A DNA stretch of 35,035 nucleotides from Sphingobacteriia bacterium (GTDB taxonomy: Bacteria > Bacteroidota > Bacteroidia > Bacteroidales > UBA7960), in contig JAABRR010000041.1 of assembly GCA_011390785.1 (NCBI GenBank), positions 1 through 35,035 on the forward strand, written 5' to 3'. A program made the position numbers and the translations under genes. The notes under the pieces are model-generated. The model did no database searches and was not told where the DNA came from. It saw nothing but the letters and a program-made list of their open reading frames with translations. This document shows positions 1 through 35,035 of the stretch, one piece after another; the stretch's first letter is position 1; each line of letters begins with the position of its first letter.

Positions 1-63
1 GCAGCCCTGGTAGTAGCAGGCATCATGGCCCTTGCATTTATGGGTTTTGCAGGTTTGGTTTAG
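1..63 (+). CDS. rnfA: Partial rnfA (rsxA): C-terminus of Rnf electron-transport complex membrane subunit
   Basis: The window opens inside this gene. Frame 1 is open from base 1 to a TAG at 61-63 and ends IMALAFMGFAGLV, one hydrophobic helix. RnfA/RsxA proteins end in a very similar way (E. coli RsxA has LMSLAFMGFSGLV near its end), and the related NqrE ends more loosely alike. RnfA is an integral membrane subunit of the Rnf complex, which couples ferredoxin:NAD oxidoreduction to Na+ or H+ movement. The remainder of the gene and presumably the rest of an rnf operon lie to the left. Only 20 codons are visible, so NqrE cannot be fully excluded. Confidence 0.7.
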   Translation, partial: AALVVAGIMALAFMGFAGLV

Positions 64-143
64 GCGGGAGAAGTCCGAAGATGTTTTGTGCTTGCTTTGC
101 CGGGAAATAGCTTTTCCAAAGGTGTCAATTGAATGCCGTATTT

Positions 144-421
144 GTCACCCCGTGACTTTGGGTTCATAAAATGTTTTGTTGGTAATGGATTAAAAGAATC
201 CCGGGAGTAGCGAGTCACGCGGCGACTGGTTTCTTATTTCCCAGTCGCTCTCTATAAAATAGTGGTCGTACGAGCTCAAAGTCGTCTGACCACCACCCAA
301 ACCCTAAAGCCAGCAACTACCAGTAATTCAACGTACCCGACCCTGAAAGGGTCAAACGTGAATAGCCCGGGGTGTGAACCCCGGGATTTATGGTAACAAC
401 GTGATCAGGGTGCTGAGCACC
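144..421. repeat. Cluster of six short palindromes (REP-like region)
   Basis: Between rnfA and the next gene there is a string of hairpin-forming palindromes: GTCAC/GTGAC at 144-156; GCGACTGG/CCAGTCGC at 222-248; GTGGTC/GACCAC at 262-293; GACCCT/AGGGTC with a GAA loop at 339-353; CCCGGGGT/ACCCCGGG with a GTGA loop at 366-385; GGTGC/GCACC at 409-421. None is followed by a T-run, so they are poor intrinsic terminators. The arrangement resembles dispersed REP-type elements. From memory, CCCTGAAAGGG-type and CCCCGGG-type hairpins recur in Bacteroidota intergenic DNA, but I cannot verify that here. Confidence 0.6.
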
Positions 422-541
422 GAACGTAATTCAAAGAAAATATTTCGTGACAGCGCAATTAAAAACAAATTTCAATTCGTGCTATATGTAAAAAAGCGGA
501 ATTGCAACCGATCTCGACCTTTTGGCGAGAGAGCTCAGCGA

Positions 542-660
542 AGCTAAATTCCACATAGCCGCCCGATGTTTAAAATAGTGGTTGCTCACCGCAGCTAAAT
601 TCCGCTCAACCGCCAGATGTTTAAAAAAGTGGTGGGCCGAGCTGAAAGTCGTCCAACCAC
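542..660. repeat. 51-bp-spaced direct repeat plus second copy of the 255-293 hairpin
   Basis: A segment beginning AGCTAAATTCC and running through GATGTTTAAAA to AGTGGT occurs at 542-584 and again at 593-634 with a few substitutions, a period of 51 bases. The second copy runs into GAGCTGAAAGTCGTCCAACCAC (623-660 as a whole), which resembles the earlier element at 255-293 (GAGCTCAAAGTCGTCTGACCAC). Both are bounded by GTGG and CCAC arms. The stretch is open in one reverse frame, but that frame simply translates the repeat, so I treat it as non-coding repeat DNA. Confidence 0.6.
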
Positions 661-699
661 GGGCAAAAATCGTTGGAAGAGCGGAGTCAATAGCCCATC

Positions 700-1680
700 C
701 TACCATTTCATGATTTTTACAACTTTAATGAGCCCCTGCTTATTCTGAATTTTCAGAATATAAATGCCCGTTGGATAAGACTTCAAATCAACCACCATGG
801 TATTACTAACCTGCAACTCCGAAAATAACTCTGATGTGGCACCGTCTAATGTGCTAATAGAAATAATTGATCTGGAATTTATATCGTTTCCCCGGATATT
901 GACAATACCTTTTGTTGGATTAGGATAAACGGTTATATCCGCATCAGAACGAATTATTGCAAAACCTACATTGGATAGAAAACAACTTTCGAAAGGATCC
1001 TCAGGATAATATAAAATTCCATCAACATGAAAACAGGTAAGATCGAACTGGCTGCCTAAATAAGGCTGCGGATTGCCATAAAAAATGCCATTTTCTGAAC
1101 CGATACCTTCTATCCAGGGTGCATTTTCGAACCATAGGTCGTCTTCTTCACCCTTTGATTTTACTTTGCTCATAAATCTTTTTCGCTCAACCCCATGCAT
1201 TGTAATTGTATCAATACTCGTAATCTCAAAAAGAGAAAATTCGTTAAAAAAAGGACAGAACAGCGTAAGACTATCTCCCGGCTGGGCAGCAAAATCAAAA
1301 TATAGTTTTGGAGTCAGATCGTCAGGGGTGGAACAAAGTAGCTCACTACCAGACGCCAAAAGATAGAGACGGGTTTGCCAATTCTGATTTGCAGCATCAT
1401 CAGGGTCTGTTGTATAGGATATTATTTTCCAGGTTTGCTCATCGATAAGCGTATCACCTTCAACCTTATAAATTTCGGTGTAATGAACCGGATTGGCACC
1501 ATCTCTCAAAACATACCACATATTGTTAGTCTGGAGAATGCTTTCATTATTCATTTTTCTGATCAGCTCCGTTTGCAGGGTTGTATTATCTGAAATAATT
1601 CTGATTTCAGAAGCCTGCCCCAATGCCGAAATCAATAGCAACAACAATATCCCTATATTTAATTCCCTGATGTTTTTCAT
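700..1680 (-). CDS. Secreted protein with type IX secretion C-terminal sorting domain
   Basis: A 326-aa protein. The start chosen is the second ATG (1680), because it places a Lys/Arg-containing n-region and the hydrophobic stretch GILLLLLISALGQ at the N-terminus as a Sec signal peptide; the upstream ATG at 1728 would add 16 residues ahead of it. The last ~75 residues form a type A T9SS sorting domain: VYPNPTKGIVNI, then SYPTGIYILKI and a basic end KVVKIMKW. The central part (roughly residues 30-240) is not a family I recognise; it has few cysteines and many aromatic residues. After Sec export the protein should cross the outer membrane by T9SS, be cleaved of its tail and remain surface-attached or be released. 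It stands alone, separated from the kinase gene by 248 AT-rich bases. Confidence 0.85.
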   Translation of the reverse strand: MKNIRELNIGILLLLLISALGQASEIRIISDNTTLQTELIRKMNNESILQTNNMWYVLRDGANPVHYTEIYKVEGDTLIDEQTWKIISYTTDPDDAANQNWQTRLYLLASGSELLCSTPDDLTPKLYFDFAAQPGDSLTLFCPFFNEFSLFEITSIDTITMHGVERKRFMSKVKSKGEEDDLWFENAPWIEGIGSENGIFYGNPQPYLGSQFDLTCFHVDGILYYPEDPFESCFLSNVGFAIIRSDADITVYPNPTKGIVNIRGNDINSRSIISISTLDGATSELFSELQVSNTMVVDLKSYPTGIYILKIQNKQGLIKVVKIMKW

Positions 1681-1733
1681 AATTTCAATTTTCTGATTAT
1701 GGTAGATATTACTATTAAAAAATATCACACAAC

Positions 1734-1761
1734 CAAAAATAAGAAAAAAAACCTATGCAAA
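1734..1761 (-). promoter_or_regulatory. Candidate Bacteroidota promoter for the T9SS-sorted protein
   Basis: On the minus strand a TTTG (1761-1758) is followed 16 bases later by TATTTTTG (1741-1734), matching the Bacteroidota -33 TTTG and -7 TAnnTTTG pattern. It lies about 54 bases upstream of the chosen ATG at 1680, which also favours that start over 1728. Confidence 0.45.
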
Positions 1762-1928
1762 AAATATAATTTAATTAAGTTATTGTTTGCCTGATTTTTT
1801 TGTGACTCATAATAACGGGGAATAAACCCTTTTACTACTAATAAATTGCAGCAAAGTTTTCTTGCTGATTTAATACGAATTAACAAACTCATCGAACAAC
1901 CAGAATGAATAATCATGGGATAAACCAC

Positions 1929-4226
1929 TTATTGTGAAAGTAATTTTGCAACCACGGTAAAGAAATCGTCCTTGTTAATGGGCTTTGTAATGTATTGATC
2001 AAGTCCGAGGCTCATATATTTTTCACGATCCCCTTCAAATGCATTGGCGCTGAGCCCGATAATCGGGGGTAGGTCTTTGTACATTTCTTTCAGCTTTTTG
2101 GTTGCGGTTATTCCATCCATCAAAGGCATTTGAATATCCATAAGGATAATATCGAACATGCCTGGTTTGAAGATATCAAGACAATCCTTTCCGTTTTTTG
2201 CCAGAGTAATTTCATATCCATAAGGTGAAAAAAGTATTTGTATTACCTTTTGATTGATGGCTTTATCCTCAACCAAAAGAATGCGAAGCCTTTCTGGTAC
2301 AGCAATATCTCTATCAACTGCTTTATTCTGAACATCTGCCGGGTTTGCCACAAAAGCCCTGAAAGTAAACCAGAAAGTGCTGCCTTGCAACGAAGTACTT
2401 TCAACACCAATATCACCTTCATGCATTTGCACCAATTCTTTACATATAGATAGCCCAAGGCCGGTTCCATCATAATAACGGCTGTCTGTTTCGTGTGTTT
2501 GGGAAAAGGGTTGAAAAAGGATTTTTTGTTTTTCAGCTGTTATACCAATTCCGGTATCTGTTACTGATATTTTTATAATACAAGTTTCGTTTTCAGGGTT
2601 TGTGCTGATGAGTTTTGACTCAATGGATATACTTCCATAGGTAGTAAATTTTATAGCATTGGAAATCAAGTTGTTTACTACCTGTATGATTCTATTTTTA
2701 TCGGCACGCAGGTATTCAGGAACATCATCATCAGTATATACTGAGAAACGAAGATTATCAGGAGCAATGCTTTTAAAAAGATTTTGAGCAGCAGTATTTA
2801 TTTCATGAAAAGCAAAGTTGGTGTACTTCAACTGCATTTTCCCGGCTTCAATTTTTGAATAATCGAGCACCTGATTGATTATTTCCCGCAGGTTTTCGCC
2901 AGATTGTTTCAGAATATTGACATACTGCATCTGCATTGGAGAAGGTTCAGATTCACCAAGCATGTCGATCATTCCTAAAATACCAGTTAAAGGGGTTCGT
3001 ATTTCATGGCTCATATTGGCCAGGAAGTTTTGCTTAAACTGAATGATCTCACTTTGCTGATTTATGGTTTCAAGTCTGTTTTTCAATTCCTGTTGAGATT
3101 CTTCCAATAATTGATTTTTGCGCTTTATCTGTTGGTTGGATTCTTCAAGAGAGCTGTTAAGATTTTGCAATCTCTTTTCGCTATTCTCAATTTTTACCTG
3201 CTTTTGGGTTTCATCTGTAATATCCTGAATAAGGAAAAGATGACTACCCGGCTGTTCTTTAATGGGTTGCGATGTAACTTTAAACCAAATACTGTTTTCA
3301 TCAGTCGCCGTTTGGTAAATCGTTAAAGATTTTTCTTCAAGCAAAATACTTTTCAGGCCTTCATCAGTGACTTCAATTTGCTTCCATTCTTCACCTAAGA
3401 TCATTTTTTGCCTGATACCCAAATATTTCATTGCTGCGTTATTGATATCCTGAACTATTTTATGTTTATCGAGCACAACAATTCCATCCTGTAATGTTTC
3501 TACCAAGACTTCACGGGCATAAGGAACCAGGTTCAACAACCTGACATACACGATGGCGATAAAAAACAACAAACCACTCAGAGAAACACTTATCGGTGAT
3601 AGATTCAGACCCGGTAGGGGGCTCCATCCGAAAGCATAAATAATACTGGCAATAAAGGGGAAAAACCCGGAGAGAATGATCATCCAGATTCGGGTAGGGC
3701 CTTTTCCTCTTTGTTTCCAAACATACAAACCGATCATAACAATGGCGAACCCAAACAACAGATAGTTGTAAGCTATAATTCCCACCCAAAAACCGATACC
3801 ATGATAGTACTGCATTAAATTGGTCTGGGTTGAAACTTCTGAAAAGCCAACCCAGATAATATGATGCAACTCGTTGGTAAAAGCCAATGCGATGGTAACC
3901 AACGGCACAATAGCTAGAATACCAAAAGTTTTATGCGTGATGAAACGATGGTTACCAGTAAATCGAAGGGTAAAAAAAAGATAAAAAAGAGGAGTTCCGG
4001 CAGCTCCAAAATATTCAATTTTAGACCAGAAAATTTTCGTTTCCGGTAAGATTGCTGCTGACTCAAAAAAATTGGCAAATGTCCAGATTGCAGACACAAT
4101 CGTCAATCTGGTTAGTTCTTTTGCCCCGTTAATATGCTTGCGTTGCCACGCCAGAAAAGCCACAAAAAGCGATATCATGGTAGTGACCAGGAAAATGATT
4201 GAGTAAAGGGTAAATGTGTAGGCCAT
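1929..4226 (-). CDS. Hybrid sensor histidine kinase/response regulator with 7TM N-terminal sensor
   Basis: A 765-aa multidomain sensor. Residues ~5-230 contain seven hydrophobic helices of the histidine-kinase N-terminal 7TM type. Residues ~235-340 form a PAS domain, followed by a coiled coil (~345-395). The HisKA dimerisation domain has the H-box MSHEIRTPL with phospho-acceptor His407. The ATPase has the N-box NLISNAIKF (Asn519, Asn523), G1 DTGIGI (557-562) and G2 GTGLGLSI (587-594). A receiver domain follows (~647-762) with acidic Glu653/Asp654, phospho-acceptor Asp697 in ILMDIQMP, Ser726 and Lys748 in TKPI. All catalytic residues are present, so it should autophosphorylate and pass phosphate to its own receiver. 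There is no DNA-binding output domain, so an external HPt or regulator is expected. No partner gene is adjacent and the ligand is unknown. Confidence 0.93.
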   Translation of the reverse strand: MAYTFTLYSIIFLVTTMISLFVAFLAWQRKHINGAKELTRLTIVSAIWTFANFFESAAILPETKIFWSKIEYFGAAGTPLFYLFFTLRFTGNHRFITHKTFGILAIVPLVTIALAFTNELHHIIWVGFSEVSTQTNLMQYYHGIGFWVGIIAYNYLLFGFAIVMIGLYVWKQRGKGPTRIWMIILSGFFPFIASIIYAFGWSPLPGLNLSPISVSLSGLLFFIAIVYVRLLNLVPYAREVLVETLQDGIVVLDKHKIVQDINNAAMKYLGIRQKMILGEEWKQIEVTDEGLKSILLEEKSLTIYQTATDENSIWFKVTSQPIKEQPGSHLFLIQDITDETQKQVKIENSEKRLQNLNSSLEESNQQIKRKNQLLEESQQELKNRLETINQQSEIIQFKQNFLANMSHEIRTPLTGILGMIDMLGESEPSPMQMQYVNILKQSGENLREIINQVLDYSKIEAGKMQLKYTNFAFHEINTAAQNLFKSIAPDNLRFSVYTDDDVPEYLRADKNRIIQVVNNLISNAIKFTTYGSISIESKLISTNPENETCIIKISVTDTGIGITAEKQKILFQPFSQTHETDSRYYDGTGLGLSICKELVQMHEGDIGVESTSLQGSTFWFTFRAFVANPADVQNKAVDRDIAVPERLRILLVEDKAINQKVIQILFSPYGYEITLAKNGKDCLDIFKPGMFDIILMDIQMPLMDGITATKKLKEMYKDLPPIIGLSANAFEGDREKYMSLGLDQYITKPINKDDFFTVVAKLLSQ

Positions 4227-4570
4227 AGAAATTAGCTAAATGTATATTACAGCTTATTCATAACGCTTATAGGGCAAACAGATTGTGGGTAAGCACATTT
4301 AACAGAAAAAATACAACTATAAAAAATTTTTAAACAACATGAAAGACAAAAGGTTTAGCCGGATATTTGGGCCAAACAATAGTTATAACTAGTCATCATC
4401 TGGCTGCATCCAATACATCATTTAACAAACTCATTATACGACTTTGATGGATGAATGAACAATACTTAAATTATGGCTTTATACTGTTCTAATTCATTAA
4501 TTTTACCTTCTTTTTAAAAAAGACCTGAATACAAATTTACCGATTTAACTTATTCGATTTAGATTTTACA
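4227..4570. other. Intergenic region between divergent hybrid kinase and zwf
   Basis: These 344 AT-rich bases separate the divergent kinase and zwf genes and must hold both promoters. I found no exact TAnnTTTG box, no strong hairpin and no small open reading frame worth calling. Confidence 0.5.
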
Positions 4571-6127
4571 ATGAAATCACCATCTCAGGAAAATAAAATA
4601 GAAAAACCACAAAACCTAGCCCTTGTCATATTTGGGGCTACTGGCGATCTTACTTACCGGAAACTGATACCTGCAGTTTACGATCTTTTTAACCAGAAAA
4701 TGCTTCCTGAGAAGTTTTATATTCTGGCCATTGGCCGAAAAGAACTTTCTAATGATTCTTTCAGAAAGAAAATGATTAATGGCATCAGAAAATTTTCGGA
4801 AAGCATCTACCAGAACGATGAACAAATAGAAGCGTTTGTAAGCTATCTTTCCTATTTCCGTATGGATTTTCAGGATGCAACGGAGTACCAGCGGTTGAGA
4901 GATGCCTTACAAAACTGCGATATTACCAATGGCACACAGAGCAATTATCTGTTTTACCTGTCGTTGCCCCCCAGCCTGTTTGGCCCTATTGCCGGATTTT
5001 TGGGGCAGGTAGGTCTTAATGATGAAACCCATGGCTTCAGCCGGTTGATCATAGAGAAACCATTTGGTTACGACCTGGAATCGGGCAGGGCACTCAACAA
5101 CCAGCTTCACGAAGATTTTATTGAGAGCCAGATTTATCGCATAGACCATTACCTTGGTAAAGAAACCGTGCAAAATCTGCTTGTTATGCGTTTTGCCAAT
5201 GGAATTTTCGAACCTCTGTGGAACCGTAATTATATAGACCATATCGAAGTAACATCGGCAGAAAGCATTGGTGTGGAAGGTCGGGGCGGGTATTATGATG
5301 GCTCAGGGGCATTGCGCGATATGTTGCAAAACCATCTGTTGCAGATGGTTTGTCTTACTGCTATGGAGCCCCCTTCTTCCATGGCTGCCGATTCTATCAG
5401 GAATGAAATTTTTAAGGTATTGCAATCTCTGAAACCTATTCGCGAGGACGAAGTGAACACTCATGTAATCCGTGGCCAGTATGTTGCATCGCATGTGCGG
5501 GGAGAAGCCATTACGGGTTATCGCGAAGAAAAGGATGTTGACCCCGAATCGCGCACCGAAACCTATGTTGCCATGAAGTTCTTTATCGATAACTGGCGGT
5601 GGGGTGGTGTGCCGTTTTATATTCGAACCGGCAAAAGATTACCCACCCGGGTTACTGAAGTGGTAGTCCATTTTAAGCCTACCCCACACGGTTTGTTTCA
5701 AGGCGACAAGGCTTGTCGTAGCTGCAACCAGCTTATTATCAGAATACAGCCTGATGAAGGTATTTTATTGAAATTTGCCATGAAAAACCCTGGTGCCGGA
5801 TTTGATGTAAAAACCGTAAACATGGATTTTCATTACTCCGATCTCTCTCATGAGCATCTGCCTTCTGCTTACGAAAGGTTGATTTACGACGCCATGATTG
5901 GCGATTCTACCCTTTATGCCCGCGCCGATGCCGTGGAGGCAGCCTGGAAATTTGTTGAACCCGTGCAAAAAGTATGGGCCAGCGATCCCGATCAGAAAAT
6001 TCATGGCTATCCTGCAGGTACCTGGGGCCCCGAAAATGCAGACGATCTGGTCTCCAACGGCGATTCTTCAGGCTGGCGGTATCCGTGTAAAAATCTTGCT
6101 GACGATGGCAATTATTGCGAACTTTAA
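4571..6127 (+). CDS. zwf: Glucose-6-phosphate 1-dehydrogenase
   Basis: A 518-aa enzyme of normal family length that oxidises glucose-6-phosphate to 6-phosphogluconolactone with NADP+ (or NAD+), the entry step of the oxidative pentose phosphate pathway, in the cytoplasm. The N-terminal Rossmann motif FGATGDLTYRKLIPA (residues 21-35) binds the cofactor. EKPFG (162-166) and the active-site signature RIDHYLGKE (190-198), with His193 and Lys197, are intact. MRFAN and the later IRTGKRL motif are also present. pgl begins 15 bases after the stop, so the two are cotranscribed. A gnd gene, often next to these in Bacteroidota, is not in the window. Confidence 0.97.
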   Translation: MKSPSQENKIEKPQNLALVIFGATGDLTYRKLIPAVYDLFNQKMLPEKFYILAIGRKELSNDSFRKKMINGIRKFSESIYQNDEQIEAFVSYLSYFRMDFQDATEYQRLRDALQNCDITNGTQSNYLFYLSLPPSLFGPIAGFLGQVGLNDETHGFSRLIIEKPFGYDLESGRALNNQLHEDFIESQIYRIDHYLGKETVQNLLVMRFANGIFEPLWNRNYIDHIEVTSAESIGVEGRGGYYDGSGALRDMLQNHLLQMVCLTAMEPPSSMAADSIRNEIFKVLQSLKPIREDEVNTHVIRGQYVASHVRGEAITGYREEKDVDPESRTETYVAMKFFIDNWRWGGVPFYIRTGKRLPTRVTEVVVHFKPTPHGLFQGDKACRSCNQLIIRIQPDEGILLKFAMKNPGAGFDVKTVNMDFHYSDLSHEHLPSAYERLIYDAMIGDSTLYARADAVEAAWKFVEPVQKVWASDPDQKIHGYPAGTWGPENADDLVSNGDSSGWRYPCKNLADDGNYCEL

Positions 6128-6142
6128 CACACACCTAGTATT

Positions 6143-6877
6143 ATGAATGATAGAGAAATTAATGTCTTTTCATCTACAGATATGCTTTCTGATTGGTTGT
6201 TGAAGCTTATTCAGCAGCAAATGAAAGAATTATCACAACCTTACTATAACATAGCCCTTTCAGGGGGTTCCACTCCTGCAAAAATATTCGATTATATTGC
6301 GTCGCAAAACCCAGAAGTTATTGATTGGCAAAAGGTCCGTCTTTTTTGGGGAGATGAGCGCTGTGTGCCCCCCGATGATGAAGAGAGCAACTACAATATG
6401 ACCCGTAAACATCTATTGGATGATGTTGCTGTACCTGACAAAAATGTGTTTAGGGTAATGGGTGAATACCAACCCGGGAAAGCCATGTTACATTACCGTG
6501 ATGTGCTTCAAAAAAATCTGCCACATGTTAATGAATTACCACAATTTGACCTTGTTTTGCTCGGACTGGGCGATGATGGCCATACCGCTTCCATTTTTCC
6601 CGGCGATGATGTTTCACTTCACTCGCATGAGGCCTGTGAGCTGGCAACACATCCTGTTTCCGGCCAAAAACGGGTAAGCATCACCATGCCGGTTATCAAC
6701 AATGCCCGGACAGTAGTTTTCCTGGTTACAGGAGCCGGAAAAGCCGCTATGGTAAAAAACATTTTTGGCAAAGCCGATTTTTCTGAATTTCCTGCATCGC
6801 ACGTGAAGCTCTTAGAAGGTAATTTATTCTGGTTGCTTGATGATGCCGCTGCAAAACTTCTTGATGGAACGATTTAG
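6143..6877 (+). CDS. pgl: 6-phosphogluconolactonase (DevB/SOL type)
   Basis: A 244-aa cytoplasmic enzyme that hydrolyses 6-phosphogluconolactone, the product of the zwf enzyme encoded 15 bases upstream. Family motifs are clear: ALSGGSTPAKIFDYI in the phosphate-binding loop, FWGDERCVPPDDEESNY, and LLGLGDDGHTASIFPG with the conserved Asp-Gly-His. Length and ends match the DevB family. The gene ends 15 bases before the convergent response-regulator stop, and I see no clear hairpin terminator in that short gap. Confidence 0.96.
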   Translation: MNDREINVFSSTDMLSDWLLKLIQQQMKELSQPYYNIALSGGSTPAKIFDYIASQNPEVIDWQKVRLFWGDERCVPPDDEESNYNMTRKHLLDDVAVPDKNVFRVMGEYQPGKAMLHYRDVLQKNLPHVNELPQFDLVLLGLGDDGHTASIFPGDDVSLHSHEACELATHPVSGQKRVSITMPVINNARTVVFLVTGAGKAAMVKNIFGKADFSEFPASHVKLLEGNLFWLLDDAAAKLLDGTI

Positions 6878-6892
6878 GTATTGGGTCCTTGG

Positions 6893-7597
6893 CTATAAGT
6901 CAAGAATAAATCTGTATCCCACCCCTTTAAGCGTAAGGATTTGAATGGCAGGGTCTTTAGAAAGATAATCGCGTAGTTTAGAAATATACACATCAAGATT
7001 GCGGGAGTTATAAAACGAATCGTCGCTCCAAATCTGCATGAGTATATCTTTTCTCATTACAGGATTTTCCTTGTCTTTTATCAATATTTCGAGCAGTTGT
7101 GTTTCGCGCAAGGAGAGTTTCCTGGTTTCAGTGCCAAAGATCAGTTCCAGCTTGCGGGGAACAAACGTATATTTACCCAGTGCAATGATCCCATTATCAT
7201 TGCTTTTCAGATTTTGATTCTGTGAAGCAGAAGTAAGATTGATCAGGTTGTTGATGCGAACAATCAGTTCCTCCATGCTGAAAGGTTTTTTAAGATAGTC
7301 ATTCCCTCCTAAACCAAACCCTTTGAGAAGATCGCTGGTTTGAGTCTTGGCAGTAAGGAAAATAAGCGGTATTGAATGGGCAATTTTTCTTATTTCCATG
7401 GCAATGGTAAAACCATCCTTATTGGGCAACATAATATCAAGCACGCAAATATCAGGCGCATAATCTGTAAATGCATTCAGAGCCAAAGCCCCGTCATTAA
7501 TTAGCATAACATCAAAATCTCTACTTTCCAGGCTTTCTTTTACAATTCTTGCCAAAAAAGGTTCATCTTCAATATAAAGCACTTTGGTCTTTTCCAT
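6893..7597 (-). CDS. OmpR-family response regulator (RprY-like)
   Basis: A 234-aa DNA-binding response regulator. The receiver domain (1-~120) has Glu10/Asp11, phospho-acceptor Asp54 in CVLDIMLP, Thr82 and Lys104 in LKKPFS. The C-terminal winged helix (~140-232) has the OmpR/PhoB-type pattern ending LKGVGYRFIL. The start lies 4 bases after the stop of the kinase gene, so kinase and regulator are translationally close and almost certainly a pair. Regulators of this family bind tandem direct repeats about 11 bp apart. Such repeats occur in the intergenic region just upstream of the kinase gene (9228-9267), which suggests control of the neighbouring GLPGLI/TonB operon. The similarity to Bacteroides RprY is from memory of the family. 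Confidence 0.92.
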   Translation of the reverse strand: MEKTKVLYIEDEPFLARIVKESLESRDFDVMLINDGALALNAFTDYAPDICVLDIMLPNKDGFTIAMEIRKIAHSIPLIFLTAKTQTSDLLKGFGLGGNDYLKKPFSMEELIVRINNLINLTSASQNQNLKSNDNGIIALGKYTFVPRKLELIFGTETRKLSLRETQLLEILIKDKENPVMRKDILMQIWSDDSFYNSRNLDVYISKLRDYLSKDPAIQILTLKGVGYRFILDL

Positions 7598-7601
7598 TTT
7601 T

Positions 7602-9065
7602 TCAAAGGTTCTTTTTTAGCCTGATGGTAAATTTACATCCTTTGCCAGGACTACTTTCAAGAGAAATTTTTCCTTCATGTTGATGTATTACTTCTGCAAC
7701 ATAATGCAATCCCAGGCCATAGCCTTTAATATTGTGCAGATTGCCTGTAGGTATCCGGTAAAATTTCTCAAAAACCCGATCCTTATGTTCTGCGGATATC
7801 CCAACGCCTTTGTCTTCTATTTCAATTATTACATGATCAGGGATTTCGCCCAGGGTAATCTTAATGAATTTTCCATCCTGAGCATATTTAAAGGCATTGT
7901 CAACCAGGTTGTAAACAGCCTGGGTAAGATGCTCTTCATTACCCCAAAGCTCAAGGTTACCGCTTTTTTCCAGTACCAGACCAATCTGTTTTTCTTTGGC
8001 AGCAACACTGAACGATGCCATAACCTTTTCTGCCATATCAGCAGCATTAAGCAAGGTTTTGTTTTGTTTTATTTCATCATTGTAATCCAGCACCGATGTT
8101 TTAAGTATTTTTTCAACCAGCAACCCCAACCGATCGAGTTCACTGCCAGCCATGGTAAGGTACTCAATGGTTTTTTCTTTGTCTTTAAGTACATCAAAAT
8201 TCCTGATAGCTTCAATAGCAACCCCTACACTGGCAACCGGAGTTTTGAGCTCGTGGGTAACATTGCTGATGAAATTATCTTTCAGCTCCATAAGTCTTTG
8301 TTGTGATCGCAGGTTCCGATATATCATCAAAAAAGAAATAATGATCAGGGCTGATGTAAACAGGGCAAATCCAGCCTGGGGAAGTAATTTTTTCAAAACC
8401 AGGTACTGCCCCTGTTGAAACTCGATAGCATATAATTTTTGAGCAAATGGGTAATACCCTGTTGTGAAAGGGAGAGAATCACGCATACTCCTGTTTGATG
8501 GTCTGTCGGAATTCATGTCAAATTCTTTTTCGAGCAAATGCATCGAAATACCAGTATAGGCAGGGTTCAGGTTTCTTTTGTAAAACTCAAGAATGCTATC
8601 ATTACTCAATGCTATTTCTTCCGAAAACAACCACCGAAAATCCTGTCTTTTATTGGATTGCCTGGTAATGATAAAACTATCCGCAGGTTGAGCAGGGTTG
8701 GCAATGGAGATCGATATTTTTTTGATCTCATTATCATCACTATCTTTGTTTTGCTCTGGTAGGGTATCTGCAACATTGATATGGGTAAAACTGATTTCCC
8801 TAACTTTATCGCGAATAGAGCCTTCCCAACCGGGTTTGCCGGCATCAGCCAAAGAATCATTTACCAGATTTTGCAAACTTCCGAAAAACAGAGAATCAGA
8901 TAGCTGATGGAGAGTTGAGCGCAAGGTAAAGCTGGTTTCCCTGCCAAAGGTGTTTAAGGCTCCCTTGTATTCAGTTTGTAGCCACAACATCTGTAATATG
9001 ATCAGCAAAACAAGGCCGGTTCCCATCAATAATATAGGAGTGCTTTTTTTTCGTGTTGGGTTCAT
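7602..9065 (-). CDS. Membrane sensor histidine kinase (RprX-like)
   Basis: A 487-aa sensor kinase. One membrane helix at ~10-30 and a second at ~229-250 bracket a ~200-residue periplasmic sensor domain of no recognised type. The kinase core has H-box THELKTPV (His271), N-box NLVDNAFKY (Asn386, Asn390), G1 EDKGVGI (417-423) and G2 GYGLGL (448-453), all intact. There is no PAS or HAMP domain that I can see. It is first in a two-gene operon with the OmpR-type regulator and is divergent from the GLPGLI gene. By analogy with RprXY it probably reports on the envelope; the signal is unknown. Confidence 0.92.
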   Translation of the reverse strand: MNPTRKKSTPILLMGTGLVLLIILQMLWLQTEYKGALNTFGRETSFTLRSTLHQLSDSLFFGSLQNLVNDSLADAGKPGWEGSIRDKVREISFTHINVADTLPEQNKDSDDNEIKKISISIANPAQPADSFIITRQSNKRQDFRWLFSEEIALSNDSILEFYKRNLNPAYTGISMHLLEKEFDMNSDRPSNRSMRDSLPFTTGYYPFAQKLYAIEFQQGQYLVLKKLLPQAGFALFTSALIIISFLMIYRNLRSQQRLMELKDNFISNVTHELKTPVASVGVAIEAIRNFDVLKDKEKTIEYLTMAGSELDRLGLLVEKILKTSVLDYNDEIKQNKTLLNAADMAEKVMASFSVAAKEKQIGLVLEKSGNLELWGNEEHLTQAVYNLVDNAFKYAQDGKFIKITLGEIPDHVIIEIEDKGVGISAEHKDRVFEKFYRIPTGNLHNIKGYGLGLHYVAEVIHQHEGKISLESSPGKGCKFTIRLKKNL

Positions 9066-9110
9066 GGCAAATTGTTAATTAAAGTTATCCTGCTTTTGTT
9101 TTTGTTGTAA

Positions 9111-9133
9111 ACACCTGTAAAACAAACAGGTGT
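9111..9133. promoter_or_regulatory. Perfect inverted repeat upstream of the kinase gene
   Basis: ACACCTGT (9111-9118) and ACAGGTGT (9126-9133) form a perfect 8-bp inverted repeat with a 7-base spacer, 46 bases upstream of the kinase ATG in the divergent promoter region. It could be an operator or a hairpin in the 5' leader of the kinase mRNA. There is no T-run. Confidence 0.4.
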
Positions 9134-9227
9134 GCTTTAGCTGCATGGATGTTGTGAATACAAATTTTGTTTTAACATCTTGAAAAACAGGTCAAAATTA
9201 GTTTTTTCTTTCACGCATACCCCATCC

Positions 9228-9267
9228 ATTAACCTTATATTAACCTTGTTTTGCATGACATTAACCT
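9228..9267 (+). promoter_or_regulatory. Three ATTAACCT direct repeats: probable OmpR-type regulator sites
   Basis: The octamer ATTAACCT occurs exactly three times, at 9228-9235, 9239-9246 and 9260-9267. The spacings are 11 and 21 bases, one and two helical turns, so all sites face the same side of the DNA. The last copy ends 20 bases before a TACCTTTG box. This is the geometry of OmpR/PhoB-family activator sites, and such a regulator is encoded next door. The binding itself is inference. Confidence 0.6.
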
Positions 9268-9287
9268 GTGTGCATATTGGGTATAGA

Positions 9288-9295
9288 TACCTTTG
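9288..9295 (+). promoter_or_regulatory. Candidate -7 box (TACCTTTG) of the GLPGLI-TonB operon
   Basis: TACCTTTG matches the Bacteroidota -7 consensus TAnnTTTG and lies 38 bases before the chosen ATG. No good TTTG is present at the -33 position. That fits an activator-dependent promoter, because the third ATTAACCT repeat sits where the -33 element would be. Confidence 0.5.
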
Positions 9296-9333
9296 ATAAA
9301 AATTTGAATATATCATCCACTAAAAAAAATATT

Positions 9334-10056
9334 ATGCAGCTGAAGTATCTTTTTTTCATCCCCTTTTTCATGATTTTTCTCGCCTCGGCTGGGTTTTCTC
9401 AGATTTCCGAAGGTGAAATAATATATGAATACCGAGTTGACATGCACCGCAACATCCCACCCGAACGTGAAGAATTAAAGGCCATGGTTCCACAATATCG
9501 CACACAAAATTTCTCTTTGGTATTTAATGCTGATGAAAGGTTTTACAAGCCGGTAGTAAATCCTGATGATATGGTTCAGGGCAGGGGCGGTGGCCGTCGT
9601 ATGGGCTTTGGAAGCTCCGGCATGGAAATTTACTCCAATAATCAAACCCAGGAATGGGTGGGCATGCAGGATTTTATGGGTCGAAATTATTTGATCCTGG
9701 ATAGTCTTTACCTTGCTCCCTGGCGCATGGGCAACGAATTGATGGATATTGCCGGGTACCGGTGCCAGTTGGCATGGTACACCGACACGATAACCAACGA
9801 AGATGTTACTGCCTGGTTTACCTTTGATATTCAGCCTTTTCTTGGCCCAGATATGTATGTTTCGTTGCCAGGAGCTATTCTGGCTATTGACATAAACAAC
9901 GGAGAAAAAGTTTGGGTGGCAAGAAGTATAGAAGCCCGTACCGTTAATGCAAACGAAATTAAAAAACCTACCCGGGGCGAAGAAATTTCCAGGAATGATT
10001 TCAGGAAACTGACAGAAGAACAGATGGAGAAGCTTCGCGAAAGAAGAGGTTTCTAA
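9334..10056 (+). CDS. GLPGLI family secreted protein
   Basis: A 240-aa exported protein. The start at 9334 was chosen over an in-frame ATG 66 bases upstream because it begins with the signal peptide MQLKYLFFIPFFMIFLASAG, followed by FSQ as a likely cleavage site at about residue 23. The mature part starts EGEIIYEYRVDMH, typical of the GLPGLI family (TIGR01200), and the name-giving motif appears as VSLPGAILAIDI (175-186), a variant of GLPGLIL. Residues 83-92 (GRGGGRRMGF) form a Gly/Arg-rich stretch. Family function is unknown, but these genes are usually followed by a carboxypeptidase-regulatory/TonB-type outer-membrane protein, as here (59-base gap). Confidence 0.88.
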   Translation: MQLKYLFFIPFFMIFLASAGFSQISEGEIIYEYRVDMHRNIPPEREELKAMVPQYRTQNFSLVFNADERFYKPVVNPDDMVQGRGGGRRMGFGSSGMEIYSNNQTQEWVGMQDFMGRNYLILDSLYLAPWRMGNELMDIAGYRCQLAWYTDTITNEDVTAWFTFDIQPFLGPDMYVSLPGAILAIDINNGEKVWVARSIEARTVNANEIKKPTRGEEISRNDFRKLTEEQMEKLRERRGF

Positions 10057-10115
10057 TATTTAAGCTTACTAAATAATACGATTTTTCGATAACCAGATTT
10101 TATATAATTCATACT

Positions 10116-12905
10116 ATGAAAAAAATATTTTTTACCCTATTCATGTTGTTTTGTGCAGTGGCAATATATGCTCAGTCCTTTAGCATAAAGGGAAGGCTGA
10201 CGGATGATTCTGGCGGTGGCCTTCCTTCTGCTACTGTTTTACTTCTCAATGCCCGCGACTCGGTAATGACAAGCTATGCCCTTACCAACACCCAGGGATT
10301 ATTTGAAATTCGCAATGTAAAGCAGGGTGATTATTTGCTGCGCTTATCATACGTTGGGTTTTCAACCATAACATTGCCGGTGGTTACTCCGGAAGGCAAT
10401 ACGCTGGATATGGGAAGCATTGCCTTATCAACACAGGCAACCATGTTGGGCGAAGTTACCGTAGAGCAGGAGCGCATCCCTATACGTGTGCGCAACGATA
10501 CCATCGAATACGATGCCCAGGCCTTTAAACCCCTGCCCAACGAAATGGTGGAAGACCTGCTGAAACGCATGCCCGGCATGGTGATTTCTTCTGATGGTAC
10601 TGTTGAAGCACAGGGAGAAACAGTTCGCAGAGTATTGGTTGATGGCAAGGAATTTTTTGGACGCGATCCTAAAATGGCAACACAAAACATACCTGCTGAT
10701 GCTATTTCCAAGGTACATGTTTTTGATCAGCGCTCAGAGCAATCTCTCTTTACCGGAATTGATGATGGTGAAAGGGAACGTACCCTGAATCTTGAACTCA
10801 AAGAAGACCGAAAAGAAGCTACTTTTGGCAATACCAGCCTTGGCTATGGTCTGGACAATCGATACCACGGACGAACCAACCTTAACCAGTTTAATAAAAA
10901 AGGGCAACTGTCTGTTTTAGGAATGGGCAATAACGTAAACCAACAGGGCTTTTCCATTGGTGATTACATGAATTTCAGTGGCGGAACCCAAAGCATTGCC
11001 CGGGGCACAGGACCCAATTTTGGTGGTCGCGATTCTTCAATCCCTCTAAATTTTGACGGAAGACCCTCTTCCAACGGTTTGATAACGTCATGGGCCGGCG
11101 GAGTTAATTTCAACAGAACCCTTGGCACCGGCACCGAAATTACATCGAGCTACTTCTATAATCAGCTGGCGCACGATATGACTGAAGACCTTGACAGAGA
11201 AAACTATCTGCCCGATGGAAACTACAATTTTGCACAAACCAGTTTGCAGGACAACCAAAATTACAATCACAGGTTAAATTTACGGGTGGATCATAAATTC
11301 AGCGAAAACAGCAGCATTTTGTTTACCAGTAGCACGGCTTACAATTCCACCAATACATTTGGCCAAACCCAAAGCCAGACTTTTGCCTTTAGTGGTGCCA
11401 TGCAAAACGAAAGTAACCAGATTGTTGATGCCAATGGTAACAAACTCGATCTGGATGGAAGCCTGTTGTGGCGCCAACGGCTTGGCAAACCCGGAAGAAC
11501 CCTTACCACCCGCTTGAACATGAGTCGTGGTAACAATGACCAGGATGCCGGACTTGAAGCACGCAATAAATTCTACCAGGAAACCATTACCGAGCAGTTC
11601 ATCCTACAGGATCAAAACCGCAGAGACTTGGGCAGTCGTATTTCCGGAAATATAACCTACACCGAACCACTTAGTGAAAGAATCTTCCTGGAAGGAAACT
11701 ACAATGCAGGATATACCCTCGATGAAGTAAACCTTCGTGTATATGATGTTGATGACCCGACCATTAATCCTTTATTCAATGAGCTGTTGTCTAACCATTA
11801 CGAAAATGTTTACTCCTATCAACGACTGGGGGTTAATCTGCGTATTAACCGCGAAAAATTCAACTTTACCGTGGGCAATGCTTACCAGGTTACCGGGTTG
11901 AATGGAAAATCCTTTACCCTTGATAATGACGTTAACAGAGACTATTACTACAATTTGCCCTCTGCCCGTTTCAATTACCAGTTTACCAACTTCAGGCGCT
12001 TAACGGCAGAGTATGAAACCGATGTTAACGAACCTTCAGCGCTGCAAATACAGCCCATAACCGATAACCGCGACCCGTTAAACATCTATGCAGGTAACCC
12101 TGATCTGCTTCCTTCATACAGACATCGGTTGCAGTTCCGTTTTAACACTTTTGATCCGGTACGCTCCTTTGGTTTCTTTGCCAATTTTACAGCCGATTAT
12201 ACCAACAATGCCATTACCAACTCGGTGAGTGTTGATGAAAACCTGGTGCGCACAACATCTCCGGTAAATGTGGATGACAATACAAGTTTGCGCGCCAATA
12301 TAAATTTTAATATTAGTGTTGAACCTATCAAGAGCCGCTTTATGGTGGGCGGATCTGTTAGAAGAACCCAAAGCGTTAACGTGCTCAACAATTTATCGCA
12401 AACCATTGTAAACAATACATTGAGTCCCAATTTGCGATATATATTCCGGCCCGTTGATGCCTTCGAGCTCATGCTTTCTGCCAATCTGAACAGTCAGCTC
12501 ACCGCTTACGAGTTCAGCACCACAGAACAGGCTTTTCTCAACCAGACTTATCAGTCAGATGTTAGCTGGACTTTCCTGAAATATTATCGTTTACAGGCCA
12601 ACTACAACTATAGTATTTACCAGGGCCGTACCAGCGAGTTCGACAGAAAGATACCCATGCTCGATATGAGCTTCTCGCGAAGCTTCCTGAAAAACAACAG
12701 TGGCGAACTGAAACTATCTGTTTTTAACCTTCTCAACAGCGACCTGGGTGTAACCCAAACCAACGATATAAACTACTACCAGCGGGCCGTAACCAATTCG
12801 CTTGGACAATATTTTCTTCTCACCTTTACCTGGTCGCTCAACCGCCAGCTCAACATGATGGATGGCGCCGGCCCGGGAAGTGGCAGAGGAATGAGGTTTC
12901 ATTGA
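10116..12905 (+). CDS. TonB-dependent-receptor-like outer-membrane beta-barrel protein
   Basis: A 929-aa outer-membrane protein. Residues 1-19 are a signal peptide (MKKIFFTLFMLFCAVAIYA). Residues ~20-110 form a carboxypeptidase-regulatory-like domain (FSIKGRLTDDSGGGLPSATV onward). A plug-like region follows (~125-215; VRRVLVDGKEFFGRDP, DAISKVHVFD). The rest has the alternating aromatic pattern of an outer-membrane beta-barrel family protein, ending in a barrel strand and a short Gly/Arg/Met tail. It shares an operon with the GLPGLI gene. The probable role is surface import, export or sensing of an unknown substrate, and the adjacent two-component system probably controls it. No SusD-like partner is present, so a polysaccharide utilisation locus is unlikely. 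Confidence 0.9.
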   Translation: MKKIFFTLFMLFCAVAIYAQSFSIKGRLTDDSGGGLPSATVLLLNARDSVMTSYALTNTQGLFEIRNVKQGDYLLRLSYVGFSTITLPVVTPEGNTLDMGSIALSTQATMLGEVTVEQERIPIRVRNDTIEYDAQAFKPLPNEMVEDLLKRMPGMVISSDGTVEAQGETVRRVLVDGKEFFGRDPKMATQNIPADAISKVHVFDQRSEQSLFTGIDDGERERTLNLELKEDRKEATFGNTSLGYGLDNRYHGRTNLNQFNKKGQLSVLGMGNNVNQQGFSIGDYMNFSGGTQSIARGTGPNFGGRDSSIPLNFDGRPSSNGLITSWAGGVNFNRTLGTGTEITSSYFYNQLAHDMTEDLDRENYLPDGNYNFAQTSLQDNQNYNHRLNLRVDHKFSENSSILFTSSTAYNSTNTFGQTQSQTFAFSGAMQNESNQIVDANGNKLDLDGSLLWRQRLGKPGRTLTTRLNMSRGNNDQDAGLEARNKFYQETITEQFILQDQNRRDLGSRISGNITYTEPLSERIFLEGNYNAGYTLDEVNLRVYDVDDPTINPLFNELLSNHYENVYSYQRLGVNLRINREKFNFTVGNAYQVTGLNGKSFTLDNDVNRDYYYNLPSARFNYQFTNFRRLTAEYETDVNEPSALQIQPITDNRDPLNIYAGNPDLLPSYRHRLQFRFNTFDPVRSFGFFANFTADYTNNAITNSVSVDENLVRTTSPVNVDDNTSLRANINFNISVEPIKSRFMVGGSVRRTQSVNVLNNLSQTIVNNTLSPNLRYIFRPVDAFELMLSANLNSQLTAYEFSTTEQAFLNQTYQSDVSWTFLKYYRLQANYNYSIYQGRTSEFDRKIPMLDMSFSRSFLKNNSGELKLSVFNLLNSDLGVTQTNDINYYQRAVTNSLGQYFLLTFTWSLNRQLNMMDGAGPGSGRGMRFH

Positions 12906-12931
12906 TAGACAAAAGTTGGCAGCCAGAGCTT

Positions 12932-12962
12932 GTGACGGGGCGACTTTAAGTCACCCCGTCAC
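12932..12962. repeat. 13-bp-stem hairpin after the TonB-like gene
   Basis: GTGACGGGGCGAC and GTCACCCCGTCAC pair with one C/A mismatch around a TTTAA loop, 27 bases after the stop. No T-run follows, so termination would be Rho-type or absent. The right arm plus flank (GTCACCCCGTCACTTTG) matches 144-160 (GTCACCCCGTGACTTTG) except for one base, which suggests a dispersed repeat rather than a gene-specific terminator. Confidence 0.55.
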
Positions 12963-13059
12963 TTTGAATATTCCCTTACAAGTCAGTTTGTTTGTATCGC
13001 AGCTCGGGGTCTTCAGACTCCATGCTCTGTACTTCCGACGACTATGTTAATAATTTTAT

Positions 13060-13067
13060 TATTTTTG
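13060..13067 (+). promoter_or_regulatory. Candidate -7 box (TATTTTTG) for the repeat lipoprotein gene
   Basis: TATTTTTG fits TAnnTTTG and lies 24 bases before the chosen start at 13092. It also falls downstream of the alternative ATG at 13044, which supports the later start. No clear -33 TTTG was found. Confidence 0.35.
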
Positions 13068-13091
13068 CTCCCAACTCTAAATCTTTACCAA

Positions 13092-13856
13092 ATGGAAATT
13101 AATAAAAGGGTACTTGCAAGTTTGTTTTCAGCAATTGTGTTGTTGCTCGTTGTGTTTTTAAATGCCTGCGATACCGGAAATAATACAGCCAATAACGATC
13201 CGTACAACGGAATAAGAAAATCCTACAGGAAAGATGGAACCTTACTGGCTGAAGTAAGTTATAAAGACAGCATACGCGATGGATTGGCCCGCAATTATTA
13301 TAAAAATGGGAAAATTCAACTTGAGGTAACTTATGTAAAAGGCGTAAAACATGGGCTAGCAAAATCCTATTACGAAAATGGTGATTTGTATATGACTACG
13401 CCTTTTGTAGATGGGCAAAAAAACGGTATTCAAAAGAAGTATTATGAAGGAGATATACTGATGGCGGAAATCCCATTTGCCAATGATGAACAAGATGTAG
13501 GAATGAGAGAGTTTTCTAAAGATGGCAAAGTTATATCGCATGAAGCAGATATTGTTTTTACGCTGGTAGATAATACTGCATTCGAAAACACTTTTCAACT
13601 GATAATAAAATTGTCTGACAATTCGCGACATGCTAAATTCAACAGATATTTCCCGGCTACAGATACCAATAAAGCCTTCTATTATGGTCTCACTACAGAA
13701 GGAGGAAAAGCTGTTGAGACGTTTTCACTGCTCCCAGGCAGATCAAGGATGGAAAAAATCCATATCATGGCTGAGCGGCAGACCAGATTGGGGAATAAAC
13801 AAATTTTCAAAGCCACCTATAACCTCGGAATTGAAAACAAGAAACGTTTTTTTTAA
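13092..13856 (+). CDS. Lipoprotein with YwqK/MORN-like repeats
   Basis: A 254-aa predicted lipoprotein. The start at 13092 gives the signal MEINKRVLASLFSAIVLLL with lipobox LNAC (Cys26); the earlier in-frame ATG (13044) would only add residues ahead of it. Residues ~40-130 contain about four repeats of ~24 residues of the form Y-x-(K/E)-(N/D)-G-x(4)-(E/T)-x(n)-G, as in GIRKSYRKDGTLLAEVSY, LARNYYKNGKIQLEVTY and LAKSYYENGDLYMTT. This is the toxin-antitoxin YwqK-antitoxin-like (MORN-related) repeat found in many Bacteroidota lipoproteins. The C-terminal ~120 residues are unrecognised. No partner toxin gene is adjacent, so the antitoxin label should not be taken functionally. Confidence 0.8.
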   Translation: MEINKRVLASLFSAIVLLLVVFLNACDTGNNTANNDPYNGIRKSYRKDGTLLAEVSYKDSIRDGLARNYYKNGKIQLEVTYVKGVKHGLAKSYYENGDLYMTTPFVDGQKNGIQKKYYEGDILMAEIPFANDEQDVGMREFSKDGKVISHEADIVFTLVDNTAFENTFQLIIKLSDNSRHAKFNRYFPATDTNKAFYYGLTTEGGKAVETFSLLPGRSRMEKIHIMAERQTRLGNKQIFKATYNLGIENKKRFF

Positions 13857-13887
13857 CCTGACATCAATTATAAAAATCCGGCATCCA

Positions 13888-15450
13888 TTACAAAGCTCTT
13901 AATTTAATTTTCAGATCGTAGCTGTCAGGAACATATTTTAAACCACTTAAAAGAACTTCCCTTGATTTAGATATTTTATTCTGTCTGAAATAAAACAATG
14001 ATGCCGTAGCATACAACTGCTCAACAAATCTTAAATTTTCGGGGACAATCTTTTCCGGTGGAAATAATTCTTCAAACTCAGCACGGTAATCTTCGGCTTC
14101 ATCATATCTTGAATGGCTGTAATGCCAGTTCATCATATTTAACAAAGCTATCTGATGCACTATCTGAAACCTTTTATTATCGCCTACACTACCGTAATTC
14201 TTAGCCACAGAAGTTATAAATTCATAGGCTTCAAGGTCTGAAGACAAGGTAGGCAATTTCGCCCATAGAAAATCAATCAAAAGTGAATTTACACTACTAT
14301 CGTTGGGTTTAACCGAATGGGCTACTTCCAGATACCGGAATGCATCATCTCTTTTCAGATCGACAAAAAGATCCAGAGATTTATTGTAATGGTAGGCAAA
14401 TTTCAGTTCATCCCTGATGTATTCATCCGTAAATCCGTTATAAAGCCAAACATAAGCCGAATCTATCATGGAGTATTTATTAATATGCATTGCCTCATTC
14501 ATATAAGCTATGCAGTTATCGATTAGTAGCTGCCTGGGGTAATTAAAGCCCAGAAATTTTTCCATCTCGGTGAGAACTCTGTAAACATCAGGATTTTCAT
14601 ATTCTCTTTTCGAAATGATCATATCTGCGTAAGACATAATAATTGCCAGCGTTACCAAACGGGGATGCAGAAATAATGATTTCTTAAATAGCTCATATGA
14701 ATCATTAAGATCGAAGTTAAGTCCGTCTGCCAGTGCTCTGTTATAGTAGAGCGAACCTATTAGCTGCATAAGATCGGGTTTTTCCTGGGCCAGGTAATGA
14801 TCATTAAAAACCTGTTCTATCCCCTTTTGATTCACATCATCTTTCGAAACCAGTTTCATATCAACCAGTTCCTGCACTGCTTTCGATTTATCTCTTGAAC
14901 TAATAATTAGTTGAGTCCCTTTCAATGGGTTGGTTGTTTCAACAATAAGATTTTCTGTTCCGGGATAAGCCATCAGGTAAACATGTGTGGGAGTCAAATA
15001 TATTTCAAAGGGTATGGAAAAATAATCAAATGCAAGTCCATACAAAACGGATGCTGTGATGCAATTAAAAAATCCATCAGTAAATATGTCGCTAAACACA
15101 GGGTTATCGCGGTATAAAACAAAATACTTATCATGAATTGCGTTAAAAATATATTTGATTTGGCGGGAAGGGTTTTTGGCGAATCTGCGGTCATCTTTTA
15201 ATGCATCGAGAAAAAGATAAAACTGGGTTATATACTCATCAGCATTCTTAGTATCCACAGTTTTATCAGTAGCCAGGGCCAACTTCATCAGGTAGCATTC
15301 ACCTCCATCCTTAAAACATTCAAAAGCTGATTTTTCCAGCTCTGAATGAAATACCAGGTTTTTAATCCCAAATAACTTCAACGTATCGCTTTGTGCATAG
15401 CCGACAGCACAAATGAAAAAAAGCAGAACTTGAAAAATCAGATACCTCAT
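13888..15450 (-). CDS. Secreted transglutaminase-like/TPR-like protein
   Basis: A 520-aa protein with a signal peptide (MRYLIFQVLLFFICAVGYAQ). Residues ~95-180 look like a papain-like transglutaminase core: GFFNCITASVLYGLAFDY puts a Cys (130) at the start of a helix after a loop, TPTHVYLM supplies a His (156) and IVETTNP an acidic Glu171 with Asn174 in the usual third position. The C-terminal ~330 residues are helical and resemble degenerate TPR repeats (for example FRYLEVAHSVKPNDSSVNSL). The protein should act in the periplasm or at the cell surface. Whether it is a protease or amidase, a crosslinker or a non-catalytic binder cannot be said. The gene is convergent with the lipoprotein gene (31-base gap) and divergent from the M16 peptidase gene. 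Confidence 0.65.
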   Translation of the reverse strand: MRYLIFQVLLFFICAVGYAQSDTLKLFGIKNLVFHSELEKSAFECFKDGGECYLMKLALATDKTVDTKNADEYITQFYLFLDALKDDRRFAKNPSRQIKYIFNAIHDKYFVLYRDNPVFSDIFTDGFFNCITASVLYGLAFDYFSIPFEIYLTPTHVYLMAYPGTENLIVETTNPLKGTQLIISSRDKSKAVQELVDMKLVSKDDVNQKGIEQVFNDHYLAQEKPDLMQLIGSLYYNRALADGLNFDLNDSYELFKKSLFLHPRLVTLAIIMSYADMIISKREYENPDVYRVLTEMEKFLGFNYPRQLLIDNCIAYMNEAMHINKYSMIDSAYVWLYNGFTDEYIRDELKFAYHYNKSLDLFVDLKRDDAFRYLEVAHSVKPNDSSVNSLLIDFLWAKLPTLSSDLEAYEFITSVAKNYGSVGDNKRFQIVHQIALLNMMNWHYSHSRYDEAEDYRAEFEELFPPEKIVPENLRFVEQLYATASLFYFRQNKISKSREVLLSGLKYVPDSYDLKIKLRAL

Positions 15451-15490
15451 TCGAATACATTTTTAGGTAAATAACAATAGATGGCGCCTT

Positions 15491-15498
15491 CAAATATA
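15491..15498 (-). promoter_or_regulatory. Candidate -7 box (TATATTTG) for the transglutaminase-like gene
   Basis: The reverse complement of 15491-15498 is TATATTTG, fitting TAnnTTTG, about 41 bases upstream of the ATG at 15450. No convincing -33 element was seen. Confidence 0.35.
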
Positions 15499-15722
15499 GC
15501 TATTTTTTGTCTACATATGGTTTCCATTTTGGGGAGCTTATATTTTGTAATGCATATTACCGATAGCAGACAGCAATTATTCTCATTCTATACTGAATAA
15601 CAGTGGGTAATTGAAAAATCAGGATCGTGTATCCTTAAAAGTCAATCAAGAATGTTACAACTAAAATAAATCTCACTACTTTTAACGAAATTTTACTTAT
15701 TGCTGACCAAATACACAAACCC

Positions 15723-18650
15723 ATGAAAAATTTTCTTTTCAGCTTATTGGCTATTTTGATTCTCATTAGTGGATGCAGCAGGGAAAAATACCAAACCCAA
15801 TCCCAAACCGATAGTAACGGTTACACATATGAAGAGGTAACCAATGATCCATCCGGACTTCGGATTTACACCCTAGACAATGGCCTTAAGGTTTACATGG
15901 CACCCAATGCGGCAGAACCCAGAGTAATGGCCATGATCGGCGTTAAAGCCGGTTCTACCAGCGATCCGGAAGAGACCACTGGTTTGGCTCATTATTTTGA
16001 GCATATTATGTTTAAAGGAACCAGCAGCTTTGGAACCACAAGCTGGGAGGCTGAAAAACCTCTTCTGGATTCTATTTCAAACCTTTTCGAGATCTACCGA
16101 TCAGAAACCGATGAAACCAAAAGAGCTGAATTGTATAAGCAAATTGATAAGGTTTCTTACGAAGCATCCAAATATGCCATTGCCAATGAGTATGACAAGA
16201 TGGTGTTGGAAATGGGTGCGGAATTCACCAACGCATTTACATCTTACGAAGTAACAGCCTACATGAACAATATACCGGCCAATGAACTGCGCAGGTGGCT
16301 GGCACTGGAATACAACCGCTTTGGCGATGTGGCATTGCGTCTTTTTCATACCGAACTCGAAACAGTTTATGAAGAGTTCAACATGTACCAGGATCGCGAC
16401 TGGTCGCGCGCATCGGTTGCCCTACAAAAAGGATTATTTCCCAACCATCCCTACGGACGCGATATTATTGGTTATCCTGAGCATTTGAAAAATCCATCTA
16501 TGGTAAACATCATGCAATTCAAAGAAATGTGGTATGTGCCCAACAACATGGTAATAAGCCTTGCCGGCGATCTGGACATGGATGCCGCCATTGTTATGAT
16601 TGATGAAACATTTGGCCTGATGGAAGCCAAACCACTTCCCGACAGACCCATAATAAGAGAGGAACCTATAATTGAACCCATAGAAATTGAAGTAACAGGC
16701 CCCGACGCTGAAAGCCTGCTCATGGCCTGGCGCCTTGATGAGAACACGCTCAGAGACCGCGATATGGCCTACCTGATCGCAAATATTTTGTATAATGGTG
16801 AGGCAGGGCTTATAGATCTTAACCTGATACAGGAGCAACAACTGCTGGATGCATGGGCCTATCCTGATAACTACCGTGAATATACTGTAATTCAGTTCTC
16901 GGCAAATCCAAAAGAAGAGCAAACCATTGAAGAAACACGCGACCTGCTACTCAAAGAGATTGAGAAACTGAAAAACGGAGAATTTGCTGACTGGATGCCC
17001 ACTGCCATTGCCAACCAGCAAAGACTCTCGATGTTGCGTAACTTTGAAGAAAACTGGAAAGCATTTACATTTCTGGATGCCTATATAAAAGAAGAAAGCT
17101 GGGCAGAAAATCTTGCTATGCCCGACAGGATTGAAAAAATAAGCAAACAGGAAATTGTTGAATATGCAAACAACCTGTTTAAAAACAATTATGTGGCGGT
17201 TTTTAAACGAACCGGAGTACCTACCGATTTAATTAAGGTTCCCAAACCCCCTATTACCCCGGTTGTGATTAATCGCGACGACAGAAGTACTTATTATACT
17301 GATTGGAATGGGCTACCGCGTGATACTATTCTACCGGTTTTTCTCGATTTCGACAATGAAATAGAAACGGCCCAACTTACACCCGATGTTAAACTCAGTT
17401 ACATACCTAATACCACCAATGAATTCTTTACCCACTATTACATTATCGATGCTGGCAAAAACCACAATCTGAAAACACCTATTGCCTTTAACTTCATTCC
17501 CTTTACTGGCACAGCCAACTATTCTGCTGCCGGGTTAAAACAGGAGCTATTTCGCTATGGCCTATTGACCAATGTATTCAGCAGCAACGATCGATCATGG
17601 GTTTACATTTCGGGGCTAAACCGAAATTATGAAAAGGGATTGGAACTGATGGAAGAGATCCTTACTTCTGCATTACCAGATTCTGTGGCCTATGCCAAAT
17701 ATGCTGAAAGAACCATTAAACAAAGAAACGACCGAAAACTGGACATAGACAATATTATGTGGGGAGGCCTTATGAACAGGGCTATCTACGGAATACGCTC
17801 ACCTTTTAACGATGTACTTACCGATGAGCAAATCAGGCAAACCAATCCACAGGAATTAACCAACCTGGTAGCAACCCATGTAAACTACCCACACCAGGTA
17901 TTCTATTATGGGCCATCACCTTTAAATGAAGTGGAAGCTCAGGTGAAAAAATACCACAAATTGCCGGAAACACTTACCCCTATACCTTCAGAAACTGTTT
18001 ACCCCGAAGCAGATATAATTGAAAATGAAGTACTTCTCGTACACTACGAAATGTCGCAGGTAAATGTGCTGCTTATGGGCAAAGGGCAACCCTTTTCGAA
18101 AGATTTGTATGTAAAAGCCAATTTATTCAATCAGTACTTTGGTAACTCAATGTCATCAATTGTTTTCCAGGAGATAAGAGAAGCGCAGGGATTAGCCTAT
18201 TCGGCGTTTATTGGGTATGATACACCATCGCGCCCCGATCATTCATTTTACCTTTCTGGCTACATCGGCACTCAACCCGATAAACTCACACAAGCTACCC
18301 AATCATTTGATAATCTGCTGGATAAACTGATAGAAAACGAACAATCATTCGAAATTTCCCGTAATGGTGTCCTAAACAGTATTTCCACCAGCCGTATTAT
18401 AAAAGATGATATTTTCTTTCAGAAGCTTAACAACGAGAAGTTTGGATTTACCTCCGACATGCGCAGAGAATGGTATAACGATGCCCAAACTGCCACCATG
18501 GACGAACTAAGCGATTTTTACAATAATTATGTAAAAGATCAGCCCTACTCCTGGTTTGTGGTAGGCGACACAACAGCCATCAACAGAAATATGATTTCAA
18601 AACTGGGGATGGTAAAAATTGTGACGGTAGATGAGTTGTTTGGGTATTGA
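15723..18650 (+). CDS. M16 (insulinase/pitrilysin) family zinc peptidase lipoprotein
   Basis: A 975-aa protein with a lipoprotein signal ending ISGC (Cys18), so it is probably anchored in the envelope. The inverted zinc motif HYFEH (His90, Glu93, His94) lies in GLAHYFEHIMFKGT, and the distal ligand region ELETVYEEFNMYQD supplies the third zinc ligand. Two M16/M16C halves follow: the N-terminal half is catalytic and the C-terminal half (from ~residue 530) is an inactive-type repeat with GLAYSAFIGYDTPS. The length matches the two-domain-pair M16 peptidases of Bacteroidota. It probably degrades peptides in the periplasm. It stands alone, with a hairpin terminator 59 bases downstream. Confidence 0.93.
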   Translation: MKNFLFSLLAILILISGCSREKYQTQSQTDSNGYTYEEVTNDPSGLRIYTLDNGLKVYMAPNAAEPRVMAMIGVKAGSTSDPEETTGLAHYFEHIMFKGTSSFGTTSWEAEKPLLDSISNLFEIYRSETDETKRAELYKQIDKVSYEASKYAIANEYDKMVLEMGAEFTNAFTSYEVTAYMNNIPANELRRWLALEYNRFGDVALRLFHTELETVYEEFNMYQDRDWSRASVALQKGLFPNHPYGRDIIGYPEHLKNPSMVNIMQFKEMWYVPNNMVISLAGDLDMDAAIVMIDETFGLMEAKPLPDRPIIREEPIIEPIEIEVTGPDAESLLMAWRLDENTLRDRDMAYLIANILYNGEAGLIDLNLIQEQQLLDAWAYPDNYREYTVIQFSANPKEEQTIEETRDLLLKEIEKLKNGEFADWMPTAIANQQRLSMLRNFEENWKAFTFLDAYIKEESWAENLAMPDRIEKISKQEIVEYANNLFKNNYVAVFKRTGVPTDLIKVPKPPITPVVINRDDRSTYYTDWNGLPRDTILPVFLDFDNEIETAQLTPDVKLSYIPNTTNEFFTHYYIIDAGKNHNLKTPIAFNFIPFTGTANYSAAGLKQELFRYGLLTNVFSSNDRSWVYISGLNRNYEKGLELMEEILTSALPDSVAYAKYAERTIKQRNDRKLDIDNIMWGGLMNRAIYGIRSPFNDVLTDEQIRQTNPQELTNLVATHVNYPHQVFYYGPSPLNEVEAQVKKYHKLPETLTPIPSETVYPEADIIENEVLLVHYEMSQVNVLLMGKGQPFSKDLYVKANLFNQYFGNSMSSIVFQEIREAQGLAYSAFIGYDTPSRPDHSFYLSGYIGTQPDKLTQATQSFDNLLDKLIENEQSFEISRNGVLNSISTSRIIKDDIFFQKLNNEKFGFTSDMRREWYNDAQTATMDELSDFYNNYVKDQPYSWFVVGDTTAINRNMISKLGMVKIVTVDELFGY

Positions 18651-18708
18651 TGAGCAAACTCCTGAAAAATCAGATGTTGGTTAAACAGTAGTTCTAATCA
18701 ACAAATCC

Positions 18709-18754
18709 AAAAAAAATCCCGCAACCTTTATAGGTGATTGCAGGATTTTTTTTT
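18709..18754. terminator. Bidirectional intrinsic terminator between M16 peptidase and Gfo/Idh genes
   Basis: AATCCCGCAA (18715-18724) and TTGCAGGATT (18738-18747) form a 10-bp stem with one G-U pair in one orientation. An A-run precedes it and a run of nine Ts follows (18746-18754). It can serve both convergent genes. Confidence 0.8.
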
Positions 18755-18773
18755 GATTTTATTTCAAATAAAG

Positions 18774-20123
18774 CTAAACCACACCAGGCACGGCAACAAC
18801 GGCTTTAACACCAGTGGTAGCCATAGAAACATCTTCAGGCCCCAGTTTAAGGTTGGAGTTCATCATTTCTTCGTAGGTTACCTCTTTGCCGGTATAGGCA
18901 GAAATACGGCCCATGATGGCAACCATGGTAGATTTAGCGCAAAGTTCTGCTTCGTTGTATGGAGTATTATTGCGAATAGCTGTTACCAGATCAATTATTT
19001 CCTGATCGTATGGGCTAACATTTTTCACACCAGAAGATTCTCTTTCTGCATCCGAACCTTCTTCTGCATATGTGAATTCAAAGAGTTTATTTCCCTGGAG
19101 GTCTTCAACGTAGTTTTTACAGTTGGATTGTCCTTTGGTACCAACAACAAATTCAGACACATTATTGGCACAACCATTGATCTGACGGCACATACTGTGC
19201 ATATGCATACCATCTTCATAAACGAAATCCACACTGAAATTATCATACTGATCGCCTGTAGGTCTTCTTTGCCTGCTGCCAAAACCTACTGCTTTAGACG
19301 GAATTTTGCCAGTGAACCAATTGATAACATCGATATTGTGCATATGCTGCTCAACGATATGATCGCCTGATAACCACGTCCAGTTAACCCAGTCGCGAAG
19401 CATGGCTTCCATTTCGCTCATACCGGGTTGTGGGTTTACAAACCAAAGCTGCCCCTGGTTCCAATAGCAATTTGCGCCAACGATATCACCCATCAAACCG
19501 CTTTTTATATGTTCGTAGGTAGTAAGGTAATCTCTTTCGTGATGTCTTTGGGTGCCACAACCTACTTTTAAACCAGCGGTATCAGCCATTTTTGCTGATG
19601 CCATAATGGAACGTGCGCCAACAGGGTCAACAGCCAGTGGTTTTTCCATAAAAACATGCTTACGGGCTCTTACTGCGGCATCAAAATGCTGAGCCCTGAA
19701 ATATGGGGGTGTTGCAAGTACAACTACGTCAATACCAGAATCTAAAACTTTCTCATATGCATCGAAACCGGTAAAACAATTTTCGTCTGCAACTTCAACA
19801 TTTCTCTGTTCTTTTAACTGATTTCGGCAACGGCCAATTCTATCAGCGAACACATCGCCCAGGGCAACAATTTCGATACCGGGCCCGGAGTTAAGGAAGT
19901 TGAAAAGTGCACCGGTACCGCGACCACCGCAACCTACCAATCCCACTTTGAGAACTTTGCCTTCTGCTGCCTGATCCAGAAAAGTGGGGGCAACAACCTT
20001 GGGGGTTTTATCGCCACTGCATGATTTTAATATAAAACTTGATCCCAATGCACCAACTGCTGCAATGGATGCCGCATTTTTGAGAAAAATACGACGGCCT
20101 GATAATTTTGATTGATCTTCCAT
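18774..20123 (-). CDS. Tat-exported Gfo/Idh/MocA family oxidoreductase
   Basis: A 449-aa protein. The N-terminus has a twin-arginine signal (GRRIFLKNAAS, Arg10-Arg11, then a hydrophobic stretch), so the enzyme is exported folded, normally with its nucleotide cofactor bound. The Rossmann motif VGLVGCGGRGTG lies at ~60-71 and the conserved EKPLAVD at 160-166. The C-terminal domain carries HIVEQHMHNIDVINWF in the position of the family's catalytic His region. Substrates of exported members are mostly unknown, often sugars or glycosides. It is the second gene of an operon: the cytochrome-SUMF1 gene ends 36 bases upstream. This pairing suggests periplasmic redox work, but electron flow between them is inference. 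Confidence 0.9.
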   Translation of the reverse strand: MEDQSKLSGRRIFLKNAASIAAVGALGSSFILKSCSGDKTPKVVAPTFLDQAAEGKVLKVGLVGCGGRGTGALFNFLNSGPGIEIVALGDVFADRIGRCRNQLKEQRNVEVADENCFTGFDAYEKVLDSGIDVVVLATPPYFRAQHFDAAVRARKHVFMEKPLAVDPVGARSIMASAKMADTAGLKVGCGTQRHHERDYLTTYEHIKSGLMGDIVGANCYWNQGQLWFVNPQPGMSEMEAMLRDWVNWTWLSGDHIVEQHMHNIDVINWFTGKIPSKAVGFGSRQRRPTGDQYDNFSVDFVYEDGMHMHSMCRQINGCANNVSEFVVGTKGQSNCKNYVEDLQGNKLFEFTYAEEGSDAERESSGVKNVSPYDQEIIDLVTAIRNNTPYNEAELCAKSTMVAIMGRISAYTGKEVTYEEMMNSNLKLGPEDVSMATTGVKAVVAVPGVV

Positions 20124-20159
20124 TTTACTTATTTATATTATTAAATATGAAAAAAAATA

Positions 20160-21692
20160 TTAAGGAGCGTTCCATTCTAATACAACCCTGAAACCCACAT
20201 CATAACTATCTGAATACCACCAGATACTTTTGGGGATTTGGGGATCAGTAACCAGCCAGGCATCGTGTTGGGTTTGACTGCGTGTAGCTGAGCGAACATC
20301 ATAAGCATCGCTGTTAAAGGCACCACCCCTTATCACTCTTTCGTTTCCTGTTTCAGGTCCTTTGGGATCTTTAATTGTTTGTCCTTCGGGGTATTGCGCA
20401 AAGGCATCTTCAGCATAATAGTCGGCCACAAACTCCCACACATTACCCAGCATATTTTTCAACCCAAAAGGATTGGCCCAAATGGTATCAGGAGTATGTG
20501 TTTTGAGCTGACTATTGGCATCATAAATTATGTATGAATTAATAAGCGTGGTATCTGCACCAAGTATTCTGTTTAACCAATGGGTGCGGGTAAAATCTTT
20601 CGGATTTCCTTCAAAGAAATACGGGGTTGATGTGCCACCTCGTGCGGCAAACTCCCATTCTGCTTCTGTTGGCATACGATAATTTTTTCCTGTTTTCAGA
20701 CTTAACCACCGGCAGAAAGTTTGCGCTGCATGGTAGGACATGGTGATGGCAGGCCGATTTCCAAAGCCCCAGCCCTGATCGGGGTTGCCCCATGGGGGTG
20801 TTGGTCCTGAAATGGCATCAGGCGATGTAATATCGTCAAGAGATTGTGCAAATGCTCCGGCATCTTTTCTTCCTTCTGAGCGGGTTTCATTAAAGAAGGC
20901 CATGTACATATCCCAGGTAACTTCTACCTCGGCCATAAAGAATGAACTTACCTCAACATTGCGTGCAGGACCTTCATTGAAAGACCTGCCCGGTTCTTTT
21001 GCGGGGCTTCCCAGGGTAAAAGTTCCCCCTTCAATGGGCAACATGTCAAACTGAACAGATGTTCCGGGAATGGTTTCGGTAAACTTTTCAAATCCTGTTA
21101 CTTCAGCAGCCTGCTCAAAGATTACTGCCGGTTCTGCTGCTGCAGCCCCAAAATTAAGCTGCTGCTCGTGGGGTACATCAGAATAATGCCCTACGTGCAG
21201 GTGACAGTTGAGGCAATTCAACTTTTCGGAATTATTGGAATAATAGAGATGTGCATCCATCCCCTCTGCCGATAGCTGACGGGGAAATAAATTCTGGTGG
21301 CAGGTCATGCACGATTCCTGGTAGGTATGCTTTACTGCAGCTTCAAGTCGTCTTTTGGCTTCCCAGTTGATCTCTTCCGGATCTTTAAAGAGCGTGCCAT
21401 ACACATCGCGGGCACCGGTTACTGCTTTGGCTGTAAGATAATGAACAGTTCCGGGAGGGGGCAGATGACATTCAACGCAATGCACCACAACACCCGAAGC
21501 ATTATCGTAGTGGGTGGATAATCGCCAGGCATCCTCGGCATGAGGATGCACGTGGCAGCTCATACAAAACTCGTCGGTAGATGTATATTTTATGGCTTTG
21601 GAAGAAAGGATAATAAAGGTTGCTCCAAGAATAAAACCGGCAATAATAAAATATTTGGCTTTCTTTTTAACGGTTTTTGCTTTTTTGTTCAT
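20160..21692 (-). CDS. NapC/NrfH-type tetrahaem cytochrome fused to a SUMF1 (FGE-sulfatase-like) domain
   Basis: A 510-aa fusion. Residues 13-30 form a membrane anchor. Four CXXCH haem c sites follow, CMSCH (43-47), CVECH (72-76), CMTCH (128-132) and CLNCH (160-164), with NapC/NrfH-like spacing. After a linker (~180-205), residues ~210-507 are a SUMF1/EgtB/PvdO domain: MLPIEGGTFTLGS, EVEVTWDMYMAFF, YRMPTEAEWEFAARGG, GNVWEFVADYY, VIRGGAFNS and VGFRVVLEW. The paired catalytic cysteines that formylglycine-generating enzymes carry after GGS and in the R-C-A segment are absent (GGAFNSDAYDVRSATR), so it should not make formylglycine. NapC-type proteins pass electrons from menaquinol to periplasmic enzymes. 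The SUMF1 part may be structural or a sugar/metal-binding partner domain. First gene of the operon with the Tat oxidoreductase. Confidence 0.9.
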   Translation of the reverse strand: MNKKAKTVKKKAKYFIIAGFILGATFIILSSKAIKYTSTDEFCMSCHVHPHAEDAWRLSTHYDNASGVVVHCVECHLPPPGTVHYLTAKAVTGARDVYGTLFKDPEEINWEAKRRLEAAVKHTYQESCMTCHQNLFPRQLSAEGMDAHLYYSNNSEKLNCLNCHLHVGHYSDVPHEQQLNFGAAAAEPAVIFEQAAEVTGFEKFTETIPGTSVQFDMLPIEGGTFTLGSPAKEPGRSFNEGPARNVEVSSFFMAEVEVTWDMYMAFFNETRSEGRKDAGAFAQSLDDITSPDAISGPTPPWGNPDQGWGFGNRPAITMSYHAAQTFCRWLSLKTGKNYRMPTEAEWEFAARGGTSTPYFFEGNPKDFTRTHWLNRILGADTTLINSYIIYDANSQLKTHTPDTIWANPFGLKNMLGNVWEFVADYYAEDAFAQYPEGQTIKDPKGPETGNERVIRGGAFNSDAYDVRSATRSQTQHDAWLVTDPQIPKSIWWYSDSYDVGFRVVLEWNAP

Positions 21693-22071
21693 TTACGGTG
21701 TTAGTATTAGCGCACTGAAATCAGTACTTTAGTAATCATAATAGGAGGAAAGAATCTGAAGAACATGGATGGGTAATCCTGAATTACACGATTAAAAAAA
21801 CTGATAACCATAAAACAGCACTCGTCCCGCCTTAAAATTTGGTAAATTTATAAAAAATTCCTGCAACCCATTCACAAATAATAGATTTAGAATCAATTTA
21901 ATTTGTTAAACTTATAACAACTGTAAGGGGATGCAATTTTTTTCAGACCTTTGCCAGTCAATTTATCTTTTTAGTTTGCGTAATAAGCTATTTGACAGAC
22001 TTTAGCAATAATCGTATATTTTACGTTATTTCTTCCCAATTAAATAACTTTTCAACATTATTCATAAATAT
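21693..22071. other. Intergenic region between divergent cytochrome fusion and TauE genes
   Basis: These 379 AT-rich bases must contain two divergent promoters. I found no exact TAnnTTTG box, no strong palindrome and no convincing small gene. Confidence 0.5.
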
Positions 22072-22842
22072 ATGATAGAAAATCTGGCTTCCATTGAAGA
22101 AATGACCGCAGCCTTGTGGATTGTTTTAATTATCTCAGCATTTTTTACCGGTATGGCTAAAACGGGTGTTTTTGGGTTGGGTACCCTGGCTGCGCCTCTG
22201 CTGGCCAGCGCATTTGGCGGGAAAATATCTGCCGGCCTGTTGTTGCCCATGCTTTCAATGGCCGATATTGTAGCGGTTTTGTATTATAACCGACATGCCA
22301 GCTGGAAACATCTCTGGAAGCTTTTCCCCTTTGCCGCTGCCGGAGTAATTATTGCACTGTGGGTAGGGGAAATTATAAACGACAGCACATTTAAAGTAAT
22401 AATGGCTGTTGTAATTTTGGGCGGACTGCCGATAATGGTAATTCGCGAAAACCTGAAAAACGTTAAGCCACTCCAGGGAAACTGGTTGTGGGGCAGTATT
22501 TTTGGCATTACGGGCGGATTCAGCACCATGATAGGCAATGCCGCCGGACCCGTAATGAGCCTTTACCTGTTGGCCATGCAGCTACCCAAAAATGTGTTGA
22601 TAGGTACCGCTGCCTGGTTTTTTCTGGTTATCAACCTGTTTAAAATCCCTTTTCACATCTTTGTCTGGCAAACCATTACCCTTGAATCCTTTACCCTGAA
22701 CCTGATGATGCTACCGGTAATAATAGCCGGGGGAATAACAGGAATTAGGATAGTTCGGCTCATTCCCGAGAAACCTTTCCGGTGGCTGGTGATTATTATG
22801 ACGGTTTTGGCATCGTTCAGACTGATCTGGTCGATTTTTTAA
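22072..22842 (+). CDS. TauE/SafE family membrane transporter (putative sulfite/anion exporter)
   Basis: A 256-aa integral membrane protein with about eight hydrophobic helices. The N-terminal family pattern is FFTGMAKTGVFGLGTLAAPL, with its internal counterpart GITGGFSTMIGNAAGPVMSL at about residues 145-165; this internal duplication is typical of the TauE/SafE (DUF81) family. Members export organosulfur or sulfite-type anions, but the substrate is not readable from sequence. A single-gene unit ending at a strong hairpin terminator. Confidence 0.9.
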   Translation: MIENLASIEEMTAALWIVLIISAFFTGMAKTGVFGLGTLAAPLLASAFGGKISAGLLLPMLSMADIVAVLYYNRHASWKHLWKLFPFAAAGVIIALWVGEIINDSTFKVIMAVVILGGLPIMVIRENLKNVKPLQGNWLWGSIFGITGGFSTMIGNAAGPVMSLYLLAMQLPKNVLIGTAAWFFLVINLFKIPFHIFVWQTITLESFTLNLMMLPVIIAGGITGIRIVRLIPEKPFRWLVIIMTVLASFRLIWSIF

Positions 22843-22906
22843 ACCGGAAACCGCGGATAGGGATCAGGAACAAGGAAAAAAGGAACAAAGTACAAATAAC
22901 GACAAT

Positions 22907-22942
22907 AAAAATCCCCCGCTAAAAGATTAACGGAGGATTTTT
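22907..22942. terminator. Bidirectional intrinsic terminator between TauE and asnB
   Basis: AAAAATCCCCCG (22907-22918) pairs with CGGAGGATTTTT (22931-22942) through a 12-bp stem with one G-U-type pair and a 12-base loop. The stem's own A and T ends give U-runs in both directions, serving the convergent genes. Confidence 0.8.
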
Positions 22943-22981
22943 AAAATTTGATAACTCTGTTAAAGGGTGTATTTTCTTATT

Positions 22982-24649
22982 TCAGGACTTACCACTGGTG
23001 TGAACATCTGCAACAGCCCTGCCTGATGGATCGGCATTGCCGCTAAAACTGGCATCCCAGGCCAGTGCTTCGGCAGTACTACAGGCAATAGAAGGAACAG
23101 AGGGAACACAGGCAGCAGCTTCGTTGGATGGAAAATGCTCGCTGAATATTTCACGATACAAGTATTCTTCTTTCGATCTTGGAGTATTAATTGGGAAACG
23201 AAAGGCTGCATTTTTCATCTGATCATCCGAAACTTTATCTATGGCAATTTGCTTCAGGGTATCAATCCAGCTGTAGCCAACACCATCAGAGAATTGTTCT
23301 TTCTGACGCCAAACAACACTTTCAGGCAAATAATCTTCGAAGGCTTTTCTGAGTACCCACTTCTCCATCTTGCCATCTTTCGACATTTTGTCGGCGGGGT
23401 TCATTCGCATAGCCACATCAATAAATTCTTTATCCAGGAAAGGCACCCTTCCTTCTACCCCCCAGGCTGCCAATGATTTATTTGCCCGCAGGCAATCGTA
23501 CAGATGCAGTTTGCTGATCTTACGAAGGTTTTCTTCGTGGAAAGCCTGCGCATTGGGTGCTTTGTGGAAGTAAAGATAACCGCCAAATATCTCGTCGGCC
23601 CCTTCGCCTGTAAGCACCATTTTTATTCCCATCGACTTGATAACCCTTGCCATCAGATACATGGGAGTAGATGCTCTTACGGTAGTAACATCATAGGTTT
23701 CAAGGTGGTAAATAACATCGCGGATGGCATCAACACCCTCCTGTATAGTATATTTCACCTCGTGATGAATAGATCCGATATGATCGGCCACCTTACGTGC
23801 AGCAATCAAATCAGGTGACCCTTCAATACCAATAACAAACGAGTGAAGCTGTGGCCACCAGGCAGATTGTGTATCGCCGGTTTCAATACGACGAGCCGCA
23901 TACTTGCTGGCAACGGCTGAAATAATAGATGAATCTAGCCCACCTGATAGCAAAACGCCATAGGGCACATCAGACATTAGCTGGCGATGCACGGCTTTTT
24001 CAAGGGCTTCGCGCAGTTCATCAATCGAAGTTGGATTGTCTTTTACATTGTTATAATCCATCCAGTCGCGCTGATACCACCTTTGTGGTTCTTCATCAGC
24101 ACTGGTAAGATAATGACCGGGAGGAAACTCACGAATACGGGTGCATTGCCCCTCGAGAGCCTTCAATTCTGAACTTACATAAAACTGGCCGTGCTGGTCC
24201 CATCCCATGTAAAGGGGAATAATACCAATATGATCGCGGGCAACAAAGTAAGTTTCATTGTCCAGATCATACAGGGCAAACCCAAAAATACCGTTCATAT
24301 CTTCGATAAAAGAAGGCCCTTTTTCACGGTAAAGAGCCAGAATTACTTCGCAGTCAGAATTGGTAAGAAACTCGTAAGAATCACCAATCCGCTCTCTGAT
24401 CTCCAGATGATTGTAAATTTCGCCATTCACAGAAAGGATAAGTTTTCCATCTTTGCTTTTTAGCGGTTGTCCACCCGATTGAGGGTCAACAATAGATAGC
24501 CGCTCATGAGCAAGGATTGCCTTTTCAGAACTAAATACCCCGCTCCAGTCGGGCCCACGATGGCGAACCTTTTTCGACATTTCAAGAACTTGCTTCCTTA
24601 ATTCTTCATGCTGAGTTTTTATATCGAAAACACAAACTATTCCACACAT
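22982..24649 (-). CDS. asnB: Asparagine synthase B (glutamine-hydrolysing)
   Basis: A 555-aa cytoplasmic enzyme making asparagine from aspartate, glutamine and ATP. It starts MCGIV, so Cys2 is the glutaminase nucleophile after Met removal, and the start is therefore certain. RLSIVDPQSGGQPL and NGEIYN (75-80) belong to the class II glutaminase domain. The synthetase domain has the PP-loop SGGLDSS (235-241) and LTGEGADEIFGGYLYF. The C-terminal SIACSTAEALAWD and DPSGRAVADVH are usual for bacterial AsnB, so the gene is full length. A candidate -7 box lies 52 bases upstream. Confidence 0.97.
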   Translation of the reverse strand: MCGIVCVFDIKTQHEELRKQVLEMSKKVRHRGPDWSGVFSSEKAILAHERLSIVDPQSGGQPLKSKDGKLILSVNGEIYNHLEIRERIGDSYEFLTNSDCEVILALYREKGPSFIEDMNGIFGFALYDLDNETYFVARDHIGIIPLYMGWDQHGQFYVSSELKALEGQCTRIREFPPGHYLTSADEEPQRWYQRDWMDYNNVKDNPTSIDELREALEKAVHRQLMSDVPYGVLLSGGLDSSIISAVASKYAARRIETGDTQSAWWPQLHSFVIGIEGSPDLIAARKVADHIGSIHHEVKYTIQEGVDAIRDVIYHLETYDVTTVRASTPMYLMARVIKSMGIKMVLTGEGADEIFGGYLYFHKAPNAQAFHEENLRKISKLHLYDCLRANKSLAAWGVEGRVPFLDKEFIDVAMRMNPADKMSKDGKMEKWVLRKAFEDYLPESVVWRQKEQFSDGVGYSWIDTLKQIAIDKVSDDQMKNAAFRFPINTPRSKEEYLYREIFSEHFPSNEAAACVPSVPSIACSTAEALAWDASFSGNADPSGRAVADVHTSGKS

Positions 24650-24700
24650 ATTTTTTTAATTTACGCTGTTTTAACTATTGATTTTTTAAGCTCTGATTTT

Positions 24701-24708
24701 CAAACTTA
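24701..24708 (-). promoter_or_regulatory. Candidate -7 box (TAAGTTTG) for asnB
   Basis: The reverse complement of 24701-24708 is TAAGTTTG, matching TAnnTTTG, 52 bases upstream of the asnB start. A TTTG at 24722-24719 is only 10 bases further upstream, too close for a normal -33 element. Confidence 0.35.
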
Positions 24709-24805
24709 TCAAAGGCTGCAAAAGTAAGGATAATTATTTCACAGGCTATTAAGAATTTACAGTATTGAACAAATGTTTTGGTAAATGTTAAACAAAAAAC
24801 ACAGA

Positions 24806-26056
24806 TTAAAATTTTCTACCCTTTTTAAATGGCTTCTTTTTCTTTTTATTTACAAATGCTTCGTTTTCTTTGATGATTGATCTCCAATCGCTGGGGGCAT
24901 CATCAGAAAAGTCGAGCGTTGCTTCATACTCTTCCCTGTCGATTTTCATTACCGTAACAGGTTTAAACAGGTACCCTTCAATTTCTTTTAACAGCTCCTT
25001 TTCCTGCGGGCTGCAAAAAGAAATGGCGATGCCTTTGTTCGTGCCACGACCGGTTCGTCCTACCCTATGAACGTAGTTTTCAGCCACATCGGGCAGGTCG
25101 TAATTAATAACAAATTCCACATTGGGGATGTCTATTCCACGGGCACTTACATCAGTAGCGATCAATATCTGGTTGGTACCTTTTCTAAAGTTGCTCATCA
25201 CCTGCGAGCGTTCGTCCTGTATCTTATCTCCATGAATGGTTTGGCTTGATATATCCACTCTTTGCAATGCTTTGGCCACCCTTTCGGCCCTTACTTTGGT
25301 ACGAACAAATACAAGCATCTTTTTATCAGGATTTTCCTGGATAAAACGCTCCAGAAAAAAACGTTTATCGTCCATTTCAATAAAGGCCACTGCATGGTCT
25401 ATATTTTTCGCCACCGGATCTTTGGGAGAAATCTGGATGCGAACAGCATTTTTTACCAGTTCATACGCCAGTTTCTTAATTTGTTCGTTAATTGTGGCTG
25501 AATAGAAAAGGGTTTGCCTTCTGGTGGGAAGTTTCCTGATTAACTGCCTCATATCATTGATAAACCCGAGTTCCAGCATGTGGTCGGCTTCGTCAAGGAT
25601 CAATATTTCAACGCGGTTGAGCATAAGAAAACCCTGGCTTGCCAGATCAAACATGCGCCCGGGGGTAGCAACCAATACATCAACACCGTGTTTTAAGGCA
25701 GCAATCTGAGGGTCTTGCTCCACGCCCCCAAACAAACCCATGACTCTGAGTCCGGTGCCCTTCATCAAACTTTCTATTACGCCGGCCACCTGCATGGCCA
25801 ACTCGTGGGTGGGCACCATGACCAGGCAGCGGATACCGTAAACTTCTTCAATAACCTTGCGTGTGGCCAGAATCTGAATAACCGGTATGGCAAACGCTGC
25901 TGTCTTGCCTGTGCCGGTTTGCGCAATGGCCAAAACATCTTCCCCCTTTAATACCGGGGGAATCGACTTGTACTGAATATCTGTTGGCCGTTTAAAACCC
26001 TGCTCTTCAAGATTTCGCTTTAAGGCAGGAATTAAATTATAATCGGGAAATTTCAT
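24806..26056 (-). CDS. DEAD-box RNA helicase (RhlE-like), with lysine-rich tail
   Basis: A 416-aa ATP-dependent RNA helicase. Q-motif RPTDIQYKSIPPVL, Walker [17 protein letters not shown] (motif Ia, with H in place of the usual R), TPGRM, Walker B DEADHM, SAT (motif III), ATDVSARGIDI and HRVGRTGRG are all present. A short basic tail (NKKKKKPFKKGRKF) probably aids RNA binding. It is the third gene of a minus-strand run after a second helicase and a VF530 gene, with a 156-base gap before it. Probable role: RNA remodelling in ribosome assembly or mRNA turnover. Confidence 0.93.
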   Translation of the reverse strand: MKFPDYNLIPALKRNLEEQGFKRPTDIQYKSIPPVLKGEDVLAIAQTGTGKTAAFAIPVIQILATRKVIEEVYGIRCLVMVPTHELAMQVAGVIESLMKGTGLRVMGLFGGVEQDPQIAALKHGVDVLVATPGRMFDLASQGFLMLNRVEILILDEADHMLELGFINDMRQLIRKLPTRRQTLFYSATINEQIKKLAYELVKNAVRIQISPKDPVAKNIDHAVAFIEMDDKRFFLERFIQENPDKKMLVFVRTKVRAERVAKALQRVDISSQTIHGDKIQDERSQVMSNFRKGTNQILIATDVSARGIDIPNVEFVINYDLPDVAENYVHRVGRTGRGTNKGIAISFCSPQEKELLKEIEGYLFKPVTVMKIDREEYEATLDFSDDAPSDWRSIIKENEAFVNKKKKKPFKKGRKF

Positions 26057-26212
26057 TGCTATATTGATGTTTATGTTTTTTTGTTCAATGGCTTAATCGT
26101 TGCCGGGTTTAAGGGTAATCACACATCACCTATTACTCATTACCATGGTAAATCACCCTCATCCTGCCAGCTTCGAGCTTCCTGCTTCAAGCTCATTCAC
26201 CTTTCAGCTCTC

Positions 26213-26440
26213 TTACTTCTTTCTCGCCACCGTGTAAAGATACAAATCTTCCACCTTCTTGCGTGCCCAGGGGGTTTTGCGTAAAAAGGTAAGGCTCGAT
26301 TTTATGCTCGGATCTTTCATAAAACAGTTTATCCTGATTTCGTTGGCCAGTTCCTTCCAACCATAATGGTCAACAAGGTATTCTACAATATATTTTAGTG
26401 TGATTCCATGCAGGGGATCATTGCTTTGTTGCCCGTTCAT
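26213..26440 (-). CDS. VF530 family (DUF2132) small DNA-binding-like protein
   Basis: A 75-aa protein with the full VF530 signature: [20 protein letters not shown], then [20 protein letters not shown] and [13 protein letters not shown]. The family is named for a Vibrio fischeri protein of known structure proposed to bind DNA; its cellular role is not established. The gene begins 16 bases after the upstream helicase stop, so the two are cotranscribed. Helicase-VF530 proximity may indicate a nucleic-acid role. Confidence 0.92.
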
Positions 26441-26456
26441 ACATCCTGGTATTAGA

Positions 26457-27572
26457 TTAACGTACTTCTTTTATGGTAATACCCAATTCGCGTTCTATGC
26501 TTCTCAGCTCAGAGCGTTCGTCCTGACTGACAATACTTATGGAAAATCCCTTGCGACCGGCACGTGCAGTGCGGCCGCTGCGGTGGGTATAGTATTCAGT
26601 TTTTTCGGGAAGATGATAGTGCACCACATACGCAAGCTCTTCTACATCCAGCCCGCGTGCTGCCAGATCAGTGGCCACCAGAATCTGTAATTTCTTATTT
26701 TTGAAAGCACGCATCACTTTGTCGCGTTCCTTTTGCAACAAGTCGCCATGCAGGGCTTCGGAATTATAGTTGCCGGCAATCAGTTCCTGGGCCAGATTTT
26801 TTGCATCCAGTTTGGTTCTGCAAAAAATGAGTCCGCGGTTTTTACCCTGCGATTTCAGGAAATGAAACAGCATACCAGGTTTTTCTTCCTTTTTGCATAC
26901 AACAAACTTATGTTCAATATCACGGTTGATGACATCAAACTGGTTTACCTGCACTCGCATAGCATCGGGTGCCATGTAATTTTCGATGATCGACTGGATC
27001 TCGCCGGGAATTGTGGCCGAAAACAGCCAGGTATTGCTTTTGTCTTTGGTAATATCAAGAATGGTATCCAGCTCTTTCCTAAAGCCCATACTGAGCATTT
27101 CATCGGCTTCGTCGAGCACTACAATTTTAATGGCAGAAAGATTAATAGCCTTGCGTTCGAGCAAATCGATCAATCGCCCGGGTGTTGCCACCACCACATG
27201 TGTGGGACGGCGCAGGTTTTTGATTTGCTCATCGATCTTTGCTCCGCCATAAACGGCTTCCACAAAAACCTTCTGGTTCCAAAAGCGGGTAAACTTAAAG
27301 AGTTGCCGGGCAATTTGCTGGCATAGCTCGCGGGTGGGCGAAAGAATTAAAGCCTGGGGAATATGTACTTCCGGATTCATGGCATGCAAAATGGGCAAGC
27401 CAAAGGCAGCGGTTTTTCCGGTTCCGGTTTGTGCCTGCCCAATAAAATCTGTACCGGTTTCCATCAGAAAGGGGATGGCCTTGAGTTGGATTTCAGTAGG
27501 CTTTTTAATATTCAGTTCATTTAAAGCATCAATAAAAGACCCGGAAATGCCTAAATCAGAGAACGTTTTCAA
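26457..27572 (-). CDS. DEAD-box RNA helicase (short form)
   Basis: A 371-aa helicase core with almost no C-terminal extension. Q-motif [14 protein letters not shown], Walker [22 protein letters not shown], Walker [21 protein letters not shown] and [10 protein letters not shown] are intact. It differs from the second helicase encoded downstream (24806-26056) in motifs and tail, so it is a paralogue rather than a recent copy. First gene of a helicase-VF530-(helicase) run, with a candidate -7 box 28 bases upstream of the ATG. Confidence 0.93.
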
Positions 27573-27832
27573 AATAATAAGGGTATAAAATTAGGGTGGC
27601 AAAGGTAGTTGAAAGCGATGTGAAAACCTAGGGGAGTTTTTTACCGGGGGTTGAGATGTTTGATGGGTTGATGGGTTGACTGGTGTATTGGAAAGAGATT
27701 ATTTACGCTACAGCTCTGTTGCACCCAAACGCTAAATACTAAGCAGTGAATGTTGAACAATAAAATATTTCACGCAAAGTTCGCTAAGGAAGCCGCAAAG
27801 AACTCAAAGAGATACCCACTTCGGAATAGGCC
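27573..27832. other. Intergenic border between housekeeping and accessory regions
   Basis: This stretch holds the helicase promoter, a short tandem (GATGGGTT twice near 27661-27677) and a low-complexity CGCAAAG-type segment (27773-27812; CGCAAAGTTCGC, then CGCAAAGAACTCAAAG), a sequence style common in Bacteroidota intergenic DNA. I see no gene. The densely coding core ends here. Confidence 0.5.
27600..27607 (-). promoter_or_regulatory. Candidate -7 box (TACCTTTG) for the helicase operon
   Basis: The reverse complement of 27600-27607 is TACCTTTG, fitting TAnnTTTG, 28 bases upstream of the ATG at 27572. No exact TTTG is found at the -33 position. Confidence 0.4.
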
Positions 27833-27878
27833 CTGCCACTAAGATCATTATTTCCAGAACCGGAACCACAAAGAAATG
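27833..27878 (-). pseudogene. 46-bp fragment of a CPBP-like membrane gene
   Basis: On the minus strand this reads HFFVVPVLEIMILVAGP, nearly the same as VPVLEILVFVAGP in the CPBP-like gene at 33154-33658. At DNA level TATTTCCAGAACCGGAAC is shared exactly with that gene. The fragment begins immediately after the stop codon of the intact CPBP gene (27879-28355), so it looks like a recombination scar from a third paralogue. Confidence 0.65.
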
Positions 27879-28355
27879 TTAAACCAATATCCTTTCAAAT
27901 ACCGGATCTAGAGCAAATAATATAAGATTGAATAATGAATGTATGATAAAAAGTCCGGCAAATGCATACAGCGTACCAAATTGGATTTTCAATTTATGAT
28001 AATAAAAAATAAACAGTAAACCTCCAGCAAATGCATACAGCATGAAGAACCAGCTATAGTAATGCGTTAAAGCAAAAAGTCCTGCTGATACAAAAAAAAT
28101 GATTTTCTTATTCATCATTCTAAAAAATTTATCCGCTAATTTATACATCAAAAACTGGAAAAAAAATGTTTCAATTAATGGAGCTACCAAAACTCCCAGT
28201 AAAATCAATGCATAGCGTGGTATTTCGTTGCTTTCAAAACCTTCTAATGAAACTTCTTCAAATTCCATATCAATTAAAAGGAAAACAGCAAAAACCAAAA
28301 ATATAATGGCCAAATAAATAAGTAGTGTTTTAAAATACAGATATCTTTTTGACAT
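27879..28355 (-). CDS. CPBP-family (CAAX protease/bacteriocin-processing) intramembrane protein
   Basis: A 158-aa protein with about five hydrophobic helices. The three short motifs of the CPBP (Abi) family are recognisable. Motif 1 APLIETFFFQF has Glu62, although the usual second Glu is Thr63 and the usual Arg is Gln. Motif 2 LFALTH has His98. Motif 3 IIHSLFN has His139 and Asn143. Family members are glutamic intramembrane proteases; in Gram-positive peptide loci they serve processing or self-immunity. The altered motif 1 leaves catalysis uncertain. It lies on the same strand as the small-peptide genes further right and has a degenerate paralogue at 33154-33658. Confidence 0.72.
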   Translation of the reverse strand: MSKRYLYFKTLLIYLAIIFLVFAVFLLIDMEFEEVSLEGFESNEIPRYALILLGVLVAPLIETFFFQFLMYKLADKFFRMMNKKIIFFVSAGLFALTHYYSWFFMLYAFAGGLLFIFYYHKLKIQFGTLYAFAGLFIIHSLFNLILFALDPVFERILV

Positions 28356-28485
28356 ACTGGCTTTGATTAATAATAAGTCTGATGAATGGCTTTGCAGTCC
28401 TTTTTAGCAGCTTGTTTATGATGTTTGGCAATATGCGTTGGCTTGGATTTGGAAGCTTCAACCTAAAATTATCGTTGCATTATTT

Positions 28486-28512
28486 GCAACGAATAGACGC
28501 TTTATTCGTTGC
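28486..28512. repeat. Strong perfect hairpin with 10-bp stem
   Basis: GCAACGAATA (28486-28495) and TATTCGTTGC (28503-28512) form a perfect 10-bp stem with a 7-base loop. A further CGTTGCA at 28473-28479 can compete by pairing with TGCAACG (28485-28491), so two alternative hairpins exist. It ends directly before the hsdM fragment stop. Whether it is a REP-type element or an attenuator is not clear. Confidence 0.6.
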
Positions 28513-28513
28513 A

Positions 28514-28600
28514 CTATTCTCTTTTTAATCCCAACTCTTTCAAAAATTCATTTTGTTTGTCTGTGTTTTCTATTATTCTTTCATAAATTGAATTCAATCT
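28514..28600 (-). pseudogene. hsdM: C-terminal fragment of type I restriction methylase subunit HsdM
   Basis: The minus strand reads RLNSIYERIIENTDKQNEFL and then KELGLKRE before a TAG at 28514-28516. This parallels the tail of the second fragment at 31028-31355 (LNSINERIKDNTDKHNEFL, RELGLPPV). Only about 28 codons remain of a gene normally over 450 codons long, with no start and no hsdS or hsdR nearby. Confidence 0.7.
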
Positions 28601-28611
28601 AAAAGGATTGT

Positions 28612-28626
28612 GGGGCTAACGCCCCT
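28612..28626. repeat. REP-like palindrome GGGGCTAACGCCCCT
   Basis: GGGGC and GCCCC arms around TAAC. The same element appears at 32134-32148, and relatives flank the IS200-type transposase gene (31576-31589, 32081-32094). It sits between the hsdM fragment and the left copy of the long direct repeat. Confidence 0.65.
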
Positions 28627-28906
28627 TTGAATTTGCTTATTGTCATTCTCTAATCCGATTATCACTTATCTTTTCCGGCAAAGAATAGCAATACTGGCAT
28701 GCAGATGCCCTTATTCATTCCGGATAGTATTATATCCATCTTTAAACCCTCTTTTAAAATCAGCAACATGGTCGTCCCAATTCCAGATTACATCTATTAA
28801 AAACATGCTAAAAAGCCCAAGAAGGAAAAAAATTATATCTCTTTTTGATAGTTTTGTTTTCATGCTTTTATGCTATTTGTTAATACTAATTACTTATTCA
28901 ATAGAT
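28626..28906. repeat. Left copy of a ~280-bp direct repeat
   Basis: This segment, from TTTGAATTTGCTT to TATTCAATAGATA, aligns along its whole length with 32227-32509, in the same orientation and with scattered substitutions and very few indels. It contains a complete 50-aa gene on the minus strand. Most differences leave the reading frame open, as expected if the peptide is under selection. Confidence 0.85.
28711..28863 (-). CDS. 50-aa single-pass membrane peptide (paralogue of 32312-32464)
   Basis: ATG at 28863 to TAA at 28711. The peptide begins MKTKLSKRDI, has one hydrophobic helix (IFFLLGLFSMFLIDVI, residues 11-26), then WNWDD and FKRGFKDGYN, ending TIRNE. The paralogue at 32312-32464 has the same length, frame and layout, with conservative changes (for example LLGVFSLFLIEVIWNWDD and FKRGFNDGFN), so both are probably real genes. 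There is no double-glycine leader. The tail pattern NWDD, F..GF.DG.N also occurs in the double-glycine peptide at 34433-34621. I recognise no named family. Function could be a peptide effector, an immunity peptide or a regulator. Confidence 0.65.
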   Translation of the reverse strand: MKTKLSKRDIIFFLLGLFSMFLIDVIWNWDDHVADFKRGFKDGYNTIRNE

Positions 28907-29183
28907 ACGTATCCGTCTAATGCTTTTAAAGGGTCAATTTTGTCTTGTGACTTACTCGCTTTTGATAAACCATGACCCATTAAGTCAATCATTATTACCC
29001 GATATTTTTCAGAAAAGAAATCAATTTGTCGGGCAAAGGCCCGGTGGTCTGAAAATGCAGGGTGTAAAATACAATCAAGTCAGTATTTTCTTTTCCGGAT
29101 ACATAATAATGTATGTCATAACCATCCATTTTCAACGTTTTATGTTCTGTTAAGCTTTCTATATGGTTGGCCTGTAAATTCAT
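28894..29183 (-). pseudogene. Truncated, frameshifted alpha/beta-hydrolase
   Basis: From ATG 29183 the frame reads MNLQANHIESLTEHKTLKMD, then YDIHYYVSGKENTDLIVF. A shift near 29075 brings in LHPAFSDHRAFARQIDFFSE, then VIMIDLMGHGLSKASKS, and the frame ends in GYVSIE at a TAA (28894-28896). IHYYVSG, LHPAFSDHRAF and IDLMGHGLS are standard alpha/beta-hydrolase landmarks (oxyanion loop and the strand after it). The nucleophile elbow and the rest are missing: about 95 codons remain of a normal ~260. The end runs into the left copy of the direct repeat. Confidence 0.75.
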
Positions 29184-29283
29184 TTTTTAAGGTTAAGTCA
29201 GATTCAGGCAAGGGTGGCAAAGTATACAGACTGTTTCAGGGTAGTAGTTTATTTTTCTTAATTAGATACGCTGTCAGCATTTA

Positions 29284-30699
29284 TTATTGTTCTAACAAAT
29301 ATAAATATTTTCCTATTCCATTTGTAACAGCCCATGAGTCATGCTCGTAATTATACCCGGTTGTAACGATTACTACATTTAAATCAGGCACAATATAAAT
29401 AAACTGACTACCCAATCCATTTGCCCATATTGTTTCATACTTTTTATTATTTGATTCAATATTTATTTTCCACCAGTGATAAGCATAATCATCACCCTCA
29501 ATATTTGTGGTGGTTTTTATTGAAGTGGATTGGTTAATCCAGTCAGTAGATATAATCTGCTTGTTATTATATTTTCCATTGTTTTGGACTAACAAACCTA
29601 CTTTCAACATGTCAATGGGCAGAAACTGTAAAGAACCTCCCATACATGGAAAACTATCTTGCTTAAAAATACTCCAATCATATTTATTTATATCAAGAGG
29701 TTCGAAAAGGAACTTATCAGCAAAAATATCTGCATACATTCCTGTTTTTCGTTTTATTATTGCACCCAAAATCTCTGTATTTCCTCCATCATATATAAAT
29801 TTCCCGCCAACAGGGGCAATTAACTCTCTTTTTAATGAATATTCTATTCTGTTATAATCTTTATAAGGCTCATATTCATTAGAAAATCCAGATGTCATTG
29901 TCAGGATATGATTTAAAGTGATTTTTTTATAATCACCTGTTCTTAAATGATTGTATTCCGGAAATATTTTATATAAAGGTTCATTCAAATCAGAAATCAT
30001 TCCTTTGTCTTTTGCGATACCTGCAAGTAAGGAAGTAATGCTTTTAGTTGCCGATTCAATTTGATGTAAATCATTTCTGGCATATCCATAAAAATATTCT
30101 TCACATATAAGACTATCGTTCCTGGCCAAAAGAAAAGAATTAATTCTTCCATATTGGTTAGAAATTATCTCAGGAATTAATGAATAAATAAATAAAGAAT
30201 CATTTGGTGTTTGAAAGTGTGTCGCGGGTATGTATTCATCAAAAGAAACAGGTTTTTTATATTGATACCTGTAATGGGCATTATTGCATTCCGGTTTTGC
30301 CTCGGTCAGAAAATGTTTTACATCATTATTTTTAACCAAATTAACTGTATCAAATGGTTCGTTTAAGCAAGTAAAACCACCATTAATCAGATTGTTATCA
30401 TATATTTTCCCTGAATAAATGCAGTTCCAACCAGGAATAAAAAAACGTATGCTGTCTGAATTCAGGAATATACTATCAACTTTAAACTCCGAATTATAGA
30501 ATTTGTGATTTGTCCAGAAGCCTTTTGCCTCGATTGAGTCATTTTTTTCAATTATTTGAATGTAGAATTTTTTATTCACATCTTCTGGATGAGGACCTTC
30601 CCAAAAACCAGGAAAACCAGATCCATCCTCATTTATCATACTACAACTTTGTAATATAACCAGAACAACCAAAAATATGAGAGAGAAAGTATGTTTCAT
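29284..30699 (-). CDS. Serine hydrolase lipoprotein (beta-lactamase/class C-like family)
   Basis: A 471-aa protein. The start at 30699 gives a lipoprotein signal (MKHTFSLIFLVVLVILQSC, Cys19); the upstream extension to 30762 overlaps a methyltransferase fragment and is not used. Residues ~150-470 are a serine beta-lactamase/DD-peptidase-like domain. It has SATK (Ser216, Lys219) as the nucleophile motif, YDGGN (303-307) in the place of the YxN motif, and WANGLGSQFIYIVPDLNVVI near the C-terminus as the usual beta-strand motif. Residues ~20-130 form an extra N-terminal beta domain of unknown type. Such proteins are often esterases or peptidases rather than antibiotic-resistance enzymes. It is the only full-size intact gene within the decayed region. 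Confidence 0.88.
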   Translation of the reverse strand: MKHTFSLIFLVVLVILQSCSMINEDGSGFPGFWEGPHPEDVNKKFYIQIIEKNDSIEAKGFWTNHKFYNSEFKVDSIFLNSDSIRFFIPGWNCIYSGKIYDNNLINGGFTCLNEPFDTVNLVKNNDVKHFLTEAKPECNNAHYRYQYKKPVSFDEYIPATHFQTPNDSLFIYSLIPEIISNQYGRINSFLLARNDSLICEEYFYGYARNDLHQIESATKSITSLLAGIAKDKGMISDLNEPLYKIFPEYNHLRTGDYKKITLNHILTMTSGFSNEYEPYKDYNRIEYSLKRELIAPVGGKFIYDGGNTEILGAIIKRKTGMYADIFADKFLFEPLDINKYDWSIFKQDSFPCMGGSLQFLPIDMLKVGLLVQNNGKYNNKQIISTDWINQSTSIKTTTNIEGDDYAYHWWKINIESNNKKYETIWANGLGSQFIYIVPDLNVVIVTTGYNYEHDSWAVTNGIGKYLYLLEQ

Positions 30700-30703
30700 G
30701 CTC

Positions 30704-30847
30704 TTAATAATAAATGCCGGTGTTTCTATACTTATTCTCGGCGAAGCCTGCCAGCATATCATACCATTTGCTCATCTTATTGTAACTGACTTTGGCTTCA
30801 TCTTTTGATCTTGCTACTCTGCTTATTTCTGTATTATTACCAGACAT
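30704..30847 (-). pseudogene. N-terminal fragment of a SAM-dependent methyltransferase
   Basis: ATG at 30847 to TAA at 30704, 47 codons. It reads EISRVARSKDEAKVSYNKMS and then KWYDMLAGFAENKYRN, the N-terminal layout of UbiE-like class I methyltransferases (Y.(R/K)(L/M)S.WYD.L.G..E.KYR). The SAM-binding motif that should follow is missing, because the sequence stops and the serine hydrolase gene begins 5 bases later. Probably truncated by insertion of the hydrolase gene; a small surviving peptide cannot be ruled out. Confidence 0.6.
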
Positions 30848-31027
30848 GTTTTATCTAATCTGTTATATTTTAGCGGCATTAGGCCTGACTCGCTTGCATT
30901 AACAAGTATGACATCTTCCCCCTTGCTACGCCATAGTCTGTTATACCGGGTGGAATAAAGTGGTGTGAAGCTTCTTGTAATCTTTTCATTTTTCAAGGCG
31001 TATTTTCAAAACCCACCTGGCGTTGGC

Positions 31028-31355
31028 TTAAACAGGCGGCAAACCCAACTCTCTCAGAAACTCATTGTGTTTATCTGTGTTATCTTTTATTCTTTCATTT
31101 ATTGAATTCAATCTGCCATTTACTTCTTTCATATCAATTTGTACTTCATCTTCCGATGTGCTCACATATCTGGAAATGTTCAGGTTGTAACCGTTCTTTT
31201 CAATTTCTTCCATAGATACTTTCCTTGAAAAACGTTCGGTTTCCTGCCTGTATTTATGTCTCTACAATGTTTTTCATATGGTTTTTGCCCAGGGTGTTCT
31301 GGCGTTTTCCATTTTCATACTGCTCGGTGGCATTGATAAATAAGACATTGTCTTC
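31028..31355 (-). pseudogene. hsdM: Frameshifted 3' fragment of hsdM (type I restriction-modification methylase)
   Basis: Two frames join at about 31257. The first (31355-31257) reads EDNVLFINATEQYENGKRQN, then TLGKNHMKNIVET. The second (31258-31028) reads HKYRQETERFSRKVSMEEIE, then KNGYNLNISRYVS and ends HNEFLRELGLPPV. INAT, NGYNLNISRYV and ENTDKHNEFL-type tails are characteristic of HsdM C-termini. About 110 codons remain. No intact hsdS or hsdR gene is present in the window. A shorter second fragment lies at 28514-28600. Confidence 0.8.
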
Positions 31356-31575
31356 TTAATTCGCTTTCTCACATTAAGCAACAATGAACCCGAAACACAG
31401 GCAAAATAAAGCACTTTTTTCAGTTTGCTTTTCCTCCCTGTACATCGGTCCTGGCTGGCCTGCAATACAAAATCGCAAAGGACAATTGAAATTTGTTGTG
31501 CTTTATAAAATTCATCAATAACAGGTGCGTAGCCCAATAATCTTCGTAGCATTAATATTCATTTAGTGATAAATA

Positions 31576-32094
31576 AGGGGCGTAGCCCTACCATCTATAT
31601 ATTTTCATACCATTCAAAAAGATATTTCGGGTCGTAATCCACATCATTTTTTTTTAAAAAGGACAAATATTCATCCTTAAAAGATTGTTTTTTGTGATGT
31701 TCGGGTTGGTTTAGCACATATTTCACAACCTGGTCTATGTGCGATTTTGAATAGGTGAAAGCCCCGCAGCCATCCTGCCATGTGAACTTACCGGGAACAA
31801 GTTTTTTGTTATTCAGCCAGTTGGATGAACCTGATTTTACTTGTTCCATTAATTTTGACGGGGATATTGCGGGGTGCATCCCTACAAAAATGTGGCAATG
31901 ATCGGGGTTGCAGCACATGGCATAGGTTTTACATTTGTAATTGGAAATTATGCCAACCATGACTTTTTCCAGTTCATCCCTGAATTTTTCTTTAATGAAG
32001 TTTCCCCTGCCTTGCACGGTGAATACATATTGGATGTATAATTGGGTGTATGTATTTGCCATTTATTGTTTGTTTATATTAGGTCTACGCCCCT
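31576..32094 (-). mobile_element. IS200-like element or REPtron bounded by 14-bp inverted repeats
   Basis: The transposase gene (31595-32062) is bounded by AGGGGCGTAGCCCT (31576-31589) and AGGTCTACGCCCCT (32081-32094). The reverse complement of the left matches the right at 13 of 14 bases. Each arm is itself nearly palindromic, as expected for hairpins recognised by Y1 transposases. Related palindromes lie outside the element at 28612-28626, 32134-32148 and 32162-32174, which favours a REP/REP-associated-transposase arrangement over a simple insertion sequence. Confidence 0.65.
31595..32062 (-). CDS. IS200-like Y1 (HUH) transposase
   Basis: A 155-aa transposase of full length. NPDHCHIFVGMHP carries the HUH metal-binding pair (His-Cys-His). 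The catalytic tyrosine is probably in GAFTYSKSHIDQVVKYVLNQ, followed by PEHHKKQSFKDEYLSFL, a typical C-terminus of this family in Bacteroidota (VDYDPKYLFEW ending). The enzyme cuts and joins single-stranded DNA at hairpins. Flanking GGGGCGTAG-type palindromes probably are its recognition sites. It appears intact and may still be active. No TnpB is present. Confidence 0.92.
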   Translation of the reverse strand: MANTYTQLYIQYVFTVQGRGNFIKEKFRDELEKVMVGIISNYKCKTYAMCCNPDHCHIFVGMHPAISPSKLMEQVKSGSSNWLNNKKLVPGKFTWQDGCGAFTYSKSHIDQVVKYVLNQPEHHKKQSFKDEYLSFLKKNDVDYDPKYLFEWYENI

Positions 32095-32133
32095 ATGGTT
32101 TTTAATCGGTGTTTCAATTCTACGAAGATTTTC

Positions 32134-32174
32134 AGGGCTAACGCCCCTTTAAAGATTTTGGAGCCTACGCCCCT
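32134..32174. repeat. Two further REP-like GGGC/GCCCC elements
   Basis: AGGGCTAACGCCCCT (32134-32148) and AGCCTACGCCCCT (32162-32174) repeat the core of the transposase-flanking palindromes. With 28612-28626 and the two flanks there are five copies in 3.6 kb, all in the accessory region and none seen in the core. Confidence 0.65.
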
Positions 32175-32226
32175 ATGTATTATTATCAGTTTTTCTTAAT
32201 CTACTATGAGGCAGGGCTTATGCATC

Positions 32227-32509
32227 TTTGAATTTGCTTTTCATCATCCTCTAATCCGATTATCCCTTATCTTTTCCGGCAAAGAATAACAATTCTGGCA
32301 TGCAGATACTCTTATTCATTCCGCGTAGTATTAAATCCATCGTTAAACCCTCTTTTAAAAGCAGCAGCGTGGTCGTCCCAATTCCAAATCACTTCTATTA
32401 AGAACAAGCTAAAAACCCCGAGCAGAAAAGAAAGGATATCTCTCTTTGATATTTTTATTTTCATGTTTTTATGCTATTAGTTAATATTTAATTATTTATT
32501 CAATTGATA
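32227..32509. repeat. Right copy of the ~280-bp direct repeat
   Basis: The segment aligns with 28626-28906 (same orientation) and contains the second 50-aa peptide gene. Upstream of that gene (minus strand) both copies end in a short open stretch closing with SIE and TAA. In the left copy this is the alpha/beta-hydrolase remnant; in the right one a stretch ending FGYGLSIE, possibly a more eroded relative. Confidence 0.85.
32312..32464 (-). CDS. 50-aa single-pass membrane peptide (paralogue of 28711-28863)
   Basis: ATG at 32464 to TAA at 32312. It begins MKIKISKRDI, continues with a hydrophobic helix (LSFLLGVFSLFLIEVI), then WNWDD and FKRGFNDGFN, ending TTRNE. Same length and layout as the left-hand paralogue; substitutions are mostly conservative (D to E, Y to F, I to L). 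Located 174 bases downstream of the small two-helix gene at 32639-32890 and upstream of the transposase. Function unknown; see the shared tail pattern with the double-glycine peptide at 34433-34621. Confidence 0.65.
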   Translation of the reverse strand: MKIKISKRDILSFLLGVFSLFLIEVIWNWDDHAAAFKRGFNDGFNTTRNE

Positions 32510-32638
32510 AACCATAACCAAACGGTTTAAGAAACTCTATTAAAAATGTAATTTTCGATAGGTCATAAAAGTCATAACGCAGGCATCTGAAATGAAAGAT
32601 TTATTCTGTCATTGGAAGTAAGAGCACTTAATCAGGTT

Positions 32639-32890
32639 CTACTCTAAATCTTTTCCGAACCTGGCTTTATGATCTGCCATGAAATCCTGAAAACTGAAAA
32701 TATTAAAATACCACTTATTTCGAACATATCTTCTTCTAATCATGTGAATAATTTCATAAAACAAGATTATAAAAGGTAAAGTATAATAACCAAAAAAGTT
32801 ATTATTTTCATTCTCCCTTCCTGAGATCCAGAAAATAAAAAGAATGATTGTTACAATGGAAATTAAATATAAATAGGGCTTTTGCTTCAT
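32639..32890 (-). CDS. 83-aa two-helix membrane protein, unknown
   Basis: Starts MKQKPYLYLISIVTIILFIF. There are two hydrophobic segments (~6-23 and ~35-50) and a basic stretch HMIRRRYVRNKW, then an amphipathic C-terminus ending FGKDLE. I recognise no family. It lies among the small membrane-peptide genes on the same strand. In peptide loci, proteins of this size and topology are often immunity factors, but nothing in the sequence proves that here. Confidence 0.5.
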   Translation of the reverse strand: MKQKPYLYLISIVTIILFIFWISGRENENNNFFGYYTLPFIILFYEIIHMIRRRYVRNKWYFNIFSFQDFMADHKARFGKDLE

Positions 32891-32952
32891 AATCGTAATT
32901 CATTTTGATTAAAAAGAAAACTACGCTTAGATATTGTGGATATTGAATTTCT

Positions 32953-33042
32953 TCATTTCATTTTTGTATTGAAAAACCATTCAAGAAAAATAATTGCGTC
33001 AACAACCAGGAATACGATTAAAGCAATAAACTCAAAACTCAT
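32953..33042 (-). CDS. 29-aa hydrophobic peptide, tentative
   Basis: ATG at 33042 to TGA at 32953. The sequence starts MSFEFIALIVFLVVDAIIFL and ends in a short polar tail NTKMK: one membrane helix only. The length is low enough to arise by chance in AT-rich DNA. It is listed because it lies in line with the other small membrane-peptide genes and has a clean helix-plus-basic-tail design. Confidence 0.3.
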   Translation of the reverse strand: MSFEFIALIVFLVVDAIIFLEWFFNTKMK

Positions 33043-33153
33043 TTTGTTACATTAAAAAACAACCATATTTTTTAGAAATCTATTCAATCTGACATTTTCA
33101 TAGTCTTCAATTTGGGCATAAAGCCGGGTTTAAAACATTGGCAATAAACTCAC

Positions 33154-33658
33154 CTATAACATCTCCCCCAATACAACAACAAATTTAAATATAACATTTG
33201 TCAGCAGAACCAGCCAGAAAGCCTTACTATCCTTTTCAATACGAGATACATAAACAAAGAACCATATAAAACATGATAGAAAAATATGTAATAGAATTAA
33301 AAAATTACTTTCAAACATGACATGAATGAGGGCAAAAACCAGGGAGGAAAAAAGCATTACATACAAAAGGTTGTTTCGCAAGAGTGATGAATTCATAGCC
33401 ATTTTATAAGGTCCTGCCACAAAGACCAATATTTCCAGAACCGGAACTGCAAAACAATACACAATCATAGCCCATAACACCTTGCCGCCATAAAGATTAT
33501 CGAGGAGTTGATGGTTCAGAACAGCCTGGTACAATACGGTACCAACTGCTTCTGACGTTATGATTGCAGCGAACAAAACAATCAGTACAAATCGGGTTAC
33601 GACTCATCCGGGAAAGAGAATCAGCGAAATCGGATAGTACTTTGTTGTTGAGATTCAT
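33154..33658 (-). pseudogene. Frameshifted CPBP-like membrane protein
   Basis: The open frame from 33576 down has only a TTG start. The preceding 82 bases, in another frame from ATG 33658, read MNLNNKVLSDFADSLSRMSR. Joining the frames near 33594-33596 (a GGG run) gives a continuous N-terminus SRMSR(NP)RFVLIVLFAAII, a natural first helix. The body has VPVLEILVFVAGP (motif 1, one Glu) and LVFALIH (motif 2, His), aligning with the intact CPBP gene at 27879-28355. Motif 3 (H...N) is replaced by LLTNVIFKF. It is therefore probably a decayed or non-catalytic CPBP paralogue. A sequencing error at the G-run is the alternative explanation. Confidence 0.6.
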
Positions 33659-33961
33659 GAGGTGATAAGATTCTTAGATAAATTTTGATTCTAATACTTA
33701 TGCTTTTTTCAGCTAACAGCCATATGTGTTACGAATACATTCGAAATCAGGCAATAGCAATATTATTACACCTAGCCTGATTTTACTAGCACCTCAGACC
33801 GCCTGCTTATGAAATAATGAGAAATCCAAGATAACCCAATAATCAGTGGTTAAAAATCCATCTTTGATAATTATTTAAAACAGATCGATCAATTTTTACG
33901 TATGATTAAGATAGATTCTACCCTGAATATGAAATCTCATAGGATGATATCTACTTAACAA
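33659..33961. other. Non-coding gap within the small-peptide region
   Basis: Just over 300 AT-rich bases between the CPBP-like remnant and the 40-aa gene. I see no convincing gene, hairpin or TAnnTTTG box on the minus strand. Confidence 0.45.
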
Positions 33962-34084
33962 TCACATAAACATATTATAAAGCATGATAACCAAAGACAT
34001 AACGGCATAGAAAGCCAGAATGCGGTTTACAAGCTTCAACTTTTTGTTTTCCTGAATGAGTTTTTCAATTTGATTTTGTTCCAT
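33962..34084 (-). CDS. 40-aa single-pass membrane peptide with coiled-coil N-terminus
   Basis: ATG at 34084 to TGA at 33962. The first 19 residues (MEQNQIEKLIQENKKLKLV) have the heptad-like charge pattern of a short coiled coil. Residues 22-40 are hydrophobic (ILAFYAVMSLVIMLYNMFM) and run to the C-terminus, so it is probably tail-anchored. It lies 136 bases downstream of the second double-glycine peptide gene, after a strong hairpin. No family recognised. An accessory or immunity role is possible; a regulatory microprotein is equally so. Confidence 0.5.
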   Translation of the reverse strand: MEQNQIEKLIQENKKLKLVNRILAFYAVMSLVIMLYNMFM

Positions 34085-34111
34085 ATTATTTAAAATTTAT
34101 TATATAATAAC

Positions 34112-34146
34112 TTCTGTTCTGACATAAAAAGTATGCCAGAACAGAA
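34112..34146 (-). terminator. Long hairpin between the peptide gene and the 40-aa gene
   Basis: TTCTGTTCTG (34112-34121) pairs perfectly with CAGAACAGAA (34137-34146). After one mismatch, CATA pairs with TATG, around a 5-base AAAAG loop. On the minus strand it follows the second double-glycine peptide gene, with an AT-rich but not purely T tract after it. It may end or protect the peptide mRNA, allowing the short peptides to be made in excess over the downstream genes. Confidence 0.55.
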
Positions 34147-34220
34147 AGTACATTTGATCTAAGATAATATTTCCAAAGACACACGACATCCAAAACACGC
34201 ATGGATCATATATATGGTGA

Positions 34221-34397
34221 TTATCGAGATGCTCTTGTATGCCATTGTGAACCATCAAAAATTGTTGCTGCTTCCCAAATCCAGTTGGATATTTGGCCCA
34301 ATGAAAACCCCAAATCATAGGTAAAAGCATCCCCGCCTGAAATATTTACACATTCAGTGATATCCAAATTAACTAGTTTATTATTTTTTGATTGCAT
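34221..34397 (-). CDS. 58-aa double-glycine-leader peptide precursor
   Basis: ATG at 34397 to TAA at 34221, with AAAGGATG just upstream as a possible ribosome-binding site. The leader LVNLDITECVNISGG (8-22) has the hydrophobic spacing and Gly-Gly end of peptides cleaved by C39-type peptidase ABC exporters. The core is 36 aa: DAFTYDLGFSLGQISNWIWE, then AATIFDGSQ and a basic end. It has no Cys in the core and an alternating Gly/hydrophobic amphipathic helix. It starts 35 bases after the first double-glycine peptide, so both are cotranscribed and may act as a two-peptide pair. Other frames here are open but lack such features. Confidence 0.65.
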   Translation of the reverse strand: MQSKNNKLVNLDITECVNISGGDAFTYDLGFSLGQISNWIWEAATIFDGSQWHTRASR

Positions 34398-34432
34398 AAC
34401 TTATCATCCTTTCTTTATTAAAAATTAAACTT

Positions 34433-34621
34433 TCAAGGTCTATTATACTCACCGTTCCAACCATCTGAGAAACCTTGAGTAAAATCATCCCAATTATTAT
34501 ACATGTAAATCGCTGCTCCCATAATTGAAACGAATCCCAAAAATCCACCACCATCAATCTTTGCTGCATCGCATCGGCTCAATTGCTTAACATTAAGGCC
34601 ATCTAAATTTAACTTTTCCAT
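34433..34621 (-). CDS. 62-aa double-glycine-leader peptide precursor
   Basis: Starts MEKLNLDGLNVKQLSRCDAA, then KIDGGG. This is a standard Bacteroidota double-glycine leader (M(E/K)xLNLxxL, acidic residue, Gly24-Gly25). The core of ~37 aa has a hydrophobic helix (FLGFVSIMGAAIYMY) and then NNWDDFTQGFSDGWN, ending NGEYNRP. Secretion would need a peptidase-containing ABC exporter, which is not in the window. The gene lies 53 bases downstream of an HTH regulator gene on the same strand. The NWDD, F..GF.DG.N tail recurs in the two 50-aa leaderless peptides (28711-28863, 32312-32464), linking them to one system. Bacteriocin-like, signalling or other secreted-peptide roles are all possible. Confidence 0.8.
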   Translation of the reverse strand: MEKLNLDGLNVKQLSRCDAAKIDGGGFLGFVSIMGAAIYMYNNWDDFTQGFSDGWNGEYNRP

Positions 34622-34674
34622 TTTATTGAAAATTTAAAATTAATCATCACCCCACCTTTTACCCTGCCGGGGCA

Positions 34675-35019
34675 CTAGCAGCCTGTAAGCTTACGGTATA
34701 TAAAGTTAGCATCGCAGCGTCCGGAAAACAAGTACGCTAACGAAAAAAAACCACCCTGAATCATTTTTTCTTCCCTGATCTTCAATGGCCGAACAGAAAA
34801 GGAAACTGATACATCATAGGGTTGCTCATAATAAAAGGTGTTTCCTGACTTATCATAGGCTATTGGCACGTCCTGCGACTTTAGCTCATCAATAATTTCA
34901 TACAAGCGTGTCCGGCTTATGCCCAATAGACTGGCAAATTCTCCCGGGGAACCTGTAGCCCGGCGTTGTATCAAACGGTTCATCCGGTTTAATCGATCAA
35001 CATAGCATAAAAACTTCAT
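34675..35019 (-). CDS. Small HTH-domain regulator upstream of the peptide genes
   Basis: A 114-aa protein starting MKFLCYVDRLNRMNRLIQRR. Residues ~22-65 form a DeoR/HTH_11-like helix-turn-helix: GSPGEFASLLGISRTRLYEI, then IDELKSQDVPIAYDKSGN and TFYYE, which is the wing. The C-terminal ~45 residues are unrecognised. Similar ~100-aa HTH proteins are, from memory, common next to short Bacteroidota peptide genes. It precedes the two double-glycine peptide genes on the same strand (53-base gap) and is likely cotranscribed with and controls them. The start is 16 bases from the window edge, so promoter and upstream context are missing. Confidence 0.8.
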   Translation of the reverse strand: MKFLCYVDRLNRMNRLIQRRATGSPGEFASLLGISRTRLYEIIDELKSQDVPIAYDKSGNTFYYEQPYDVSVSFSVRPLKIREEKMIQGGFFSLAYLFSGRCDANFIYRKLTGC

Positions 35020-35035
35020 AGCACTTATGTTTAGA

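What the first reader, a model, noticed from the sequence alone, without database searches (positions are those of the whole stretch)
28711..32464. Two leaderless 50-aa paralogues share the tail pattern of the secreted peptide
The peptides at 28711-28863 and 32312-32464 both read as a basic N-terminus, one helix, WNWDD, then FKRGF(K/N)DG(Y/F)N. The double-glycine peptide at 34433-34621 has a helix, NNWDD, then FTQGFSDGWN. The shared pattern NWDD, F..GF.DG.N after a hydrophobic helix suggests common ancestry. One version is exported via a leader and the other stays in the inner membrane. Leaderless mimics could give self-protection or modulate the peptide, a design I do not know to be described.
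Basis: partly seen in the sequence, partly recalled or inferred. Interest (0 to 1): 0.8.

Follow-up and report, generated by a model that had tools for sequence, protein, structure and literature searches.

The report
Leaderless mimics of a bacteriocin peptide
Beside genes for a secreted two-part antibacterial peptide sit two tiny membrane proteins that carry the same tail but lack the export signal, and similar look-alikes sit inside related gene clusters, which suggests that some bacteria may protect themselves with a decoy copy of their own weapon; this is untested at the bench.

Summary
Two 50-aa ORFs (76% identical, dN/dS about 0.26) and a 62-aa double-glycine (GG) peptide share an NWDD / F..GF.DG.N tail. 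Nine leaderless relatives and twelve GG "beta" peptides, none from the window, align with P 1.4e-7, and shuffles place the signal mainly in the tail. The GG peptide has a GG partner (34221-34397), so the exported component looks like a two-peptide, lactococcin-G-like pair.

In related GG operons, tiny leaderless one-TM ORFs lie where immunity genes are expected. As a set they score above other small TM ORFs of the same loci on the beta profile (p 6.9e-6 raw, 3.4e-7 filtered). In two operons such a protein matches its own beta peptide best of 19. I read them as inner-membrane decoys giving immunity. That step is inferred.

Against: the branch to which the window pair belongs is mostly orphan. 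None of 10 orphan stretches examined has a CPBP gene, and 5 of 12 carrier genomes, this one included, lack a detectable C39 exporter; there it may be orphan resistance or something unrelated.

The listings of ten searches in an open-access library showed no description of this design.

The parts
28711..28863 (-). Leaderless 50-aa one-TM protein, copy 1 (beta-like tail)
   Evidence: beta profile 20.9 bits, tail-shuffle p 0.002
32312..32464 (-). Leaderless 50-aa one-TM protein, copy 2 (beta-like tail)
   Evidence: beta profile 16.2 bits, tail-shuffle p 0.002; model with two helices
34433..34621 (-). Double-glycine peptide, beta type, 62 aa
34221..34397 (-). Double-glycine peptide, alpha type (partner), 58 aa
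33962..34084 (-). 40-aa leaderless TM ORF after the alpha gene; candidate immunity gene
   Evidence: related to a 41-aa ORF in the same place in G197, E 1.5e-5 in a small database
33154..33576 (-). CPBP-like membrane protein, below the Pfam cut-off
   Evidence: 15.9 bits against 22.4; weak BLASTP match to a GG-operon CPBP
27879..28355 (-). CPBP/Rce1-like protein 356 bp from copy 1; candidate immunity gene
   Evidence: 32 bits against 22.4; matches CPBPs of GG operons; distance
28613..28907 (.). Duplicated block holding copy 1
   Evidence: 86% identical to 32214-32509
32214..32509 (.). Duplicated block holding copy 2
   Evidence: 86% identical to 28613-28907
34675..35019 (-). Small protein with a weak HTH match, upstream of the GG pair; possible regulator
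   Evidence: only weak matches below cut-offs

Best explanation
The two 50-aa ORFs belong to a family of leaderless, single-TM proteins whose C-terminal tail is related to the tail of the beta peptide of GG-leader two-peptide bacteriocins (shown by sequence). The GG leader is replaced by a short cationic N-terminus that should anchor the protein in the inner membrane N-in/C-out (predicted). The protein would then show the beta-type helix end and tail on the outer face of the cell's own inner membrane. There it would pair with the incoming alpha peptide, or occupy the beta site on the membrane receptor, so that no productive alpha-beta complex forms: immunity by decoy (inferred). In producers such mimics lie in the bacteriocin operon, several of them beside a CPBP/Abi-type gene. 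The window pair is a duplicated, partly detached version in an AT-rich island that also holds the GG pair and CPBP-type genes. In non-producers the family would act as orphan resistance.
For: Window-free tail similarity with shuffle controls. G837: a leaderless 47-aa ORF after the GG pair shares DW.HFKDGLLG with its own beta (16/32 identical, best of 19 betas); G824: a 48-aa ORF between beta and alpha shares ISGGI with its own beta (12/24, best of 19). G486 operon mimic against a beta peptide of another genome, E 6e-8 in a 23-peptide database. Same-strand small TM ORFs in GG operons score above others in the same loci on the beta profile: p 6.9e-6 raw (45 vs 63), 3.4e-7 after the exclusions named in the report, 2.8e-6 without window ORFs. 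Tail-only shuffles p<=0.006 for 8 of 9 mimics. 5 of 9 mimics lie within 500 bp of a CPBP ORF. The CPBP 356 bp from window copy 1 matches CPBPs of GG operons (best E 1e-18). Net N-terminal charge +2 to +7, tail -1 to +1. Constraint on the window pair.
Against: No functional data. No CPBP match in any of the 10 orphan stretches examined and no C39 match in 5 of 12 carrier genomes. Cognate matching is clear in 2 operons only; over 9 mimics the rank sum has p 0.059. With whole-sequence shuffles 5 of 14 candidates picked by eye are not significant, among them one counted as a mimic, L145_8877 (p 0.15; 0.006 with tail-only shuffles). Several GG operons carry CPBP without a beta mimic. Alpha-like mimics are not supported statistically (p 0.04 to 0.10). 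The null ORFs probably include spurious frames.
Confidence: 0.45

Rival explanations
1. The 50-aa KRD-type proteins are an ordinary accessory small membrane protein family with a function of their own. Their tail resembles GG beta peptides through shared ancestry or convergence on a juxtamembrane motif, and immunity in the window is carried by CPBP proteins or by the 40-aa ORF after the alpha gene.
For: Orphan, sporadic distribution with differing neighbours in the stretches tabulated; 0 of 10 orphan stretches with a CPBP match; 5 of 12 carrier genomes without a C39 match; a CPBP gene in the window; a 40-aa ORF related to one in the same place in another GG locus.
Against: Operon mimics, two with near-copies of the cognate beta tail; the orphan family aligns with the operon mimics (score 31.9; at most 25.4 in 200 shuffles of the mimic tail); sporadic presence argues against a housekeeping role.
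Confidence: 0.3
2. Reverse direction: the bacteriocin beta peptide evolved to imitate a resident small membrane protein. The leaderless protein is a natural partner of a conserved membrane target, and the exported peptide borrows its tail to dock there.
For: The leaderless family occurs in distant families and in genomes without a detected GG exporter, as expected of a resident protein; tail shared by both groups.
Against: No conserved neighbourhood seen and no broad conservation of the leaderless family (6 of 393 and 6 of 395 genomes, window genome counted in both); two operons show a best match to their own beta.
Confidence: 0.12
3. The leaderless proteins assist the producer in another way: as a membrane chaperone or export adaptor of the beta peptide, or as a sensor that measures the alpha peptide.
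For: Co-directional position between GG genes and HlyD/C39 genes in some operons.
Against: Found in 5 of 12 carrier genomes without a detected C39 exporter; too short to hold a catalytic or DNA-binding domain.
Confidence: 0.08
4. Decayed duplicates of the beta gene that lost the leader and have no function.
For: Some copies look broken (G784 second copy; G501 copy without ATG); the island holds a transposase and repeated remnants.
Against: dN/dS about 0.26 for the window pair and 0.19 for G575/G770; conserved N-terminus across families.
Confidence: 0.05

Closest known systems
Class IIb two-peptide bacteriocins, lactococcin G / enterocin 1071 type (NCBIfam NF038034, NF038035), and lactobin A / cerein 7B type (TIGR03949)
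   Same: GG leaders and two adjacent peptides; C39/HlyD and CPBP genes in related loci. At E<=1, 5 of 10 alpha-type members match NF038035 (best 4.3e-5) and 10 of 12 beta-type members match TIGR03949 (best 6.3e-6).
   Different: The window peptides score below the curated cut-offs (13.3 and 13.7 against 37 bits). For the one beta member whose match is shown, the TIGR03949 match covers the leader. Leaderless beta-like ORFs lie beside them.
CPBP/Abi-type bacteriocin immunity proteins (Pfam PF02517)
   Same: Window 27879-28355 and 8 of 8 tested CPBPs from GG loci pass the Pfam cut-off. [quoted passage not shown]
   Different: The mimics are single-TM, 33-50 aa, and resemble the toxin peptide rather than CPBP.
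CdzI, immunity protein of the Caulobacter two-protein bacteriocin CdzC/CdzD (PMC5380434, passages read)
   Same: Small inner-membrane protein encoded with a two-component, type I-secreted bacteriocin of a Gram-negative.
   Different: The passages report three predicted TM segments and no obvious sequence homologues for CdzI, and no toxin mimicry.
Bacteroidetocins (PMC6671954, passages read)
   Same: Peptides of Bacteroidetes with a leader cleaved after a double glycine.
   Different: Related to class IIa; the authors found no immunity protein; no two-peptide system in the passages read.
Leaderless two-peptide bacteriocin enterocin DD14 and its immunity protein DdD (PMC13262744, abstract and outline read; PMC7332713, search listing only)
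   Same: Leaderless small peptides and a link between the bacteriocin and self-immunity.
   Different: There the leaderless peptide is itself the bacteriocin and DdD is a multi-TM protein; here the exported form has a GG leader and the leaderless form looks membrane-anchored.

Membership tests
Two-peptide GG-leader (class IIb-type) bacteriocin, for the window pair 34433/34221 | Double-glycine leader on both peptides | tested here: met
   Both ORFs carry the GG pattern; relatives share the leader and gene order.
Two-peptide GG-leader (class IIb-type) bacteriocin, for the window pair 34433/34221 | Curated family model score (NF038034, NF038035) | tested here: not met
   13.3 and 13.7 bits against 37.
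Two-peptide GG-leader (class IIb-type) bacteriocin, for the window pair 34433/34221 | C39 peptidase exporter | tested here: inconclusive
   No PF03412 match at E<=1e-5 in the window genome; the contig ends 414 bp beyond the beta gene in a draft of 158 contigs. Large ORFs of C39-transporter type lie in several related loci.
Two-peptide GG-leader (class IIb-type) bacteriocin, for the window pair 34433/34221 | Killing needs both peptides | not testable with these tools
   Needs an assay.
Leaderless beta-mimic family defined here, for 28711 and 32312 | No GG leader, short cationic N-terminus, one TM helix | tested here: met
   Sequence, charge and hydropathy, model of two helices 7-27 and 29-49, mean pLDDT 83.5 on a 2-row alignment.
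Leaderless beta-mimic family defined here, for 28711 and 32312 | Tail related to GG beta peptides | tested here: met
Leaderless beta-mimic family defined here, for 28711 and 32312 | Encoded inside a GG operon beside its cognate beta | tested here: inconclusive
   About 1.8 kb and 5.4 kb downstream of the GG pair with other ORFs between, and for the far copy also a transposase; own beta ranks 3 and 4 of 19.
CPBP/Abi-type protein, for 27879-28355 | Pfam PF02517 above cut-off | tested here: met
   32 bits against 22.4.
CPBP/Abi-type protein, for 27879-28355 | The three conserved Abi motifs | not tested
   Motifs were not checked residue by residue.
CPBP/Abi-type protein, for 33154-33576 | Pfam PF02517 above cut-off | tested here: not met
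   15.9 bits against 22.4; BLASTP match to a GG-operon CPBP, E 7.9e-5 in a small database; not picked by the CPBP profile.
Leaderless (exported) bacteriocin such as enterocin DD14 | Leaderless peptide is secreted and active | not testable with these tools
   The cationic anchor-like N-terminus argues against it; export was not tested.

The most novel reading that the evidence does not exclude
A general immunity principle in two-peptide bacteriocins: the producer encodes a leaderless, membrane-anchored copy of one peptide's membrane-active half that traps the partner peptide or blocks the shared receptor. The cognate tail is matched by selection, and detached copies spread as orphan resistance genes, as in this window.
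Probability: 0.35. Interest if true: 0.88.

Novelty: new variant of a known kind. Interest (0 to 1): 0.72.

Why it matters
How immunity to two-peptide bacteriocins works is open: PMC6957408 (2019; passages read) calls the mechanism a mystery. A mimic of one of the two peptides makes the question directly testable: if the decoy works, it names the partner that is trapped and the helix face that matters, and predicts which strains resist which pair. It would also give a sequence signature for finding two-peptide systems and orphan resistance genes in Gram-negative bacteria, where ORFs of 33-50 codons are easily missed by annotation.

Tried and rejected
Chance resemblance: rejected by window-free profile comparison and shuffles. 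Recent tail copying by gene conversion: in G837 and G824 the aligned stretches differ at many third positions (third-position identity 0.56 and 0.50), so the likeness is not a very recent copy; over the 12-codon core of G837 it is 0.75, so a partial exchange there cannot be excluded. Alpha-like leaderless mimics (for example in G486, G639, G739): suggestive by eye, but the profile test gives p 0.096 raw and 0.040 or 0.054 filtered; not claimed. A 24.8-bit candidate in G837 (L147:2002-2130) was dropped because a GG leader lies in another frame just upstream: a broken GG gene, not a mimic. The G796 hit is the start of a 239-aa proline-rich protein, dropped. The G031 hit lies in a 354-aa frame, dropped. 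A 53-aa ORF in G142 (L013) is a possible distant member, not counted. Of five non-window hits of the GG single-sequence search I read three: two are GG peptides (L024, L027), one (L025) is not; L026 and L028, in long frames, were not read.

Relatives sought without result: genome contigs by single sequence, plasmids; Pfam, NCBIfam and PHROGs gave only weak hits for the 50-aa and GG peptides of the window. Structure: the GG precursor model alone is poor (mean pLDDT 60.9) and is not used as evidence; hetero-oligomers could not be modelled. Fold search was not run on a two-helix model.
Full report
OBSERVATION. The two 50-aa ORFs are real at 28711-28863 and 32312-32464 (minus strand). They are 76% identical and lie in a duplicated block of about 295 bp that includes flanks on both sides (86% DNA identity). 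dN is 0.111 and dS 0.431, so the protein is under constraint. The GG peptide at 34433-34621 (62 aa) is there too, followed by a second GG peptide at 34221-34397 (58 aa) that the finding does not mention. Weak NCBIfam hits label them lactococcin G beta and alpha, far below the curated cut-offs. Pairwise BLASTP of a 50-aa ORF with the GG peptide gives E 4e-5 over 22 columns with a 4-residue gap.

WHERE THE 50-AA FAMILY OCCURS. In 47 genomes of the same family (12 of the same genus, own included), only the window genome has a credible copy. In 393 genomes of the order, 45 match at E<=0.05. I accept the window genome and five others, all at E<=1.6e-8 (G373, G109, G300, G228, G070); the next hit is 8.9e-4. 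I read the hit strand at seven non-window hits (the five; L013 and L016) and dismissed the rest on E-value alone. In 395 genomes of the phylum, 8 match at E<=0.001: the window, five leaderless carriers (G486, G575, G784, G770, G501), one GG peptide (G607) and one false hit (G796). A twelfth carrier, G991, came in with the GG profile. The consensus is a short N-terminus with (I/L)(S/T)KRD or a variant, one TM helix, then DW....(R)GF..G, 43-62 aa, no GG leader. I tabulated 10 stretches around orphan copies in 9 genomes (G770 and G501 were not fetched beyond 3 kb): neighbours differ, and by eye I saw no GG peptide near them. In G501 the homologue lacks an ATG and in G784 a second copy is interrupted.

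THE TAIL IS SHARED BY TWO FAMILIES. With no window sequence on either side, 9 leaderless proteins against 12 GG beta peptides align with hhalign P 1.4e-7, probability 94, 28 columns. One of the twelve (L043) had been found through the leaderless profile; without it and on mature peptides only the score is 36.0 (P 3.1e-8), against a maximum of 17.5 in 200 column shuffles and 9.9 for the reversed alignment. Against alpha peptides P is 0.71. Shuffling only the tail columns, with the TM kept, gives at most 17.6; shuffling only the columns before the tail still gives a mean of 28.7. Most of the other eleven were found with a profile that itself held L043, so some selection remains. Detection goes both ways in whole genomes: the GG profile finds leaderless ORFs in 4 of 11 carrier genomes at E<=0.1 (4.0e-5 in G373, 0.0034 and 0.067 in the window genome, 0.0072 in G228, 0.06 in G486). 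In the same search 7 of 11 carriers gave no GG-leader peptide at E<=0.01; the four that did are the window genome, G228, G486 and G575. G486 holds both an orphan copy and, on another contig, a GG operon with a mimic.

THE GG PAIR LOOKS LIKE A TWO-PEPTIDE SYSTEM. Many related loci hold a beta peptide, an alpha peptide directly after it and, in many, CPBP, HlyD-type and C39 ABC-type genes. At E<=1, 10 of 12 beta-type relatives hit TIGR03949 (best 6.3e-6; for the one member shown, through the leader) and 5 of 10 alpha-type members (one is the window peptide) hit NF038035 (best 4.3e-5). In one search, 24 of 395 phylum genomes match the GG profile at E<=0.01, many over the leader only, 15 of 199 genomes of the family of G607 at E<=0.001. 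In the order sample, leaderless carriers (6 of 393) and verified beta-type GG carriers (window, G197, G125, read) overlap only in the window genome. The 40-aa ORF after the window alpha gene (33962-34084) is related to a 41-aa ORF in the same place in G197 (E 1.5e-5 in a small database).

LEADERLESS MIMICS INSIDE OPERONS. In GG operons there are tiny leaderless one-TM ORFs on the same strand. In G837 a 47-aa ORF after the GG pair shares DW.HFKDGLLG and a cysteine with its own beta peptide (16 of 32 aligned residues identical). In G824 a 48-aa ORF between beta and alpha shares the end ISGGI with its own beta (12 of 24). G941 has two, G627 and G486 one each, G651 a weak one. The G486 mimic matches a beta peptide of G627 with E 6e-8 in a database of 23 peptides. 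Systematic test: in 25 GG loci, same-strand leaderless TM ORFs of 28-75 aa within the operon zone (45) were compared with such ORFs elsewhere in the same loci (63). On a profile of 19 mature beta peptides, chosen by me and with the window peptide among them, the first set scores higher, p 6.9e-6 with all rows. After dropping one broken GG gene from the first set, and window copy 28711 plus six GG-containing ORFs from the second (44 and 56 left), p is 3.4e-7; without window ORFs (41 and 50) 2.8e-6; at or above 5.5 bits 5 of 44 against 0 of 56. The GG filter was applied to the second set only. The second set probably contains spurious frames, which weakens this null. Tail-only shuffles do not depend on it: p<=0.006 for 8 of 9 mimics and 0.036 for the ninth. 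With whole-sequence shuffles and the best of 19 betas, 9 of 14 candidates picked by eye have p<=0.007; the five others are L145_8877 (0.15), L036_6656 (0.55), L103_8913 (0.88), L110_8879 (0.08) and L035_4720 (0.09). The orphan family aligns with the seven operon mimics outside the window with score 31.9, against a maximum of 25.4 when the mimic tail is shuffled. Cognate matching: own beta ranks first of 19 in G837 and G824; ranks for the nine mimics are 1, 1, 6, 12.5, 4.5, 3, 4.5, 16.5, 15.5, and the rank sum has p 0.059. So cognate specificity is a suggestion resting on two operons. A similar test for alpha mimics gave p 0.096 and 0.040 or 0.054 and is not claimed.

POSITION AND IMMUNITY GENES. 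Five of nine mimics lie within 500 bp of a CPBP ORF (the two in G941 beside the same 61-aa fragment); two have none in the stretch held, one of them a 3.7-kb contig; the others are 2.3 and 4.0 kb away. The window CPBP at 27879-28355 is 356 bp from copy 28711. I compared it only with seven proteins from GG loci: it matches the CPBPs of G486 (E 1e-18), G607 (1e-12 and 4e-10), G788 (3e-12) and G716 (5e-10); whether it is closer to these than to CPBPs at large was not tested. The gene at 33154-33576 is only CPBP-like (15.9 bits against 22.4). None of 10 orphan stretches has a CPBP match. The window region from 27.5 kb has GC 0.32-0.36 against 0.37-0.46 before it and holds an IS200-type transposase, so it looks like an acquired, rearranged island. 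The window genome has no C39 peptidase match at E<=1e-5, nor have G373, G109, G784 and G991 (5 of 12 carriers). The contig ends just past the HTH-like gene upstream of the GG pair, so an exporter in an assembly gap cannot be excluded.

MECHANISM. Shown by sequence: shared tail, lack of a GG leader, constraint, presence of mimics in the position of immunity genes. Predicted: one TM helix with N-in and C-out (N-terminal charge +2 to +7, tail -1 to +1); a model of two helices, 7-27 and 29-49, with a break at residue 28 (mean pLDDT 83.5 on two sequences). Inferred: the anchored copy traps the alpha peptide or blocks the receptor site of beta, giving immunity. That the mechanism of immunity to two-peptide bacteriocins is unexplained is stated in PMC6957408 (passages read). 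That the lactococcin G immunity protein recognises regions of both peptides is known to me only from the title of a reference cited there; the paper itself is not held.

LITERATURE. The listings of ten searches of an open-access library showed me no paper on leaderless toxin-like immunity in GG two-peptide systems; one five-term query returned 0 papers. Passages or abstracts were read of five papers only. The library lacks most subscription papers and all bioRxiv preprints. The phylum (Bacteroidota) is my inference from gene content; no call names the organism.

Noticed in passing
window 34221-34397 (-): A second double-glycine peptide directly after the first: the partner (alpha-like) of a two-peptide system.
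   Followed up: yes
window 33962-34084 (-): 40-aa leaderless TM ORF after the alpha gene, related to a 41-aa ORF in the same place in G197 (L035:4720-4845), E 1.5e-5 in a small database; a candidate immunity gene.
   Followed up: partly
window 27501-35035: AT-rich island (GC 0.32-0.36) with GGGGC...CGCCCC-type repeats seen by eye near both 50-aa copies and an IS200-type transposase (31595-32062); possibly a REP/RAYT arrangement (name recalled).
   Followed up: no
window 27828-27872 and 33409-33453: 45-bp repeat, 87% identical, between the stretch just beyond the CPBP gene and the CPBP-like gene: perhaps a relic of duplication.
   Followed up: no
window 31028-31213 (-) and 28527-28600: 61-aa ORF that looks like the C-terminus of a type I restriction methylase (recalled; no Pfam match), with a second partial copy: perhaps gene decay in the island.
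   Followed up: no
L098:10127-10977, L103:8462-8572, L108:13443-13571, L117:8782-8880, L145:9688-9795: Leaderless TM ORFs in GG operons with tails that recall the alpha peptides (for example TYSLGYVVGYFFK); not convincing as a group but worth a larger test.
   Followed up: partly
L046:10013-11287: Downstream of the orphan 50-aa ORF in G486: a run of three similar-looking proteins of about 140 aa; a similar run lies next to the broken copy in G784 (L047).
   Followed up: no
G000 (window genome): No C39 peptidase domain detected although the window has two GG peptides: exporter lost or in an assembly gap.
   Followed up: partly
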